Assembly: GCF_003688915.1 (NCBI RefSeq)
Contig: NZ_REFU01000001.1
Coordinates: 2,356,001 to 2,420,000, forward strand
DNA length: 64,000 bases
Reading direction: 5' to 3'
Source of the DNA: Rhodococcus sp. SBT000017
Lineage (GTDB): Bacteria > Actinomycetota > Actinomycetes > Mycobacteriales > Mycobacteriaceae
The stretch's first letter is position 1. The number at the start of each line of letters is the position of its first letter. Below, piece by piece: positions 1-64,000 of the stretch. The notes below the pieces were generated by a model that saw only the letters and a list, made by a program, of their open reading frames with translations, had not been told where the DNA came from and did not search any database. The position numbers and the translations under genes are program-made.

Positions 1-141
1 CTGTGTGGGTGCCGGCTCGAGAAGAGAACCTCGCACCAGGCGGCGTAGGTTGCCGCCCATGGAGAAAGGTAGGGGCAGGTGGTAGACGTTTACCCCCGCG
101 TGGGTGAACGGAAGATGAACACCGCAGTTGATATGTCCGTT

Positions 142-1047
142 TCAGACGCTGCGCGCGTATGCGGCGTCCACGTGGTAGTTCTCGAAACCCAGCTTGGTGT
201 ACGTGTGCACGGCAGCGGTGTTGTCGGCCTCGACGTAGAGCATGATCTGTCCCAGCTCTCTGCTGCGTAGGTAGTGCAGGCCGGCCAGCGTGAGCACTCG
301 ACCCAGACCACGCCCCTGCGACTGCGGGTCGATGCCGACCACGTACACCTCGCCGGTGGCCGGTTCCACACCTTCGGCCCGGTGGACCTTCGTCCAATGG
401 AAACCGAGGAGGCGGTCACTGCCCTCCTCGAACGCCAGGAACAGGCCGGCCGGATCGAACCACGATTCTTCTCGTCGTGCGTCGATGTCGCGATCGGTCC
501 AGCCACCCTGTTCGGGATGCCAGGAGAATGCCGCGTTGTTCACACGCAGCAGCTCGGCATCGTCCTGATGCCCTCGATAGGTTCGAAGTGAGATACCCTC
601 CGGCACAACGACATCCGGCAGGTCGGGGTGCGCGGACGCGCGACGCATCTGCAGCAGCTCGCGAACCACCTGCAACTCGAGCCGCGCCGCAACGGACTGC
701 GCAGCGGGCAGGTTGCCGTGTGCCCAGATTCGCGTGTCGGAGCCGATATCGAGTGCGCGAGAAATCAATTCACGTCCGATGCCGCGACCGCGGGCCGGAG
801 GATCCACGACGGCCTCGGCCATCCCGTCGGCGATTCCGACGTAGCCGACGACACGATCACCCTCGGTGGAGACGAAACGAACCACCTCGTCACCGTCGTC
901 GACGGCCTTGACGGCATGCTCCGACAAGGGCGCGGTGCCGTCGACTTCCGTTGCGCGGGAAAGGATTCGATGAATCTCGTAGGACACACGGGAAGACGGT
1001 GCGCCGCCGTCGATCGAATGGACGTCGAAGGCAGAATCCGAATTCAT
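142..1047 (-). CDS. mshD: Mycothiol synthase (mycothiol acetyltransferase)
   Basis: Acetylates the cysteine amino group of Cys-GlcN-Ins with acetyl-CoA, the last step of mycothiol synthesis in the cytosol. The 301-residue product holds two tandem GNAT domains, as in the family. The acetyl-CoA loops are visible as RGRGIG (residues 86-91) and QGRGLGR (about 244-250). The ATG follows the glnR stop with no gap, so the two genes form an operon. The same glnR-mshD pairing occurs in mycobacteria (Rv0818-Rv0819), which supports the call. No anomaly was seen. Confidence 0.95.
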   Translation of the reverse strand: MNSDSAFDVHSIDGGAPSSRVSYEIHRILSRATEVDGTAPLSEHAVKAVDDGDEVVRFVSTEGDRVVGYVGIADGMAEAVVDPPARGRGIGRELISRALDIGSDTRIWAHGNLPAAQSVAARLELQVVRELLQMRRASAHPDLPDVVVPEGISLRTYRGHQDDAELLRVNNAAFSWHPEQGGWTDRDIDARREESWFDPAGLFLAFEEGSDRLLGFHWTKVHRAEGVEPATGEVYVVGIDPQSQGRGLGRVLTLAGLHYLRSRELGQIMLYVEADNTAAVHTYTKLGFENYHVDAAYARSV

Positions 1048-1809
1048 CTACGAGAGAGTACTCTCTTGCTCGAACTCGAAATTCGCATCGTCGGAATCGC
1101 CGTCGGCAGCGTCCGATGCCACCGGTCCGCCCTTGGCGTTGCGCGCCGGACGAACGGCCTTGTATCCGACGTTGCGCACCGTACCGATGAGCGACTCGTA
1201 CTCGGTACCGAGCTTGGCACGGAGGCGTCGAACATGGACGTCGACGGTGCGCGTGCCACCGAAGAAGTCGTAGCCCCACACTTCCTGCAGGAGCTGGGCG
1301 CGGGTGAAGACCCGGCCCGCGTGCTGAGCCAGATACTTCAGCAGCTCGAATTCCTTGTACGTCAGATCGAGTGGACGACCTCGCAGTCGCGCCGTGTAGG
1401 TGCCCTCGTCGATGACGAGCTCGCCGAGCGTGATCTTGCCCGAGGTCTCGGGGCTGGCGACTCCTCCGCTACGGCCGACCAGCAACCGCAGTCGAGCGTC
1501 CAGTTCGGCGGGACCGGTACCGGGGAGCAGGATGTCGTCGAGGCCCCAATCGGAGTTCACCGCCACGAGGCCGCCTTCGGTGAGGACAGCGACGACGGGG
1601 ATGGCAGATCCGGTACTTCCCAAGAGGCGACACAGTCCGCGAGCGGCAGCCAGATCGGTGCGAGCGTCCACCAGTGCGATGTCTGCCGAACCTGCTTCGA
1701 GAAGCGAGGACACCTCGGTGGGCACCGGACGGATGTGATGCGCCAGGAGAGCAAGGGACGGCAGAACGCCCTCCGGATTGGGATCGGAGGTCAGTAGTAG
1801 GAGCTCCAC
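1048..1809 (-). CDS. glnR: GlnR, OmpR-type nitrogen regulator
   Basis: Orphan response regulator that controls nitrogen assimilation in actinobacteria. The 253-residue protein has an N-terminal receiver-like domain (about 1-115), with the VDAR segment near residue 50 where the family aspartate lies. A C-terminal winged helix (about 125-220) carries the recognition-helix segment [12 protein letters not shown]. It closely matches remembered mycobacterial GlnR, including the stretch [22 protein letters not shown] is the start. It is divergent from lmeA and is followed directly by mshD, the conserved mycobacterial arrangement. No partner kinase is nearby, as expected for GlnR. Confidence 0.95.
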
Positions 1810-1939
1810 TGCGTCTCCATTCTTACTGCTGGCCGGTCCAGCCCAGGCTGGACTTGAGTGATCGTCAAGGACACAGACTAGCTTGTCCGTACAACCGGCC
1901 GAAGAGGGCGGTGCGCGATTCGTCGGTCACAATGGACCC

Positions 1940-2718
1940 GTGCGCACACTTCTCATCGGACTCGCCAGCCTGCTGGCCCTCGCGCTCGTGGTGGATTTCG
2001 GCGCTGCGGCCTACTCGGAGTACCGAGTCTCCCGCGCAATCCGCGCCGGCGGTGAGCTCACCTCGGACCCTCAGGTGATCGTGCACGGCTTCCCGTTCCT
2101 CACCCAGGCGGCGGACGGCCACTACGAGAACATCGAGATTCGAGCGCAGGACGTTCCGACCGAGTACGTCGGCTCGACGACGATCGAGGCCAATCTCCGC
2201 GGCGTGCACATCGCACTGCCCGACCTGGTCGACAACAACGTGCGGGCGATCCCGGTGGACGAGCTCGACGGCCGCGTCCGTATCGAGGCCACGGACCTCG
2301 GCCAGTTCCTCGGCATCGTCGACCTGCAGGTTTCCGCACCTCCGGCCGACAAGTCGGACGGCACCGGCGGTTCCGGTGGGTCGGGCAAGACCACGACCGG
2401 GGGCGTCGTGCTGACCGGAACGGTTCCGGTCGGCCCCTCGAGACGACGGTGAGCGTCCAGGCCGACCTGTTGCTCGAGGGTGACAGCGTCGCCATCGTCG
2501 CGACGGACTTCTACTTCGGCCCGGAGGGTCAGGCAGACTTCTCGATTCCCGAGTTCGCCAAGCCCACGGTCCTCGGACTGTTCACCAAGACCATCGAGCG
2601 TCAGAGCCTGCCCTTCGGACTCCTGCCGACCGACGTCTACGCGGAGGGCTCACAGATAGTCGTCGAAGGATCGGGCGAGAACGTGACCATCGACCTCAAC
2701 GAGATCGAAAAGCCGTGA
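1940..2718 (+). pseudogene. lmeA: LmeA-like DUF2993 protein, frameshifted
   Basis: LmeA (DUF2993) proteins are mannan-binding envelope proteins needed for lipomannan elongation in mycobacteria. Here the reading frame is split. A first part (GTG at 1940, hydrophobic anchor at residues 3-20) runs into a stop at 2450-2452. The rest continues in another frame to 2718. Restoring one C in the CCCC run at 2434-2437 joins them through VGPLETTVSVQ and gives about 259 residues, the usual family length. The position beside glnR and upstream of the thioredoxin gene matches Rv0817c. It could be a sequencing error, phase variation or a real lesion; the sequence alone does not decide. Confidence 0.8.
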
Positions 2719-3134
2719 CAGGGATCACAGTCCTGGCCGTCGTGGCGATCCTTGCCGTCGCTACCGGATTGTTCCTCCGCAGCCGATCGGGTGCGGTGCG
2801 GGCAGTGCGGAACACCGACTCCGAGACCGACACTCTGTACCCACTCCTGCTCGACGCGGGCGCCACGACCGACTCCGCGACCGTGCTGCACTTCTCGGCG
2901 GACTGGTGCGGACCGTGCGCAGCCGTGCGACGCGTCGTCCAGCAGGTGTTGGACGATCGAAGCGATGCCCGGGAACTCGAACTCGACATCGACGCCCATC
3001 CGATCCTCGCTCGTGAACTGGGCGTGCTGTCACTGCCCACGACGTTCGTCCTCGACACCACCTTGCAACGGCGCTCCAGAATCGCGGGGGTGCCGTCTGC
3101 GGCGGCACTACGGTCGGCGCTCGACGCACTGTGA
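2715..3134 (+). CDS. Membrane-anchored thioredoxin-family protein
   Basis: A 139-residue thiol-disulfide protein with one N-terminal membrane segment (about residues 3-22) followed by a thioredoxin fold that faces the outside. The redox motif WCGPC is at residues 64-68, and the cis-proline segment reads SLPTTFVLD. GTG is the start and overlaps the lmeA stop by four bases, so translation is probably coupled. It corresponds in place and type to mycobacterial Rv0816c (called thiX). A role in supplying reductant to the sulfurtransferases downstream is plausible but inferred from position only. Confidence 0.9.
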   Translation: MTGITVLAVVAILAVATGLFLRSRSGAVRAVRNTDSETDTLYPLLLDAGATTDSATVLHFSADWCGPCAAVRRVVQQVLDDRSDARELELDIDAHPILARELGVLSLPTTFVLDTTLQRRSRIAGVPSAAALRSALDAL

Positions 3135-3179
3135 CCTCGCCTCTTCGGGCCGGCGGTAGGACGCGCCGCTGGTAGCGGG

Positions 3180-3185
3180 TACGAT
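3180..3185 (+). promoter_or_regulatory. -10 element of the cysteine-leader transcript
   Basis: TACGAT ends seven bases before a GTG codon at 3193. This is the spacing expected when transcription starts on the first base of the start codon, giving a leaderless mRNA. No ribosome binding site precedes the GTG. Confidence 0.6.
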
Positions 3186-3192
3186 GCTCTTC

Positions 3193-3279
3193 GTGTTCTC
3201 CCGCCGCGAGCTGATGCTCACCAGTCGTCGCACAGTTGATCTGTGCCGACTGGGCGGTTGTTGCTGTCGCTGCTGCTGA
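3193..3279 (+). CDS. Leaderless cysteine-rich leader peptide (attenuator)
   Basis: A 28-codon ORF starting with leaderless GTG. It encodes an Arg-rich first half and ends in GGCCCRCC just before TGA: six cysteines, five of them in the last six residues. Mycobacteria use leaderless polycysteine sORFs upstream of sulfur operons, including the cysA2/sseC operon, as cysteine-responsive attenuators: stalling at Cys codons when cysteine is scarce exposes the downstream ribosome binding site. This ORF lies in the same place, 108 bases before the DUF4395-rhodanese-sseC genes. An internal in-frame ATG at 3214 would give a 21-residue version. Confidence 0.82.
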   Translation: MFSRRELMLTSRRTVDLCRLGGCCCRCC

Positions 3280-3387
3280 TTTCCTTCTGCCGCCACGCCC
3301 ATGCGTGATGTACGGCCCGATGATCGAAATCCACGTCCGAGCACTGCCGATGCGGCGTGCCCCGGCCTCGCACAGGAGTACCTCTCG

Positions 3388-3864
3388 ATGTCGACACCCG
3401 ACACCCGGACCACCATCCCCACTGCCACGATCGACCAGGTGGACGTTCGCGGTCCGCGCTTCGCAGCGTGGATCACCACCGCCGTTCTGGTCGTCGTTCT
3501 CCTCCTGACCACGTTCTCGGTCCCCGCGGCGGCAATCCTGCTCGGGCTACAGGCGATCGTGTTCGGAATCGGAGCCGTCCGCGGACCCAAGCGCAGTCCG
3601 TACGGCACGATCTTCGCGACATTCGTCGCACCGCGGCTCTCCCCCACCAGCGAACGTGAGCCGGTCGCACCGTTGAAGTTCGCTCAACTGGTGGGCTTCG
3701 TGTTCGCCGCCGTGGGAGTTCTCGGCTTCGCGCTCGGCGCTCCCGTCGTCGGCACCGTGGCGGCAGGCTTCGCGTTGTTCGCGGCCTTCCTCAATGCCGC
3801 GTTCGCGGTGTGCCTCGGCTGCATGATCTACCCCCTCGCCGCGCGACTGCGCACCACTGCTTGA
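3388..3864 (+). CDS. DUF4395 membrane protein
   Basis: A 158-residue integral membrane protein of the DUF4395 family. About four hydrophobic segments are visible after a polar N-terminus, and the C-terminus carries the family CLGC cysteine pair. The ATG at 3388 follows AGGAG at 3374-3378. It is the first full gene after the cysteine leader peptide and sits 38 bases before the rhodanese gene. This neighbourhood is common in actinobacteria and suggests a role in sulfur transfer or thiol chemistry at the membrane. The biochemical function is unknown to me. Confidence 0.8.
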   Translation: MSTPDTRTTIPTATIDQVDVRGPRFAAWITTAVLVVVLLLTTFSVPAAAILLGLQAIVFGIGAVRGPKRSPYGTIFATFVAPRLSPTSEREPVAPLKFAQLVGFVFAAVGVLGFALGAPVVGTVAAGFALFAAFLNAAFAVCLGCMIYPLAARLRTTA

Positions 3865-3902
3865 CCCTCACCGATCCGTAAAGAAAGACCGAAAGGAACA
3901 CC

Positions 3903-4739
3903 ATGGCTCGCTCCGACGTCCTGGTCTCTGCCGACTGGGCCGAGCAGAACCTGAACGCACCGAAGACCGTCTTCGTCGAGGTCGACGAAGACGCAAGCGC
4001 CTACGACGGCGGACACATCGAAGGTGCGGTCAAGCTCGACTGGCGCAAGGACCTGCAGGACCCGGTTCGCCGCGACTTCCTCAATCAGGAGCAGTTCTCG
4101 GATCTGCTGTCGGCCAAGGGCATCAGCAACGACGACACCATTGTCCTGTACGGCGGAAACAACAACTGGTTCGCTGCCTACGCCTACTGGTACTTCAAGC
4201 TTTACGGCCACAAGGACGTCAAGCTCATCGACGGTGGACGCAAGAAGTGGGAACTCGACGGCCGGGCGCTGTCCAAGGACGTCGTCAGCCGCGAGACCAC
4301 TCAGTACCGCGCCGAGGCACCCGACCTGTCGATCCGTGCGTTCCGCGACGAGGTCATCGACGCCATCGGCAACAAGAACCTGATCGACGTGCGTTCGCCC
4401 GACGAGTTCTCGGGCAAGATCCTCGCCCCGGCTCACCTTCCGCAGGAGCAGGCTCAGCAGCGTGGCCACGTGCCGTCCGCGATCAACATCCCGTGGAGCA
4501 CGACCGCCAACGAGGACGGCACGTTCAAGTCCGACGAGGCGCTCGAAGAGCTGTACAAGACCAAGGGCTACGACGACAGCAAGGCCACCATCGCCTACTG
4601 CCGCATCGGTGAGCGTTCGAGCCACACCTGGTTCGTCCTCAAGGAGCTTCTGGGCAAGGAAGACGTCAAGAACTACGACGGCAGCTGGGTCGAATACGGC
4701 TCCCTCGTCGGAGCACCCATCGAGTTGGAGGTTCACTGA
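3903..4739 (+). CDS. cysA: Thiosulfate sulfurtransferase (rhodanese)
   Basis: Cytosolic two-domain rhodanese of 278 residues that moves sulfane sulfur from thiosulfate to an acceptor. The N-terminal inactive domain and the C-terminal catalytic domain are both complete. The active cysteine is Cys233 in AYCRIGERSS, the same residue number as in mycobacterial CysA2. AAAGGA precedes the ATG. It lies between DUF4395 and sseC in the leader-controlled operon. The name CysA for this enzyme is the mycobacterial usage (also SseA) and must not be confused with the sulfate-transport ATPase. Confidence 0.95.
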   Translation: MARSDVLVSADWAEQNLNAPKTVFVEVDEDASAYDGGHIEGAVKLDWRKDLQDPVRRDFLNQEQFSDLLSAKGISNDDTIVLYGGNNNWFAAYAYWYFKLYGHKDVKLIDGGRKKWELDGRALSKDVVSRETTQYRAEAPDLSIRAFRDEVIDAIGNKNLIDVRSPDEFSGKILAPAHLPQEQAQQRGHVPSAINIPWSTTANEDGTFKSDEALEELYKTKGYDDSKATIAYCRIGERSSHTWFVLKELLGKEDVKNYDGSWVEYGSLVGAPIELEVH

Positions 4740-4740
4740 T

Positions 4741-5046
4741 ATGTGTGGAGCACCCTTACAGGGCCAGACCATCCCCGCAGGCGTCGACGTCGAGAAGGAA
4801 ACGGTCATCACCGGCCGCGTCCTCGCAGGCGACGGTGAGCCCGTAGCAGGCGCGTTCGTCCGGCTGCTCGACGGCAGCGGCGAATTCACCGCAGAGGTCG
4901 TCGCGTCGGGCACCGGAGACTTCCGGTTCTTCGCCGCTCCCGGACAGTGGACGCTGCGTGCACTGTCGGCATCGGGCAACGGCGACACCGTGATCGCTCC
5001 CGAGGGCGCAGGCGTGCACTCGGCGAACGTCACCGTCGGAGTCTGA
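4741..5046 (+). CDS. sseC: SseC, DUF1416 protein
   Basis: A 101-residue DUF1416 protein starting MCGAPLQGQ, with a beta-rich carboxypeptidase-regulatory-like fold expected for the family. It starts one base after the rhodanese stop, so it is in the same operon. Partnering with CysA-type rhodaneses is conserved across actinobacteria and a role in sulfation or sulfur transfer has been proposed, but the reaction is not established. Cys2 is conserved in the family. The operon ends at the hairpin at 5071-5108. Confidence 0.93.
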   Translation: MCGAPLQGQTIPAGVDVEKETVITGRVLAGDGEPVAGAFVRLLDGSGEFTAEVVASGTGDFRFFAAPGQWTLRALSASGNGDTVIAPEGAGVHSANVTVGV

Positions 5047-5070
5047 TCCCACCGCTCGTACCGAACGAGA

Positions 5071-5108
5071 AAAGAACCCCGCACCTGCGAGCAGGTGCGG
5101 GGTTCTTT
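5071..5108. terminator. Bidirectional terminator hairpin
   Basis: A perfect 18-bp inverted repeat starting AAAGAACCCCGC, separated by only two bases (GA) and ending in TTCTTT. It sits between convergent sseC and the cutinase-like gene and has a T-rich tail on either strand, so it can end both transcripts. Confidence 0.9.
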
Positions 5109-5124
5109 CGGTCCAGCGGAGGTT

Positions 5125-6630
5125 CTAGTTGGGAACGGGTGCAGAGGCCGCCGGGTCGGGAACCGTCGAGTACTGCGGCGGGAACATCCCTTCCGGCACT
5201 GGAATCCCCTGAGATTCGAGGAACGCTCCGAGATCGCTGACCCTCGTCTGCGTTCCCGGCACCGGGAGCAGTCGGGGTTCGGGTGCAGCCTCGGGAGCGG
5301 GGGCTTCCGGTATGACTGCCTCGGGCGCGTTCTTCTTCTCGCGTTCGGTGCGCGCGAGATCGGTGACCCAGGCCACCACCTTCTCACTTTCCCACTCGTA
5401 GCCGTCGTTGGGATCGTTGTACCAGTACGACAGATGCTGCAGGAATCCGATCGCCAGGTAGGGCCCGAGCACGACATCGGCGATGCCCTTGTTGTTCTCC
5501 TCGAACCCTGTGGCCTCGGCACGGAGCTTGGCTTCCACGGTCTCGGCACCGGGCCCCATCGCCCAGTTGAGATCGGCGAGGAGCTGCTCCGGCGTGAGAG
5601 CGTCGACCGCCTGCTGATCGGCGACCGTGTAGTCCACGTCCGCGACCTTCACCAGAACCTGCAGCAGTGTTTCGTCGGATTCGAGCCAGGCCTTGTTGGT
5701 TGCGATGTCGATGATCGCGCGGGTGGCGATGGTCGACACTGCCCGCGCGAAGTCGGCCACGGTCTGCACCGGGTTGACCAGCGTCATCCGCATCTGCGAG
5801 ATGATCTCGAGTGCCAACTGCGCGAGCTCGATGTCGGCCGGAGCGTCGCACGACAGATCGTAGGGCCGGCACGACCAGCTGACCTTGTCGGTCAGCGTGC
5901 CGTAGTCCCGGGGGGACTGGTCCATGAACCCGCCGAGCGATTCACCGGGCTCGTCCCCGAAGTTCGGCACACCGGCCGGACGATAGGGCGAGCCGATCAT
6001 CATCACGCCTGCGATGTCGTCGCCGCTGATCAGCGCGCCGGGGTCGCGTCGGCCGATGTCGACGGCCAGCCGGTCGAGGACCTCTCCGCCGACGCTGTAG
6101 CCGACGAGAACGAACTTCGTGCGGTCACCGCACTTGGTCTTGTACTCGTCCAGCAGCCGATTGGTCGACGCGACGCCGTCCCTGATCGACTCCTGATACG
6201 TGGCCACGTCGTCCAGGAAGCCGACACCGTAGGTCGATGTGTAGGGGACGTACAGCCAGCCGACCGTGCCGGGGGTGCCTGCGTTCACCTCACCGGTGGG
6301 AACGGTGACGTTCCCGACCCAGTTGGATGCGACGGTCTGCGATTCCTCGTTGAGAGGGTTGCGACCCGAATCCGAGTCGGTGGCACCGGACACGGCCAAC
6401 ATCAACACGTCCGGGCAGTCCTGCGCATAGTTGTTGGGGTCGATGTTCGGGCCCTGCGAAGACCCGAAGTCGGACGATCCGGAGTCGGACGATCCCGACT
6501 CTGCCGATCCCGAGTCCGGAGCGGCGAGCGCAGCTGCGGGAGCGGCTAGCGCCAACGCCAGAGTCACCACCGCGGACCTGAACAACACGGATCCGAACGA
6601 CGATGTCAGAGCCCGTTTACGACGCAGCAT
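5125..6630 (-). CDS. Secreted cutinase-like alpha/beta hydrolase
   Basis: A 501-residue exported hydrolase. An RRKR n-region and a hydrophobic stretch ending ALAAP form a signal peptide. A Ser/Gly/Asp-rich linker then leads to a cutinase-like domain beginning DCPDVLMLAVSGA. The nucleophile elbow is GYSVGG (about residues 165-170). A further region of about 250 residues, ending in a Pro/Ala-rich tail, makes it much longer than simple cutinases. The ATG at 6630 is chosen because GGGAGG lies ten bases upstream. The substrate is unknown; mycobacterial relatives act on esters of envelope lipids. It stands alone, convergent with sseC. Confidence 0.8.
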   Translation of the reverse strand: MLRRKRALTSSFGSVLFRSAVVTLALALAAPAAALAAPDSGSAESGSSDSGSSDFGSSQGPNIDPNNYAQDCPDVLMLAVSGATDSDSGRNPLNEESQTVASNWVGNVTVPTGEVNAGTPGTVGWLYVPYTSTYGVGFLDDVATYQESIRDGVASTNRLLDEYKTKCGDRTKFVLVGYSVGGEVLDRLAVDIGRRDPGALISGDDIAGVMMIGSPYRPAGVPNFGDEPGESLGGFMDQSPRDYGTLTDKVSWSCRPYDLSCDAPADIELAQLALEIISQMRMTLVNPVQTVADFARAVSTIATRAIIDIATNKAWLESDETLLQVLVKVADVDYTVADQQAVDALTPEQLLADLNWAMGPGAETVEAKLRAEATGFEENNKGIADVVLGPYLAIGFLQHLSYWYNDPNDGYEWESEKVVAWVTDLARTEREKKNAPEAVIPEAPAPEAAPEPRLLPVPGTQTRVSDLGAFLESQGIPVPEGMFPPQYSTVPDPAASAPVPN

Positions 6631-6849
6631 TATTGCGGAGACCTCCCCAGCCTTCGTGACAGAACACAGTGAACAACGTCGGAAATTCACCCTCGAGCGC
6701 CCGACGCCCCCCGAAGAAGGTACCTGCTCGACGCCGTTTCTCCACCGTTACGAGTGATCCACCGCACTGATGACCCCCAATTCGGTTAGATGTCACCAAG
6801 GACACAGTGCAGATTCGGGCCGCTGTTCTCGATCAGGATCGCTGCGGGT

Positions 6850-6855
6850 TAAACT
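6850..6855 (+). promoter_or_regulatory. -10 element of a leaderless transcript
   Basis: TAAACT ends seven bases before the GTG at 6863, the spacing typical of leaderless actinobacterial genes. No Shine-Dalgarno sequence precedes that GTG. Confidence 0.5.
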
Positions 6856-6862
6856 CGCACTC

Positions 6863-6961
6863 GTGGTCATCTTCTTCGAGTTGTTGCTGGTGCTTGCGGC
6901 AATAGCCATCATCGCGTTCTCGCTCTACGTCGTCTACCGACTGGTCAACGACGAGTCGTGA
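6863..6961 (+). CDS. Small single-pass membrane peptide
   Basis: Predicted 32-residue protein, almost all one hydrophobic helix ([20 protein letters not shown]) with a short polar C-terminal tail. The start is inferred from the well-placed -10 box, which implies a leaderless mRNA; a longer frame opens at 6770 but its extra N-terminus looks non-coding. The TGA overlaps the GTG of the nitrobindin-like gene, so it may couple that gene's translation. Function unknown. Confidence 0.6.
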
Positions 6962-7656
6962 CGGAACCGGTCGCGGGGCAACCCGGCAGTGCTGACGAGG
7001 GGCTCGACGCCCCCATCGCCAGTGGCGACGAAGCAATAGCGGCTGCCGAACAGAAATTCGCCGACGCGTCGACGCGCAACGTTCCGGTCCTGCCGGACAT
7101 CCCGCATCCCGACGACACGGCCAATCTTCGTCTCGGTCCCGATCTGCACCCGACGATGCTCGCTCTGTTGCCGCTCGTCGGCGTGTGGCGTGGCGAGGGC
7201 GAGGGCCACGACCCCGAGTCCGGTACCGACTACCCCTTCGGTCAGCAGATCGTCGTCACTCACGACGGCGGCAGCTACCTCAGCTGGGAATCGCGTTCGT
7301 GGCGACTCGATTCCGACGGCAACTTCGCACACCCCGATCTCCGTGAAACCGGATTCTGGCGCATGAGCGGAGGCGACGGCGTCAAGGGTTCCGACAACGA
7401 AGAGGTCGTCGAGCTACTGCTGACGCACAGCACCGGCGTCGTCGAACTGTATTACGGCCATGCGCTCACCCAGTCGTCCTGGGAACTGGCCACCGATGTC
7501 GTCATTCGAAGCACTTCGGGTGCGTTGGTCGGCGGGGCCAGGCGGCTCTACGGCATCGTCGACGGCGGAGACCTTGCATACGTCGAGGAGCGCGTCGTCG
7601 CCGACGGCCCACTGGCACCGCGGTTGTCCGCGCGCCTGACTCGCTACATCGGCTGA
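6958..7656 (+). CDS. Ferric nitrobindin-like protein
   Basis: A 232-residue protein of the nitrobindin/THAP4 beta-barrel family, related to mycobacterial Rv0813c. The domain occupies about residues 60-232 and shows the family motif GVWRGEG. In heme-binding nitrobindins a histidine near the C-terminus (PL-x-HHL type) is the axial ligand. Here that segment reads [10 protein letters not shown] with no histidine, so heme binding and peroxynitrite isomerase activity are doubtful. The N-terminal 60 residues are polar and low in complexity. It is coupled to the small membrane gene by a GTGA overlap. Its true ligand is unknown. Confidence 0.85.
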
Positions 7657-7683
7657 CTCTCTCACTACCCACTGCACGCGAAC

Positions 7684-7742
7684 GGCCCCCGAGCCGTACC
7701 TGCTTTCAGGTCCCGACCGGACAGGTCGGGGGCTCGGGGGCC
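7684..7742. ncRNA. Three-way-junction structured element / terminator
   Basis: Three perfect helices: P1 of 12 bp (7684-7695 with 7731-7742), P2 ACCTG-CTTT-CAGGT (7698-7711) and P3 CCCGACC-GGACA-GGTCGGG (7712-7730). P2, P3 and P1 abut with only two unpaired bases, forming a compact cloverleaf. It lies between the convergent nitrobindin-like and cydC genes, so at minimum it can terminate transcription. No U-tract follows. Whether it is a stable RNA is unknown. Confidence 0.6.
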
Positions 7743-7849
7743 GGGTAGCTGCCTGGGATTCGCCTGCCGCTCGCGCGGTCTTCGCAGTGAATCCGTCAGC
7801 GATTGCGGCTAGCTGACAGCCACCTCACGCGTCCTAGAGTTCATCAACT

Positions 7850-9436
7850 TCAGACCACCTCCTCTCTCGTGTACTTCACAACGTACGCCCGAGTTTCCGA
7901 GTCGGCAAAGTGTTTTTTCGCGCGGTCCGGGCCGAGGTCGATCACCTGGTCGGCGTCGGTGTTCTCGGGCAGTTGATGGGTGACGACCACCACGGTTCGG
8001 TCGGCTCCGAACAGCCCTCCGTCGGTGGTGAGCAGCTGGCGCAGTATCGATTCGCCGGAGACTCGGTCCAGATGCTCGGTCGGCTCATCGAGCAACACGA
8101 TCGGTGCCGTACTGAGCAGGGCGCGCGCCAGCAGCAGTCTGCGGCGCTCTCCCCCCGAGACGGCCTGCGCGCCGCCGACCAGGGTGGTGTGAACGCCGAG
8201 AGGCAGAGCGTCGAGCCATGAACCCAGGCCCACGCGTCGCAGCGCCTCCGATGCCTGTTCTTCGTCGACGTCGCCGCGCACCACCCGCAGGTTCTCCAGA
8301 ATCGAGGTGTCGAACAGATGCGCATCCTCGGCGAACAGCGCTGCGTCCGAACCGCATTCCTCGGCGAACTCCCGCAGCATCGTGGTCTTGCCCGATCCGC
8401 TCGGTCCGATGAGTGCGCTCCGCGCAGTGGTGCGGTTGAGTGCCCCAGAGGGCACGTAACCACGCCACTGCGGCGGAGCCGCATCGAGCATGGCGAGGAT
8501 TCGAGTTGCCGCGATTCGGCCACGCATCAGGGCGATTGCCGCTCCGGGGAGTGCCGCTGTTGCCTCGAAGGCGGCCAGCGGAACCAACACGATGATCGCA
8601 AGGGCCATCGGTGTCATACCGCCCGCGGTGCCTCCGGTCGGTCCGTACAGCCCGATGCCGGCGAGCAAGGACCCGATCACCGATGCCCCGATGGACAACG
8701 GCCCGGCGGCATCGGCCAGCGCCGAGGGCCGCGCCGCCCGGTCGCGCGCGACCACCGAATCCTGTGCTGCCCCGCGGGCTTCGGCGAGCGTCGCGTCGAG
8801 TCGTCCGGCGACCCGCAGTTCTGCGGCGTGATCGAGTGCCCGGACGGCGGTCTCGGCGAACCGTGCGTCCGCGTCGGCTCCGGCCTCCTCGGCGATCCGT
8901 GCCGACCGCGCCGCCAGGATCGGTGCGCCCACCCCGGCGATCAGCAACGTCACCGCCAGGATCGACGCGGCAGCGGGCGAGATCCCGGCGAGCAGTCCCA
9001 CGGCTGCGAGCATCATCACGACGCTGACGCAGATGGGGACGATCGCGCGTACGACGACGTCGCCGAGCACGTCGACGTCCGCCCCGGTGCGAGCCAGGAC
9101 GTCACCGCGCCGCAGAGCGAGCGCGCCGTCGCCGTTCGCCAGCTGCTCGTAGATCCTCGTGCGCGCTGCCGTCGTACCGCGCAGGGCCGCGTCGTGCGTG
9201 GTCAATCGTTCGAGGTAGCGAAACACGCCGCGGGAAATGCCCAGCGCCCGAACGGCTACCACTGCGACGGTCAGGTCCATCACCGGAGGCATCTGCCAGG
9301 CTCGGGTTATCAACCATGCCGACAGTGCGGCGAGAGCCAGTGCGCTGCCGAGGGTTGCCACGCCGGCCGCCACCGCCAGTGCCACCCGCCGCGGGGAGAG
9401 CTCGAACAGGGCCAGTGTGCGTCGTAGGTCAGACAT
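7850..9436 (-). CDS. cydC: CydC, thiol-exporter ABC subunit (altered NBD)
   Basis: Half of the CydDC heterodimeric ABC exporter that moves thiols to the outside for cytochrome bd assembly; 528 residues, fused membrane and ATPase domains. Six membrane helices fill about 1-300. Walker A is GPSGSGKTT (about 344), the signature is VSGGERRR, and Walker B is IVLLDEP. The usual Q-loop Gln reads Glu in FAEDAHLF. The ATPase domain is unusual: the strands and aromatic A-loop residue that normally precede Walker A are missing. They are replaced by about 17 residues encoded by a hairpin repeat (8426-8475). It overlaps cydD by eight bases. Confidence 0.9.
   Translation of the reverse strand: MSDLRRTLALFELSPRRVALAVAAGVATLGSALALAALSAWLITRAWQMPPVMDLTVAVVAVRALGISRGVFRYLERLTTHDAALRGTTAARTRIYEQLANGDGALALRRGDVLARTGADVDVLGDVVVRAIVPICVSVVMMLAAVGLLAGISPAAASILAVTLLIAGVGAPILAARSARIAEEAGADADARFAETAVRALDHAAELRVAGRLDATLAEARGAAQDSVVARDRAARPSALADAAGPLSIGASVIGSLLAGIGLYGPTGGTAGGMTPMALAIIVLVPLAAFEATAALPGAAIALMRGRIAATRILAMLDAAPPQWRGYVPSGALNRTTARSALIGPSGSGKTTMLREFAEECGSDAALFAEDAHLFDTSILENLRVVRGDVDEEQASEALRRVGLGSWLDALPLGVHTTLVGGAQAVSGGERRRLLLARALLSTAPIVLLDEPTEHLDRVSGESILRQLLTTDGGLFGADRTVVVVTHQLPENTDADQVIDLGPDRAKKHFADSETRAYVVKYTREEVV
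8426..8475. repeat. Hairpin repeat, copy 1, inside cydC
   Basis: A 50-bp sequence whose first 44 bases fold into a near-perfect hairpin (20-bp arms around CAGA). It matches 45 of 50 bases with 49304-49353. The five differences include a compensatory T-A to C-G pair at arm positions 12/33. In cydC it is translated in frame (on the minus strand) just before Walker A. Confidence 0.85.
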
Positions 9437-11117
9437 GATCGAACTCCCGTGCCACCGTCGAGCTGCTTCGCACCTCGACGACGCGATCTGCGGCGTGCAG
9501 CACCGCGCGTCGATGACCGACCATCACCACGGTGACGCCTCGGTCAGCCGCATCTCGAATGGCCTGCAGGACAGTCTTTTCGCTCGCCGCATCCAGGTGC
9601 GCCGTCGGCTCGTCCAGCACCATCACCGGAGCGTCGGAGACGAATGTTCGGGTCAGGGCCAGGCGTTGCAGTTCGCCGAGGGACAGACCCACTCCGCCCT
9701 GCCCGACGCGGGTGGTCCAGCCGTTCGGATGGTCTCGCAGCACGGCATCGAATCCCGCAGCGCGGCAGGCTGCGTCCAGGGCAGCGGCGTCGGGCACGCC
9801 GTGGAGGGTGACGTTCTCGTAGAGCGTGCCGGGAAGCAGCACCGGCCGCTGCGGGAGCCAGGCGACCTGAGCCCACCACCGGTCGAGATCGAGATCGACC
9901 ACGGGCACGCCGCCGACGAGAACCGCACCGCTCGTCGGCGTCGTGAGTCCCAGAACCGCTTGCAGCGCAGTAGATTTACCCGAGCCGTTGGGGCCGGTGA
10001 GTACCGTGATGGTGCCCGTTCGGCATAGCGCACTCAGTGCTGCCGGAGCGTCGCCGTCCCGGCTGCCGACGGTGAGTCCGACGAGTTCGATGTCCGCGGT
10101 CGCGGCGTCGACGGTCCGGCCGCCGATCGGCTGTGTCGTACGCCGATCCAGGACTCGGAATGCCCGGTCCGCGGCCTCGACGCCGTCCTCTGCCGCGTGG
10201 AACTGGGTGCCCACCGCGCGCAGCGGGAAGTACACCTCGGGGGCGAGGATCAACGCGATGATGCCTGCTTCGAGCGTCATCTCCCCGAAGACCAAGCGCA
10301 ATCCGATGCCGACGGCCACCAGCGCGACACACAGGGTCGCGAGCAACTCGAGCACCATCGAGGAGAGGAAGGCAACCTTCAACGCGCGCATGGTGGTTCG
10401 TCGATGGGCGTCGCCCAGTGCGCGGATGCGAGCGGCCGGTCCGTGTTCGCGGCGAAGCGCGCGCAAGGTCGGCAGACCGGCCAGTAGATCGAGCAACTGC
10501 GCAGACAACCTGGTCATCGTGGTGAGCGTCGCTGCGGCTCGACCCTTGGTCAGCAACCCGATCAGAATCATGAAGATCGGGATGAGCGGCAAAGTCACCG
10601 CGATGACCACGGCCGAAGTCATGTCCTGAGTGACGATGACGACCAGAACGAGCGGAGTGACGATGACCGCGGACACCAGCGCCGGCAGGTAACCGGTCAG
10701 GTACGCGCGCAGACCCCCGATGGCTCGGGTCACGACGACGGCCAGTTCTTCCCGTTCGCGGTCGAGCTCGCGGGGGTCGAATCGGGTTGCTGCCGTGAGC
10801 ACCTCGACTTCGAGCTCGGCCACCACACGTGACGCCGACCGGTGCGCGTACCGAGACTGAGCTCCGGTGGCGAGCACTCGGACGGCCACTGCGCCCGCCA
10901 GCACGGCCAGTTCCGTCGTCCAAGCGGACAGCGACCTGGCGGTCGGATCGGTGATGACCCCTGCCAGCACCCGTCCTATCGTCAACGCGCCCACGATGAT
11001 GCAGAGCGTGACCACGGTCGACAGAGCGACAGTGACGATCAGGTAGCCCCGCGCAGATCGAGAGTATTTCCACAGGCGGGGATCGACCGGTCCCCGCGAG
11101 CGAGCGGGCGCGGTCAC
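9429..11117 (-). CDS. cydD: CydD, thiol-exporter ABC subunit
   Basis: Partner of CydC; 562 residues. A six-helix membrane domain (about 20-325) is followed by a complete ATPase domain, with Walker A GPNGSGKST (about 375), a Q-loop in AWLPQRPVL, the signature LSLGELQRLAL and Walker B VMVLDEPT. The signature has L in place of the second S of LSGGQ, which is tolerated in CydD. GTG is the start and overlaps the cydB stop (GTGA), showing tight coupling in cydABDC. Unlike its neighbour CydC it keeps the full segment of about 50 residues before Walker A. Confidence 0.94.
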   Translation of the reverse strand: MTAPARSRGPVDPRLWKYSRSARGYLIVTVALSTVVTLCIIVGALTIGRVLAGVITDPTARSLSAWTTELAVLAGAVAVRVLATGAQSRYAHRSASRVVAELEVEVLTAATRFDPRELDREREELAVVVTRAIGGLRAYLTGYLPALVSAVIVTPLVLVVIVTQDMTSAVVIAVTLPLIPIFMILIGLLTKGRAAATLTTMTRLSAQLLDLLAGLPTLRALRREHGPAARIRALGDAHRRTTMRALKVAFLSSMVLELLATLCVALVAVGIGLRLVFGEMTLEAGIIALILAPEVYFPLRAVGTQFHAAEDGVEAADRAFRVLDRRTTQPIGGRTVDAATADIELVGLTVGSRDGDAPAALSALCRTGTITVLTGPNGSGKSTALQAVLGLTTPTSGAVLVGGVPVVDLDLDRWWAQVAWLPQRPVLLPGTLYENVTLHGVPDAAALDAACRAAGFDAVLRDHPNGWTTRVGQGGVGLSLGELQRLALTRTFVSDAPVMVLDEPTAHLDAASEKTVLQAIRDAADRGVTVVMVGHRRAVLHAADRVVEVRSSSTVAREFDHV

Positions 11118-12151
11118 GATTTCACCGTCAGTCCGATCGAGTCCGGGATCTGGGCACTCGAAATGCGCTGGCGGAACACCCAGTACGTCCAGGCCTGATA
11201 TCCGAGGACAACAGGGGCGGCGAAGGCTGCAGCCCAGGTCATCACCTTCAGCGTGTACGGGCTGGACGACGCGTTCGCGATGGTGAGATCGAACGCGGCA
11301 TCCGTACTGGACGGCATGACATTGGGGAACAGGGAGGCGAACAGCAGCACCACAACCGCAACGATGGCGATGCTGGTGAACACGAAGGCCCAGCCTTCAC
11401 GCACTCTCGCTGTCAGCGCGACGACGAGCAGCAGGGCGACCGCGGCCACGCCGACCAGTACCCAGGTCCACGTCTTGCCGTGGGCGAGTTGGGTCCACAG
11501 AGCGAATGTTCCGCCGACGAGAACTGCCGGAATCGCGAGTCGCGCTGCGATTTTCACCGAGTCCTCGTGCACGTCGCCGGAGGTTTTGAGTGCGATGAAC
11601 ACCGCGCCGTGCAACGCGAACACCAGCGCCATCGTGGCTCCGCCGAGCAATGCATACGGGTTGAGCAGATCGAAGAAGCCGGCTGTGACCTTCTTGTTCT
11701 CGTCGATGGCGACGCCGCGCACGATGTTGGCGAAGGCGACGCCCCACAGCACCGCCGGAACCCACGAGCCGATGCCGATGCCGATGTCGCAGCGTTTGCG
11801 CCACACCGGGTCGTCGATCTTGCCGCGCCATTCGATAGCGCAGATGCGCAGGATCAGAGCCACCAGAATGAGCAGCAGCGGCAGGTAGAAGCCCGAGAAA
11901 AGTGTTGCGTACCACTCGGGGAACGCTGCGAACAGGGCACCGCCTGCGGTGATGAGCCAGACTTCGTTGCCGTCCCAGACCGGGCCGATCGTATTGAGGA
12001 CGGCCCGCCTGCGCTTCTCCCCCGTCGCAGCGTCGGGGTGCCTGCCCAGGATGGGCATGAGCATTCCGACGCCGAAGTCGAACCCTTCGAGCACGAAGTA
12101 GCCGACGAAGAAGAAGGCGATGATGAAGAACCAGAATTCGGGCAGTGACAT
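11114..12151 (-). CDS. cydB: Cytochrome bd oxidase subunit II
   Basis: Integral membrane subunit of the bd-type quinol oxidase, which reduces oxygen to water without proton pumping; 345 residues with about eight to nine helices. The N-terminus (LPEFWFFIIAFFFVGYFVLE) and the GFDFGVGML segment are diagnostic. It follows cydA by nine bases and overlaps cydD. This oxidase typically serves at low oxygen or when the main bcc-aa3 branch is blocked. Confidence 0.96.
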   Translation of the reverse strand: MSLPEFWFFIIAFFFVGYFVLEGFDFGVGMLMPILGRHPDAATGEKRRRAVLNTIGPVWDGNEVWLITAGGALFAAFPEWYATLFSGFYLPLLLILVALILRICAIEWRGKIDDPVWRKRCDIGIGIGSWVPAVLWGVAFANIVRGVAIDENKKVTAGFFDLLNPYALLGGATMALVFALHGAVFIALKTSGDVHEDSVKIAARLAIPAVLVGGTFALWTQLAHGKTWTWVLVGVAAVALLLVVALTARVREGWAFVFTSIAIVAVVVLLFASLFPNVMPSSTDAAFDLTIANASSSPYTLKVMTWAAAFAAPVVLGYQAWTYWVFRQRISSAQIPDSIGLTVKS

Positions 12152-12160
12152 TGCTATCCC

Positions 12161-13672
12161 CTAGTAGGCGAACGAGAGCTGTTTGGGCTCTTCGTCTTCC
12201 GATTCCGGTGGGTCGACGTGCGGATGCGCGTCGTGGTCGAGAGGCCCTTCGACGACGTAGCGCCGAAGCAGGTAGAACCACACACCACCGAGAGCGGCGT
12301 AGAGCAGTGTGAACGTCACCAGTGAGGCGACGACGAGGCCGACGGGATGGTCGGAAACTCCCTGATCGACGGTGAGCCGGATCTGATCGACACCCGAGAG
12401 GTTCGGTGCCACAACCCATGGCTGACGGCCCATTTCGGTGAAGATCCAACCGGCGCTGTTGGCCAGGAACGGTGTCGGGATCGCCAACAGCGACAACCAC
12501 GAGAACCACTTCTGGTCGGGAATCCGGCCACCCCGAGTGACCCACAGACCCGCGATCGCGAGCAGTGCCGAGCCTGCGGCCAGTCCGATCATCATCCGGA
12601 ATGCCCAGTAGGTGACGAACAGGTTCGGCTTGTAGTTACCCGGGCCGAACTGCTGCTCGTACTGCTCCTGCAGTTGGTTGACGCCCTGCACGGTGGCACC
12701 GAAATCGTTCTCCGCCAGGAACGAGGTGAGGCCGGGTATCGAGATGAGGTGCACCACGGATTCGCAGTTGTTGTGGGTACCCACGGTCAGGAGCGAGAAG
12801 CTGGCTCCGGTCTCTGTGTCGCACAACGATTCTGCGGATGCCATCTTCATCGGCTGCTGCTCGAACATGAGCTTGCCCTGGATATCTCCGGTGATGGCCA
12901 GCGCACCACCGGCGACGATCATGATGACGAAGGACATGCGTGCTGCCGACCTGAACATCGGACGCGAGTCGGTGGCCGGGAGCGTAGCCTGCGTAGCGAC
13001 CCCGTTCTCGGACAGCGTAGCCTGCGCAGCCTTGTTCTTGCGAGCCTCGCGCACCATCCACCAACCGGAGATGCCTGCGACGAAGGTGGCGGCAGTGAGG
13101 AACGCTCCGGCCACGGCGTGTGGAAATGCCGCCAGCGCAGTGTTGTTGGTGAGCAGTGCCCAGATGTCGGTCAGTTCGGCGCGGCCGGTCTCTTCGTTGT
13201 AGATCGCGCCGACGGGATGCTGCATCCAGGAATTGGCCGCGATGATGAAGTACGCCGAGGCGTTGACTCCGATGGCGACGAGCCAGATCGTGGCCAGGTG
13301 AACGAGTTTGGGGAGTCTGCTCCAGCCGAATATCCACAGCCCGAGGAATGTGGACTCGAGGAAGAAGGCGACGAGGCCTTCGAGTGCGAGAGGAGCGCCG
13401 AACACGTCACCGACGAAGCGGGAGTATTCGCTCCAGTTCATGCCGAACTGGAACTCCTGGACGATTCCGGTGGCGACGCCGAGGGCGAAGTTGATGAGGA
13501 ACAGCTTGCCGAAGAACTTGGTCAGTCGGTACCAGGAGTCCTTGCCGGTGATCACCCACATCGTCTGCATGGCAGCCACCATCGGAGCGAGACCGATGGT
13601 GAGGGGAACGAGTATGAAGTGGTAGACGGTGGTGATACCGAACTGCCATCGTGAGACATCCAAGGCGTCCAT
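12161..13672 (-). CDS. cydA: Cytochrome bd oxidase subunit I
   Basis: Heme-bearing subunit with hemes b558, b595 and d; 503 residues from the ATG at 13672, chosen because GGAG sits five to six bases upstream and because MDALDVSRWQFGITTVYHF is the family N-terminus (the frame opens at 13714). The histidine in VYHFILVPL and the histidine in FPHAVAGAF are the expected heme ligands. The periplasmic quinol-binding loop is the short type. A linker around residues 220-245 holds a small repeat (QATLSENG / QATLPATD). It leads cydABDC, downstream of a palindromic operator. Confidence 0.95.
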   Translation of the reverse strand: MDALDVSRWQFGITTVYHFILVPLTIGLAPMVAAMQTMWVITGKDSWYRLTKFFGKLFLINFALGVATGIVQEFQFGMNWSEYSRFVGDVFGAPLALEGLVAFFLESTFLGLWIFGWSRLPKLVHLATIWLVAIGVNASAYFIIAANSWMQHPVGAIYNEETGRAELTDIWALLTNNTALAAFPHAVAGAFLTAATFVAGISGWWMVREARKNKAAQATLSENGVATQATLPATDSRPMFRSAARMSFVIMIVAGGALAITGDIQGKLMFEQQPMKMASAESLCDTETGASFSLLTVGTHNNCESVVHLISIPGLTSFLAENDFGATVQGVNQLQEQYEQQFGPGNYKPNLFVTYWAFRMMIGLAAGSALLAIAGLWVTRGGRIPDQKWFSWLSLLAIPTPFLANSAGWIFTEMGRQPWVVAPNLSGVDQIRLTVDQGVSDHPVGLVVASLVTFTLLYAALGGVWFYLLRRYVVEGPLDHDAHPHVDPPESEDEEPKQLSFAY

Positions 13673-13752
13673 CAAAGCTCCGAACTCTTCCACCCGTGCT
13701 GTGACGGGCAACACCGCAGGTCAGGGCGTTGGCCCGCGACGAATTCGACAGT

Positions 13753-13770
13753 ACTACTACGGGTAGTAGT
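13753..13770. promoter_or_regulatory. Palindromic operator upstream of cydA
   Basis: A perfect inverted repeat ACTACTAC-GG-GTAGTAGT, 81-98 bases upstream of the cydA ATG and just past the pabC stop. On the minus strand it merges into TAGTACTGT, which could serve as part of the -10 region. TACTA/TAGTA cores resemble BlaI/MecI/CopY-family operators; the regulator is inferred, not identified. Confidence 0.6.
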
Positions 13771-13803
13771 AGGGAAGAGTCTTTCGGCAGGGTCGTTGGA
13801 CCC

Positions 13804-14679
13804 CTACCGAGTTTCGACCGTCTCCACGGCGGCATCGACCATCGATCGGACATCGTCGGCGAGCATCTGCGTGCCAAGAGGAACGCCGTTCATCGCCGTG
13901 ACCCGCGCAGCGAGAGTGACACTCGAGACCAGCCAAACACCATCTGCTGCAATGAGATCCGCCGGATACAGGTGCCCGTGTTCACATGTCCAACCGGCAG
14001 ACTCTGCCACGGAGAACAGTCCGGCGACCGTGGTGCCGGCCAGGATGCCCTGTTCGACCGACGGTGTGACGAGAGTCTTACCGCGCGCGAGCACCACCGT
14101 CGAGCGAGGACCTTCGAGCACCCGCCCCTCACTGCTGAGATAGATCACATCGTCGGCACCCTGAGCGGCGGCGTGCCGCAGCGCGGCCATGTTGGTCGCA
14201 TACGACAACGTCTTGGCCCCCGCGAGCTGCCACGGCGCTCCCGACGAGAAATCCACCGAGTAGCCGCGATCGAGGGTGATCACCGATACCCCGTCGGTGC
14301 GCGCTGCTCGCACTCGCTCGGGCAGCGGCCCGACCGTGACGTACCCGGTGGGGTCACCACCGCTCTCGCGTCCGCGGCTGAGGACCAGCCGGAGAACCGC
14401 CTCGTCCTGAGACTCACGCGCCCATAGACCGACGGACTGTTCGACGACGGTGCGCCACTGTTCGAGATCGGGAGCGGGCAGGTTCAGTGCCTTCGCCGAC
14501 GCCACCAGCCGGGCCAGATGCAACTCGACCGCACAGGCCGCGCCGCCGCGCACGAGCAGCGTCTCGAAGACCCCGTCGCCGCGCACCACGGCCAGATCGT
14601 CGGCGAACAGCAACGGCCGATTCGCGTCGTGCACTCGGCCGTCCAACATCACCACTACCGACTCCGACATGCCCGTCAC
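13804..14679 (-). CDS. pabC: Aminodeoxychorismate lyase (class IV aminotransferase)
   Basis: PLP enzyme of 291 residues, fold type IV, matching mycobacterial Rv0812 in place. It releases pyruvate from 4-amino-4-deoxychorismate to give p-aminobenzoate for folate. The PLP lysine lies in AGAKTLSYATNM, followed by the family block DDVIYLSSEGRVLEG. A branched-chain or D-amino-acid aminotransferase activity cannot be excluded by sequence alone, but the synteny favours PabC. Its stop is 131 bases from the cydA start on the same strand, and the intervening cyd operator suggests separate transcription. Confidence 0.85.
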   Translation of the reverse strand: MTGMSESVVVMLDGRVHDANRPLLFADDLAVVRGDGVFETLLVRGGAACAVELHLARLVASAKALNLPAPDLEQWRTVVEQSVGLWARESQDEAVLRLVLSRGRESGGDPTGYVTVGPLPERVRAARTDGVSVITLDRGYSVDFSSGAPWQLAGAKTLSYATNMAALRHAAAQGADDVIYLSSEGRVLEGPRSTVVLARGKTLVTPSVEQGILAGTTVAGLFSVAESAGWTCEHGHLYPADLIAADGVWLVSSVTLAARVTAMNGVPLGTQMLADDVRSMVDAAVETVETR

Positions 14680-14704
14680 CCTAGAGGGGCGCGGACGCGG
14701 TCGA

Positions 14705-16003
14705 TCAATCCGCTCGGTCGGCCGTCGCCATCGCGTCGGCGTACTCGTCGAGGTCGAGATCCTCGGCGACGACGACCTTGGTGCCGTTGTAGACCTCGCG
14801 GTCGATCTCGTCGTCGGCGTTGGCGACGAGCATCGCGACGAACGTGTCTCCGTTCACGTTGAGGAAAGTGCGGAAGATCCCGGCGAACCAGTCCACGGCG
14901 ATCAGCAGGCCGACGGCCTCGAAGGGGAGGTCGAGCGAGGTCGCGAGGAACATCGCGACGACGGGGAATCCGCCGGGCACGGTGATGGTGCCCATGTTGA
15001 GCAGAACCGCCAGGCCCATGCCCAGCACGATCTGCCCGAGACTCAGATCGATGTTGCCTGCCTGCGCGAGGAACATCACCACGATCATGTAGTTGAGAAC
15101 GGCACCGTAGGAGCCCATCGTCAACCCGATCGACAGCGTGAAGTTGGCGACTTTCTGACTGACGCCGACCTTCTCGACCGTGTTGCGCAGCACCGTGGGG
15201 AACGTGACGGCCGAGCTCGTGGTCGTCACCGCGACGGCGGTCTGTTCGGTGAGCTTGCTGGGCAGCTTCCACGGGTTCAATCGGGTCCGCATCGTCACGA
15301 CCACGACGAAGAGTGCGAACAGGATCAACACTCCGAGCAGTGTCGTACCGAGGTAGCTCAGCGCGGTGGACACCACGGAGAAGCCGACGTCCCCGGCGAG
15401 CGCGGCGAGCAGGCAGAACACACCGACCGGGGCGATGACCATGACCAGCCGGATCATCGTCAGGACGATCTGCTGAATCTGGTCCATGAACGAGAGCACC
15501 TGGGTGTTCCCGGTCTTGGTGATGTGACTGCGCAGCGCGATACCGAAGAGCAGCGAGAAGATTATGATCGGCACCATCGTCGCGGTCGACATGGCGTCGA
15601 ACACGTTGGTGCTGACGAAGTTGAGCAGCGTGTCCTGCCAGCCGAGCGCCTCGCTCGCCGATTCCTCGAGCGACGGATCGAGCTGCTGGGTGAACACCAT
15701 GCCCGCGCCCGGGCGAATGACGCTGCTCAGCACCCAGGCCAGCACGGCAGCGACGACCGAGAAACCGATCATCCACTTGAAGGTGCGGAAGGCGATCTTG
15801 CCGGTTCCCGCCCCGGCCATCGATCCGGTGGCGACGATGACCGAGGCCATCACCAGCGGGACGATCGACATCTGGATCAGTCGGATGAACAGATCGCCGA
15901 TGAACTTCAGGTTCGCGGCCCACTCACCGACCACCAACCCGAACACGATGCCGCCGATCGCGGCGAGGCCGATCTGCGCGGCCGGATGCGCCAGTTTCTT
16001 CAT
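14705..16003 (-). CDS. Dicarboxylate/amino acid:cation symporter
   Basis: DAACS/SLC1-family secondary transporter of 432 residues with eight helices and two re-entrant loops. The Ser-rich loop TTTSSAVTFPT and the transport-core segment GSYGAVLNYMIVV are visible. The substrate is probably glutamate, aspartate or a C4-dicarboxylate driven by sodium or protons; the sequence does not decide. Translation is set at ATG 16003 (MKKLAHPAAQIG); the frame runs open upstream but is not coding there. It has an acidic C-terminal tail. It is divergent from the ygfZ-like gene and is the second such transporter in the window (compare 45499-46896). Confidence 0.9.
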   Translation of the reverse strand: MKKLAHPAAQIGLAAIGGIVFGLVVGEWAANLKFIGDLFIRLIQMSIVPLVMASVIVATGSMAGAGTGKIAFRTFKWMIGFSVVAAVLAWVLSSVIRPGAGMVFTQQLDPSLEESASEALGWQDTLLNFVSTNVFDAMSTATMVPIIIFSLLFGIALRSHITKTGNTQVLSFMDQIQQIVLTMIRLVMVIAPVGVFCLLAALAGDVGFSVVSTALSYLGTTLLGVLILFALFVVVVTMRTRLNPWKLPSKLTEQTAVAVTTTSSAVTFPTVLRNTVEKVGVSQKVANFTLSIGLTMGSYGAVLNYMIVVMFLAQAGNIDLSLGQIVLGMGLAVLLNMGTITVPGGFPVVAMFLATSLDLPFEAVGLLIAVDWFAGIFRTFLNVNGDTFVAMLVANADDEIDREVYNGTKVVVAEDLDLDEYADAMATADRAD

Positions 16004-16105
16004 GGATCGAAACGCTAGGTCCGCGTCGTCGCGGTGCCGTGTCGTCGCCGTTTCGAGGGTGTAAAGGGACCGGTCACCGAGTTGCTGCGCCGATGGGCTC
16101 CTACT

Positions 16106-17236
16106 ATGGACGATGTGTCCGACACAGTCACGATCAGCCCGAGCCCACTTCTGACACTTCCCGGCGCAGTGCCCTCCCCCGACGACAGCGTCGATGCCGG
16201 GGTGGCCTGGCACTACGGCAATCCGTTCGGTGAACAACGAGACGCGGTCAGCGGCGCTGCCGTCATCGATAGGTCCCACCGTTTCGTGCTCGCCATCAGC
16301 GGAGACGAACGCCTGAGTTGGTTGAACACGATCTCGAGCCAACTCGTCTCGAACCTGACCGACGGCAGCTCCGCCGAGAACCTGAGCCTGGATGTCAACG
16401 GCCGCATCGAGCATCACTTCGTGCAGACCGACCTGGCCGGCGTCACCTACATCGACACCGAGCGCACTGCCGGCCCGAATCTGCTCTCGTTCCTGAAGAA
16501 GATGGTGTTCTGGGCCAAGGCCGAACCCCGTCAGGCCGACGAACTCGCAGTTCTCACCGTCCTCGGATCCGACGCGGTGTCGGTGCTCGAGAAGGCCGGC
16601 CTGCCGGCTCCGGGCGAGATCTACGGTGCCTCGCCGATCGACGGCGGCGGTTTCGTTCGACGGATGCCCTGGCCGGGCAAGAATTCGTACGACGTGGTGA
16701 TTCCCCGCGCGAACGCGAGCGACTGGTTCCTCCGACTGCGCGACGCCGGGGCCGCCCCGGCCGGAACCTGGGCGTTCGACGCCTTGCGAGTGGAATCGTT
16801 GCGTCCGCGCGTGGGCGTGGACACCGACGAGAAGACCATCCCGCACGAGGTTCGGTGGATCGGTAGCGCCGCCGAGTTCGGCGCGGTGCATCTGGAGAAG
16901 GGCTGCTATCGCGGCCAGGAGACGGTCTCGCGCGTTCACAATCTCGGTCGTCCGCCGCGGCACCTGGTGTTGCTTCATCTCGACGGTTCGGCGGACGGCA
17001 GGCCCAGCACCGGCGATGCGGTCACCGCAGGCGGCCGCACGGTGGGGCGTCTGGGTACCGTCATCGACCACTTCGAGCTCGGCCCGATCGCGTTGGCTCT
17101 GCTCAAGCGGACGATTCCGGTCGACACCGCGCTGGAGGCGGGTCCGTGCGCGGCATCCATCGATCCTGATTCCATCCCGTCCTACGACGACGTCCAGGCC
17201 GGTCGCGCTGCGGTGGACCGCCTGCGCGGCCGGTGA
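16106..17236 (+). CDS. ygfZ: YgfZ/GcvT-like folate-binding protein
   Basis: Tetrahydrofolate-binding protein related to the glycine-cleavage T protein that supports iron-sulfur enzyme maintenance; 376 residues. The YgfZ signature KGCYRGQETVSR is intact with its cysteine. The N-terminal GcvT-like domain covers about 20-250 and a small C-terminal barrel follows. ATG 16106 is preferred, and GTG 16115 is an alternative. The MOSC gene overlaps its stop (GTGA). Mycobacterial Rv0811c occupies the same place between pabC and DUF3073. Confidence 0.88.
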   Translation: MDDVSDTVTISPSPLLTLPGAVPSPDDSVDAGVAWHYGNPFGEQRDAVSGAAVIDRSHRFVLAISGDERLSWLNTISSQLVSNLTDGSSAENLSLDVNGRIEHHFVQTDLAGVTYIDTERTAGPNLLSFLKKMVFWAKAEPRQADELAVLTVLGSDAVSVLEKAGLPAPGEIYGASPIDGGGFVRRMPWPGKNSYDVVIPRANASDWFLRLRDAGAAPAGTWAFDALRVESLRPRVGVDTDEKTIPHEVRWIGSAAEFGAVHLEKGCYRGQETVSRVHNLGRPPRHLVLLHLDGSADGRPSTGDAVTAGGRTVGRLGTVIDHFELGPIALALLKRTIPVDTALEAGPCAASIDPDSIPSYDDVQAGRAAVDRLRGR

Positions 17237-17907
17237 CCGGAACCGTTCTGGCAGTCTGCGTCGTGCACGCCGATGTTCCGTTCGGACGCCGCGCGGTGGT
17301 CCACAGCGGCATCGACAAACGGCCCGTCGATGGGCCGGCCGGGAGTGGAGCCTGCGGAACGACCTCGACACGGGTGGACGTCCACGAGCTCGGTATCGGC
17401 GGCGATCACTGCCGGGACACGAAGTTCCACGGCGGGCTCGATCAGGCCGTCTACGCCTACGACGAGGCGGAAGCCCAGTACTGGGCCGGCGAGCTCGGGG
17501 TGCCGGTTCCGCCGGGTCGATTCGGCGAGAACCTGCGGACCACCGGTGTTCCGGTGACCGATGCGGTGATCGGATCCAGGTGGCGCGTCGGAACGGTGAC
17601 CCTGGAGGTGACGATCGCCCGCAAGCCCTGTGCGACCTTTGCGAGGTGGATGGACGAGCCTCGGTGGATCCGTCGCTTCACCGATCGAGGTGATGTGGGT
17701 GCGTACTTCCGGGTCGTCGAGCCCGGCGTGTTTCGCAGCGGCGACGCGGTGGCCGTCGAGTCGGTGCCGCCGCACGGGGTGACGGTTCGCGACTTGTTCC
17801 GAGGTACCGACGCGACCGCGATGGCCACTCTGCTCGACGAGCCCGATGTGGCACCGAAGGTGCACCGCGACGCTGCCGCGGCACTGAAATCGCTACGGAG
17901 GCCATGA
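17233..17907 (+). CDS. MOSC-domain protein (YiiM-like)
   Basis: A 224-residue protein of the MOSC family, which bind or transfer sulfur in molybdenum-cofactor chemistry or reduce N-hydroxylated compounds (YiiM/YcbX type). The MOSC core runs from about 10 to 160, with KFHGGLDQAVYAYDE and a cysteine in KPCATFARW, the position of the family catalytic cysteine. A short C-terminal helical part follows, as in YiiM. GTG start, coupled to ygfZ by a four-base overlap. The physiological substrate is unknown. Confidence 0.85.
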   Translation: MTGTVLAVCVVHADVPFGRRAVVHSGIDKRPVDGPAGSGACGTTSTRVDVHELGIGGDHCRDTKFHGGLDQAVYAYDEAEAQYWAGELGVPVPPGRFGENLRTTGVPVTDAVIGSRWRVGTVTLEVTIARKPCATFARWMDEPRWIRRFTDRGDVGAYFRVVEPGVFRSGDAVAVESVPPHGVTVRDLFRGTDATAMATLLDEPDVAPKVHRDAAAALKSLRRP

Positions 17908-18154
17908 CGCGCAGCACGTAGTTCTCGTGTCGCAGAACAAAGATAGTTTGCCTGTGCACGGATATGTGCAGGTACAGGCAGCGCCGACCCCTGCCCCGGG
18001 CGTGTCGCGCCCGTTCGCCTGCCACCGACACGTGGCGCCGTCTACGCATCGCGGCGATTCGCGCGCTAGAGTGTGTGCCAGGAAGAAATACCAACTCTAA
18101 CGGGGCCGCCAAATTTCCCCAGGCCGCCCCGCAAGTCCGCGAGGGGGCACCGCC

Positions 18155-18349
18155 ATGGGCCGAGGCAGGGCTAAGGCAAAGCAGACAAAGGTCGCTCGTG
18201 AGCTCAAGTACAGCTCGCCGACAACGGACTTGGAGAGTCTGCAGAAAGAACTCTCCGGTGGTTCGTCCAACTCCCATCGTGGCATCCACTCTGACTCGGA
18301 TGTGCATTCCCGAGTCGAGGAAGACGAGTACGAGGACTGGCGACGCTAG
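18155..18349 (+). CDS. DUF3073 protein
   Basis: A 64-residue, highly charged actinobacterial protein (MGRGRAKAKQTKVAREL...) with a basic N-terminus and an acidic, aromatic C-terminus (EEDEYEDW). It matches mycobacterial Rv0810c in sequence and place beside purM. No function is established. It has an untranslated leader of roughly 75 bases if TAGAGT at 18067-18072 is the -10; GAGGGGG lies upstream of the ATG. A strong hairpin follows at 18368. Confidence 0.9.
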   Translation: MGRGRAKAKQTKVARELKYSSPTTDLESLQKELSGGSSNSHRGIHSDSDVHSRVEEDEYEDWRR

Positions 18350-18367
18350 TTTTGTGCACTGAACGAC

Positions 18368-18398
18368 TGAGGGGGAGCCGCGGTGCGGCTCCCCCTCA
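18368..18398. terminator. Terminator between convergent DUF3073 and purM
   Basis: Perfect 14-bp stem TGAGGGGGAGCCGC with a three-base loop (GGT), followed by CTTGTTTG on the plus strand. It separates convergent DUF3073 and purM. Confidence 0.88.
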
Positions 18399-18437
18399 CT
18401 TGTTTGCCCGGTGATCGGGCGATCAGAACCTTGCCGT

Positions 18438-19538
18438 TCAGAACCGCGGGTGGTTACCCAGCAGTAGCGCACGCTCGTCGGCGACGTCCTTACCGGTCGC
18501 CTTCTTCACCGTGCCCAGCGTCCAGCAGTCGATGTGGCGTGCGGTCAGCACTGCGAGTGCTCGGTCGACGTCCTCAGGTGCCACGATGGCCACCATGCCG
18601 ACACCCATGTTGAACGTCTGCTCCATCTCGGCCCGCTCGACGCGGCCGCGCTGAGCGATCAGCGAGAAGATCGGAGCCGGGCTCCACGTGGTGCGGTCGA
18701 GTTCGGCGACCAGACCCTCGGGCATGACCCGGGAGAGGTTGTTCGCCAATCCGCCGCCGGTCACGTGGCAGAACGTGCGGACGTCGGTTTCCGCAGCGAG
18801 CGCGAGGCAGTCCTTGGCGTAGATCTTGGTGGGTTCGAGCAGTTCCTCACCGAGGGTGCGACCGAACTCCTCGACGTGTCCGCCGAGATCCATGTGGTTG
18901 ATCTCCAGAAGCACCTTGCGAGCGAGGGAGTAGCCGTTGGAGTGCAGACCCGACGATCCCATGCCGATGACGACGTCACCGGGACGCACCCGCTCGGGTC
19001 CGAGGATCGAATCCGCCTCGACGACGCCGATACCGGTGGCCGAGAGGTCGTAATCGCCGTCGGCCATCAGTCCCGGGTGCTCGGCCGTCTCGCCGCCGAG
19101 CAATGCGCAGCCGGCGATGATGCAGCCTTCTGCGATGCCCTTGACCAGTTCGGCGACCTGCTCGGGAACCACGCGGCCTACGGCGATGTAGTCCTGCAGG
19201 AACAGCGGCTCGGCACCACAGACGACGAGATCGTCGACGACCATTGCGACCAGGTCGAGGCCGAGGGTGTCGTGCTTGCCGAGGGCCTGCGCCACGGCCA
19301 CCTTGGTGCCGACGCCGTCGGTCGAGGCTGCCAGGACGGGCTCGCGGTAGTCGCCCTTGAGCGCGAAGAGACCGGCGAAACCACCGAGACCGCCCATGAC
19401 CTCGGGCCTGCTGGCCTTCTTGGCGAGCGGCGCGAACAGTTGCACTGCTCGATCTCCTGCGGCGATGTCGACCCCGGCCGCCGCGTAGGAGGCACCGCCC
19501 GAGTGAGTTGCGCTCGTGGGTTGGGATTCCTCGGTCAT
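18438..19538 (-). CDS. purM: Phosphoribosylformylglycinamidine cyclo-ligase (AIR synthetase)
   Basis: Fifth step of purine synthesis: closes FGAM to AIR using ATP, in the cytosol. The 366-residue product carries the PurM start SYAAAGVDIAAGD and the ATP/phosphate motif STDGVGTK. ATG 19538 is used because GGAG precedes it; an upstream in-frame start at 19577 is less likely. In mycobacteria purF lies directly upstream; here an oligopeptide ABC operon separates the two. Confidence 0.96.
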   Translation of the reverse strand: MTEESQPTSATHSGGASYAAAGVDIAAGDRAVQLFAPLAKKASRPEVMGGLGGFAGLFALKGDYREPVLAASTDGVGTKVAVAQALGKHDTLGLDLVAMVVDDLVVCGAEPLFLQDYIAVGRVVPEQVAELVKGIAEGCIIAGCALLGGETAEHPGLMADGDYDLSATGIGVVEADSILGPERVRPGDVVIGMGSSGLHSNGYSLARKVLLEINHMDLGGHVEEFGRTLGEELLEPTKIYAKDCLALAAETDVRTFCHVTGGGLANNLSRVMPEGLVAELDRTTWSPAPIFSLIAQRGRVERAEMEQTFNMGVGMVAIVAPEDVDRALAVLTARHIDCWTLGTVKKATGKDVADERALLLGNHPRF

Positions 19539-19630
19539 TCGGCTCCAGCCTGTGTACTCGATCATGTCAGCGCCCATACCGGCACAGATAGCGCCCTAAC
19601 GGTACCGGAGTGCCCGGTGGTGAGAAGAAT

Positions 19631-21298
19631 TCACGTGTGCAGGCGCTTGCCCGGGATCGCTGCCAACAGCTTCTTGGTGTAGTCCGCCTCCGGCGATCGC
19701 AGGATCTTCCACGGTGTTCCCTCTTCCACGATCGCCCCGTTGCGCAGCACCACCACGCGATGCGCGACGCGGTCGACCACCGCGAGGTCGTGACTGATGA
19801 ACAGACACGCGAAGCCGAATTCCTGCTGCAGTGCCTCGAACAGGTCAAGCACGGCTGCCTGCACCGAAACGTCCAGAGCGCTGGTCGGTTCGTCCGCGAC
19901 CACCAGATCCGGTCCCAGCACCAGTGCCCGCGCCAGGCTGACGCGTTGCCGCTGCCCACCGGAGAGCTCGTGTGGGTAGCGCTTGTCGGTGCCCGACGGC
20001 AGTTGCACGGCGTCGAGCAGTTCGGTGGTCCTCGCGGCGATCGCGTCCTTGGAGCCGTACTTGTGCACGATCATCGGCTCGGCAATGCACTGCCCGACGG
20101 TCAGCCGGGGGTTCAGTGATGCCGACGGGTCCTGGAAGACGAACCCGAATCGCTTGCGCAGCGGCTTGAGCTTGCGTTCGCTCACGCCTGCGATGTTCTG
20201 CCCCATCACCGTCACGCTGCCACTCGTCGGCTTCTGCAGTGCTGCAACACATCTACCGATCGTGGACTTTCCCGAGCCCGATTCGCCCACCAGGCCAAGG
20301 GTTTCGCCGCGATGGATGGTGAGCGAGACGTCGTCGACCGCCCGGAACGCAGGTGAGCCGACACCACCGGAGAACTGCACCACCAGACGCGAGACGTCGA
20401 GTACCGGTTCACCCGAGGTGTCGACCGTCTTGTCGGACTCCACCGCGGCGAGTGTGGGCACCGCGGCCAACAGCTTCTTGGTGTAGTCGTCTGCGGGTGC
20501 GTCGAAGAGCTGCGCCACCGGAGCTTCCTCGACGACGCGACCGTTCTGCATGACGACGACGCGGTCCGCCAGATCCGAGACCACGCCCATGCTGTGGGTG
20601 ATGAGCACGACGGCACAGCCGAGTCGGTCCTTGAGATCGCGTAGCAACTCCAGGATTTCGGCCTGCACCGTGACGTCGAGGGCAGTGGTCGGCTCGTCGG
20701 CGATGATGACCTTCGCCTCGCACGAGATGGCGATCGCGATCATGACACGTTGCTTCTGGCCACCCGAGAGCTCGTGTGGGTAGTACGAGAACCGCTGCTC
20801 GGGGCTGGGCAGACCCACCATCGTCAACAGTTCGATGGCTCGCGCCTTGGCATCTTTGGCCGACATCCGTTTACCGTCGCTACCACCACTGGTCGCTCCG
20901 CCGGCTCCACTCCTGGGATGCGCTCGCAGCGCTTCGACGATCTGATATCCGATGGTGAACAGCGGATCGAGGGCGCTGCCCGGTTCCTGGAACACCATCG
21001 AAATCTTGTTGCCGCGCAACTGCGCCCATGCCTTGTTGCTCAGCGTCGTCACGTCCTGGCCACCGAGCACCACGTGGCCCTCCACGCGTGCGGTGTCGGG
21101 CAGCAGTCCGATGGCGGATCTGACGCTGACGGATTTACCCGATCCGGACTCGCCCACCACGGCCAGGACTTCACCGGGGAACACCTCGAACGAGACCTCG
21201 GTGACGGCATCGACCTCACCGGCATCGGTGAGGAACGTCACGGACAACGACTGCACCGACAGCGCGGACTCCTGTGGGGTTGGGCCACTCGAGGTCAT
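19631..21298 (-). CDS. Oligopeptide ABC transporter, fused ATPase (DppD-DppF)
   Basis: Two ATPase domains in one 555-residue chain, the DppD and DppF equivalents of a peptide importer. Domain 1 has Walker A GESGSGKS (about 47-54), signature LSGGQKQR and DEPTTALD. Domain 2 has Walker A GESGSGKS (about 336-344), LSGGQRQR and DEPTSALD. Each domain ends with the oligopeptide-type tail [12 protein letters not shown] 21298 overlaps the stop of the permease gene. The substrate could be di- or oligopeptides or nickel; context does not say. Confidence 0.93.
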
Positions 21299-22263
21299 AC
21301 CTTCACCGCCTTCTTGAACTTCTTGCGGGTACGAAGCAGCGGATTGAGTGTCTCGCTTGCGCTTTCGCCCACCATGGTCAGACCGAGCACCACCAGCACG
21401 ATGCCGAGGCCCGGGAACACCGACGTCCACCAGATGCCGTTGGAGATGTCGGGCAGCGCCTTGTTGATGTCGTAGCCCCACTCCGAGGCGGAGGTGGGCT
21501 CGATGCCGAATCCGAGAAAGCCGAGTCCGGCGAGGGTCAGGATGGCCTCGGCACCGTTGAGGGTGATGATGACCGGCAGCGTCTGCACCACGTTGGCGAG
21601 GATATGGCGGAACAGGATTCGCGGAGTGCCGGCCCCGGTGACCCGAGCGGCGTCGACGTAAGGTTCGGTCTTGACCGCCACCGTGGCGTTGCGTACCACG
21701 CGGAAGTACTGCGGCACGAAGATCGCCGTGATGGCGATTGCTGCGGACGCGATACCGCCGAAACTGGACGACTGTCCGCCTGCGACGACGATCGAGATGA
21801 CGACCGCGAGGAGCAGCGATGGAAACGCGTACATCGCGTCCATGAACAACACGAGCACACGGTCGAACCAACGGCCGATGTAGCCCGAGGCCAGGCCGAG
21901 CGGAACACCGATGATCAGCGAGAGCACCAACGACGATGCGATCACCATCAATGCTGTTCTCGCACCGTAGATCACGCGGGAGAACACGTCCTCACCGCGG
22001 ACCGACGTACCGAACCAATGCTGCGCGGACGGGGCTGCCTGGCGGGTGAAATCCTGCCCGGCGTCGCTGGTCTGCGAGAACCCGTACGGCGCGAGAAGCG
22101 GAGCGAACACTGCGGCGAACACGAAGCCCACCATCAGGACCAACCCGACGATCAGGGTGACGCGTTGCAACCCCGACGTGGACCTGACGAACGCGACGCC
22201 GGGGAATCCTCGACGGTGTTGACGGGTGGGAGGGACGTCGGACAGCACGACTTCGGTGCTCAT
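21295..22263 (-). CDS. Oligopeptide ABC transporter permease (DppC type)
   Basis: Inner-membrane permease of 322 residues with the N-terminal OppC helix, followed by the six-helix core. The coupling (EAA) loop reads DAARVTGAGTPRILFRHILAN. ATG 22263 overlaps the upstream permease stop. The C-terminus is basic (RTRKKFKK). It pairs with the DppB-type permease. Confidence 0.92.
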   Translation of the reverse strand: MSTEVVLSDVPPTRQHRRGFPGVAFVRSTSGLQRVTLIVGLVLMVGFVFAAVFAPLLAPYGFSQTSDAGQDFTRQAAPSAQHWFGTSVRGEDVFSRVIYGARTALMVIASSLVLSLIIGVPLGLASGYIGRWFDRVLVLFMDAMYAFPSLLLAVVISIVVAGGQSSSFGGIASAAIAITAIFVPQYFRVVRNATVAVKTEPYVDAARVTGAGTPRILFRHILANVVQTLPVIITLNGAEAILTLAGLGFLGFGIEPTSASEWGYDINKALPDISNGIWWTSVFPGLGIVLVVLGLTMVGESASETLNPLLRTRKKFKKAVKV

Positions 22264-23351
22264 CAGAACCTCACTCTCGGGTCGATGAGTGCGACGATCG
22301 CGTCGGTGACGAAGCTGACGACGGCGACCACTACGGCCAGGAACGTCACGATGCCCTGCACCGCAACGAAATCGCGGGCCTGCAGGTACCGGGCGAGTTC
22401 GTAGCCCAGGCCCTGCCACTCGAAGGTCGTCTCGGTCAACACCGCTCCGCCGAGCAGTACGGCGATCTGCAGGCCGATGACGGTCACGATGGGAATCATG
22501 GCGTTGCGGAACGCATGCCGCCGCGTCACCGTGCCCTCGCTCAATCCGCGAGCGCGCGCGGCGTCGACGAAGGGTGCCTGCAGGGTCTGAATCAGGTTGA
22601 CGCGCACCAGTCTCAGGAACACTCCGGCCGTCAACAGACCGAGGGCGAGAGCGGGAAGTACGGCATGCTCGAGCACGTCGATGGTGTAGCCCGAGTCGCC
22701 GTAGAGGAACGAATCGACGATCAGAATGTTGGTCTTGGGCGAGACGTTCTGCAGTGCCAGTTCCACATTGGTGCTGGCTCGTCCGGCCACCGGCAGCCAG
22801 CCGAGCTTGACTGCGAACAGCAGCTTGAGCAGCATGCCGACGAAGAACACCGGAGCCGCGTACGCCAGGATCGCGAAGATCCGCAGCGAGGCGTCGCCGA
22901 ATCTGTCCCGATGGGTGGCGGCGAAGAAGCCGAGCGGGATGCCTACCGCAAACGCGACCAGCAGTGCCCAGAACGCCAATTCCAGTGTGGCAGCACCGTT
23001 GACGAGAAGAACGTCGCTGATCGCGCGATTGTCGGTGGCCGAGCGACCGAAGTCGCCGCGCAGCAATCCGGTCAGGTACTCCCAGTACTGCGTCAGGATC
23101 GGCCGGTCGTATCCGGCTTCGGCCTTGCGCTGGGCGATCTGTTCGGCGGGTAGGCGGCCGCCGAGGGCGGCGGTGATCGGATCACCGATCACCCGCATGA
23201 GAAAGAAGACGACGGTGACGAGAATCCAGGCAGTCGGAATGATCAGCAGAAATCTGATCCCGAGATAGCGGGCGAGCGCGCCGTATCGTGACGGCGCGCT
23301 CGCCTGCTTCGCTTGCTTCTCCCCTACCGGCGTGTCCGCGGTAGTGGGCAC
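22263..23351 (-). CDS. Oligopeptide ABC transporter permease (DppB type)
   Basis: Permease of 362 residues. The first helix and the GRLPAEQIAQRKAEAGYDRP segment are typical of DppB/OppB. The coupling loop is DAARARGLSEGTVTRRHAFRNA and the C-terminus ends LIDPRVRF, both family hallmarks. A polar N-terminal extension of about 25 residues is present. It starts three bases after the binding-protein gene and overlaps the next permease. Confidence 0.92.
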   Translation of the reverse strand: MPTTADTPVGEKQAKQASAPSRYGALARYLGIRFLLIIPTAWILVTVVFFLMRVIGDPITAALGGRLPAEQIAQRKAEAGYDRPILTQYWEYLTGLLRGDFGRSATDNRAISDVLLVNGAATLELAFWALLVAFAVGIPLGFFAATHRDRFGDASLRIFAILAYAAPVFFVGMLLKLLFAVKLGWLPVAGRASTNVELALQNVSPKTNILIVDSFLYGDSGYTIDVLEHAVLPALALGLLTAGVFLRLVRVNLIQTLQAPFVDAARARGLSEGTVTRRHAFRNAMIPIVTVIGLQIAVLLGGAVLTETTFEWQGLGYELARYLQARDFVAVQGIVTFLAVVVAVVSFVTDAIVALIDPRVRF

Positions 23352-23354
23352 CGG

Positions 23355-25025
23355 TCAGCTCTTGGCGAGAGTGACGAAACGGAACTTGAACGAGGCGTCG
23401 AGAGTCTCGTCCACACCGCTGATCTCGTCGGTGGCGACGGCGATCTGCTTGCCCTCCAACAGCGGAAGCGTCGGCAGGTAGTTCGTCGCGAGCTCGGTCT
23501 GAATCTGACCGATGATCTGCATCCGCGCATTCTCGTCGGCGGTCGTGCGTTCGAGATCGAGCAGCGAGGTGATCTCCGGGCTCTCGAAGTGCGACTGCAG
23601 GAAGTTGTCCGGTGCGAAGAACGGCGTCAGGTAGTTGTCTGCATCCGGGTAATCCGGGAACCAGCCCAGCTGGTACACCGGGTACGCGTCGGCGACGCGT
23701 TCCTTGGTGTACGTGCTCCACTCGGTGGACTGCAGGTTCACCTCGAACAGGCCCGTCGCGTCGAGCTGGCTCTTGATCGCGGCGTATTCCTCGCTCGAGC
23801 TCGAACCGTAGTGGTCCGGGTTGTACTGCAGGTTGAGCTGAACGGGAGTGGCAATGCCTGCGGCAGAGAGGAATCCGGCTGCCTCGTCACGATTGGGCGT
23901 GGTGCCGTAGACGTCGCCGAAGGCGGTGTTCGCGCCGGCCAGGCCGGTGGGGACCACGGAGTACAGCGGGGTGTAGGTGCCCTTGTAGACGCCGTCGGAC
24001 AACGCCTGACGATCGACCGAGGACGCAATTGCCTTGCGCACGGCCAACTTCTGCTCCGGGGTGTCACCGGGCATCGTGTTCATGTTGAACACCAGGTACC
24101 GCGATTCACCGCCGGGTCCCTCGTGCACCGTCAGACCGTCGACGCTGCCGAGCGATTCGACGTCCGTCGGCGTCAGCGAACGCCACGCGACGTCGATGGC
24201 CTTGTTCTGCACGTCGAGCTTGAGGTTGTCGGAGCTGGTGTAGTACTTGACGTTGACCGACGACGTCTTCGGTGTTCCGAGAATGCCGTTGTAGCCACCG
24301 TTCGCGGTGAAGCTGACGAGGGAGTTCTTGGCGTAGCTCGCGATCGAGTACGGTCCGGCGAACGGCGTACCCGCCACGATGGCGTCGTCGTCGAGAATCG
24401 AATCGGCAGGGAAGACGGTCTGATCGACGATCGGGCCTGCCGGGGTCGCCAGAATCTGCGGGAAGGTCTGGTCGTTCGCGGCCTTCAGGGTGAACTCGAC
24501 GGTCTTCTCGTCCGGCGTGGCGATGCTGTCGAGGTTGGTCAGCAACGACGCGGGCCCGTTGGGATCGTTGATCGCGACGATTCGATCGAAGGAGTACTTG
24601 ACGCTCTCGCTCGTCAGCGGGTTGCCGTTCGCGAACGTCAGGTCGTCCTTCAGCGTGCAGGTGTAGACGGTCGGCTCGGCGAAGTCGCAGCTCTCGGCCG
24701 CGTCGGGCTCGAGCTCGGAGCTACCGGGCGCGAAGTTCATCAGGAAGGGATACGTCTGGTTCATCACCATGAACGAGCCGTTGTCGTACGAGCCGGCCGG
24801 GTCGAGCGACGTCACCTGGTCGGTGGTGCCGACCGTGATCGTCTCGCCGCCGCCGTCGCCGGATCCACCGGCTTCGTCGGTGCGGCCCGAGCCACAAGCT
24901 GCGGCCGTCAATGCGAGTACCGACAGTGCTGCTACTGCTGCGGTCTTCTTGCCGTGCTTGCGTACTGCTGTTCTGGATGCGGCGCTGTAGCGCTGCATGC
25001 GTCCGTCGTCGGGCGACAGGGTCAT
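23355..25025 (-). CDS. Oligopeptide-binding lipoprotein (SBP family 5)
   Basis: Extracytoplasmic solute-binding protein of 556 residues, anchored by a lipid on the cysteine of the lipobox LTAAAC. The family-5 ligand fold follows (TVGTTDQVTSLDPAGSYDNG). The n-region is long if ATG 25025 is used; ATG 24998 (MQRYSAAS) gives a more normal signal peptide. It is the first gene of the peptide-uptake operon that lies between purF and purM. The ligand is unknown. Confidence 0.92.
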   Translation of the reverse strand: MTLSPDDGRMQRYSAASRTAVRKHGKKTAAVAALSVLALTAAACGSGRTDEAGGSGDGGGETITVGTTDQVTSLDPAGSYDNGSFMVMNQTYPFLMNFAPGSSELEPDAAESCDFAEPTVYTCTLKDDLTFANGNPLTSESVKYSFDRIVAINDPNGPASLLTNLDSIATPDEKTVEFTLKAANDQTFPQILATPAGPIVDQTVFPADSILDDDAIVAGTPFAGPYSIASYAKNSLVSFTANGGYNGILGTPKTSSVNVKYYTSSDNLKLDVQNKAIDVAWRSLTPTDVESLGSVDGLTVHEGPGGESRYLVFNMNTMPGDTPEQKLAVRKAIASSVDRQALSDGVYKGTYTPLYSVVPTGLAGANTAFGDVYGTTPNRDEAAGFLSAAGIATPVQLNLQYNPDHYGSSSSEEYAAIKSQLDATGLFEVNLQSTEWSTYTKERVADAYPVYQLGWFPDYPDADNYLTPFFAPDNFLQSHFESPEITSLLDLERTTADENARMQIIGQIQTELATNYLPTLPLLEGKQIAVATDEISGVDETLDASFKFRFVTLAKS

Positions 25026-25139
25026 CTGATGCCTCTATCCAATTCGGTGTGTCCTATGTAACTCGGGACAGTACCGATGGACTGTTTCCAATATGTGGCA
25101 TTGAGAAAACCCTGCTGTTCCCTTGCAGGAACGCCCAGC

Positions 25140-26726
25140 TCACGGACGACTCAGAGCACTCACATTCGCGTCGTTGTCCACCGGCTGCCCGGCGGCCGAG
25201 GCCAGCAGACCCTCGAGAACGTGCTTGCCGAGCGAATTGTCGGCGGGCAGATCGATCGGGTACTTGCCGGTGAAACATGCTGCACACAAGCGAGATTCAG
25301 GCTGCTCGGAGGCAGCGATCATGCCGTCGATGGAGATGTACCCCAGCGAATCGGCACCGATCGCCTGCCGAACGCCCTCGAGAATCCCGTCCTCGGAGTC
25401 GACACCGTTGGCGATCAGCTCTGCGGGAGAAGCGAAGTCGATGCCGTAGAAACAGGGCCAGCGCACCGGCGGCGACGCGATACGCACGTGAATCTCCAGC
25501 GCACCGGCCTCGCGCAGCATCCTGATCAGGGCGCGCTGAGTATTGCCGCGAACGATCGAATCGTCCACCACCACCAGCCTTTTGCCCCGTATGACCTCTT
25601 TGAGAGGATTCAGTTTGAGCCGGATGCCGAGCTGGCGAATGGTCTGCGACGGCTGAATGAACGTGCGGCCCACATAGGCGTTCTTCATCAAGCCCTGGCC
25701 GTAGGGAATACCGGAGCCCTGCGCAAAACCGACCGCAGCGGGAGTTCCGCTCTCCGGCACGGGAATCACCAGGTCGCCCTCGGCCGGATGCTCCTTCGCG
25801 AGGCGCCGTCCGATCTCGACTCGCGTCGAGTGCACCGAACGACCGCCGATGACGCTGTCGGGTCGAGCGAGGTACACGTACTCGAACACGCAACCCTTGG
25901 GCTCGGGTGCCGCGAATCGCGAGGACCGAACACCGTCGGCATCGATCGCGAGCAGTTCACCGGGCTCGATGTCGCGGACGAACGCAGCACCGACGATGTC
26001 GAGTGCTGCGGTCTCACTGGCCACTACCCAGCCACGATCGAGACGGCCGAGGCACAACGGGCGCACGCCGTGCGGGTCGCGCGCAGCGTAGAGAGTGTGC
26101 TCGTCCATGAACGTCAGACAGAAGGCACCCTTGAGCAAGGGCAGCAGTACCATCGCCGCCTGCTCGATGGTGCAGTCGGCGGCCTTGTGCGCCAGCAGCG
26201 CGGTCACCACGTCGGAATCCGAGGTGCCGTTGCCCTGCAGCCGATCACTGATCAGCCCGGCGTCGCGCGCCTTGGTGGCGAGCTCGGCGAAGTTCACCAG
26301 ATTTCCGTTGTGACCGAGCGCGATCCCGGTCCCCGCAGTGGTGGTGCGGAAGATCGGCTGCGCGTTCTCCCACGTCACCGAGCCACTGGTGGAGTAACGG
26401 CAGTGTCCGATGGCGACGTGCCCGGGCATGGCCCCGAGCGTCTGCTCGTCGAACACCTGGCTGACCAGACCGAGATCCTTGAACACCAACACCTGGGAGC
26501 CGTCGGATACGGCGATTCCGGCAGCTTCCTGGCCACGGTGCTGCAGCGCATAGAGGCCGTAATACGAGAGCTTGGCCACATCCTCGCCCGGTGCCCACAC
26601 TCCGAACACTCCGCACTCCTCGCGCGGCTCGTTCTCCGGTTCGTCGATGGGCGCTACTGCTGGAGAACTCGGTCCTACCAGAAGATTCGGACTGTCGACC
26701 GACAAATCGGCGTTGGTCACGGGCAT
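25140..26726 (-). CDS. purF: Amidophosphoribosyltransferase
   Basis: First committed step of purine synthesis: PRPP plus glutamine to phosphoribosylamine. The 528-residue precursor carries a propeptide; cleavage before Cys38 in ECGVFGVWAPGED exposes the N-terminal nucleophile. The glutaminase domain is followed by the PRTase domain with its PRPP loop VVVDDSIVRGNT. Cysteines in the last third (WPCFYGIDF, LCAACFTG) suggest an iron-sulfur cluster as in the Bacillus-type enzyme. It is feedback-regulated by purine nucleotides in the family. Confidence 0.96.
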   Translation of the reverse strand: MPVTNADLSVDSPNLLVGPSSPAVAPIDEPENEPREECGVFGVWAPGEDVAKLSYYGLYALQHRGQEAAGIAVSDGSQVLVFKDLGLVSQVFDEQTLGAMPGHVAIGHCRYSTSGSVTWENAQPIFRTTTAGTGIALGHNGNLVNFAELATKARDAGLISDRLQGNGTSDSDVVTALLAHKAADCTIEQAAMVLLPLLKGAFCLTFMDEHTLYAARDPHGVRPLCLGRLDRGWVVASETAALDIVGAAFVRDIEPGELLAIDADGVRSSRFAAPEPKGCVFEYVYLARPDSVIGGRSVHSTRVEIGRRLAKEHPAEGDLVIPVPESGTPAAVGFAQGSGIPYGQGLMKNAYVGRTFIQPSQTIRQLGIRLKLNPLKEVIRGKRLVVVDDSIVRGNTQRALIRMLREAGALEIHVRIASPPVRWPCFYGIDFASPAELIANGVDSEDGILEGVRQAIGADSLGYISIDGMIAASEQPESRLCAACFTGKYPIDLPADNSLGKHVLEGLLASAAGQPVDNDANVSALSRP

Positions 26727-26846
26727 TGCTCCCTTGGGGGTACGGGGCGGGGGGCCGTACCCGAGTCTACGGGCACACGCCCTCAGTCAACGCATCGTGT
26801 GTACGGGAGATTCCCAGCAGGTGAACGCGTGTCCGATCAGAGCGAA

Positions 26847-27233
26847 TCACCTGATGGACAACAGTGGCAGCCAGCGACCCACTTCGGCCGCTCTACTGCC
26901 CGACGCATCGATCGAACCGTCGGCGAGAGCGTCGGCGAAATCCCGGACCCCGGTGACCACCTGCAGCCACGTCAGCGCGTCGGTTTCGACCACGTTCGGC
27001 GGAGTTCCCCGTGTGTGTCGCGGCCCCACGATGCACTGCACCGCGACGAACGGCGGCACCCGCACCTCCACCGAGGACCCCGGCGCATTCTGGCCCAGAG
27101 TTCTGGCAGTGGTGCGCACCGCGGCGGCGATCTGCGCCCGCGCAGGCTTGTCCGCCTCGCCCTTGATCCAGTCCTCGACGGCCAGAACGGCGTCGCGCAC
27201 CTCGGCTGGGCCGACTTCCTTGTGTGGTGGCAC
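26847..27233 (-). CDS. Small sterol-carrier-family protein
   Basis: A 128-residue protein resembling the actinobacterial family annotated as sterol carrier-like, the Rv0807 equivalent next to purF. Visible blocks are KPARAQIAAAVRTTARTL, VEVRVPPFVAVQCI and TWLQVVTGVRDFADALADG. No signal or membrane segment is present. GTG 27233 is chosen since AGGAG lies nine bases upstream and it starts three bases after the CPBP gene stop. Function unknown; purF synteny is the main clue. Confidence 0.75.
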   Translation of the reverse strand: MPPHKEVGPAEVRDAVLAVEDWIKGEADKPARAQIAAAVRTTARTLGQNAPGSSVEVRVPPFVAVQCIVGPRHTRGTPPNVVETDALTWLQVVTGVRDFADALADGSIDASGSRAAEVGRWLPLLSIR

Positions 27234-27235
27234 TG

Positions 27236-27829
27236 CTACCGACTCCTGTCGTTCGCAGCGAGATGCGCCAGAACGGCGCCGCTGGCGTTGAGGAAATAGT
27301 GCAGCAAGGCCGGCGCGAGGACGCTGCCGCTGCGGGCTCGCAGCCACGAGAACACCACCCCGGCCGCGGCCGTCGCGACGACCGTCCCCACCACGGTGTC
27401 ACCTGCCGCACGAGCGGGGTGAATATGCCAGAGCCCGAAGAAGATCGGCGACAGGGCAGGCGACGCGGCGTCGAGCACTCCGCGAAAGAGCAACTCCTCG
27501 GTGAGGACCGTCCCCACCGGAATCCTGAACAGGACCCACTCGGCAAGCTCGTCCTGCGACGGTCGGACGCGGCGTCGCAACGCCGGAATCGCAGCGACGA
27601 CGGCAGATCCGAGAACCGGAATCGCCGACGCCGCAGCGCCCCACTTCAGTCCGGCAGCAGTATTGCGCACACCCAGTTGCGCGGCGCTACGGCCCGAGAC
27701 CGCCGAAACGGCCACTGCGAACGAGGCATTGGCCACCGCCCTCGCACGGGCATCGAGACCGAGCGCGGGAAGGAGGTAGGTACTCCATGCCGTCGTGGCG
27801 GAGCCGATCGCCAACGCCTCGGTGCTCAC
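27236..27829 (-). CDS. CPBP-family intramembrane protease
   Basis: Integral membrane protein of 197 residues in the CPBP/Abi family, putative zinc proteases that cleave within the membrane (Rce1 relatives). The three motifs are present: EELLFRG (motif 1, two glutamates), FGLWHIHP (motif 2 histidine) and HYFLNASG (motif 3). About five or six helices are visible. Its start overlaps the preceding hydrolase stop and it is followed within three bases by the SCP-like gene. The substrate is unknown. Confidence 0.85.
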   Translation of the reverse strand: MSTEALAIGSATTAWSTYLLPALGLDARARAVANASFAVAVSAVSGRSAAQLGVRNTAAGLKWGAAASAIPVLGSAVVAAIPALRRRVRPSQDELAEWVLFRIPVGTVLTEELLFRGVLDAASPALSPIFFGLWHIHPARAAGDTVVGTVVATAAAGVVFSWLRARSGSVLAPALLHYFLNASGAVLAHLAANDRSR

Positions 27830-29649
27830 TTCTCGGGACCGTCTCGGCCGGCGAATTGCTCCATGACACCGCGAACTCGCTCGGTGTCACGGTCGGTCCA
27901 GCCCTCGGGCGCGGCGACGGCCACCCAGCCGTCGAGCACGAGGGTTCCGTAGTTGTGGCCGTGACCGTCGGGAACGCCTGCGGCATTGGTCAGGTCGGCG
28001 GCCACCTGCCAGAAGGTGACGACCGGGAACCACCGCATGCTCGGCAAGCGGTCCGGCCCGGGTGGCTCGGACAGCCAGTCGGGACGCTCGAACAGCAGGT
28101 CAGGCGACCACCAGACCACCGGATCCGACGCGTGCTGGACGTAGAGGATCCGTGGCTCGAACCATGGCTGATCCTCCGGCGGGATGCCCGACGAGTTGTC
28201 GGCGAATCGGACCGTCAGTCCCTCGGAGTAGACCGGCCGGACCTCCGGGCTTCCCGGGTCGCGTCGGCTGACGAACTGACTCCAGATGCGGTTGTTGTTC
28301 GGCGGTCCAACCCACAGGACGCCGTCGGTGGTGGCCCGGATGTCGGCCAGACCGTCGAACGCGCCCTCCCCCGCCTGGGTACCGAGGCTCTCGCCGTAGA
28401 CGTAGAACTTGGGGCGCGTGGCCTCCGGTTCCTGCAGCCAGCGGTCGTGCACCTTGTCGATCAGAGCTTTGCCCGCCTGCGCGGCCTTGTCTCCCTCGGC
28501 GATGAACGAGATCCAACTCGGCAGGTACGAGTACTGGGATGCGACGGTGGCGACATCGCCGTCGAACATGAGCTCTTCGGCTTCGATGGCGGTGGGATTG
28601 ACCCATCCGGTTCCGGTGGTCGGAACGACGACGAGAGCCGCGCGCTGGAATGCCCCGGTGCGTTCGAGTTCGGCGACCACGATGTTCAGTCGCTCGTCCT
28701 GGGTCTCTGCGGTTTCCAGGCCTGCGTATGCCCTGATCGGCTCGAGGCTGGGACGGCCCGTGGCCCGCTCCATCTCGTCGGCGCGCAGCCCGCTGGAGAC
28801 GAAGTTGCGACCCTCGAATCCGAGGGTGTCCCACGGCGCCAACGAATTCGGGCTGCCGGAGCGTTCGTCGGCCACGGGTTGTTCTGCGCCGTCACGGGTT
28901 TCGTCGTTCTGCAGACTGAACGCGGAGTTGGTGACCTCGGAGACCGCGCGCAGCAGAACACCCTGAACCAGTGCGACGGACAGCACGACGAGGACGACGA
29001 CCCCGAGCGCATTGGCCACTTCGCGTGGCATCTTCACGATGCGATTGATCTGACGAGCGAGCAGTCGAACGAGGTCACGCAGCACCCGCCACAACGAAAT
29101 CAACGCCGCTGCAATGGCGATACTGAGAGCCCCGGTGCGGAGGTACCCCGTTGTGGTGGTTCCCTCCGCGTTCATCAGTGCGGCCAGTTCACGCTGCCAT
29201 TCCGCCGAGATCGCCAGCATGATCATCGATGCCGCGATCGCCACGACGGGGACGGCGACCTTGACGGCCAGCTCGACCTTGCGCGGCAGCGGCCACCACG
29301 ATCGGGACGAGAGCCACCAACGGGTCACGGCCCATCCCACCGCCACGCCGAACGCGTAGCCGATGGCCGCATTGATACCGCCGATGATGCCCTGGAACAA
29401 CCATCCACGCGGGAGCAGAGACGGAGTCAACGACCAGCAGAAGAACAACGCGCTGAACGCAATTCCGGTGAAGTCCAGGCGCAGCAGGCCCCAGGCCCAC
29501 ATGACGAACGGGTGCTCGGCGGGTGAGGGGACGGAGAACTCGACCGAGGGCAGGTGGTAACGGTGATGCTGGTCCTGCTCGAGTGCCGCGTCGGGCTCGG
29601 TCAGGCCCTGCTCCGATGTGTTGTCCCCGACCGATGTGCGTCCCCCCAC
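27826..29649 (-). CDS. Membrane alpha/beta-hydrolase (Abhydrolase_9, DUF2319)
   Basis: About 607 residues. The N-terminal half carries four to five membrane helices (from FSALFFCWSLTPSLLPRGW on). The C-terminal half is an alpha/beta-hydrolase with the nucleophile elbow YGESLGTQ (about residue 419). This two-part layout is that of the PF15420/PF10081 family. A GTG 6 bases after the purL stop (29649) is used; no strong ribosome binding site is seen, and ATG 29502 (MWAWGLLRLDF) is an alternative. It lies in a purL-hydrolase-CPBP-SCP string on one strand, so probably an operon. The substrate is unknown. Confidence 0.82.
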   Translation of the reverse strand: MGGRTSVGDNTSEQGLTEPDAALEQDQHHRYHLPSVEFSVPSPAEHPFVMWAWGLLRLDFTGIAFSALFFCWSLTPSLLPRGWLFQGIIGGINAAIGYAFGVAVGWAVTRWWLSSRSWWPLPRKVELAVKVAVPVVAIAASMIMLAISAEWQRELAALMNAEGTTTTGYLRTGALSIAIAAALISLWRVLRDLVRLLARQINRIVKMPREVANALGVVVLVVLSVALVQGVLLRAVSEVTNSAFSLQNDETRDGAEQPVADERSGSPNSLAPWDTLGFEGRNFVSSGLRADEMERATGRPSLEPIRAYAGLETAETQDERLNIVVAELERTGAFQRAALVVVPTTGTGWVNPTAIEAEELMFDGDVATVASQYSYLPSWISFIAEGDKAAQAGKALIDKVHDRWLQEPEATRPKFYVYGESLGTQAGEGAFDGLADIRATTDGVLWVGPPNNNRIWSQFVSRRDPGSPEVRPVYSEGLTVRFADNSSGIPPEDQPWFEPRILYVQHASDPVVWWSPDLLFERPDWLSEPPGPDRLPSMRWFPVVTFWQVAADLTNAAGVPDGHGHNYGTLVLDGWVAVAAPEGWTDRDTERVRGVMEQFAGRDGPEK

Positions 29650-29654
29650 CTCGG

Positions 29655-31946
<2,292 letters not shown>

Positions 31947-32048
31947 GAGGAATAGGTCCCTTCGATGGAGCGAAATGCCAGGGAGAGTCTATCGGGCGCA
32001 GGGGCCGGGGTTCTCATCGAGTGTTGGCCGTCGTGCGAACATCACCGG

Positions 32049-32813
32049 ATGGACATCGCACTGACCGAGGACGATCTGGACGAAACGGGCGTCATCGACC
32101 CGTCGATGGTGGCCAAGGGAGTCGACGTCCCGCCGAAAGCCGTCGTCTGTTTCTTCTCCGAGGTGATCGAGAGCATCTGCGCGAAAGGCGACGCCCGAGT
32201 CGTCTCGATCATGCGCTCCGAGCACGGCGAACACCCCGTCTACGAGATCGAACGGAACGGGGAGAAACTTGCCGTCTTCCACCCCGGCGTCGGCGCTCCG
32301 TTGGCCGCGCTGTTCCTCGAAGAAGCCATCGCGATGGGGTGCACCCAGTTCGTGGCCGTCGGCGGCGCGGGAGCATTGTCCGACGACCTGGGCATGGGAC
32401 ACGTGATGGTGGTCGACAGTGCCGTCCGCGACGAGGGCACCTCGTTCCACTACCTGCCACCGGGCCGTGTGGTCGACGCCGATCCCGAAGGCGTCGCCGT
32501 GCTGCAATCCGTGCTCACCGACGCCGGAGTCGACTTCGTCACCGGCCGATCCTGGACCACCGATGCGCTCTACCGCGAGACCCGTGCCCGCGTGTCGCGC
32601 CGCGTCGAGGAGGGCTGCCGAACGGTCGACATGGAGGCCTCGGCCTTCTGCGCGGTTGCCCGATTCCGCGGAGTGCGATTCGCCCAACTGCTGTACGCGG
32701 GTGATTCCCTCGCCGCAGACTGGGATCACCGCGGCTGGACCAAGGCAACGACGGTGCGCGAGCAATTGTTCTGGCTCGCGGCGGATGCGTGCCTGCAATT
32801 GAGCCCGGTCTAG
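32049..32813 (+). CDS. Purine/uridine phosphorylase-family protein
   Basis: A 254-residue member of the PNP/UDP phosphorylase superfamily, which cleaves nucleosides with phosphate. The glycine-rich phosphate site VAVGGAGAL and the nucleoside-binding block EEGCRTVDMEASAFCAVARFRG are present; DMEASA is the MTAN/UDP-type ribose-binding motif. The substrate could be a nucleoside for salvage, fitting the adjacent purL, but specificity cannot be read here. It is divergent from purL; ATG 32049 begins the conserved part. The N-terminal 30 residues are acidic. Confidence 0.82.
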   Translation: MDIALTEDDLDETGVIDPSMVAKGVDVPPKAVVCFFSEVIESICAKGDARVVSIMRSEHGEHPVYEIERNGEKLAVFHPGVGAPLAALFLEEAIAMGCTQFVAVGGAGALSDDLGMGHVMVVDSAVRDEGTSFHYLPPGRVVDADPEGVAVLQSVLTDAGVDFVTGRSWTTDALYRETRARVSRRVEEGCRTVDMEASAFCAVARFRGVRFAQLLYAGDSLAADWDHRGWTKATTVREQLFWLAADACLQLSPV

Positions 32814-32860
32814 GTCTTCGGGGCGTCGGGTCGCTGGCTCACCCCTTGCCCACCCCCCGG

Positions 32861-32964
32861 CCCCCGCAAACGCGCGCGCGTTTGCCGAACGCGCGCGTAA
32901 TCGCCACCGCGCGGGTCACGAATCCGCGCGCACCTGACGAATGCGCGCGCGTTTGCGCCGCCGA
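32861..32964. repeat. 104-bp GC-palindrome repeat, copy 1
   Basis: The first of two 104-bp direct repeats in the 339-bp gap between the convergent phosphorylase and aminopeptidase genes; no gene is seen in that gap. It contains the perfect 20-bp palindrome GCAAACGCGCGCGCGTTTGC at 32866-32885 and ends with a partly inverted version of the same motif (GCGCGCGCGTTTGC). It differs from copy 2 at a single base (G at 32911). Confidence 0.92.
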
Positions 32965-32970
32965 ACGAGA

Positions 32971-32998
32971 AACGGGGAACGGGGAACGGGGAACGGGG
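32971..32998. repeat. Tandem heptamer AACGGGG x4
   Basis: Four perfect copies of a 7-bp unit between the two 104-bp repeats. G-runs spaced by AAC on one strand could form a G-quadruplex. The short unit suggests slippage-prone length variation. Confidence 0.9.
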
Positions 32999-33042
32999 TC
33001 GCGCCGCAGTATTCAGCTTCCGCCCACACCCTCCGGCCCCCA

Positions 33043-33146
33043 CCCCCGCAAACGCGCGCGCGTTTGCCGAACGCGCGCGTAATCGCCACCGCACGGGTCA
33101 CGAATCCGCGCGCACCTGACGAATGCGCGCGCGTTTGCGCCGCCGA
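33043..33146. repeat. 104-bp GC-palindrome repeat, copy 2
   Basis: Second copy, offset by 182 bases, 103 of 104 bases identical (A at 33093 instead of G). It ends seven bases from the aminopeptidase stop, so it may also act as a transcription end for that gene. Confidence 0.92.
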
Positions 33147-33152
33147 TCGAGC

Positions 33153-34427
33153 TCAGGCAGGGGCGAGGAATGCTGCCAGCGCGTCGGCGTAGGACTTCAC
33201 GTCGGCAGCTCCCATCAATTCTCGCGATGAGTGCATGGCCAGCTGAGCTGCGCCGACGTCCACCGTCGACAGGCCGGTGCGCGACGCGGTGATGGGTCCG
33301 ATGGTCGATCCGCACGGCAGATCGGCGCGATGTACGTAGCGCTGCAACGGAACTCCGGCCTGATCGCAGGCGAGCGCGAAGGCACCCGCACCCGCGGAAT
33401 CCGTTGCGTAGCGCAGGTTCTGGTTGACCTTGAGCACCGGTCCCCCACCGAGTTCGATGCGGTGTGCGGGCTCGTGCCGATCCGGGTAGTTGGGATGCGT
33501 CGCGTGCGCCATATCGCCTGATGCACAGATGGATCCGGCCATCGTGCGCAGGAACTCCTCACGCCCACCGCCTCGTCCCAGCACGATGCGCTCGAGCACT
33601 GTGTTCAGCAGATCCGAGAATGCGCCACGGTCGGACATGCTGCCGACTTCCTCGTGGTCGAACAGTGCCAGCACCGGAGTGACGGCGGTCGGATTGTCCA
33701 CTGCGGCAAGCAAAGCCTGGGTTCCGGCGTAGCAGGTTCCTTGGTTGTCCAGACGGGGCGCACTGACCAGTTCGGATTCGACGCCCACGACGGCACTGGG
33801 CGCGAGGTCGTGCGTCATCAACTCCCAACCCAGTACCGAATGCGGGTCGACGCCTTCTCGCACGGCAACGTAGGCGATGAACGACTGCGGTGAATTGCCC
33901 ACGCCCCAAATGGCATTGACGTGTCGCTGCGGATCGAGGGTGACGCCCTTGCGATCCTCGGACAGGTGGATTGCCAGCTGCGGAACTCGCAGAATGGGCT
34001 CGTCTACCTTCACCAGTACCTCGCGGGCCGTGTTGCCGTCGCGCACACTCAACCGACCGGAGATACCCAGATCGCGATCGAGCCAGGAGTTGAGCCAGGC
34101 ACCGCCGTACGGTTCGAGGCCCACCATCTGCCAGCCCGCTGATTGCAGATCGGGATGCTGCTTCACGCGGAGGTTGGGGCTGTCGGTGTGCCCGCCGACA
34201 ATGCGGAAGGGACCGTCCTGCTCGGTACTCCACGCGACGAGTGATCCGCCTCGAACGAGGTAGTAGCGGCCTGGCTCCGTCGGCCAGGCATCGGCCTCCT
34301 CGAGGCGTACGAAACCGGCGTCCTCGAGCTGCACCGACACCGTCCGACACACGTGAAACGGGGACGGCGAGACGTCGACGAAGTTACAGAGACCGGTTGC
34401 AGAAGCGTTGGACGGCATGGGAACCAT
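33153..34427 (-). CDS. M18-family aminopeptidase
   Basis: Zinc-dependent aminopeptidase of 424 residues, releasing N-terminal residues (often acidic) in the cytosol; it matches mycobacterial PepC/ApeB (Rv0800). The metal-binding and catalytic blocks are visible: [10 protein letters not shown] (His), DNQGTCYAG (Asp), FDHEEVGS (Glu) and [15 protein letters not shown] near the C-terminal third. ATG 34427 is used; ATG 34418 is an alternative, and the longer frame to 34487 overlaps the promoter of the divergent gene. Expected quaternary form is a large dodecamer. Confidence 0.93.
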
Positions 34428-34485
34428 TGTGGCAGCCGCCGCGTCGAACACCTCGAGAGCACACACCGACCGGGGGGACGACTTC

Positions 34486-35394
34486 ATGAAATTTCATTCT
34501 TTGCCTGACTACGGCGCAGTTCATGCGACCACATTCGCCATCGTGCGGATGAAGACGATCGAAGCATTTCGCAAGCGTGGGGTGGTGGTTCACCGCGAGG
34601 ACGCGACAACTTTGGCGGTGGGCTCGGGCGTTCGCATGTCACTGAACAATTTGTTCGCCCGGTGCTCCGGGGTGAGTCGATCGGCGTGGGACGGCATCAT
34701 CGCCGGCCATGTCGACCTCATGATCGAGACGATGCGTGAGGCGGATCCCACGTTCTTCACCGGATTGTCGGACGACGAATTCCACTCGAGGCTGCGCGAG
34801 CGCGTCATCGCTCCGTCCGCCCTGGCGGCTATGGGTGAGTGCGAGTACGAGTATTCCGTCCCACTACTCGACGTGCCGGGCGCACCGCGACGGGTACTGA
34901 ACCTGTCTTCTCCGAATCGCGCTGTGACACTGGCAGATCGGCATCTCGTCGGCCGAGACCTGAACGCCGCCTGGGCAGCCGGCCGAAGGAACACCGCAGC
35001 GCTGAAGTTCGAGGACGGCCGAATTCTCAGCAGAAACAGCATCGACATCGAGGTCCTCAGCGGTGATTCGATCTACCTCGCGTCGAAGGTTGCCGATATG
35101 ACCAAGCTGACCTCCGCGCACCTCGGCGAATGTCTGTACGGCGTATTGTTCGTCGTTCCCAATGCCTACGAGTTCGTTTTCCACCGGCCGCGCAACGCCG
35201 ACGTGGCGCTCGCGGCAGCAGCCGAGCTCGCCGAACTGGCCGACGTGTTCTCGCGCGACACACCGAGCCCACTGTCGCGCTCGGTGTTCTTCTGGCGAGA
35301 CGACGAGTACTGCCAGGTGTTCGACGGGATCTCGATCGAACCCACCGGCATCTTTGCGTCGACTGTGAACGAGCTGCGAGAGTGTGCGGCCTGA
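34486..35394 (+). CDS. Hypothetical protein, 302 residues
   Basis: Not recognised. The product begins [20 protein letters not shown], has no signal peptide or membrane helix, and shows mixed alpha/beta composition with blocks such as [15 protein letters not shown] and [24 protein letters not shown] run lies ten to sixteen bases upstream of ATG 34486. It is divergent from the aminopeptidase with a 58-base gap, so shared regulation is possible. It sits at the left border of the accessory island and may be part of it. Confidence 0.7.
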
Positions 35395-35424
35395 CGTAGA
35401 TCACCTGCTGATACGTATTCGGGA

Positions 35425-35973
35425 TCAAGAGCTCCGGCGGAGTTGGACATCGACGTCCGTCGTGTCCGTCCGCGTTGTCGCGGCGGCGACTGCGCAGGGT
35501 TCCTCGGGCCGCCGCGTACGCATCAAGGCTCGCGCGCCACCGATGAGGTCCGACAGTACGGCGGGGAGGGTCGCGGTCGAGCGGGCCGAGGCGGCCGTGA
35601 CGTTGCGGGCTGCCATCGCGCGCAGCGCATCGGGGTCGTCGAGCAATGCCCGAATCGATGCGATGTCGGAGGGATCGAACACCGTCACGCCGAGTTCGCG
35701 GATCTCGCTCAGCACCGGATAGGGCCCCGCCGCAATCGGCTTCCCGGCCGCGGCGGCCTCGAGTACCGGCAGCCCCCAACCTTCCCACGACGACGGCAGC
35801 ACCACGAGATCGGCGGCGGCGTAGAGATCAGCGGAACTGTCGCTGAACCCACGATGGATCGGCACCCGGGGTGGTCCGTCGCACAGGTGGTTACGGATCG
35901 GTCCCGCCGGATCGGTCAACCAGTAGTGCGCCCGACGGCCGGGGCGGTCGAGTGATTCGTGGTGTTGTCCATG
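35425..35973 (-). pseudogene. Glycosyltransferase family 4 C-terminal relic
   Basis: Only the C-terminal half of a GT-B glycosyltransferase is present. The nucleotide-sugar site is clear: ADLVVLPSSWEGWGLPVLEA, with the E-x7-E motif. A plausible lead-in (HYWLTDPAGPIRNHLCDGPP) then ends abruptly at an in-frame stop at 35974-35976, and no N-terminal acceptor domain follows. The first usable start would be TTG 35919, inside the domain. It therefore looks like a truncated remnant at the edge of a rearranged region. Confidence 0.75.
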
Positions 35974-35976
35974 TCA

Positions 35977-36478
35977 GGCCTTTCTGAATCGGATGATGCC
36001 CCCGGTGTCGGGTTGCAACTCGAGTCAGCCATCTACGGCCGCACACCACCACCCCCGTCAACACGAAACCGCTGATCAGAGGCGAGTTCGACTATCCGGA
36101 CCGGACGCCGGAGGTTCCGGACCGGAATCTGCTTCGATGCCCGATGCAGCTCATGCCGTCGACGGCGAGGACGACTTCGTGATACTCGAGGACGTCGGCG
36201 AGACGACCGTCTGGGGCAACCCGCGCGAGCGCCTCGGGATCGGGAATCGCTCGGTGTGATCGACATGGAGCGCAGCGCGAAGGTGTCGAAGTATCGCTTC
36301 GAAACTCGGGGTGCGCCGGTGGCAGGGATCGAAGGTGGTCGGGCAAGGGGATCGGTAGCGGCAGGTAGGCGTGCGCAGCTCTATGGCGACGACTGACGGG
36401 GTAGAGCGATGGGAGCAAACACGCGGAAGTGGACCACCCGACAATTGGGCGGGCGGTGCCGAAACGGACAATCAACGA
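35977..36478. other. Gene-free stretch with degraded-looking frames
   Basis: No convincing gene. Several short open frames occur on both strands. The minus-strand segment around 36130-36270 has protein-like composition in one frame (LADVLEYHEVVLAVDG) but no start, no ribosome binding site and no continuation. I read it as decayed DNA between the glycosyltransferase relic and the cassette region. Confidence 0.5.
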
Positions 36479-36517
36479 CGAACGCCCGCACTTCCGCGAG
36501 GGGAGTGCGAGCGTTCG
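36479..36517. terminator. Hairpin after cassette A
   Basis: Arms CGAACGC-c-CGCACT and AGTGCG-a-GCGTTCG (13 pairs, one mismatch) around an 11-base loop, just beyond the stop of the 53-residue gene on the minus strand. It probably ends the cassette A transcript. Confidence 0.6.
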
Positions 36518-36534
36518 AGTGTCGAGAGGCCGCG

Positions 36535-36696
36535 CTATTCGGGCGGCGGGACGGTGGGTCGTCCCGCTGCGGCGTCGCGAATCCACTGAGGTACCTCACG
36601 CCCGTTGCGTTCACGGATTGCGATCGATGCGCGAGCGGCGGCCGCGGCGACTTCCGGACGCCCGGCTTTGATCTTGCGTTCCTCGGTGGTGGTCAT
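36535..36696 (-). CDS. Small basic protein of cassette A (53 residues)
   Basis: A 53-residue protein, not recognised. It has a basic N-terminus (EERKIKAGR), an Ala-rich helix (VAAAAARASIAIRERNGREV) and then PQWIRDAAAGRPT with a Pro-rich end. It is clearly homologous to the 57-residue gene at 39821-39994: the block from AAAAARASIA to VPQWIRDAA is nearly identical. Its ATG overlaps the stop of the membrane-protein gene (ATGA), as in the second copy. The conserved core and coupling suggest a real coding gene. Function unknown. Confidence 0.7.
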   Translation of the reverse strand: MTTTEERKIKAGRPEVAAAAARASIAIRERNGREVPQWIRDAAAGRPTVPPPE

Positions 36697-37026
36697 CGCG
36701 GTTCCTCCAGCTCATCGACTCGATTGTCAGTGTCCTCGTATTCAGAGGGTTGCGCCAGTGCGCGTCGGAGGGCGCGATCGGCAACGGCAACGAGAACGTC
36801 CTGTTCTGTTCTGGATATGAGTGGCGAATCTGTGACCGCCCCGTAGATATCCCACCCCAGGGCAGCTTCGGCGTCGTCCGTGCTGACTGTGTGGTCGAGG
36901 CACCAGGTGATCCGCTGCCAGGCTTGCGCGCGTTTGTCCGCCACGGTGCGTTGGCGGACGGTCAGGGCGACGCCGACGACGGCGAGGGCACCGACGATCA
37001 GGGTGACCCACTGCTTGAGCGGGCAT
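36693..37026 (-). pseudogene. Small membrane protein of cassette A, frameshifted
   Basis: Homolog of the intact 109-residue protein at 39991-40320. The ATG at 37026 begins MPAQA like the intact copy, but one extra base (C at about 37011 on the plus strand) shifts the frame. The membrane helix (WVTLIVGALAVVGVALTVRQ) is therefore out of frame with its start. The body from GTG 36944 (ADKRAQAWQRITWCLDH) stays open to the stop and is well conserved. A soluble 83-residue form from that GTG is possible. Function unknown. Confidence 0.75.
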
Positions 37027-37061
37027 CAGGGGCGTTCCTTCCAGGTGGGGCGGGGTAGGTG

Positions 37062-37090
37062 GCCCCGGTGCCGGGATATGGCACCGGGGC
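37062..37090. terminator. Terminator after the 99-residue gene
   Basis: Perfect 11-bp stem GCCCCGGTGCC with a seven-base loop, six bases beyond the stop at 37097 on the minus strand. It separates the 78/99-residue gene pair from cassette A. No U-tract. Confidence 0.7.
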
Positions 37091-37096
37091 GGTCGG

Positions 37097-37396
37097 TTAC
37101 CGGCGTGAGCTTCCGCGGATGATGTCGCCTTCGATGTAGGTGAACCCGTCTCCGCGGCCGTCACGGAGTGCGAAGTGGTAGTCCGCTTGGACCCAGACGG
37201 TATCGAAGTGTCCGGCGTCGGTGAGGGTGCCGAGTAGGTCGCGGTCGGCTCCGTTGGGGAAGAACGCGACTCCGGACGAGGGCGGGTAGTAGCGGTTCAG
37301 GGTGTCGATCAGGGATTCGACGCTCCGGCAGTCGGCGGCCGCGTCGAGGGCCTTGTCGTAGATGGTCCAGTAGTCGTCGTTGTCGTTGGTGGTCAT
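37097..37396 (-). CDS. Hypothetical protein, 99 residues
   Basis: Not recognised. Acidic, aromatic-rich soluble protein starting MTTNDNDDYWTIYDKALDAA, with a helical first half and a beta-rich second half (VWVQADYHFALRDGRGDGFTYIEGD). GAGGAG lies eight bases before the ATG, so it is well translated. It follows the 78-residue gene by 53 bases on the same strand. Composition and context recall accessory genes of actinobacterial phages and plasmids, which is an impression only. Confidence 0.65.
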   Translation of the reverse strand: MTTNDNDDYWTIYDKALDAAADCRSVESLIDTLNRYYPPSSGVAFFPNGADRDLLGTLTDAGHFDTVWVQADYHFALRDGRGDGFTYIEGDIIRGSSRR

Positions 37397-37449
37397 GGCT
37401 TGTACTCCTCGGTCGGGTCGGTCGGATTGGGGGTGGTGAGCGGGCCGGG

Positions 37450-37686
37450 TCAGTAGTCCTCGTCCCGGTGCTCGCCTGCGTAGGTGGGGTCGAAGTCGGC
37501 GGGTGCGTGGGCCGGGTAGCGGCGTCGGAGATCGTCCTCGAGGTCGAGGCGGTCTTGCCAGTGCTTGTCGCATCTCGGGTGCGCGACCCCGGTTCCGGAC
37601 AGTGCGTCCCGGTATTCGACGTCACCGGTGCAGTTGGGGCCGTCCGCGATGCAGGTAACGGTCTCGGTGTTCGTGGTCTCGGTCAT
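37450..37686 (-). CDS. Small Cys/His protein (putative zinc finger), 78 residues
   Basis: A 78-residue protein with the pattern CIADGPNC ... HPRCDKHW, a likely zinc-binding Cys/His set, followed by a charged helix (LDLEDDLRRRYP) and the tail ADFDPTYAGEHRDEDY. Similar small proteins are familiar from actinobacterial phages and mobile elements, which suggests acquisition by transfer. AAGG lies upstream of the ATG. It is divergent from the secreted-protein operon across a 680-bp gap. Function unknown. Confidence 0.65.
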   Translation of the reverse strand: MTETTNTETVTCIADGPNCTGDVEYRDALSGTGVAHPRCDKHWQDRLDLEDDLRRRYPAHAPADFDPTYAGEHRDEDY

Positions 37687-37977
37687 AACTGTTGCTGCCC
37701 TTCGGAACTGGTGACGGGTCGGTCTTGCGTCCTCCCCACGTTTTTTCGCCGTTTCTGGCGTGAGGAGAGAAGGCAGTGCACGGGGACGACGGGGCAACCC
37801 CTCGTCTCGGACAGTTTTCGCGGGAGCGCAGCGACTGCGGGACGAAAAGTGTTCGGAGCCTTGGCCGTAGCGGAGCGGAGCGAGGGGTTGAGGCGGCGGG
37901 CACGGGTGATGCAGTATCGCCGGGAGCCAGATGTGCGACAAGAAATTCGATGTCTTTTCACGGTGCGGAGCGCAGCG

Positions 37978-38009
37978 GAGTTCGGTTCGGGGACGCCCGC
38001 AGGGTGGCC
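37978..38009. repeat. 32-bp direct repeat, left copy
   Basis: GAGTTCGGTTCGGGGACGCC continuing through GCAGGGTGGCC. It matches 31 of 32 bases with 39686-39717 in the same orientation. The two copies bracket the three-gene secreted-protein operon, 1.7 kb apart. Confidence 0.85.
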
Positions 38010-38222
38010 GGCACCGCCGACAGGCGGAGCACCGATCGCTCGTCGACCTTCGGATCTGGCCACCTCCCGGTTGTGGAGCTCGGCGGGTGATTGTGCGGGA
38101 GCGACGCAGACCGACCACGTTCAGTGTCGCGGTAGCGCTGGAAGTCGTTGGCACATCGCGAAAGCACTGCATGGTGCGACATCGATGGACAAATGTTTCG
38201 TAAACGTTTCTTCTACGAAGAC

Positions 38223-38262
38223 TAGACAGACCGATCGTTACTGTCTTAGCATCAGTAACGAT
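38223..38262 (+). promoter_or_regulatory. Promoter embedded in a 29-bp inverted repeat
   Basis: A perfect inverted repeat ATCGTTACTG (38234-38243) / CAGTAACGAT (38253-38262) with a nine-base spacer that contains TAGCAT (38247-38252), a good -10. TAGACA (38223-38228) lies 18 bases upstream as -35. A repressor bound to the repeat would cover the -10. The promoter points at the secreted-protein operon, about 105 bases upstream. Confidence 0.65.
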
Positions 38263-38366
38263 TCACTTTCCATCCGAAGCACGAGCCCGCTCCGTCGAGC
38301 AGCTGTCCGGATCGGTGATCGACCTGGGACCGTGTCACGAAACGCGTTCAACCCGGAGGTATTTCG

Positions 38367-38594
38367 ATGTTCACTCGAGTTCGAAGCATGGTGGCTGCGG
38401 TCGCTGTGACGATCGCTGCAATGTTCGGCATCGGCACCGGCGTCGCTAACGCGGTGATGCTGCCGTACGCCTACTACCCGTCATCGCTGGCGTGCGCCGA
38501 GGCGGGCCTGGCTTTGATCGATGAGGGGGCGACCAACCAGTACTCATGCAGGGGCGAGCGGAATGGACTGTGGCACCTGTACATCAACGAATAG
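38367..38594 (+). CDS. Small secreted two-cysteine protein 1
   Basis: A 75-residue exported protein. The signal peptide (MFTRVRSMVAAVAVTIAAMF...) ends at GVANA, leaving a mature part of about 46 residues with exactly two cysteines: SLACAEAGLALIDEG and YSCRGE. These are spaced to form one disulfide. It resembles the next gene (pattern SL-x2-C-x2-AG-x-A ... Y-x-C-x2-E). GGAGG lies upstream of the ATG. Not recognised; a secreted peptide, bacteriocin-like factor or cell-wall protein are all possible. Confidence 0.7.
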   Translation: MFTRVRSMVAAVAVTIAAMFGIGTGVANAVMLPYAYYPSSLACAEAGLALIDEGATNQYSCRGERNGLWHLYINE

Positions 38595-38641
38595 GGCCCC
38601 TGGGGCCGACGACAGATCTCGAACAGAGGGGAACAAGGATT

Positions 38642-38881
38642 GTGCGTAAGAAGATTATGGCTGTGGTCACCGGAATCGTGATGGCGGGAGCGCTGTCGGC
38701 GACGGTGGGTGCAGGTTCGGCTTCGGCATCCGTGGTGAAGATGGGAACCTTCTCGGAGCTACGGACCTGCGTCTACGCTGGTGAGGCAAGCGGGTCGATC
38801 TACTACACCTGCAAGCAGGAGGGGCCGAACACCTTCGTTTTGTATGCGGACGACGGGATTACGGACCGGGTAGCGAACTGA
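38642..38881 (+). CDS. Small secreted two-cysteine protein 2
   Basis: A 79-residue exported protein from GTG 38642, preceded by AAGG. The signal peptide (MRKKIMAVVTGIVMAGALSA...) ends near SASA, and the mature part of about 49 residues again has only two cysteines (ELRTCVYAGEAS ... YYTCKQE). It is alignable with the preceding protein over the cysteine core and C-terminal LY, so the pair looks like an old tandem duplication. It lies 47 bases after the first gene and 25 before the next, in one operon. Confidence 0.7.
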   Translation: MRKKIMAVVTGIVMAGALSATVGAGSASASVVKMGTFSELRTCVYAGEASGSIYYTCKQEGPNTFVLYADDGITDRVAN

Positions 38882-38906
38882 TCGACCGAGGTGCGAGGAG
38901 ATCGTC

Positions 38907-39656
38907 ATGTTGGACCGGCAGCTCTTCGGTGATGGTGTCGAGATTGCGGGACACGGCGCTGTTGCCATCGATGATGGTAAGCCCTATTTCATGGGTGCGG
39001 GCTTCGAGCCGCCAGAAGGGCTGTCGGATACCGCAATTGCGTTGACGGGTTCGACTGCGGAGGACCTAGTGACGCAGGTGGACCCCGCGAGCCCTTGGGT
39101 GGCGATTCGTGGTCGCTGGCAGGGTCGAGCAATAGAACTGAGCGACGTGGAGCTCCTCGATCGGTCGCCGGCACCGGGCGAGTCTGTTGACCGCCCGGTG
39201 GTACCGTGCGATCCCCCTTCCGGTGGGTGGGTCGGGTATCCGGATCCGCGGAGGGCGTGGACGGACGAAGAGAAGGAGCTGCGCAGTTCGGGCGTTCTCG
39301 TTTCGAGAAGGTCCGTCGAAATAGAAGATGGCAGTTATGTTTTCGTGTTTCTGGTAACGGATCGTAGCGCCGCAACGGCAGTGCTCCATCGACTCTATGA
39401 CGCGAACTCCATATGCGTCGCGCCGACTCGATGGACTGCGGATAAACAGCGGGAAACGATGCGTGCGCTCATCGACGACAGTTCCCCGTGGGCGGACATC
39501 TTGTTCGGATTCGGTGAGTCACCCGACGCCGACGGACAGAATCATATTGTCGCCGAACCGCTGGCAGTGACCGACGAGCTCGAGCGGTGGCTGCAAGACC
39601 AGCCGGACGGCCTTGTCGAACTACAGCCCGCGTTGTGGGAACTCGACAAGGGTTGA
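38907..39656 (+). CDS. Hypothetical protein, 249 residues
   Basis: Not recognised. Soluble, acidic protein starting MLDRQLFGDGVEIAGHGAVA, with no signal or membrane segment, so it stays in the cytosol while its operon partners are exported. Blocks seen: SPWVAIRGRWQGRAIELSDV in the first half and a second domain from about residue 125 (RRSVEIEDGSYVFVFLVTD). AGGAG precedes the ATG. As the last gene of the secreted-peptide operon it could be immunity, regulation or processing; this is inference only. Confidence 0.65.
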   Translation: MLDRQLFGDGVEIAGHGAVAIDDGKPYFMGAGFEPPEGLSDTAIALTGSTAEDLVTQVDPASPWVAIRGRWQGRAIELSDVELLDRSPAPGESVDRPVVPCDPPSGGWVGYPDPRRAWTDEEKELRSSGVLVSRRSVEIEDGSYVFVFLVTDRSAATAVLHRLYDANSICVAPTRWTADKQRETMRALIDDSSPWADILFGFGESPDADGQNHIVAEPLAVTDELERWLQDQPDGLVELQPALWELDKG

Positions 39657-39685
39657 CCGTATGCCGTGTTCAGCACGGCAGCGCT

Positions 39686-39717
39686 GAGTTCGCTTCGGGG
39701 ACGCCCGCAGGGTGGCC
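39686..39717. repeat. 32-bp direct repeat, right copy
   Basis: GAGTTCGCTTCGGGGACGCC continuing through GCAGGGTGGCC, 31 of 32 bases identical to 37978-38009. It lies 30 bases after the operon's last stop. Confidence 0.85.
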
Positions 39718-39759
39718 CGGCCCTGCTCCCTCACGCTTTCCCGATCCTGGGCGATGAAG

Positions 39760-39796
39760 AAGGCCCGCACCCCGTGTCTATCGGGGTGCGGGCCTT
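39760..39796. terminator. Terminator between secreted operon and cassette B
   Basis: Perfect 15-bp stem AAGGCCCGCACCCCG with a seven-base loop, in the gap between the convergent operon and cassette B. Confidence 0.88.
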
Positions 39797-39820
39797 ATCG
39801 GTCTGCGGCTGTGGCCGGTG

Positions 39821-39994
39821 TCAGGGCTGCTCGGCCGGAGGGGTGGTCGGGCGTCCTTCGGCGGCGTCGCGGATCCACTGGGGTACCTCGCGGCCGCTGC
39901 GTTCACGGAGTGCGATCGAGGCGCGGGCTGCTGCGGCAGCGACACTGCGCCGTTCGGTCGCGGTCCAGGTCTTGCGGGTTTCAGCGGTGGTCAT
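39821..39994 (-). CDS. Small basic protein of cassette B (57 residues)
   Basis: Homolog of the 53-residue gene of cassette A. Same architecture: basic N-terminus (TRKTWTATERRS), Ala-rich helix AAAAARASIALRERSGREV, then PQWIRDAAEGRPTTPP. Its ATG overlaps the stop of the membrane-protein gene (ATGA), the same coupling as cassette A. Conservation of the frame between the diverged copies argues that it is translated. Function unknown; too small and simple to assign a fold. Confidence 0.72.
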   Translation of the reverse strand: MTTAETRKTWTATERRSVAAAAARASIALRERSGREVPQWIRDAAEGRPTTPPAEQP

Positions 39995-40320
39995 CGTGGG
40001 TCCTCCAGCTCGTTCTGGTTGTCAGTGTCCTCGGTTTCGTCGGGTTCCGCCAGTGCACGCCGGGTGGATCGGTCGGCCACGGCGACGAGGACGTCTTGCT
40101 CGGTGGTGGTGATGAGCGGTGAGTCGGTGACGGTGGCGTAGATATCCCATCCGAGTTCGGCTTCGGCGGGGTCGGCGCTGGTGGTGCGCTCGAGGCACCA
40201 GGTGATCCTTGACCATGCCTGCGCTCGTTTGTCGGCGACGGTGCGCTGACGAATGGTGAGAGCGACTCCGACGACGGCGAGGACGCCCACCACCAGAGTC
40301 ACCCATGCCTGGGCCGGCAT
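39991..40320 (-). CDS. Small membrane protein of cassette B (109 residues)
   Basis: One N-terminal helix (WVTLVVGVLAVVGVALTIRQ) anchors a cytosolic domain of about 80 residues beginning ADKRAQAWSRITWCLE and containing LGWDIYATVTDSPLI, with an acidic tail. It is the intact copy of the frameshifted cassette A gene. It starts seven bases after the VOC gene stop, so it may share that transcript. Proteins of this kind occur in several copies in Rhodococcus-type genomes as far as I recall; no function is known. Confidence 0.75.
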   Translation of the reverse strand: MPAQAWVTLVVGVLAVVGVALTIRQRTVADKRAQAWSRITWCLERTTSADPAEAELGWDIYATVTDSPLITTTEQDVLVAVADRSTRRALAEPDETEDTDNQNELEDPR

Positions 40321-40327
40321 TCGATGC

Positions 40328-40678
40328 TCAGTGCGACCCGGACACGCAGAACACGTTGCCGTCGGGGTCGCTCAGCGTCACCCAGCGAAAGTCGCCCATG
40401 GTGTGCTGCGCAACTTCACTCGCACCCGCCTCGACCAGGCGCGCGACCTCGACATCGAGGTCAGCGGTGGTCATGTCGAGGTGGACGCGATTCTTGCCGG
40501 GCGTCGGGTCGTCGATCTTCTGAAACGCCATTCGGTACGGTGCCGCAGCGAGTTCGACGACGAAGAACCAGCCGTCGTTCTCCTCCACGATCGTGCCGTC
40601 GACCTGCGCCGCCCACCAGTGTGCGAGCGGTTCCGGATCGGTGGTGTCGAACGTGATCATGCCCAAGGTCAGTGTCAT
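40328..40678 (-). CDS. VOC-superfamily (glyoxalase-like) protein
   Basis: A 116-residue protein with two beta-alpha-beta-beta-beta modules of the vicinal oxygen chelate fold. Typical blocks: MITFDTTDPEPLAHWWA at the start, NRVHLDMTTADLDVEVARL in the middle and WVTLSDPDGNVFCV at the end. VOC proteins include dioxygenases, resistance proteins and epimerases; no specificity can be read here. It lies between purQ and cassette B on the same strand, 36 bases after purQ. Confidence 0.88.
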   Translation of the reverse strand: MTLTLGMITFDTTDPEPLAHWWAAQVDGTIVEENDGWFFVVELAAAPYRMAFQKIDDPTPGKNRVHLDMTTADLDVEVARLVEAGASEVAQHTMGDFRWVTLSDPDGNVFCVSGSH

Positions 40679-40714
40679 GGCGGCACAGTAACCGCCGCCA
40701 CCGACAAGTTCGGG

Positions 40715-41392
40715 TCAGGCGTTGACGATCGTGTCCAGCGCCGAGTAGAAGATGCCAAGGCCGTCGTCGCTCGGTCCGGTCAGCGGCTCGGTGGCGTGTT
40801 CGGGGTGCGGCATCAAACCGACGACCCGACCGTTTGCCGAAGAGATGCCAGCGATCCCGCGCTGCGATCCGTTCGGGTTGCTGCCGCTGTAGCGGAAGAC
40901 CACCCGGCCCTCACCCTCGAGCTCGTCGAGCACATCCTGCGGTGCCTGGAACCGACCCTCGGCATTTTTCACCGGAATCAGGATCTCGGCACCGGGCTCG
41001 TATCGCGACGACCACGCGGTATCGGAATTCTCCACCTTCAGCCACTGATCGCGGCACACGAAATGCAGGCCCTCGTTGCGGGTCAGAGCGCCGGGCAGCA
41101 GGCCCACTTCGCAGAGCACCTGAAAACCGTTGCAGATGCCGAGGATCGGCATTCCACCTTCGGCCGCCTTGACGACGGACTCCATCACGGGGGCGAAACG
41201 CGCGATAGCGCCGGCCCGGAGGTAGTCGCCGTACGAGAATCCGCCGGGAACGACGATCGCGTCGACGTTCTTCAGGTCCGCGTCGGCGTGCCACAGGCTG
41301 ACGGCTTCGCCACCGGCGAGGGTGACCGCGCGGGAGGCGTCGACGTCGTCGAGGGTTCCGGGGAAGGTGATGACACCTACGCGGGCGCTCAT
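40715..41392 (-). CDS. purQ: FGAM synthase glutaminase subunit
   Basis: Class I glutamine amidotransferase of 225 residues that feeds ammonia to PurL. The catalytic cysteine is in GICNGFQVL and the His/Glu pair is in MPHPEHA. It overlaps purS by four bases. Together with PurS and PurL (29655-31946) it forms the complex for the fourth purine step. Confidence 0.97.
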
Positions 41393-41640
41393 GCGACGGG
41401 CTCGACCGACACCCGAGTGACCGTCCAGTCCTCGATGACGGTGTTGGCCAGCAGTGATTCTGCGATCTTCTCGAGCTCGGCGTCGTCGACGGAATCGTCG
41501 ACCTCGAGTTCGAAACGCTTGCCCTGGCGGACGTCGGACACGCCGGAGATCCCCAGACGGCCGAGCGCTCCTGCGATCGCCTGACCCTGCGGATCGAGAA
41601 TCTCGGCCTTGGGCATGACATCGACAACGACTCGGGCCAC
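41389..41640 (-). CDS. purS: FGAM synthase bridging subunit
   Basis: An 83-residue protein that links PurL and PurQ. Family hallmarks: [20 protein letters not shown], then [19 protein letters not shown] 41640 is chosen, with AAGGAG six bases upstream; the open frame extends further but is not needed. It overlaps purQ by four bases. Confidence 0.95.
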
Positions 41641-41740
41641 GAAAGCGCTCCTTGAAATACGTACAGCAAGACAGTTACCGGCAGGTGGGAGTCTACGCAG
41701 CCCTGGCGGGAGGCGCGAAACCGCGCTTACTGTGGGGTCC

Positions 41741-42379
41741 ATGCGGCTGACACACTTCGGACATTCCTGCGTTCTCGTCGAACTCAACGGCACCACCGTG
41801 CTGTTCGATCCCGGCACGTTCTCGCACGGGTTCGAGGGCATCACCGGACTCGACGCGATCCTCGTCACCCATCAGCACCCGGATCACGTTGACCTGCAAC
41901 GACTTCCCGCGCTCGTCAAGGCGAATCCGCGAGCGGCACTGCACGCCGATCCGATGACCGCGGGCCAACTCGGTGGCCAGTGGACGCCGGCTCCCGCAGG
42001 CAAAGCCTTCGCCGTCGGCGGCATCACGGTCACCGGCGTCGGCGGCACCCATGCCGTCATCCACCCCGAACTGCCGGAGATCGACAACACCGGCTACCTG
42101 CTCGGCACGCCGGAGAATCCAGGTCAGCTGTTCCACCCGGGCGACTCGCTGTTCGTCCCCGAGCAGCAGGTCGAGGTACTCGCGCTTCCCGCAGCCGCGC
42201 CGTGGTCGAAAATCTCCGAGACCGTCGAATTTCTGCGCGCAGTGGCCCCGAGGATGGCATTTCCCATCCACCAGGCCATCGTCGCGGAGCAGGCCAGGGG
42301 CATCTACTACGGCCGCTTCAAGGAGATGTCCGACGCCGAAATCCGCGAGCTTCCCGAGGAATCGTCCGTCTCGATCTAA
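41741..42379 (+). CDS. MBL-fold metal-dependent hydrolase
   Basis: A 212-residue member of the metallo-beta-lactamase superfamily, UlaG-like. The metal motif is THQHPDHVD, followed by further ligands in GGTHAVIHP and HPGDSLFVP. The N-terminus MRLTHFGHSCVLVE is typical of the UlaG/YtkL-type branch. ATG 41741 begins exactly at the conserved strand. It is divergent from purS with a 100-base gap. The substrate is unknown. Confidence 0.88.
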   Translation: MRLTHFGHSCVLVELNGTTVLFDPGTFSHGFEGITGLDAILVTHQHPDHVDLQRLPALVKANPRAALHADPMTAGQLGGQWTPAPAGKAFAVGGITVTGVGGTHAVIHPELPEIDNTGYLLGTPENPGQLFHPGDSLFVPEQQVEVLALPAAAPWSKISETVEFLRAVAPRMAFPIHQAIVAEQARGIYYGRFKEMSDAEIRELPEESSVSI

Positions 42380-42407
42380 CCGGTGACCTCAGGCGGGAGA
42401 GTGCCGA

Positions 42408-43013
42408 TCATGTCACCTGCGTCCCGTCCCAGCGGTAGTCGATCGTGGCCGGTCCGCCGGTCGGGTTCGCATTGGCGTCAGCGGCGAGTGGCCAGCGGTA
42501 ACTCACTGTGATCGTGTCGGCGGACTGGGCCGCCACCGACGTGAACCCGTACGGCTCCGACGTCGCAGTGCCGAGGTACTCAGCGTCGTGGAAGAACAGC
42601 AGATGTGTCGGTGAGCTGACCGTCGCGCCGTACGGCAGAGCTTCGACCCAGGTGAACGACGCACAGGGATCGCCCATGTCGGTAGCGACCCACGGTGAAT
42701 CTGCGAACACGAGCGGGAGCGAGTCCACGGCCTGCGGTACCTGCCCCCACGTCAGATCCAGGCACAGTGGCTCGGCTTCCGACGTACCCATGGGAATCAG
42801 GTCGCTGGCCTCCTCTGGTGGCGTCCGCTGCGGCTGCGTTCCTTCGGTGACGGGGGCCGGGTCGGGTGTCACCGGCACCGGACTCGCCTGGGTGGTTGCC
42901 GGAACGGCCGAGGACGGTGCTGCCGACGGGGTTCCTTGCTCCGCTCCGCCGCACGCGACGAGGGCTGTTGCACTGACTACGAGGAGTAGAAGTCGTTTCG
43001 CCGTTACATCCAG
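42408..43013 (-). CDS. LppP/LprE-family lipoprotein, start uncertain
   Basis: Secreted lipoprotein of the actinobacterial LppP/LprE family. The hydrophobic segment RLLLLVVSATALVAC ends in a lipobox cysteine, followed by a Ser/Pro/Thr-rich linker and the family domain (DPCASFTWVEA, HLLFFHDAEYLGTATSEPYG). No ATG, GTG or TTG is found in frame upstream of the lipobox; CTG at 43013 is the nearest possible start, and GTG 42878 would lose the signal peptide. One base may be missing at the ATGTAACG sequence near 43010, which would supply an ATG. Function unknown. Confidence 0.72.
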   Translation of the reverse strand: MDVTAKRLLLLVVSATALVACGGAEQGTPSAAPSSAVPATTQASPVPVTPDPAPVTEGTQPQRTPPEEASDLIPMGTSEAEPLCLDLTWGQVPQAVDSLPLVFADSPWVATDMGDPCASFTWVEALPYGATVSSPTHLLFFHDAEYLGTATSEPYGFTSVAAQSADTITVSYRWPLAADANANPTGGPATIDYRWDGTQVT

Positions 43014-43109
43014 GCGATCAGCATTTTTCGCACCACTACGCGCACATTTCGCGACATTCCCGCGGAAATTTCGGCACAGTGGAGCACCAGTTGCACACTG
43101 GAGCGCGCG

Positions 43110-43928
43110 TCATTCAGGCCAGCCGATGTCGAGCCGAACCAATTCACGCAATGTCGACTCGTCGACCGAGTCCAGTCCGTCGAGGAATGCGGCAGCGAAG
43201 GACCCCGGCCGCGATGTCGACCGCGCAGCGATCTCCGACGCCACCGCGACATGCGCGTGCGCCGCGACTGCACCGATCAGCGCATTCGGCGAGACCGAGC
43301 AGTAGGCGGCAGCGAGCGCACCGAGCGCGCAACCGGTTGCGGTAACCCGCTGCAGCAGTGCACTTCCGCCGCCGACCTTCACCATGACATCCGGGCCGAG
43401 AATGTGATCAGTCTCCCCCGATGCCGCCACCACGTCCGATCGATCGAGCAGCGACCGGGCCGCATCGACCGAATCTGCCACGTGTGCAGACGAATCCACC
43501 CCTCGCGATCCACCCTCAGCGCCCGCCAGTCCCATGACCTCGGACGCGTTCGCGCGAATGACGCTGGGCCGGTTGGTAAGTAGCTCTACGGCCACCTGGG
43601 TTCGCCACGGCAGACCGCCCGCTCCCACCGGATCGAGCACCCATGGCTTCCCCGCTGCCCTCGCTGCGGCCGACGCCAGGTGAGCACTTTCCACCTGGGC
43701 GGCCGTCGGCGTTCCGAGGTTGATCAGCACCGCGTCGGCGATCTCGGCGAAGCCCGCCGCTTCCTCGGGGTTGTCCACCATCGCCGGAGCCGCGCCTGCG
43801 GCCAACAGTGCGTTCGCGACGAACTGAACCGACACGGTGTTGGTCAGACACTGGACCAGCGGATTGCGATCGCGCAGACGTCGATGTGCGTCGGCGATGT
43901 CATCCAGGGTCACGCTCATGGCACTCAT
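43110..43928 (-). CDS. thiM: Hydroxyethylthiazole kinase
   Basis: Phosphorylates 4-methyl-5-hydroxyethylthiazole with ATP in thiamine salvage; 272 residues from ATG 43928 (ATG 43919 is an alternative). Ribokinase-like fold with VQCLTNTVSVQFVANALLA at the substrate site, LDPVGAGG in the middle and the ATP-site anion hole RVTATGCALGALAAAY. No thiE neighbour is seen and no TPP riboswitch was recognised upstream. A nested inverted repeat lies just upstream at 43965-44081. Confidence 0.93.
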   Translation of the reverse strand: MSAMSVTLDDIADAHRRLRDRNPLVQCLTNTVSVQFVANALLAAGAAPAMVDNPEEAAGFAEIADAVLINLGTPTAAQVESAHLASAAARAAGKPWVLDPVGAGGLPWRTQVAVELLTNRPSVIRANASEVMGLAGAEGGSRGVDSSAHVADSVDAARSLLDRSDVVAASGETDHILGPDVMVKVGGGSALLQRVTATGCALGALAAAYCSVSPNALIGAVAAHAHVAVASEIAARSTSRPGSFAAAFLDGLDSVDESTLRELVRLDIGWPE

Positions 43929-43964
43929 CGAACCGAGTCTACGACCGCCCGCCCCCACCCCGTT

Positions 43965-44081
43965 CGCGTCAATGGACCACTGCACACGTCTGGGCGCTGC
44001 AAAGTGCCATTCACACACCTACGAGGTCCGCGTGGATGGCACTTTGCATACGTCTGGACCGTGCAAGGGTCCATTGACGCG
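43965..44081. repeat. 117-bp nested inverted repeat element
   Basis: Outer arms CGCGTCAATGGACC (43965-43978) and GGTCCATTGACGCG (44068-44081) are perfect over 14 bp. Inner arms GCAAAGTGCCAT (43999-44010) and ATGGCACTTTGC (44036-44047) are perfect over 12 bp. Between outer and inner arms both sides carry ACGTCTGG as a direct, not inverted, repeat. It lies between thiM and the DUF2334 gene and does not look coding. Confidence 0.88.
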
Positions 44082-44101
44082 AGAGCGAGCGAAGCGGTCC
44101 G

Positions 44102-44803
44102 CTATGCCACGCGGGCTTTGGATCGTGGGGTCCATTCGTACACCCCGGCCTCGGCTCCGTGGTGCAGGGAGAGGTCGATGGCATCGAGGATTGCCTGTCG
44201 CGGTCCGGGCCGTCCGAGTTGCTTGGCACTGATGGCCAGACGCACCACTCCATCACGGCGGGCGGTGCGGCCTGCGCCGAGTACCAGTGCCTTGAACCAC
44301 CAGGGCTCGGCTTTGAATCCTTCGCCGATTCCCCATACCCGGGCGCGAACGGTGCCGTCACGGTCGAGGTCGTGAATACCGTTCAACGCAGCCAACATTC
44401 GGAATCCCGCGTCTGGAAGTGCCTCGACCGCACCGGGTGAGGCAATCCAGCGCGGAGCGGCGAACACCCGGGTGCGCAGGCCGGTCTGTTCCATGACGCG
44501 GTCCGCGGCCATCAGTCGAAGTCGGGCTTCGTGACGCGGCAGTGCGGAGAACTCGGAGCGGCGACGCTTCGTTGCGGCCTGGTCGTAGCCGTGCAGAACG
44601 ATCGCGTCGCCTCCGTCGCGTCGCGTCCGCAGCCATTCCTGGGTGGGCACGTCCGCTGCGAGACGGTATTTGTCCTTCAACCGAGGCGCGACGAGCAGGG
44701 ACAGCGGGACGCCTCGTCCGTCCAGGATCCGCGCGAATTCGGCGGCGTGCTCGTAGGTGTCGTTCTTGATACCGCTCACCGACACGATCAGGCGTCCAGA
44801 CAT
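44102..44803 (-). CDS. DUF2334 deacetylase-like protein
   Basis: A 233-residue protein of the DUF2334 family, related to polysaccharide deacetylases (NodB-like barrel). Typical features: N-terminal strand LIVSVSGIKNDTYEHAAEFA, VPLSLLVAPRLKDKY, the metal-site-like block GDAIVLHGYDQ, VFAAPRWIAS, and a C-terminal histidine pair in DLSLHHGAEAGV. ATG 44803 (MSGRLIVSVSG) is used rather than the longer frame. No signal peptide, so cytosolic. The substrate is unknown. Confidence 0.8.
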   Translation of the reverse strand: MSGRLIVSVSGIKNDTYEHAAEFARILDGRGVPLSLLVAPRLKDKYRLAADVPTQEWLRTRRDGGDAIVLHGYDQAATKRRRSEFSALPRHEARLRLMAADRVMEQTGLRTRVFAAPRWIASPGAVEALPDAGFRMLAALNGIHDLDRDGTVRARVWGIGEGFKAEPWWFKALVLGAGRTARRDGVVRLAISAKQLGRPGPRQAILDAIDLSLHHGAEAGVYEWTPRSKARVA

Positions 44804-44858
44804 GACTCGAGCCTCGCACACCAGCGTGAACGAGGCTCGAAGTCGATGCAGACAGAAG

Positions 44859-45365
44859 CTAAACGGACATCGTTTCCTTCGGCAGGATCTTGTCGATCGC
44901 TGCGAGCACCTCGGGGGCGTCCGGCTCGGTGCGCGGACGGAAACGGTTGGTGACGACGCCGTCGGGCGAGATCAGGAACTTCTCGAAGTTCCACTGGACG
45001 TCTCCGGACTTGCCTTCGGCGTCTTCGGTCTTGGTCAGCTCGGCGTACAACGGGTGCTGGTTGTCACCGTTGACGTCGACCTTCTCGGTCATCGCGAAGG
45101 TGACGCCGTACGTGGTGGAGCAGAAGGTTTCGATCTCCTCTGCGGTACCGGGTTCCTGGCCACCGAATTGGTTGCAGGGCACTCCGACGACCGAAAGGCC
45201 GCGAGAGGAGTAGTCGTTGGCGAGCTTCTCGAGCTTTTCGTACTGCGGGGTCAGTCCACACTTGGATGCGACATTGACCACGAGCACGGCCCGTCCGGCG
45301 TACTCGTCGAGCGAGGTGGGCGCACCACCCAGCGTGTTGATGCCGATGTTCTGAACTTCAGTCAT
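44859..45365 (-). CDS. Glutathione peroxidase-family thiol peroxidase
   Basis: A 168-residue cytosolic peroxidase of the thioredoxin fold. The peroxidatic residue is cysteine in NVASKCGLTPQY, not selenocysteine. The second block VPCNQFGGQEPG supplies a Gln and a Cys, and WNFEKFLISPDG supplies the active-site Trp/Asn. Organisms with mycothiol usually run such enzymes with thioredoxin. ATG 45365 is used; an adjacent GTG is at 45368. It is transcribed on the same strand as dctA but is separated from it by a strong terminator. Confidence 0.93.
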   Translation of the reverse strand: MTEVQNIGINTLGGAPTSLDEYAGRAVLVVNVASKCGLTPQYEKLEKLANDYSSRGLSVVGVPCNQFGGQEPGTAEEIETFCSTTYGVTFAMTEKVDVNGDNQHPLYAELTKTEDAEGKSGDVQWNFEKFLISPDGVVTNRFRPRTEPDAPEVLAAIDKILPKETMSV

Positions 45366-45414
45366 CACCCGAACTTACCTGTGAGTACCGACAGAATGGA
45401 ACCGACGTACAAAA

Positions 45415-45451
45415 GCAAGTACGACCCCGCTGGTGGCGGGGTCGTACTTGC
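45415..45451 (-). terminator. Rho-independent terminator of dctA
   Basis: Perfect 16-bp stem GCAAGTACGACCCCGC with a five-base loop (TGGTG). On the minus strand it is followed by TTTTGT, the classic form, just after dctA and before the peroxidase gene. Confidence 0.93.
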
Positions 45452-45498
45452 GTTCTTCCGAACCGGGCGACGGGGGGATGCGCGGCGCCCGGCAGGTA

Positions 45499-46896
45499 TT
45501 ACGCCTTGGCGGCGGACTTTTCGATGATGACCTGCTTGTCGGCAGGTCGATCGTCCTCGGGGAGGTGGTCGTCGACCATGGTCTCCTCGTCGAACGGCAG
45601 CTTGCCGTCGAGAACGGTGTTGACCCGATCGTTGTCGATGGTCTTGGTCCAGGTGCCGACCAGCAGCGTGGCGACGGCGTTGCCGGAGAAGTTGGTCACT
45701 GCGCGGGCCTCGGACATGAAGCGGTCGATTCCGACGATGATCGGGACGCCGTCGAGGAGCTGAGGCGCGTGGCTTTCCAGACCTCCGGCCAGCGTGGCCA
45801 GACCTGCTCCCGAGACTCCTGCCGCACCCTTCGAGGCGATGATCATGAAGAGTAGGAGCGAGAACTGCTCGGGGAGCGAGAGAGGCAGGTTCATGGCGTC
45901 GGCGATGAAGATCGAGGCCATCGTCAGGTAGATCGCGGTTCCGTCGAGGTTGAACGAGTAGCCGGTGGGGACGACGATGCCGACGGTGGTGCGCTCGACT
46001 CCGACGTGCTCCATCTTGGCGATCAGACGCGGCAGGGCCGACTCGGACGAGCTGGTGGCGACGATGAGCAGGTACTCACGGGCCAAGTACTTGACCAGCT
46101 TGAAGATCGAGAATCCGGAGACGAACTTCAGGATCAGGCCGAGGAAGAAGAAGACGAAGATGAAGCAGGTGATGTAGAACGCCAGCATCAGGGTGCCGAG
46201 CTGGATGACGGCGTCGAAGCCGGTCTTGCCGACGACACCGGCGATGGCACCGAACGCACCGATCGGGGCGAGCCAGAGGATCATGGTCAGGATGCGGAAG
46301 ACGAGCTTCTGTACTGCGCCGATGCCCTTGAGGATGCCTTCGCCGCTCTTGCCCATGGCCTGCAACGCGAAGCCGACCAGGATGGCGACGAAGAGTGTCT
46401 GCAGAACCGAACCTGCGGTGAGCGAGGACAACAGCGACGTCGGAATGATGCCGGCGATGAAGTCCATCGTGCCGCCCGCGGCTTCGGCGTCGGCCGCATA
46501 CTCCGAACCTGCGCCCGCAACGGGGATGTTCAGGCCGTCACCGGGCTGGATCAGGTTGCCGACGACCATGCCGATGCCGAGCGCGATGGTCGACATGGTG
46601 AGGAAGTACGCCAGTGCCAGTCCGCCGACTCGGCCGACGCTGGCTGCGGCGCGGACCGATCCGATGCCGAGGACAATGGTGCAGAAGATGACCGGGCTGA
46701 TCATCATCTTGATCAGGCTGACGAACAGAGTGCCGAGAACTGCCAGCTCGACGCCGAAGTCCTTCCACAGCAGGCCGACGGCCACACCTGCGATCACGGC
46801 AATGATCACGGCGATGTAGAGCCAGTGAGTCTTGTCGCGCTTCTTCTTGGGCTCGGTGGGCGGATTGTCGAACCGCTCGGCATCGATGGTTGTCAT
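45499..46896 (-). CDS. dctA: C4-dicarboxylate:cation symporter DctA
   Basis: SLC1/DAACS-family transporter of 465 residues for succinate, fumarate or malate uptake. The substrate-binding Ser loop SSSESALP and helix block PTGYSFNLDGTAIYL are those of DctA rather than of the glutamate carriers. Eight helices and two re-entrant loops are predictable. The C-terminus is charged (DDRPADKQVIIEKS). It is divergent from a DcuS/DctR-type two-component system that most likely senses the same substrates, and it ends at a strong terminator. Confidence 0.93.
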   Translation of the reverse strand: MTTIDAERFDNPPTEPKKKRDKTHWLYIAVIIAVIAGVAVGLLWKDFGVELAVLGTLFVSLIKMMISPVIFCTIVLGIGSVRAAASVGRVGGLALAYFLTMSTIALGIGMVVGNLIQPGDGLNIPVAGAGSEYAADAEAAGGTMDFIAGIIPTSLLSSLTAGSVLQTLFVAILVGFALQAMGKSGEGILKGIGAVQKLVFRILTMILWLAPIGAFGAIAGVVGKTGFDAVIQLGTLMLAFYITCFIFVFFFLGLILKFVSGFSIFKLVKYLAREYLLIVATSSSESALPRLIAKMEHVGVERTTVGIVVPTGYSFNLDGTAIYLTMASIFIADAMNLPLSLPEQFSLLLFMIIASKGAAGVSGAGLATLAGGLESHAPQLLDGVPIIVGIDRFMSEARAVTNFSGNAVATLLVGTWTKTIDNDRVNTVLDGKLPFDEETMVDDHLPEDDRPADKQVIIEKSAAKA

Positions 46897-47008
46897 GAAT
46901 GTTCCTTCTGGTTTCTGGTGAAGCGCGAGTCGAATTGGCTGACTTCGTGACTACTGGGAGTGGAGTGAGGTGGATCACGCCTGCTGAGAGATGATGTTGC
47001 TCGACGCC

Positions 47009-47029
47009 GTGACTGGAGTCACCTATACG
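47009..47029 (+). promoter_or_regulatory. Palindrome and -10 box of the dctSR promoter
   Basis: A perfect palindrome GTGACT-GG-AGTCAC (47009-47022) sits directly upstream of TATACG (47024-47029), a likely -10. A related half-site GTGACTAC lies nearer dctA (about 46950). This is a candidate DctR operator in the shared divergent promoter. Confidence 0.5.
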
Positions 47030-47072
47030 TTCATTTCGTTCACACCGACTGTTCTTGCGCGAAAGGAATCCG

Positions 47073-48626
47073 TTGTCCGCCAAACGTCCGCTGAGTGTCG
47101 CCGGCCAGGTATTGGTGTTGCAGCTCGTCGTCATCGGCGTCGTCGTGTTCGCCGGCGGCATCCTGACGGTGCTCAACGAACGGTCCAACAGCGACGACGC
47201 GACCCGACGCGAAGTCACGGCAGTGGCCGTGAGCATCGCCAACGAACCGTCGACGCCTCTTGCGATCGAATCCGACGATCCGACGTCGCGTCTGCAGCCG
47301 GAAACGGAGAAGATCCGTCAGGTCACGGGTGTCGATTTCATCGTCGTCATGGCACCGGATCGGACCCGTTTCACGCACACGACCGTCGACCTGATCGGTA
47401 AACCGTTCAGCGGCAACATCGATCGCGCCTTGTTGGGCGAGACGTTCACCGAGACGTACGTGGGTTCACTCGGGCCGTCGATCCGGTCGGTCACCCCGGT
47501 CACAGATACGGAAGGTGAGATCGTCGGCCTCGTCTCCGCCGGCGTCACTCGCCAGAAGATCAGTGATCAGTTCATCCAGGGCCTCCCTCTCATCATCGGG
47601 GTCGTGCTCGCCGCCTTCGTCGTCGCCGCAGCGGGATCGACGCTGCTCAGCCGCCGGCTCAGGCGTCAGACACTGGGAATGGCACCGGCGGAACTGCGCA
47701 CGATGTACGAGCATCACGACGCGGTGCTGCATTCGATCGGTGAAGGCTTGTTGGTGTTCGGCCGCGGCGACGAAGCGGAGCTGGTCAACGACGAGGCCCG
47801 ACGGCTCCTCGATCTACCCGAGGGCCCGGTCTCGTTCGCGTCGTTGCCGGAGTCGATGCAGCAGATGGACACCGGCATCGTGCGCGGCGAATTGCATCTG
47901 ACGAAGGATCGCGTACTCGTCGTCAATCAGGATCCGGTGATGTGGGAGGGCCGACGCCTGGGCAATGTGCTGACGATTCGCGATCAGACCGAATTGCGTT
48001 CGTTGATGGGTGAATTGGACTCGGTGCGCAGCTTCGCGGAGTCGCTGCGTTCGCAGGCTCACGAGTCGGCGAACAGGCTGCACACCGTCATCACCATGGT
48101 CGAGCTCGGCCGACCCGAGGAGGCAGTCGAATTCGCGACGGCCGATCTGGAACTCTCGCAGGCCCTCATCGATCGTCTGATGAACGCGGTGAGCGAACCT
48201 GCGCTCGCTGCGCTGCTGCTGGGCAAGGTCAGTCAGGCCGCCGAGCAGGGCGTGGAACTGACGATCACCGACGACACGGCGATGGAGCACGAGGGTGTGC
48301 TCACGGCACGTGAATTGGTCACGCTGGTAGGCAATCTGATAGACAATGCCATCGATGCCTCGAAAGAATCCGACCAGCCCTGGGTCGAAGTGACGGTCCG
48401 CGACGCCGATGGTGAACTCGTCGTCCGGGTCGCCGACAGCGGTCCGGGAATGCCGCCCGAAACGCTCAAAGCTGCTCTGCGGCGCGGCTACTCGACCAAG
48501 TCCGGCTCCCGCGGGCTCGGCCTCGCCCTGGTGACCCAGGTGATCACGCGCCATCGAGGCACCTTGACCTCGGAAGTGACGTACGGATCGGTCCTGGTTG
48601 CGACCATTCCGGGAGCTGCCTCGTGA
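47073..48626 (+). CDS. dctS: DcuS/CitA-type sensor histidine kinase
   Basis: Membrane sensor of 517 residues. The first helix is at about 8-34. An extracytoplasmic PAS-like sensor (about 35-170) carries TGVDFIVVMAPDRTRFTH, typical of the DcuS/CitA ligand domain. A second helix (GLPLIIGVVLAAFVVAAAGS), a cytosolic PAS and the kinase core follow. The phospho-histidine lies in SQAHESANRLHT; the ATP site has NLIDNAIDAS and DSGPGMP. TTG 47073 is chosen because AAAGGA lies just upstream. It is coupled to the response regulator by an overlap and is divergent from dctA. Confidence 0.9.
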   Translation: MSAKRPLSVAGQVLVLQLVVIGVVVFAGGILTVLNERSNSDDATRREVTAVAVSIANEPSTPLAIESDDPTSRLQPETEKIRQVTGVDFIVVMAPDRTRFTHTTVDLIGKPFSGNIDRALLGETFTETYVGSLGPSIRSVTPVTDTEGEIVGLVSAGVTRQKISDQFIQGLPLIIGVVLAAFVVAAAGSTLLSRRLRRQTLGMAPAELRTMYEHHDAVLHSIGEGLLVFGRGDEAELVNDEARRLLDLPEGPVSFASLPESMQQMDTGIVRGELHLTKDRVLVVNQDPVMWEGRRLGNVLTIRDQTELRSLMGELDSVRSFAESLRSQAHESANRLHTVITMVELGRPEEAVEFATADLELSQALIDRLMNAVSEPALAALLLGKVSQAAEQGVELTITDDTAMEHEGVLTARELVTLVGNLIDNAIDASKESDQPWVEVTVRDADGELVVRVADSGPGMPPETLKAALRRGYSTKSGSRGLGLALVTQVITRHRGTLTSEVTYGSVLVATIPGAAS

Positions 48627-49297
48627 TCCGGGTGCTGATCGTCGACGACGAACCGCTGATCGCCGAGGCCCACAAGACGTACGTCGAGCGCACCCCAGGC
48701 TTCGAGGTGGCCGGGGTGGCGCATACCGGCGCTTCGGCCATGCGCTTCGCCAGTACCGAGGCCGTCGATCTGGTGTTGCTCGACATCGGCCTGCCCGACG
48801 CCAGCGGCATCGACGTGGCCGCCGCGCTCGGCGGTCTGCGGCCGAGCCTCGACGTCATCGCCATCACCTCCGAGCGGGACCTGTCGGTGGTGCGTTCGGC
48901 AGTGGCACACGGCATCGTGCTGTATCTGCTCAAGCCCTTCACGTTCGCTGCGTTCCGCGACAAGCTCGAGCGCTATCGCGAATTCCATGCCGCGTTGCCT
49001 GCCGGCGAGAACGCTTCCAGTCAGCGCGACATCGACCGTGCCATGGCGCATCTACGCACGGCCGACGAACGCGTCTCGACACCCAAGGGCATTGCCCCGC
49101 AGACGATGGACGGCATCACCGCGAGCATCAAGGAGGCGGCCGACGGACTCAATGCATCCGAGGCCGCCAAGGTCGTCGGAGTGTCCCGAGTGACGGCGTG
49201 GCGCTACCTCGAACGACTGGCCGACGACGGACTGGTCACCCGGCACACCGAATACGGTAAGGCCGGGCGACCGCAGGTCCGCTACGTGTGGCGCTGA
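48623..49297 (+). CDS. dctR: DcuR/CitB-type response regulator
   Basis: A 224-residue regulator. The receiver domain (about 1-120) has the acidic pair DDE at 8-10 and the phospho-aspartate in LVLLDIGLPD (about 54). The DNA-binding end is of the CitB/DcuR kind, with the helix-turn-helix ASEAAKVVGVSRVTAWRYLERL. GTG is the start and overlaps the kinase gene. It probably activates dctA through the palindrome in the divergent promoter. A hairpin repeat follows the stop. Confidence 0.9.
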   Translation: MIRVLIVDDEPLIAEAHKTYVERTPGFEVAGVAHTGASAMRFASTEAVDLVLLDIGLPDASGIDVAAALGGLRPSLDVIAITSERDLSVVRSAVAHGIVLYLLKPFTFAAFRDKLERYREFHAALPAGENASSQRDIDRAMAHLRTADERVSTPKGIAPQTMDGITASIKEAADGLNASEAAKVVGVSRVTAWRYLERLADDGLVTRHTEYGKAGRPQVRYVWR

Positions 49298-49303
49298 CGC
49301 GCC

Positions 49304-49353
49304 AGTGGTGCGGTCAAGTGCCCCAGAGGGCACCTGATCACGCCACTGCGGCG
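49304..49353. repeat. Hairpin repeat, copy 2, dctR-ptrB junction
   Basis: Second copy of the 50-bp hairpin element, 45 of 50 identical to 8426-8475. The hairpin arms are 49304-49323 and 49328-49347. It fills the short gap between convergent dctR and ptrB and includes the ptrB stop codon (49338-49340), so here it could end transcription from both sides. Confidence 0.85.
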
Positions 49354-51467
49354 CCAGCCGCTCTCACGATCCAGGCGTACTCGAAGGCCGCCTCTTTCCA
49401 TTTCTCGTAGCGTCCGCTGACTCCGCCGTGTCCGGCGCTCATTTCGGTCTTGAGCAACAGGTCCGAGTCACCGGTCTTCGTTGCTCGCAGTGCAGCAACC
49501 CATTTCGCGGGCTCGACGTACAGAACGCGGGTGTCGTTGATGGACGTGATCGCCAGGATCGACGGGTAGTCCTTGGCCTCGACGTTCTCGTAAGGGCTGT
49601 ACGACTTCATGTAGTCGTACACCTCCTTGCTGGCCAACGGGTTTCCCCATTCGTCCCATTCGATGACCGTCAGCGGCAGTGACGGGTCGAGGATGGAGGT
49701 GAGCGGATCGACGAACGGAACGTTGGCGAGGATGCCGTTGAACAGCTCCGGTGCCATGTTGGCCACCGCTCCCATCAGCAGTCCGCCAGCACTGCCGCCG
49801 TCGGCGACCAGGTGTTTCGGTGAGGTCCGTCCGGTGTCGATGAGATGCTGTGCGGCAGCGATGAAGTCGGTGAAGGTGTTCTTCTTCTTCAGCGTCTTGC
49901 CGTTGTCGTACCAGTGCCGACCCATTTCACCACCGCCGCGCACGTGTGCGACGACGAAGACGATGCCGCGGTCGAGCAACGACAACCGAGCGACCGAGAA
50001 CGACGGATCCATCGAGGCCTCGTACGATCCGTAGCCGTAGAGGAGCGTCGGCGCGGGGCCGTCGGGCACGTCTTTGCGCCGGATCACCGACAGCGGGACC
50101 TGAGTTCCGTCCGGCGCAGTGGCCCACTCACGATGCTGCACATAGTCCGCGGCGTCGAACTTCCCCAGAACCGGCTGCGACTTGCGGAGCAGCAGTTCGC
50201 CACTGGCGATGTCGAGGTCGTAGACCTGCCCGGGAGTGATGAACGAGGTGTAGACCATCCGCAGCAGCGGCTGATCCCATTCGGGGTTCGAGCCGGCCCC
50301 GACGGAGTAGAGCTCCTCGTCGAACTCGAGCTCGCGGTACTCGCCGTACCCCTCGCCGGTCAAGGGCCAGATCGCCATGCGGGTCAAGGCTTCTCGCCGA
50401 TACGTGAAGATCAGGTGACCGGCGAACGCGTCGATGTCCTCGACCCGAACGTCGGCGCGATGCGGAACCAGAATGCGCTGATCGAGAGGGTCGGAGACCG
50501 GGGCCTCGGCGAGCAGGAAGTTCTCGGCCTTCTCCCCCTCGGTACCCCAGCCGTTGACCGAGCCGTTATGGGTGATGAGGAAGCGATCCTCGCCGGCCAC
50601 GACAGCGTGTTCGATGCTGTACTCGATACCGTCCGTACGCGGCAGTACGACGCGGAACTCGCCCTCGGGATCGGTGGATTCGAGCACGAGGCACTCGGAG
50701 GTGATCTTCGAGCCGACCCAGATCATCAGGTACTTCTCGCTACGGGTGGAACCGAAACCGACCCAGTAACTTTCGTCTGGCTCGTGGAAGACCTTGACAT
50801 CACCCGACTTGCCGAGGGTGTGCCGCCAAACGGTATCGGGACGCCAGGATTCGTCGACCGTCAGGTAGAACACGTGGGTGGCGTCGGCCGTCCAGGTAGC
50901 TCCGGGCGCGACGTTCTCGATGGTGTCGGCGAGCAGCTCGCCGGTCTCGAGGTTCTTGAAGCGCAGCGTGTAGCGCTCGTCGCCCTCGGTGTCGGTGGAA
51001 TACGCCAGCAGCGTGCCGTCGAGGCTGATCGAGAACGCGCCGAGGGAGAAGAAGTCGTGGCCCTTCGCTTCTTCGTTGGCGTCGAGCAGGATCTGCTCAC
51101 CGGGAACCTCCACATCGGACGAGAGCGTGGGCGGAGTCCAGTCGTCGGCAGAGTCGACGGGGCAACGGCATTGAAGCCCGTAGGACTGTCCCTCTACGGT
51201 GCGCGAGTAGTACCACCACTGCCCCATCCGCGTCGGCACGGACAGGTCGGTCTCCTGGGTTCGCGACTTGATCTCGTCGAAGATCTTGTCGCGTAACGAC
51301 TCCAGACCTGCAGTCTGCTGCTCGGTGTAGGCGTTCTCGGCTTCGAGGTAGGCGATCACCTCGGGATCTTCCTTGGCGCGCAACCACTCGTAGTTGTCGA
51401 TGAACGTGTCGCCGTGATGGGTGCGCTCGTGCGGCACCTTCTTGGCAACGGGTGGGGTGATCGTCAT
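49338..51467 (-). CDS. ptrB: Oligopeptidase B (S9A prolyl-oligopeptidase family)
   Basis: Cytosolic serine peptidase of 709 residues that cleaves short peptides after basic residues. The N-terminal beta-propeller (about 70-420) is followed by an alpha/beta-hydrolase domain. The nucleophile is in [11 protein letters not shown], the Asp in [15 protein letters not shown] and the His in [26 protein letters not shown] precedes the catalytic domain as in oligopeptidase B. ATG 51467 overlaps the purC stop (ATGA), so it is likely co-transcribed with purC. Confidence 0.93.
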
Positions 51468-52348
51468 GGCGTGACCCAATCGTCGAAGTTCAGGCCCGAG
51501 ATGCGCTCGTAGGCCTCGATGTAGCGGCTGCGGGTTGCGGCGACGATGTCGTCGGGCAACGGTGGCGGTGGAGTGTCGGAGCTGCGATCCCAGCCGGATT
51601 CGCCCGTCAACCAGTCGCGGACGAACTGCTTGTCGAAGCTGGGCTGGACGCGACCTTCCTGGTACGAATCGGCAGGCCAGTAGCGTGAGGAATCAGGGGT
51701 GAGAACCTCGTCGGCGAGGACGAGGTTGCCGTCGGCATCGGTACCGAACTCGAACTTTGTGTCCGCGAGAATGATTCCGCGTTCCAGAGCGAAGTTGGCT
51801 GCGCGCGAGTAGATCTCGATGGTGTCCTCGCGCAACTTGAACGCGAGTTCGGCACCGACCTGCTCGACGGCCTGGTCGAAGGTGATGTTCTCGTCGTGAT
51901 AGCCCAGTTCGGCCTTGGACGCGGGGGTGAAGATCGCCTCGCCGAGCTTGCTGGATTCCACGAGCCCGGAGGGAAGCTGCACGCCGCACACAGCTCCGGT
52001 CGCGTTGTAGTCCGCCAACCCGGATCCGGTGAGGTAGCCGCGCGCGACGCATTCGATCGGCACCATGTTCAGCTTCTTCACCACCAGGGCGCGGCCGAGT
52101 AGTTCGGCGGGAATGCGTTCGTCGAGCGGATCGCCGGCCAGATGGTTGACGCCGCCGAGTTCCTCGAAGAAGAACACGCTCATGGCCGTCAACACGCGCC
52201 CCTTGTCCGGAATCGGGGTGTCGAGGATGTGGTCGTAGGCCGAGATTCGGTCGCTCGCGACGAGCAACAGATGCGCGTCGTCGATCGTGTACAGATCGCG
52301 GACCTTGCCGCCGGCCAGATGCTCGTAGCTACTCAGTGATGGTCGCAC
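51464..52348 (-). CDS. purC: SAICAR synthetase
   Basis: Joins aspartate to CAIR in purine synthesis; 294 residues. Family blocks: [40 protein letters not shown] and [18 protein letters not shown] 52348 ([18 protein letters not shown]) is chosen by similarity to the mycobacterial start; a TTG at 52360 is the alternative. It is divergent from the MFS gene and coupled to ptrB. Confidence 0.95.
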
Positions 52349-52410
52349 GGTGTTCAACACTATCTGGGCCGGTGGCCGCGAGGGTGCCGGCAGGCATCAG
52401 ACTGGTAGCC

Positions 52411-53823
52411 GTGGCAACGAACAACACGACGTCGGATGTCGGATTCCGCTCCGAACGCGGACCGATACTGGTTGCGCTGATGCTCAGCACGTCTCTGGTC
52501 GCCCTCGATGCGACCATCATCGCCACGGCGGTGCTGTCCATCGTCGACGACCTGGGCGGGTTCACGCAGTTTCCGTGGCTGTTCTCCATCTATCTTCTGG
52601 CGCAGGCGGTATCGGTGCCGCTGTACGGCAAACTGGCAGACCTGTTCGGCCGCAAGAAGATCATGCTGTTCGGCATCGCGGTGTTTCTGCTCGGCTCCAT
52701 CCTGTGCGGCCTGGCCTGGAGCATGCCCGCCCTGATCGCCTTCCGGGCGGTCCAGGGCCTCGGTGCTGGTGCCGTGCAGCCGATGGCCATCACCATCGCC
52801 GGCGATATCTACACCCTGGCCGAGCGCGCCAAGGTGCAGGGCTACCTGGCCAGCGTTTGGGCGATGTCCTCGGTACTGGGCCCGGCACTCGGCGGTGTCT
52901 TCTCCGAGTTCCTGACGTGGCGCTGGATCTTCTTCGTCAACATCCCGCTGTGCGCGCTGGCCGCGGTGATGCTGTGGCGCAAGTTCGACGAGGGAGCTGT
53001 CGAACGCACCAAACCCAAGATCGACTACCTCGGTGCCGGCCTGCTGACGGTGGGCGCAGCGATGGTGCTGCTCGGGCTGCTCGAGGGCGGACAGTCCTGG
53101 GCATGGAACTCCCCCGTCAGCATCGCTATCTTCGCCGCCGGAGTCTCCTTGCTGGCCGCTTTTGCAGTGGTTCAGACCAAAGTCGAGGAGCCGATCCTGC
53201 CGCTGTGGGTGTTCACGCGTCGGGTCCTGGTGGTCAGCAGTACCATTTCGCTGCTCGTCGGCGCTCTGATCCTCGGCTTGACCTCGTACGTTCCGACGTT
53301 CGTGCAGGGCGTGCTCGGCACCGGCGCGATCGTTGCCGGCTTCGCGCTGTCCACCCTCACGCTCGGCTGGCCCATCGCAGCATCCCTCTCCGGACGGGTG
53401 TACCTCCGGTTCGGTTTCCGCACCACGGCGCTCATCGGTGCCTCCATCGCGGTCGTCGGAGCGGCATTCGCCACCGGCCTCGGTGCCGGTTCACAGGTGT
53501 GGCAGGTGGGCGCGGTGTGCTTCGTGATCGGCCTCGGTATGGGCCTGATCGCCAGCCCCACTCTCATCGCCGCCCAGTCGAGCGTCGAGTGGTCCGAGCG
53601 CGGCGTCGCGACCTCGACCAACATGTTCGCCCGCTCCATCGGCAGCGCAGTCGGGGTCGCGGTGTTCGGTGCCATCGTCAACTCACGCATCTCCGACGAC
53701 CCGAGCCCCGAACAACTGTCCGACGCCATCCATCCGGTCTTTCTGGGTGTCCTGGCGGCGGCAGCGGTGATGGCCGTCGCGGCACTGTTCATGCCCAAGC
53801 GTGGAGCGGAACCGACCCGATAG
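52411..53823 (+). CDS. MFS multidrug exporter, DHA2 (EmrB/QacA) type
   Basis: Proton-driven drug or metabolite exporter with 14 predicted helices in 470 residues. Motif A-like GKLADLFGRKKIMLFG follows helix 2, and the helix-1 motif ALDATIIATAVLSIV is the DHA2 motif D. GTG 52411 is used. The substrate is unknown. It is divergent from purC; its 3' end is followed by an unrelated gene that starts 25 bases later on the same strand. Confidence 0.9.
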   Translation: MATNNTTSDVGFRSERGPILVALMLSTSLVALDATIIATAVLSIVDDLGGFTQFPWLFSIYLLAQAVSVPLYGKLADLFGRKKIMLFGIAVFLLGSILCGLAWSMPALIAFRAVQGLGAGAVQPMAITIAGDIYTLAERAKVQGYLASVWAMSSVLGPALGGVFSEFLTWRWIFFVNIPLCALAAVMLWRKFDEGAVERTKPKIDYLGAGLLTVGAAMVLLGLLEGGQSWAWNSPVSIAIFAAGVSLLAAFAVVQTKVEEPILPLWVFTRRVLVVSSTISLLVGALILGLTSYVPTFVQGVLGTGAIVAGFALSTLTLGWPIAASLSGRVYLRFGFRTTALIGASIAVVGAAFATGLGAGSQVWQVGAVCFVIGLGMGLIASPTLIAAQSSVEWSERGVATSTNMFARSIGSAVGVAVFGAIVNSRISDDPSPEQLSDAIHPVFLGVLAAAAVMAVAALFMPKRGAEPTR

Positions 53824-53848
53824 CGTCCCTTTCGGTAGCTTTTGCGGC

Positions 53849-54415
53849 ATGGCCCTCATTCATCAGGCGACGCTCGTTCCATCGAAACTGGACGCCATCG
53901 CAGCGTGGCTTCCGACTCAGGAGTGGTCTGCCCGTCGGGACATCACCGGACTCGAGGCCGTGGCTACGTATCGATTCGACGATCCCGACGGCGAGGTCGG
54001 TATCGAGACACATCTCCTGCGTTCGACGTCGGGCACCGTGTTTCAGGTACCCCTGACGTACCGCAGCGCACCGCTGGCCGGGGCAGACGCTTATCTCGTT
54101 GCCACGTTGGAACATTCGGTGCTCGGCACACGCTGGTTGTACGACGGCGTCGGCGATCCGGTGTATGTGGCGGTCACCACCGCGGCCATCGTCGAGGCCG
54201 CTGGTCAGGCAGAGCTGGTGGTGCAGGCGGCCGACGGTTCTCGATCGGTGCGCGAGTCCACCACGCAGGTGCGGGGTTCCGGTGGAAGCGCCTTGACGTC
54301 ACCCCACCTGCAGGTCCGGCGCGTGATCGATGCGACTCCGACCGAGCTGCCCCATCTGCTGGGTACCTGGCCGGGCCAGGACGAGCCGATCGTGCTGGTG
54401 GAGTTGCGAAACTAG
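53849..54415 (+). CDS. Maltokinase N-terminal cap-like protein
   Basis: A 188-residue protein consisting only of a domain like the N-terminal cap of maltokinase (starts MALIHQATLVPSKLDAIAAWLP; later GVGDPVYVAVTTAAIV). The kinase domain is absent. Stand-alone copies exist in actinobacteria, sometimes annotated as CG4-type or alpha-glucan-related; the role is unknown. Its stop overlaps the stop of the convergent fbpC-like gene by four bases (CTAG). Confidence 0.75.
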   Translation: MALIHQATLVPSKLDAIAAWLPTQEWSARRDITGLEAVATYRFDDPDGEVGIETHLLRSTSGTVFQVPLTYRSAPLAGADAYLVATLEHSVLGTRWLYDGVGDPVYVAVTTAAIVEAAGQAELVVQAADGSRSVRESTTQVRGSGGSALTSPHLQVRRVIDATPTELPHLLGTWPGQDEPIVLVELRN

Positions 54416-55467
54416 TCCGACGAACCCGCGAACCAGTGCACCGGCGATGTCACGGAGACCTCCACGGAAGTACCAGGAGCGAATCGGTCGGCGGTTCGGG
54501 CGATAGCGCGAAGCAGGAGCCCGGTGACGCTGTGCCGCAGGGTCACCGAGGATTCGGGGCCGGTGAAGAACTCGTGTTCGACGACGAATGCGCCGTCCTT
54601 GCGCTCCGAGACCGCCAGCTGCTCGGGCCGGAGCAACGCCTGCCCGTTTCCTGTCGCTCGGGTGGTGGACTCGAGACGCCCGAGGACGGTGTCGACGTGG
54701 CCGCCCTGGGCCGCAGCGTCGACGAAGTAGGCGTCGCCGACGAAGCGCGCGACCGCGGGTGTGGCGGGTCGCTCGTACACCTCACGCGGGGTGTCGATCT
54801 GGGCGCAGCGACCACCCAGCAGCACGGCAACTCGATCGGCAGTTCCGAGGGCCTCGGCCCGGTCGTGGGTGACGAGGATCGACGCGGTCTTGCTGGACTG
54901 CAACAGCTCTCGTACGTCCTGACGAATCGAGGTACGCAGCCCCGCGTCGAGGGCGGCGAACGGCTCGTCCATCAACACCACCGACGGAGCCGGCGCGAGC
55001 GCACGCGCCAACGCGATGCGCTGCTGCTGACCACCCGAGAGCTCGCTGGGCTTGACCCCACCGGCATCGGGTAGTCCGACGAGCTCGAGCATCTCGTCCA
55101 CGCGTTGTGCGCGCTCTCCGCGACCGGACAGGTATGGCCGCAGAAACCCTGCACGCAAACCGAATTCGATGTTCCTCCGTACCGTCAGGTGCGGGAAGAG
55201 CCCACCTTCCTGCGGCATCAGGCCGATCTCCCGCTTCTCCGGTGGCACCTGAATCTGGCCCGCCACCGAGATGTCCCGCCCGTCCGAGGTGATTCGGCCC
55301 GCGTCGATGCGGTGCAGCCCCGCAATGGATCGCAACAGGGTCGTCTTGCCGCAGCCGGAGGGGCCGAGAACGGCGAGCATCTCGCCGTCGCCGAGGTCGA
55401 GATCGATGCCGTGCAGCACGGCCGTACTGCCGTACGAGGCAACGAGTCCGGAAATCACCATGCTCAT
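54412..55467 (-). CDS. fbpC: Ferric iron ABC transporter ATPase (FbpC)
   Basis: ATPase subunit of an FbpABC-type ferric ion importer; 351 residues. Walker A GPSGCGKTT, the Q-loop in GLMPQEGGLFPH, signature ELSGGQQQRIAL and Walker B VVLMDEPFAALD are complete. A C-terminal OB/TOBE-like part (about 240-351) is typical of the FbpC/PotA group. ATG 55467 overlaps the permease stop. Specificity rests on the binding protein. Confidence 0.9.
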   Translation of the reverse strand: MSMVISGLVASYGSTAVLHGIDLDLGDGEMLAVLGPSGCGKTTLLRSIAGLHRIDAGRITSDGRDISVAGQIQVPPEKREIGLMPQEGGLFPHLTVRRNIEFGLRAGFLRPYLSGRGERAQRVDEMLELVGLPDAGGVKPSELSGGQQQRIALARALAPAPSVVLMDEPFAALDAGLRTSIRQDVRELLQSSKTASILVTHDRAEALGTADRVAVLLGGRCAQIDTPREVYERPATPAVARFVGDAYFVDAAAQGGHVDTVLGRLESTTRATGNGQALLRPEQLAVSERKDGAFVVEHEFFTGPESSVTLRHSVTGLLLRAIARTADRFAPGTSVEVSVTSPVHWFAGSSD

Positions 55468-57032
55468 GGCAGTGCTACTCGCTTCCGCGTCGTGCGCCCC
55501 AGCGCCCGTGTCAGGACGACCGTAGGGACCACCGAGATCAGGATCAGGGCCAGGGCGTAGGGAGCCGCCTCGCCGTATCGGAACGCCTCGGTGGTGGACC
55601 ACAGCGTAGTGGCGAGCGTATCGACTCCCCGAGGGCGCAGCATCAACGTCGCAGGTAGCTCCTTGGCGACGGTCAGGAACACCAGAGCAGCACCGGCGGC
55701 GATGCCGGGGGCCGCGATCGGAATCGTCACTCGAAGGTCGGTACGCATCCGACCCGCGCCCAGGGTCCGTGAGACATCCTCGAGGACAACGGGAGTGGCG
55801 TCGACGACCGCTCTCGTGCTGCCGACGGCCAGCGGCAGAAACAGCACCACGTATGCCAATACCAGCAGCACCGCTGTCTGGTAGAACGACGGCAGAAACC
55901 TGATTCCGAGGAAGACCGTGGCGAGCCCGACGGTGATACCCGGTAGTCCGTGCGCGATGTAGGTGGACAACTCGGCACCGCGGGCGGCCCTCGACGTGGA
56001 TCGGGCCGCGAACAGTGCGACCGGCAGCGCCAGCACGGCCACCACCACCGCGGCGGTCGCGGAGTACTGAACGGTCTTGGCCGTGACGGCCAGCACGTCC
56101 ACCCAATCGAAGGTGAACCGCAACGACCGGCTCAGCCATCGCGCCAAGGCCAGTATCGGTACCACCACCGAGAGAGTCAGTGCCGCAACGACAACGGCCA
56201 GAGCCGGGATGCGCCACCGGCCGAGGACGATCGGCTCGGCCTGCCGGTCGGTTCCCGATCCCACCCTCGCCGTAGCGCCGCGTCGGGCACGCCGTTCGAG
56301 GAGGGTGAGCACCAACGCGCCCACCACGAGGACCAGTCCGAGGACTGCGGCAGCGGTGCGATCGAGTCCCCCGCGGTACGCACTGTAGATGCCGAGGGTG
56401 AAGGCGTCGTAGCGCATCAGAGCCACCGCCCCGAAGTCACTGATGGTGTACAGCGCGACCAGCAGCGCGCCTGCTGCCGCGGCGGGAACCACGCGACGGC
56501 ACTCGACGGTCAGCGCCGTGCGCACAGCGCCTCGACCGAGGGTTCGAGAGACCTCGGTCAACGATGGGTCCGCGGTGGCGAACGCCGCGGACACCGGCAG
56601 CATCACCAGCGGGAAGCAGGACAACGTGAGCACCAGGGCTGCACCGGAAAACCCTGCCAACGAGGGGAACTCGGCGATCCACAGGTACCCGGACACGTAC
56701 GACGGGATGGCGAGTGGAGCGGCGAGGACCATCGCGAAGAAGCGTCGTCCCGGTAGATCGGTACGGACGGTCAGCCACGCCAGCAGAGTCCCGACCACGA
56801 CCGACGCGACGAGCACGGTGAGAGTGAGTGTTGCCGTACGGATCGCGAGGTCGAGCGTGCGTTGCCGCAGGAGCAGTCGCAGAACCTTCTCGGTTCCGCC
56901 GTCGAACGCTCGAACGAACAGGTACACCAGGGGTGTCAGCGTCAGCACTCCCACGCACAACGCGGTCGTCCCGAGAACGGGACGACCGCCGAAGTGGCGC
57001 CGCCGAAGCGGCTGGAGTGCAGACGTGGGCAC
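55464..57032 (-). CDS. fbpB: Ferric iron ABC transporter permease (FbpB)
   Basis: A 522-residue permease with 12 helices in two homologous halves, the fused FbpB form. Coupling loops are visible twice: SRTLGRGAVRTALTVECRRV in the first half and SRTLGAGRMRTDLRVTIPIA in the second. It lies four bases after the binding-protein gene and overlaps the ATPase gene, so the three form one operon. Confidence 0.92.
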   Translation of the reverse strand: MPTSALQPLRRRHFGGRPVLGTTALCVGVLTLTPLVYLFVRAFDGGTEKVLRLLLRQRTLDLAIRTATLTLTVLVASVVVGTLLAWLTVRTDLPGRRFFAMVLAAPLAIPSYVSGYLWIAEFPSLAGFSGAALVLTLSCFPLVMLPVSAAFATADPSLTEVSRTLGRGAVRTALTVECRRVVPAAAAGALLVALYTISDFGAVALMRYDAFTLGIYSAYRGGLDRTAAAVLGLVLVVGALVLTLLERRARRGATARVGSGTDRQAEPIVLGRWRIPALAVVVAALTLSVVVPILALARWLSRSLRFTFDWVDVLAVTAKTVQYSATAAVVVAVLALPVALFAARSTSRAARGAELSTYIAHGLPGITVGLATVFLGIRFLPSFYQTAVLLVLAYVVLFLPLAVGSTRAVVDATPVVLEDVSRTLGAGRMRTDLRVTIPIAAPGIAAGAALVFLTVAKELPATLMLRPRGVDTLATTLWSTTEAFRYGEAAPYALALILISVVPTVVLTRALGRTTRKRVALP

Positions 57033-57035
57033 CGA

Positions 57036-58079
57036 CTAGATGATTCCGACGTCGGTGAGGAGAGTCTGGGTGGCCTCGAGGGACGAGAGCTGACCCAGAT
57101 CGAGATCGGTCGAGCCCAGCTCGGACAGCGGCGGCAGGTCGTAATCGGAGGTGACTCCGTCGATGACGGGGTATTCGGCGGTCTCGTTCGCGAAGTAGGT
57201 CTGCGATTCGGTCGAGAGCAACTCGCGCACGAAGTCGAATGCCGCTTCCTGGTTGTCCGAATCAGCCAGCACACCGGCACCGGCGACGTTGATCAGCGCG
57301 CCGGGGTCACCGGGCTCGAAGTAGTGCAGCTCGACCGGGGCGTCGTCGCCGTTCTCTTCCTTGAAGGGGTACCAGTAGTAGTGGTTGGTCAGACCGGCGG
57401 AGACCTGTCCGTCGTTGACGGCGGTCAGCAGCGGGCCGTTGCCCTCGAAGGCGACGGGCTCGTTGGCGACGAAGGCTTCGAGCCACGTGCGGGCTCCGTC
57501 TTCGCCGCGCTGCACACGCAGGGCGGTGACGAATGCCTGGAAGGACGCATTGGTCGGTGCGTAGCCGATCTGTCCGCGCCAGCGGGGATCGAGCAGACCG
57601 TCGATACCGGTCGGCAGATCGCCGGCCTGCACCGAATCGGAGTTGTAGGCCAGCACGCGGGCCCGGGCGGAGGTGGCGACCCAGGTGCCGTCGGCACCGC
57701 GGTACTGCTCGGGAACGAGGGAGAGGATGTCCTCGGGCAGCGGTGCGAGAGCGCCCGCCTCGTCGAGGGCACCGAGTGCTCCTGCGTCCTGACCGTAGAA
57801 GACGTCAGCCGGGGTCGCGTCGCCCTCTTCGAGGATCTTTGCGGCCTGGGCGTTGGTGTTGCCCGAGTAGTCGACCTCGATGCCGCCACCGATGCGCTCG
57901 ATCAGCGGGTCGACGAGCTCTTCACCGCGGCCGGAGTACACCACGAGTGCGGACTCGGCGGTGGCGGACTCGGAGGTGGACGTGCCGTCGTCGGACGAGC
58001 CTTCCGAGCTGCATGCGACGAGACCGAGGGCGAGGGTTGCGCTGAACGAGAGCAGCGCCAAACGGCGAACGGTGAACAC
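57036..58079 (-). CDS. fbpA: Ferric iron-binding lipoprotein (FbpA)
   Basis: Extracytoplasmic iron-binding protein of 347 residues, lipid-anchored at LGLVACSS. The transferrin-like start LVVYSGRGEELVDPL and the tyrosine cluster NHYYWYPF (iron ligands in the FbpA family) support ferric ion as ligand. GTG is the start. It is the first gene of the operon; an IdeR-like box lies 54 bases upstream. Confidence 0.9.
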   Translation of the reverse strand: MFTVRRLALLSFSATLALGLVACSSEGSSDDGTSTSESATAESALVVYSGRGEELVDPLIERIGGGIEVDYSGNTNAQAAKILEEGDATPADVFYGQDAGALGALDEAGALAPLPEDILSLVPEQYRGADGTWVATSARARVLAYNSDSVQAGDLPTGIDGLLDPRWRGQIGYAPTNASFQAFVTALRVQRGEDGARTWLEAFVANEPVAFEGNGPLLTAVNDGQVSAGLTNHYYWYPFKEENGDDAPVELHYFEPGDPGALINVAGAGVLADSDNQEAAFDFVRELLSTESQTYFANETAEYPVIDGVTSDYDLPPLSELGSTDLDLGQLSSLEATQTLLTDVGII

Positions 58080-58132
58080 GGTTCTCCTGACGAAAACGGG
58101 TCATTGAAGACAATTCGATGAAAGTACACCAC

Positions 58133-58151
58133 AAAGGTGAGGCTCAGCTAC
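58133..58151. promoter_or_regulatory. IdeR/DtxR-like iron box upstream of fbpA
   Basis: AAAGGTGAGGCTCAGCTAC matches about 13 of 19 bases of the IdeR consensus TTAGGTTAGSCTAACCTAA, including the AGG and GGCT core. It lies between divergent fbpA and the FAD monooxygenase gene, so it could repress either or both when iron is plentiful. Confidence 0.6.
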
Positions 58152-58197
58152 TTTCCCTCCGGGATTGAACGTCCGGCCGCCCGGGCATTCGCGCCCC

Positions 58198-59397
58198 ATG
58201 ACTTCTCGCGTACTCGTCACCGGTGCCAGCATTGCCGGTCCCACCGTGGCTTTCTGGCTGGACCGGGCAGGCTTCGAGGTCACCGTCCTCGAACGCTCAC
58301 CGCAACTGCGACTCGGCGGCCAGAACATCGACGTTCGCGGCTCCGGCCGCGAGGTGCTGCGGCGCATGGGCCTGGATGCAACCCTCCTCGCGAACGGCAC
58401 CACCGAGAAGGGCACCCGCTTCGTCGACGACGCCGACGCCACCATCGCGGCCTTCCCGGCCGGCGACGGATCCCACGACGGCCCGACGGCGGAGTTGGAG
58501 ATTCTGCGCGGCGAGTTCGCGCGGATTCTGGTCGAATCCGCCGGACCGCGAACCGAGTATCGCTACGGCGATCGCGTCGTCGACGTGGCCCAAGATGCCG
58601 ACGGAGTCGATGTGACATTCGCGGCGGGACCGTCCGAGCGATTCGATCTGGTTCTCTTTGCCGACGGAATCCGCTCCAGCAGCAGGGAACTGGTGTTTTC
58701 CGGAGAGGCCACGACCACACCCGTCGGCCTGTACACCGCCTACGGCGTACTGCCGAAGGGACCGAGCGACGACGGCTGGTGGCGCTGGTACAACGCGCCC
58801 GGATCCCGAGTGGCGAATCTACGACCGGACAACCTCGGCACGACGCGGTTCAGCCTCTCCTGGGTGTCCGACGCCGGCGGGTACGAGGGAGCGTCGGACG
58901 AACAGGTCTTTGCTGCGCTACGAGCGCAGTTCGCCGGTGTCGGTTGGGAAGTGCCCCGGATCCTGGACTCGCTGGGACCGGACTCGGAACTGTACGTCGA
59001 CTATCTGGCGCAGGTGAAGGCCCCGCGCTGGTCGAAAGGCAGAATCGGCATGCTCGGCGATGCCGCCTGGTGCGCAACTCCGTTGTCCGGCATGGGCACA
59101 ACGTTGTCGGTCACCGGCGCGTACGTGCTCGCCGGCGAACTCGCACGGGCGAGTGATCATCGCGCCGGGTTCGAGGCCTTCGAGGCGCGCATGCGTCCGT
59201 TCGTCGATCAGGCGCAGAAACTCCCACCCGGCGTTCCTCGCGTCGCGCATCCGAAGACCTCGGTGGGAGTGGCCGCATTCCGCACCGTACTGCGCCTGGC
59301 CGGATCCAAGCCGGTGCAGTCCGTGAGCAGCAAGTTCCTCGGTCCCGACGCGGCGACACTCGAGCTGCCGGACTACGAGTTCGACAACGCAGGCTAG
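58198..59397 (+). CDS. FAD-dependent monooxygenase
   Basis: Flavoprotein hydroxylase of the PHBH/TetX-like group, 399 residues. The FAD dinucleotide fold GASIAGPTVAFWLDRAG opens the protein. The second FAD motif GDAAWCATPLSGMGTT lies at about 283-298. The substrate (aromatic compound, antibiotic or siderophore part) cannot be read. It is flanked by iron-uptake genes and shares an intergenic IdeR-like box with fbpA, which hints at iron control. Its stop overlaps that of the convergent siderophore reductase gene. Confidence 0.85.
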   Translation: MTSRVLVTGASIAGPTVAFWLDRAGFEVTVLERSPQLRLGGQNIDVRGSGREVLRRMGLDATLLANGTTEKGTRFVDDADATIAAFPAGDGSHDGPTAELEILRGEFARILVESAGPRTEYRYGDRVVDVAQDADGVDVTFAAGPSERFDLVLFADGIRSSSRELVFSGEATTTPVGLYTAYGVLPKGPSDDGWWRWYNAPGSRVANLRPDNLGTTRFSLSWVSDAGGYEGASDEQVFAALRAQFAGVGWEVPRILDSLGPDSELYVDYLAQVKAPRWSKGRIGMLGDAAWCATPLSGMGTTLSVTGAYVLAGELARASDHRAGFEAFEARMRPFVDQAQKLPPGVPRVAHPKTSVGVAAFRTVLRLAGSKPVQSVSSKFLGPDAATLELPDYEFDNAG

Positions 59398-60287
59398 AGC
59401 CCCACCCGCTCGAGCAGCGCGTCGAAGGCCTCGCTGGCCTCCTGCTCGGAACGGCCGGATTCGATGACGCCGTTGTACACCGCCAGCGCCTCCTCCTGAT
59501 ATTGCTTGTATTTCTCGAGCCACTTCTCCGAATCGGCGCGCCAGTATCCGATGATGTCGAAATACGCGATCTCGTAACCCAATTCCTTGCGGAAATGCTT
59601 GCGCACCCGACGCGAGGACGACGCCTCGCCGGCGAACCACACGTACCCACGTCCCTCGGGCACGGGGTAGGCCAGCGCCGCGTCGTCGAGAACGCTTGCG
59701 CTGTCGCCGTTTCCGGATCCGATGCGCCAGTCGAACGTGACGTCGGCCAGGGTCTCGAAGGATTGGATGTCGCCGCGTTCGAGAACCTCGACAATCGCGT
59801 GCGCCCGCATTCCTGCGGGCAACTGCTCGACGAGTCGGCCGAGCGCGGGCAACCCGGTCATGTCCGCGACCAGCAGCAGCCATTCGACATCGGCGGGCGG
59901 TGAATACCAGGATCGCGGGCGGGTGAACAGCACGGTCTGCCCCGGGACGGCCTGCTGGGCCCAGGTGGATGCGACACCGCCCTCGTGTGCGAAGAAGTCG
60001 ATGGTCAGCTCACCGCGCTCCGGATCGAGACGACGAATGGTGTAGTTGCGACCCTCTGGGGCGTCGTCGAGACCGTGGAACCACCAGAACCCGTCCACCT
60101 CGGTCATCGGCGGCGGGACAGCTTCGCCTGCCCGGGGAAAATAGACTCCGACGCATTCGTCGGGCACACCGAGCGTGCGGTAGCCGGCGACATGTTCGCC
60201 GCCGAACGTCACGCGCACCATGTGCACCGTGAGTCGTTCCACCGCAACGACGTCGGCGTAGTAGAAGCCACGCGGTTGTTCACTCAT
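59394..60287 (-). CDS. Siderophore-interacting protein (ferric-siderophore reductase)
   Basis: SIP-family flavin reductase of 297 residues that releases iron from imported ferric siderophores using NAD(P)H. The FAD motif RNYTIRRL and the SIP-type C-terminal block YVWFAGEASSSRRVRKHFRKELG are clear. The C-terminal tail is a charged helix (EKWLEKYKQYQEEAL). It stands downstream of the siderophore importer on the same strand, with its own putative iron box. Confidence 0.92.
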   Translation of the reverse strand: MSEQPRGFYYADVVAVERLTVHMVRVTFGGEHVAGYRTLGVPDECVGVYFPRAGEAVPPPMTEVDGFWWFHGLDDAPEGRNYTIRRLDPERGELTIDFFAHEGGVASTWAQQAVPGQTVLFTRPRSWYSPPADVEWLLLVADMTGLPALGRLVEQLPAGMRAHAIVEVLERGDIQSFETLADVTFDWRIGSGNGDSASVLDDAALAYPVPEGRGYVWFAGEASSSRRVRKHFRKELGYEIAYFDIIGYWRADSEKWLEKYKQYQEEALAVYNGVIESGRSEQEASEAFDALLERVGL

Positions 60288-60365
60288 CTTCGTCCTCGAT
60301 ACATATCTCGACGTAACTCCTGCGAGAAACCCTCAGGCTGACTCGGAGCCGTTCTTCCTCGACTC

Positions 60366-60384
60366 TAAACTAAGCCTTGCCTAG
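60366..60384. promoter_or_regulatory. Putative IdeR-like box upstream of the SIP gene
   Basis: TAAACTAAGCCTTGCCTAG matches about 12 of 19 bases of the IdeR consensus, with the AAGCCT core. It overlaps the stop of the importer ATPase gene and lies 79 bases upstream of the reductase start. Weaker than the fbpA box. Confidence 0.4.
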
Positions 60385-61176
60385 CCTGCGACCGACCACC
60401 TTGGGGATCACCAACGGAGTGTGTGATTCCGGATCATCGATGATGCGACACGGCAGCCCGAAGACCGCCTCGACCAGCTCGGCGGTGACGACGTCGGCGG
60501 GCGCGCCCTCGGTGACCACCGCGCCGTCCTTCATCGCGATGATGTGGTCGGCGTACCGGCAGGCGTGATTGAGGTCGTGCAGTACCGCCACGAGGGTGCG
60601 GCCGTTCTCGCGGTTGAGAGTGGCCAACAGGTCGAGCAGCTCGATCTGGTGGGCGATGTCGAGAAAGGTGGTCGGCTCGTCCAACAGCAACAGCGGCGTC
60701 TGCTGCGCCAGAACCATTGCCACCCAGACGCGTTGCTGCTGCCCGCCGGACAGTTCGTCCACCGGACGAGCCGACAGTGATGTCACCGCCGTTGCGTTCA
60801 TGGCCTCGATCACCGCGGCTTCGTCCGTCGTCGACCACTGCCTGATCAGCTTCTGATGCGGATAGCGGCCCCGCGCAACGAGATCGGCCACCGAGATACC
60901 GTCGGGTGCGATGGAAGTCTGCGGAAGCAGGCCGAGGCGTCGGGCAACTTCTTTCGCGGGATACGACGAGATCGCCTTCCCGTCCAGCAGAACGGTTCCG
61001 TGCGAGGGCTTCAGCAGCCGCGAAAGTGCCCGCAGCAGAGTCGACTTACCGCAGGCATTCGGTCCGACGATGACGGTGAACTTGCCGTCGGGAATCTCGA
61101 CGGTCAGGTTCTCACTGATGACGCTCTTGTCGTATCCGACCGTGATGTCGTCGGTGTGCAACCGAGGCTTCGTCAC
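60370..61176 (-). CDS. Iron-siderophore ABC transporter ATPase (FecE type)
   Basis: A 268-residue ATPase of the FecE/FepC family. Walker A GPNACGKST, the Q-loop LLPQTSIAPDGI, signature ELSGGQQQRVWV and Walker B LLLLDEPTTFLD are intact; the Tyr-Pro-His block RGRYPHQKLIRQW is typical of this family. GTG 61176 overlaps the upstream permease stop. It energises import of a ferric siderophore. Confidence 0.93.
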   Translation of the reverse strand: MTKPRLHTDDITVGYDKSVISENLTVEIPDGKFTVIVGPNACGKSTLLRALSRLLKPSHGTVLLDGKAISSYPAKEVARRLGLLPQTSIAPDGISVADLVARGRYPHQKLIRQWSTTDEAAVIEAMNATAVTSLSARPVDELSGGQQQRVWVAMVLAQQTPLLLLDEPTTFLDIAHQIELLDLLATLNRENGRTLVAVLHDLNHACRYADHIIAMKDGAVVTEGAPADVVTAELVEAVFGLPCRIIDDPESHTPLVIPKVVGRRLGKA

Positions 61177-62240
61177 TGCTTCCTGCCTTCCCGCGCCAAC
61201 AACCACACGAAGTATGCGCCGCCGACCGATACGGTCACCACACCCACCGGCAGCTGAGTGGGAGCGAAGGCGCGCTGCGCAACAACGTCGCTCACGACCA
61301 GCAGCAGCGCTCCCATGCACGCGGCGGGCACCATCGCCACTGACGAGGTGCCGGTGAGGCGGCGCGCCAGCTGCGGCGCGGCGAGGGCGATGAACGAGAT
61401 GGGCCCCGCCGCCGCGGTGACCATCGCGATCAGCGCAACACCCAGGAACACCAGCATCAGACGGGTCGGCTCGGCGCGCACACCGAGCGCCCTCGCTGCA
61501 TCGTCCCCCATCTCCAACATCGGCAGCCGACGCGAGAGCACCGCCAAGCCCGACGCGATGACGACCGACACGGCCAGCACGGGCCCCACCTGCGACCATC
61601 CAAGCCCGTTGAGGGTGCCCGCACCCCACACGGCGGCCGCGATCGCGTCGTCCAGGTCGGCCCTGATCACGAGCCAGGTGTTGACCGAGGCGAGGACGGC
61701 ACTGACGGCGATCCCGACGATGATCAACCGAAAGCCCTGCACCCCGCGCCGGTACGCGAGCAGGTAGACCACGGCCGCCGTCGCGAGTCCGCCGACGAGC
61801 GCGCCCGCTCCGGTCCGGTAGTAGCCGCCACCGAGGGCGAGGATGACCACGAGAGCGCCGGTGTAGGCACCGGTGCCGAATCCGATGATGTCCGGGCTGC
61901 CCAACGGATTTCGCGTCAAGGATTGAAAGACCGCTCCCGATACGCCGAGGGCGGCTCCGAACAGGAAGGCCAGTGCCACTCGGGGAAAGCGCCACTCCAT
62001 CACCACGATCTCGGTGAGGCGCGGCGCGTCGCCGAACACCGCGGCGAGCACCTCGTTCGGCGGAATGTAGTAGTCGCCGGTACCGACCGCGACGACGGAG
62101 ACCATCACCGTCACGAGAAGCAAGGCCGCGCAGACGCCCACTGTTCGGATGTCGATGCGGCCGTCCACTCGGTCCCGCACTCGCACGACCCACAGCCTTC
62201 GGCCGAAATCGATGTCGCCGCCGCGTTGTTCACGGGTCAC
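61173..62240 (-). CDS. Iron-siderophore ABC transporter permease (FecD/FepG type)
   Basis: A 355-residue permease of the BtuCD/FecCD family with about nine to ten helices after a polar N-terminus. Family blocks: RFPRVALAFLFGAALGVSGA, QSLTRNPLGSPDIIGFGTGA and GPISFIALAAPQLARRL. GTG 62240 overlaps the first permease gene; it pairs with that protein as a heterodimer. Confidence 0.93.
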   Translation of the reverse strand: MTREQRGGDIDFGRRLWVVRVRDRVDGRIDIRTVGVCAALLLVTVMVSVVAVGTGDYYIPPNEVLAAVFGDAPRLTEIVVMEWRFPRVALAFLFGAALGVSGAVFQSLTRNPLGSPDIIGFGTGAYTGALVVILALGGGYYRTGAGALVGGLATAAVVYLLAYRRGVQGFRLIIVGIAVSAVLASVNTWLVIRADLDDAIAAAVWGAGTLNGLGWSQVGPVLAVSVVIASGLAVLSRRLPMLEMGDDAARALGVRAEPTRLMLVFLGVALIAMVTAAAGPISFIALAAPQLARRLTGTSSVAMVPAACMGALLLVVSDVVAQRAFAPTQLPVGVVTVSVGGAYFVWLLAREGRKQ

Positions 62241-63310
62241 AGTCCGCTCGCCTTCTTCCGGCGAACCAGCACGATCAGCACCGGTGCGCCGACGAACGCG
62301 GTGACGATACCGACCTGCAGCTCCCCCGGCCTGATCACGATGCGTCCGACCACATCGGAGAGCAGCAGCAAGCCCGGTGCCGCGAACACCGTGTAGATCA
62401 GAATCCAACGCTGGTCCGGTCCGACGAACCACCGCACCATGTGCGGAATCATCAGTCCGACGAATCCGATGGGCCCGGCCGCCGCCGTCGCAGCGCCGGC
62501 GAGCAGAGTCACTGCGACGACACCGACGATTCGCGTACGAATCACATTCGCCCCCAACGACTGGGCCAGATCGTCGCCGAGCGCAATCGCATTGAGGGGA
62601 CGTGCGATCAGGGCAGCCAGGAAGACTCCGAGCGCGATGAACGGGGCGACCTCGGACGCGATGTCCAGACCTCGACCGGCCAACGACCCGGCTCCCCAGA
62701 ACCGCATCCTGTCGAAGGCATCCGGATCGAGCAACAGCATGCCCGAGGTGACGCCGCCCAGTACCGCACCGAGCGCAATTCCGGACAGTGTCAAGCGAAT
62801 CGGAGTAGCTCCTGCTCGCCCCAGCGACCCCAGTGCGTACACCACGATCGTGGCGACCACCGCCCCCGCGAACGCGAACCAGATGTAGGACCCGATGCCG
62901 GTGACACCCAGCACGCCGACGGCGAACGCGACGAAGAACGCCGCCCCGGCATTGACGCCGAGAATTCCCGGGTCGGCCAGCGGATTTCGCGTCATCGCCT
63001 GAATCAGCGCACCGGCCACCCCGAGGGCAATCCCGACGAGCAACCCCAGAACCGTACGCGGGAGCCGCAGTTCGCGGACGATCACGGATTCGGTGGATCC
63101 GTCGGCGTGCAGCAGCCCGTGCCACACCTGACCGATCGGGATGTACTCGGTGCCCACCGAAATGCTCACCAGGCACAGCACTGCCAGAACACCGACGACG
63201 ACGAACAACCCCCCGGCGCGACGCGCATCGGTGCGAGCGAGACCACCGGCGAGAGCCGGAACATCTCGCTGTTCCGGCTCGTCGCCCACGCTCGTCCTCA
63301 CCCGATTCAC
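62237..63310 (-). CDS. Iron-siderophore ABC transporter permease (FecC/FepD type)
   Basis: A 357-residue permease of the same family. Blocks: RLPRTVLGLLVGIALGVAGA, QAMTRNPLADPGILGVNAGA and GPIGFVGLMIPHMVRWFVGP. GTG 63310 overlaps the N-hydroxylase stop, so uptake genes are translated together with siderophore biosynthesis. The binding lipoprotein of this system is not in the window. Confidence 0.93.
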   Translation of the reverse strand: MNRVRTSVGDEPEQRDVPALAGGLARTDARRAGGLFVVVGVLAVLCLVSISVGTEYIPIGQVWHGLLHADGSTESVIVRELRLPRTVLGLLVGIALGVAGALIQAMTRNPLADPGILGVNAGAAFFVAFAVGVLGVTGIGSYIWFAFAGAVVATIVVYALGSLGRAGATPIRLTLSGIALGAVLGGVTSGMLLLDPDAFDRMRFWGAGSLAGRGLDIASEVAPFIALGVFLAALIARPLNAIALGDDLAQSLGANVIRTRIVGVVAVTLLAGAATAAAGPIGFVGLMIPHMVRWFVGPDQRWILIYTVFAAPGLLLLSDVVGRIVIRPGELQVGIVTAFVGAPVLIVLVRRKKASGL

Positions 63311-64000
63311 ACCACCGATCGCACCCTCGCGCTCACAGCGGACTTCACGATCTCACCGCTGCGGACAGCGATGTTGGACAGCAACGACGAGGTCAGACCG
63401 TGCGTGTGCTCGGTGCCGCCCTGCAGGTAGATCGAACCCGCACTCTGTTCACGCGTCACGAGTCGGTAGTCACGTGTCACGCGAGGACCGCGAGAGTCGT
63501 ATTCGACGGCGTCGAACAGCGGACCGAGGATCTCGGGTAGATCGAGGGACGTGAAGCCGGTGGCATAGACGACAGCGTCGCACAGTATGTCCTCGGCCAG
63601 CCCCGTCGGGCCGTGCTCGACGGAGGCACGCACGCCCGACGGCTCCTCGGTGGCCCCGATCAACCGGGATGCTCCGTGCACGAACAACCGGCGCTGCCCG
63701 CTGACTCGCTCGGCGTACTCGCGCGCGTACAACTCCTCGATCAGAGGCAGGTCGACGGCGGAGTAGTTGGTGCCGCGGTGATACTGCAACAGCTGCTCGC
63801 GCAGCGTGTGCGAGGACGAATAGAAGTCGTCGACGGCCGTCGGATCGAAGATGCGATTGGCATAGGGGCTGTCGTCGGCCGGGCTGTACCCGTACTTGCG
63901 CAGCACCGCGTGCACCGACGCGTCGCTGTACGTCGAGTGCAGGTAGTCCACCACCTCGGCGGCGCTCTGCCCGGCACCGACCACGACGAACGTGCGATGC
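63307..64000 (-). CDS. Siderophore ornithine/lysine N-monooxygenase (partial)
   Basis: C-terminal 231 codons of an FAD/NADPH N-hydroxylase that makes hydroxamate groups for siderophores; the gene runs off the right edge. The NADPH site VVVGAGQSAAEV, the substrate-site block ADDSPYANRIFDP, ATGFTSLD and the C-terminal GGTEHTHGLTSSLLSNIA (as in ornithine N-hydroxylases) are visible. Ornithine is favoured over lysine, but this is tentative. It is coupled to the siderophore importer genes by a four-base overlap, so the cell probably makes and imports the same hydroxamate. Confidence 0.9.
   Translation of the reverse strand, partial: HRTFVVVGAGQSAAEVVDYLHSTYSDASVHAVLRKYGYSPADDSPYANRIFDPTAVDDFYSSSHTLREQLLQYHRGTNYSAVDLPLIEELYAREYAERVSGQRRLFVHGASRLIGATEEPSGVRASVEHGPTGLAEDILCDAVVYATGFTSLDLPEILGPLFDAVEYDSRGPRVTRDYRLVTREQSAGSIYLQGGTEHTHGLTSSLLSNIAVRSGEIVKSAVSARVRSVV

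Follow-up and report, generated by a model that had tools for sequence, protein, structure and literature searches.

A conserved cysteine-rich leader peptide of leaderless geometry ahead of the DUF4395–rhodanese–sseC operon in Rhodococcus

What does the short cysteine-rich open reading frame (ORF) ahead of the DUF4395–rhodanese–sseC operon do, and is it the Cys codons or the peptide itself that matters? We analyzed the locus in the window, a stretch of 64,000 nt that lies within a single contig of the 5.65 Mb genome of a soil actinobacterium. The genus of the window was taken as the fascians group of Rhodococcus (Rhodococcoides); among the named genomes, the nearest DUF4395 proteins are those of Rhodococcus sp. 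14-1411-2a, 06-235-1A, and 14-2483-1-2, followed by that of Rhodococcoides fascians.

The sequence GCTCTTC (7 nt) separates the hexamer TACGAT from the GTG at 3193, and the product of the ORF, VFSRRELMLTSRRTVDLCRLGGCCCRCC, ends at a TGA (3277–3279). The peptide contains six cysteines (residues 18, 23, 24, 25, 27, and 28), five of them among the final six residues; of the 1975 stop codons that the window holds on its two strands, that of the leader alone is preceded by at least five Cys codons within six codons. The initial annotation had described a −10 box 7 bases ahead of the GTG of a 28-codon ORF with five Cys in its last six residues, directly upstream of DUF4395–rhodanese–sseC with an AGGAG at 3374, and our analysis recovered all of these features (Table 1), the cysteines at residues 23–28, the three genes through matches to PF14340, PF00581, and PF07210, and the ribosome-binding site (RBS) ahead of ATG 3388. 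The gene upstream of the leader carries a thioredoxin domain. As a sigma-70 scan of 2700–5200 gave no promoter-like site, the leader start lacks consensus −35 support. A search of Rfam with 3193–3387 gave no match up to E = 1. An alternative start of DUF4395 at ATG 3301 is in frame, but it has no good Shine–Dalgarno (SD) sequence, and an ATG at this position appeared in only three of the loci listed (L006, L028, which is the window's own locus, and L030); it was rejected. On the minus strand, an open frame of 179 codons (3108–3647) spans the leader in antisense, and annotation could mistake it for a gene. Hairpins resembling terminators lie on either strand at 5078–5122, between sseC and a convergent gene (5125–6690), whose match to carboxylesterase Culp6 is far under the cut-off.

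Table 1. Features of the leader locus (positions in the window) and further leaders found in the same genome (positions by genome and contig).
Feature	Position	Strand	Evidence or context
−10 hexamer TACGAT, candidate leaderless promoter	3180–3185	+	sequence; TANNNT 6–8 nt from start in 87/87 loci
Leaderless 28-codon leader-peptide ORF, GTG start, TGA stop	3193–3279	+	NF042933 and NF042934 matches; pN/pS 0.07 (genus)
Conserved core L-T-x-R-R-x-V-D-L-C-R-x5-C (Leu D−7 to Cys D+9)	3217–3267	+	100 unique peptides
Cys-rich tail CCCRCC	3259–3276	+	Cys codons at 3259, 3262, 3265, 3271, 3274; sixth at 3244
108-nt spacer, leader stop to DUF4395 start	3280–3387	+	scan: 0 terminator-like sites
AGGAG ribosome-binding site of first operon gene	3374–3378	+	sequence
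DUF4395 protein, operon gene 1, ATG 3388	3388–3864	+	PF14340, E 2e-41
Rhodanese-type sulfurtransferase (cysA2-like)	3903–4739	+	PF00581, E 1.2e-35; downstream of leader in 87/87 loci
DUF1416/sseC	4741–5046	+	PF07210, E 9.5e-43
NirA-type leader VTDSGIRLVARRHVDLGRVCSASCRHTTGC	G000:C1:304707–304796 (L040, L214)	−	leaderless-looking; before NirA-type (sulfite/nitrite) reductase
Symporter leader VNPLLTSRRYVDLRLQASATC, 21 codons, single terminal Cys	G000:C2:62577–62639 (L042, L246, L263)	+	before SDF-type symporter (PF00375)
Fourth leader VTETHVTDAARRLVRRRTIDFGLVCTSSCS, TATTGT + 7 nt + GTG	G000:C2:436230–436319 (L261)	−	before OsmC and O-acetylhomoserine sulfhydrylase

The leader was compared with profile models of annotated leader peptides. 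Against leader_Ms5788A (NF042933), the model of the cysA2 leader of M. smegmatis and M. tuberculosis, it gave an E-value of 2.1e-9 and 36.9 bits and did not reach the cut-off of 45, and against cis_reg_atten (NF042934) it reached 27.8 bits, above the cut-off of 27. The comparison of the same region in other Rhodococcus genomes, which the initial annotation had proposed, found the leader in all 37 genomes of the genus, with a best NF042933 E-value per genome of at most 1.2e-6. At E ≤ 1e-4, NF042933 matched in 237 of the 301 family genomes, covering 25 of the 31 genera, and scored over the cut-off in 21 of these genomes, whereas none of 14 control genomes gave a match; at loose limits, matches appeared in 7 of the 14 controls (E ≤ 1) or 10 of the 14 (E ≤ 10), none over the cut-off. 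NF042934 matched, at E ≤ 1e-4, in 181 of the 296 genomes of the class, which come from 72 of its 114 genera, again in none of the 14 controls, and at up to 11 places per genome. Among the 64 family genomes without an NF042933 match, 14 were checked for sseC: nine lacked the gene and five had it. Reading the locus in these five revealed a leader in three (L304, L305, and L306) and none in L307 and L308. The window leader fits the motif L..R..[VIM]DL.R with a Cys at D+9 (D16, C25, stop after codon 28), and the motif, this Cys, and an early stop were present in all 55 class members read, all of them picked by NF042934. Judging from these matches, the window leader belongs to the already known Ms5788A/cis_reg_atten kind of leader.

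To describe the geometry, 87 loci were read: 37 from the genus, the 30 best matches within the family, and 20 chosen to cover 19 further genera. With the in-frame start carrying the hexamer chosen where starts competed (here and in the named set below), and with related species counting as non-independent samples, a TANNNT hexamer was found 6–8 nt ahead of the ATG or GTG of a 24–30-codon leader in 87 of 87 loci, at exactly 7 nt in 76; the start codon was GTG in 80 and ATG in 7. Before other ATG or GTG codons of the same 87 loci, the hexamer occurred at this spacing in 26 of 6239 cases (0.4%). A DUF4395 gene stood between leader and rhodanese gene in 76 loci, and a thioredoxin gene upstream in 77. 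Moreover, 77 of the 80 named DUF4395 loci carry the leader, each with the hexamer (77/77); the filter returned no leader at the other three (L152, L172, and L176). Outside the family, the TANNNT rule held for 32 of the 55 class leaders. These comparisons bear out the earlier claim that a Cys-rich leader ORF of leaderless type stands at the counterpart of the mycobacterial operon.

We then asked which residues are conserved. A set of 100 unique peptides was assembled from the NF042933 matches and the named loci that passed a filter (R[RL].[VI][DE], with three or more Cys among the last 11 residues). Counted from the Asp, L(−7), T(−6), R(−4), R(−3), C(+2), R(+3), and C(+9) occur in all 100, D in 99, C(+8) in 97, C(+7) in 93, and C(+11) in 86. 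The counts for R(−4) and D are partly circular because the filter selects for both; the R[RL].[VI][DE] anchor was nevertheless found in all 87 loci detected by the profile. L304, which lies outside the 100-peptide set, has Leu at −3. In the 55 class peptides from outside the family, hand-picked for spread among the matches listed, R(−4), D, L(+1), R(+3), and C(+9) occur in 55 each and L(−7) in 54, the count for C(+9) being partly circular because the NF042934 match ends at that Cys. Core and tail together hold a single Cys in 13 of these peptides and CCC in none, and the stop follows 0–11 codons past C(+9). Two further class loci (L121 and L127) were clipped and left out of the 55, their peptides being visible, and L110 and L124 had no motif match. 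Free of both selections, by profile and by filter, are the leaders of two species of one family genus (L305 and L306), which have no profile match: MVVRLTSRRALDQGRCSSQLCPAS and MGLCLTSRRALDQGRCSSQLCPLS precede the same DUF4395 operon, TATGCT standing seven nt ahead of the ATG in the first and six nt in the second. They have no Cys run and keep LTSRR..D..R, the Arg at D+3, and the Cys at D+9. The conserved motif and one Cys at fixed spacing thus persist in two orthologues that lack the Cys run.

Selection on the frame was evaluated by comparing nonsynonymous and synonymous divergence. Within the genus, the core gave a pN/pS of 0.070 (20 distinct sequences) and of 0.079 when the Cys codons were removed (19 distinct), and the other two frames gave 2.3 and 4.8; across all 87 loci the values were 0.276 and, without the Cys codons, 0.315. 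These ratios indicate that the peptide, and more of it than its Cys codons, is under selection. For comparison with the rhodanese gene, 26 genomes of the genus were used, 11 of the 37 having been dropped since their rhodanese frame was not 278 codons long. The 18-codon core showed a pS of 0.251 and a pN of 0.019, the rhodanese gene a pS of 0.274 and a pN of 0.032, and 18-codon rhodanese windows were as low as the core in 40% of cases by pN and in 37% by pS. The four codons ahead of the core gave a pS of 0.160 and a pN of 0.263, and the conserved core begins sharply at Glu6. The core is kept as a peptide about as well as a stretch of conserved enzyme, with no clear extra constraint on the RNA. 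A few codons vary very little; for example, the CTC of the LT pair is nearly frozen (86 of 87 loci), and the first Cys codon of the tail (3259–3261) is TGT in 79 of 87 loci, while eight neighbouring genes use 11 TGC versus 4 TGT. A CACAG/CUGUG hairpin inside the ORF was considered as a sensor and not adopted because its variable pairs change on a single side and because synonymous sites show no drop in divergence compared with rhodanese.

The same genome holds further candidate leaders (Table 1); the gene downstream of each was checked in this genome, and that of VTETHVTDAARRLVRRRTIDFGLVCTSSCS in G009 as well. Against leader_Ms4527A (NF042936), VTDSGIRLVARRHVDLGRVCSASCRHTTGC gave an E-value of 2.3e-9 and 36.7 bits, below the cut-off of 45. 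At E ≤ 0.1 it has a match in each of the 37 genus genomes, in seven of them at only about 1e-3. From 30 of these 37 genomes, loci of this sirA leader were taken, 27 of which matched the regular expression; in all 27, CACAAT lies 6–7 nt ahead of the start, a looser rule than TANNNT. Matches to VNPLLTSRRYVDLRLQASATC were found in 28 of the 37 genomes, and TANNNT stood at 7 nt in all 20 loci read of these 28. The SDF-type symporter behind it reads, in this genome, as separate pieces of 283 and 128 aa that share a frame. VTETHVTDAARRLVRRRTIDFGLVCTSSCS matched the leader models weakly (NF042936, E 0.03). All three peptides have a Cys at D+9, and VTDSGIRLVARRHVDLGRVCSASCRHTTGC alone has the Arg at D+3. 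A weak profile match also lies at G000:C1:4257525. The TGYTGYNNNTGYTGYTGA pattern matched three times in the genome (the window and two other places), versus four matches for the reversed control pattern; of the two other matches, one ends a frame with 12 Cys and the other a frame that lacks the core.

Direct support from these sequence comparisons extends to the ORF, to its synteny, to the conservation of its leaderless geometry, and to selection acting on the peptide. Our main reading, to which we give a probability of roughly 0.75, is that the ORF encodes a cis-acting cysteine leader peptide on a leaderless transcript, which would raise expression of DUF4395–rhodanese–sseC when cysteine is scarce. 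RNA polymerase would start at or beside GTG 3193, and ribosomes would load straight onto the 5′ end of the mRNA. With cysteinyl-tRNA scarce, they would slow or stop near Cys codon 25, nine residues past Asp16, with the nascent LTSRRTVDLCR in the exit tunnel probably assisting the stall, and the parked ribosome would lead to more expression of DUF4395–rhodanese–sseC. In this scheme the transcription start, the cysteine response, and the stalling are inferred, as is the direction of control, which follows the work on M. smegmatis. The conserved part of the peptide is largely non-Cys, suggesting that the peptide itself may help to stop the ribosome.

How would a parked ribosome act on the operon? 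In M. smegmatis, according to what is reportedly Canestrari's finding of 2020, the Cys codons form a clamp on the next RBS. Leaders with a clear SD were folded and the cost of opening the RBS was computed with and without a 28-nt block. From the 87-locus set, 22 leaders without a clear SD or start were dropped, and likewise 18 of the 77 of the named set, which left 36 mycobacterial leaders (at most two of them from unassigned Mycobacteriaceae), six Nocardia-like leaders (R. tukisamuensis and Prescottella being placed here), and 17 of fascians-group Rhodococcus. A block centred 12 nt before the stop lowered the predicted RBS cost by a mean of 3.9 kcal/mol in the mycobacterial leaders (by more than 1 in 31 of 36) and by 2.5 in the Nocardia-like ones (by more than 1 in 4 of 6). 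In the fascians group, the same block changed it by +1.2 kcal/mol and lowered it by more than 1 in 0 of 17; at other positions of the block, it was lowered in 1 of 17 (−6) and in 3 of 17 (at +6 and at −78). The 87-locus set, which shares part of its genomes with the named set, gave +1.05 in the genus (lowered in 1 of 27) and −1.9 outside it (18 of 38). RNAalifold on 14 close relatives gave a structure in which the Cys tract pairs with both flanks of the SD, with no two-sided changes and at 3.5–19.7 kcal/mol above each sequence's own optimum. RNAduplex of Cys tract and SD versus shuffles gave no excess (mean z +0.3 for 65 leaders, −0.2 for the 38 outside the genus); as neither group showed one, this test, unlike the ensemble test, does not single out mycobacteria. 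Folding models thus recover the mycobacterial clamp in mycobacteria but not in the fascians group, with RNAalifold disagreeing, so the published clamp cannot simply be assumed for the fascians group of Rhodococcus. The initial annotation had suggested that the pyrimidine-rich TTTCCTTCT, which occupies 3280–3288 directly 3′ of the leader stop, might mask the RBS; in the sets folded, no more than 0.3% of RBS nucleotides are predicted to pair with the 30 nt after the stop, and we dropped this suggestion. Since single-sequence folding of the genus gives no clamp, the RNA step may be another pairing, translational coupling, or Rho-dependent termination.

Could the M. smegmatis mechanism hold here unchanged, the Cys codons alone mattering, pairing with the RBS, and a stalled ribosome setting it free? 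The operon and the leaderless ORF are shared, the block on the Cys tract lowers the RBS cost by about 4 kcal/mol in the 36 mycobacterial leaders, where 31% of RBS nucleotides pair with the tract, and the RNAalifold structure of the 14 window relatives contains a related pairing. However, in the genus RBS pairing with the tract falls to 6.6% (27 leaders; 3.7% for that of the window), the block brings no gain there, and control through Cys codons only leaves the pN/pS of 0.079 over the non-Cys codons unexplained; we consider the unchanged mechanism unlikely here. The leader might instead act not on the translation of DUF4395 but on Rho-dependent termination within the C-rich spacer. Such control would agree with the composition of the spacer (38% C versus 26% G in 17 Rhodococcus leaders), with the finding that a scan of 3280–3387 detected no intrinsic-terminator-like site, and with a weak prediction of 2005 for mycobacterial and P. 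acnes leaders in the accessible part of PMC1262725. Against it, mycobacterial spacers share this C excess (42% C and 26% G in 36 of them), and for mycobacteria translation attenuation is reported (PMC13236596, accessible part); we hold control through Rho to be improbable.

Two further readings put the function, if any, elsewhere. Purifying selection on the peptide resembles that on an ordinary gene and would suit a stand-alone small protein acting in trans, such as a metal- or thiol-binding peptide, but in the cases examined related peptides precede differing operons, the codons ahead of the core are free to vary, and Cys near the stop suits a position-dependent role on the ribosome; such a protein seems very unlikely to us. 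A functionless chance ORF could be entertained, expression of the leader being presumed, but its presence in 37 of 37 genomes and a pN/pS of 0.07 versus 2.3 and 4.8 in the other frames leave that reading next to no credit.

Within the main reading of a cis-acting cysteine leader peptide, the peptide-level constraint and the fixed Cys spacing fit a putative nascent-chain arrest peptide. The residue-specific constraint at the peptide level that is expected of such peptides is present, with pS as in rhodanese and a pN of 0.019. We tentatively suggest, at odds clearly short of even, that the class-wide family may be a cysteine-sensing arrest peptide, with L(T/V)xRxx(V)DL in the exit tunnel and a single Cys at D+9 near the stop; the Cys run of mycobacteria and Rhodococcus would then be a later amplifier, and in the genus of the window the arrested ribosome would act otherwise than via an RBS clamp.

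In the accessible parts of the published work, Shell and others (2015; PMC4633059) describe a Cys-containing small ORF (sORF) ahead of cysA2 in mycobacteria, and Smith and others (2022; PMC9094748) deal with a set of six in M. tuberculosis. Candidate Cys leaders of Mycobacterium, P. acnes, and B. longum were put forward, with a suggested role for Rho, by Seliverstov and others (2005; PMC1262725); the M. smegmatis work of 2020 by Canestrari is cited by PMC13236596, PMC9031893, and PMC13091356. The initial annotation had presented the leader as a new extension of this regulation outside mycobacteria. This does not stand because candidate Cys leaders of P. acnes and B. longum were published as early as 2005 (PMC1262725, accessible part), and NCBIfam models, including the class-wide cis_reg_atten, exist. 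Among the papers listed in our literature search, which covered only a minority of the subscription journals, we recognized no description of the leader in Rhodococcus and no arrest-peptide reading. As far as the accessible literature goes, cysteine attenuation in these bacteria is accounted for by the Cys codons; in our comparison the best-conserved part is the peptide motif with its Cys at fixed spacing. What is new is that conservation acts at the level of the peptide, with one Cys kept at a set distance, and that single-sequence folding of the genus shows no RBS clamp. Together they make an annotated but little-explained leader family open to short direct experiments.

Among the closest known systems is the Ms5788A leader: a leaderless short ORF with the core LT.RR.VDLCR, the same operon, and a thioredoxin gene upstream. 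The window leader differs from it in a longest Cys run of three, in its score (36.9 versus the cut-off of 45), and in a Cys tract for which single-sequence folding predicts no RBS clamp. The P. acnes and B. longum candidates, which we compared by their description in the accessible part of PMC1262725, likewise are short ORFs that precede cys or cbs genes and carry Cys codons close to their stop, and Rho-dependent termination was proposed for them there. With cis_reg_atten, the leader shares a 19-residue core whose match ends at the Cys at D+9 (27.8 versus the cut-off of 27); unlike the window leader, the 55 class members read outside the family have one to four Cys in core and tail and no CCC. 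The Ms4527A family (NF042936) is matched by the second leader of the genome, not by that of the window. Nascent-chain arrest leaders, such as TnaC, are a further point of comparison. We know of no sequence relation between them and the window leader, in which arrest is putative; the likeness lies in conserved residues at a fixed distance from a key residue near the stop codon.
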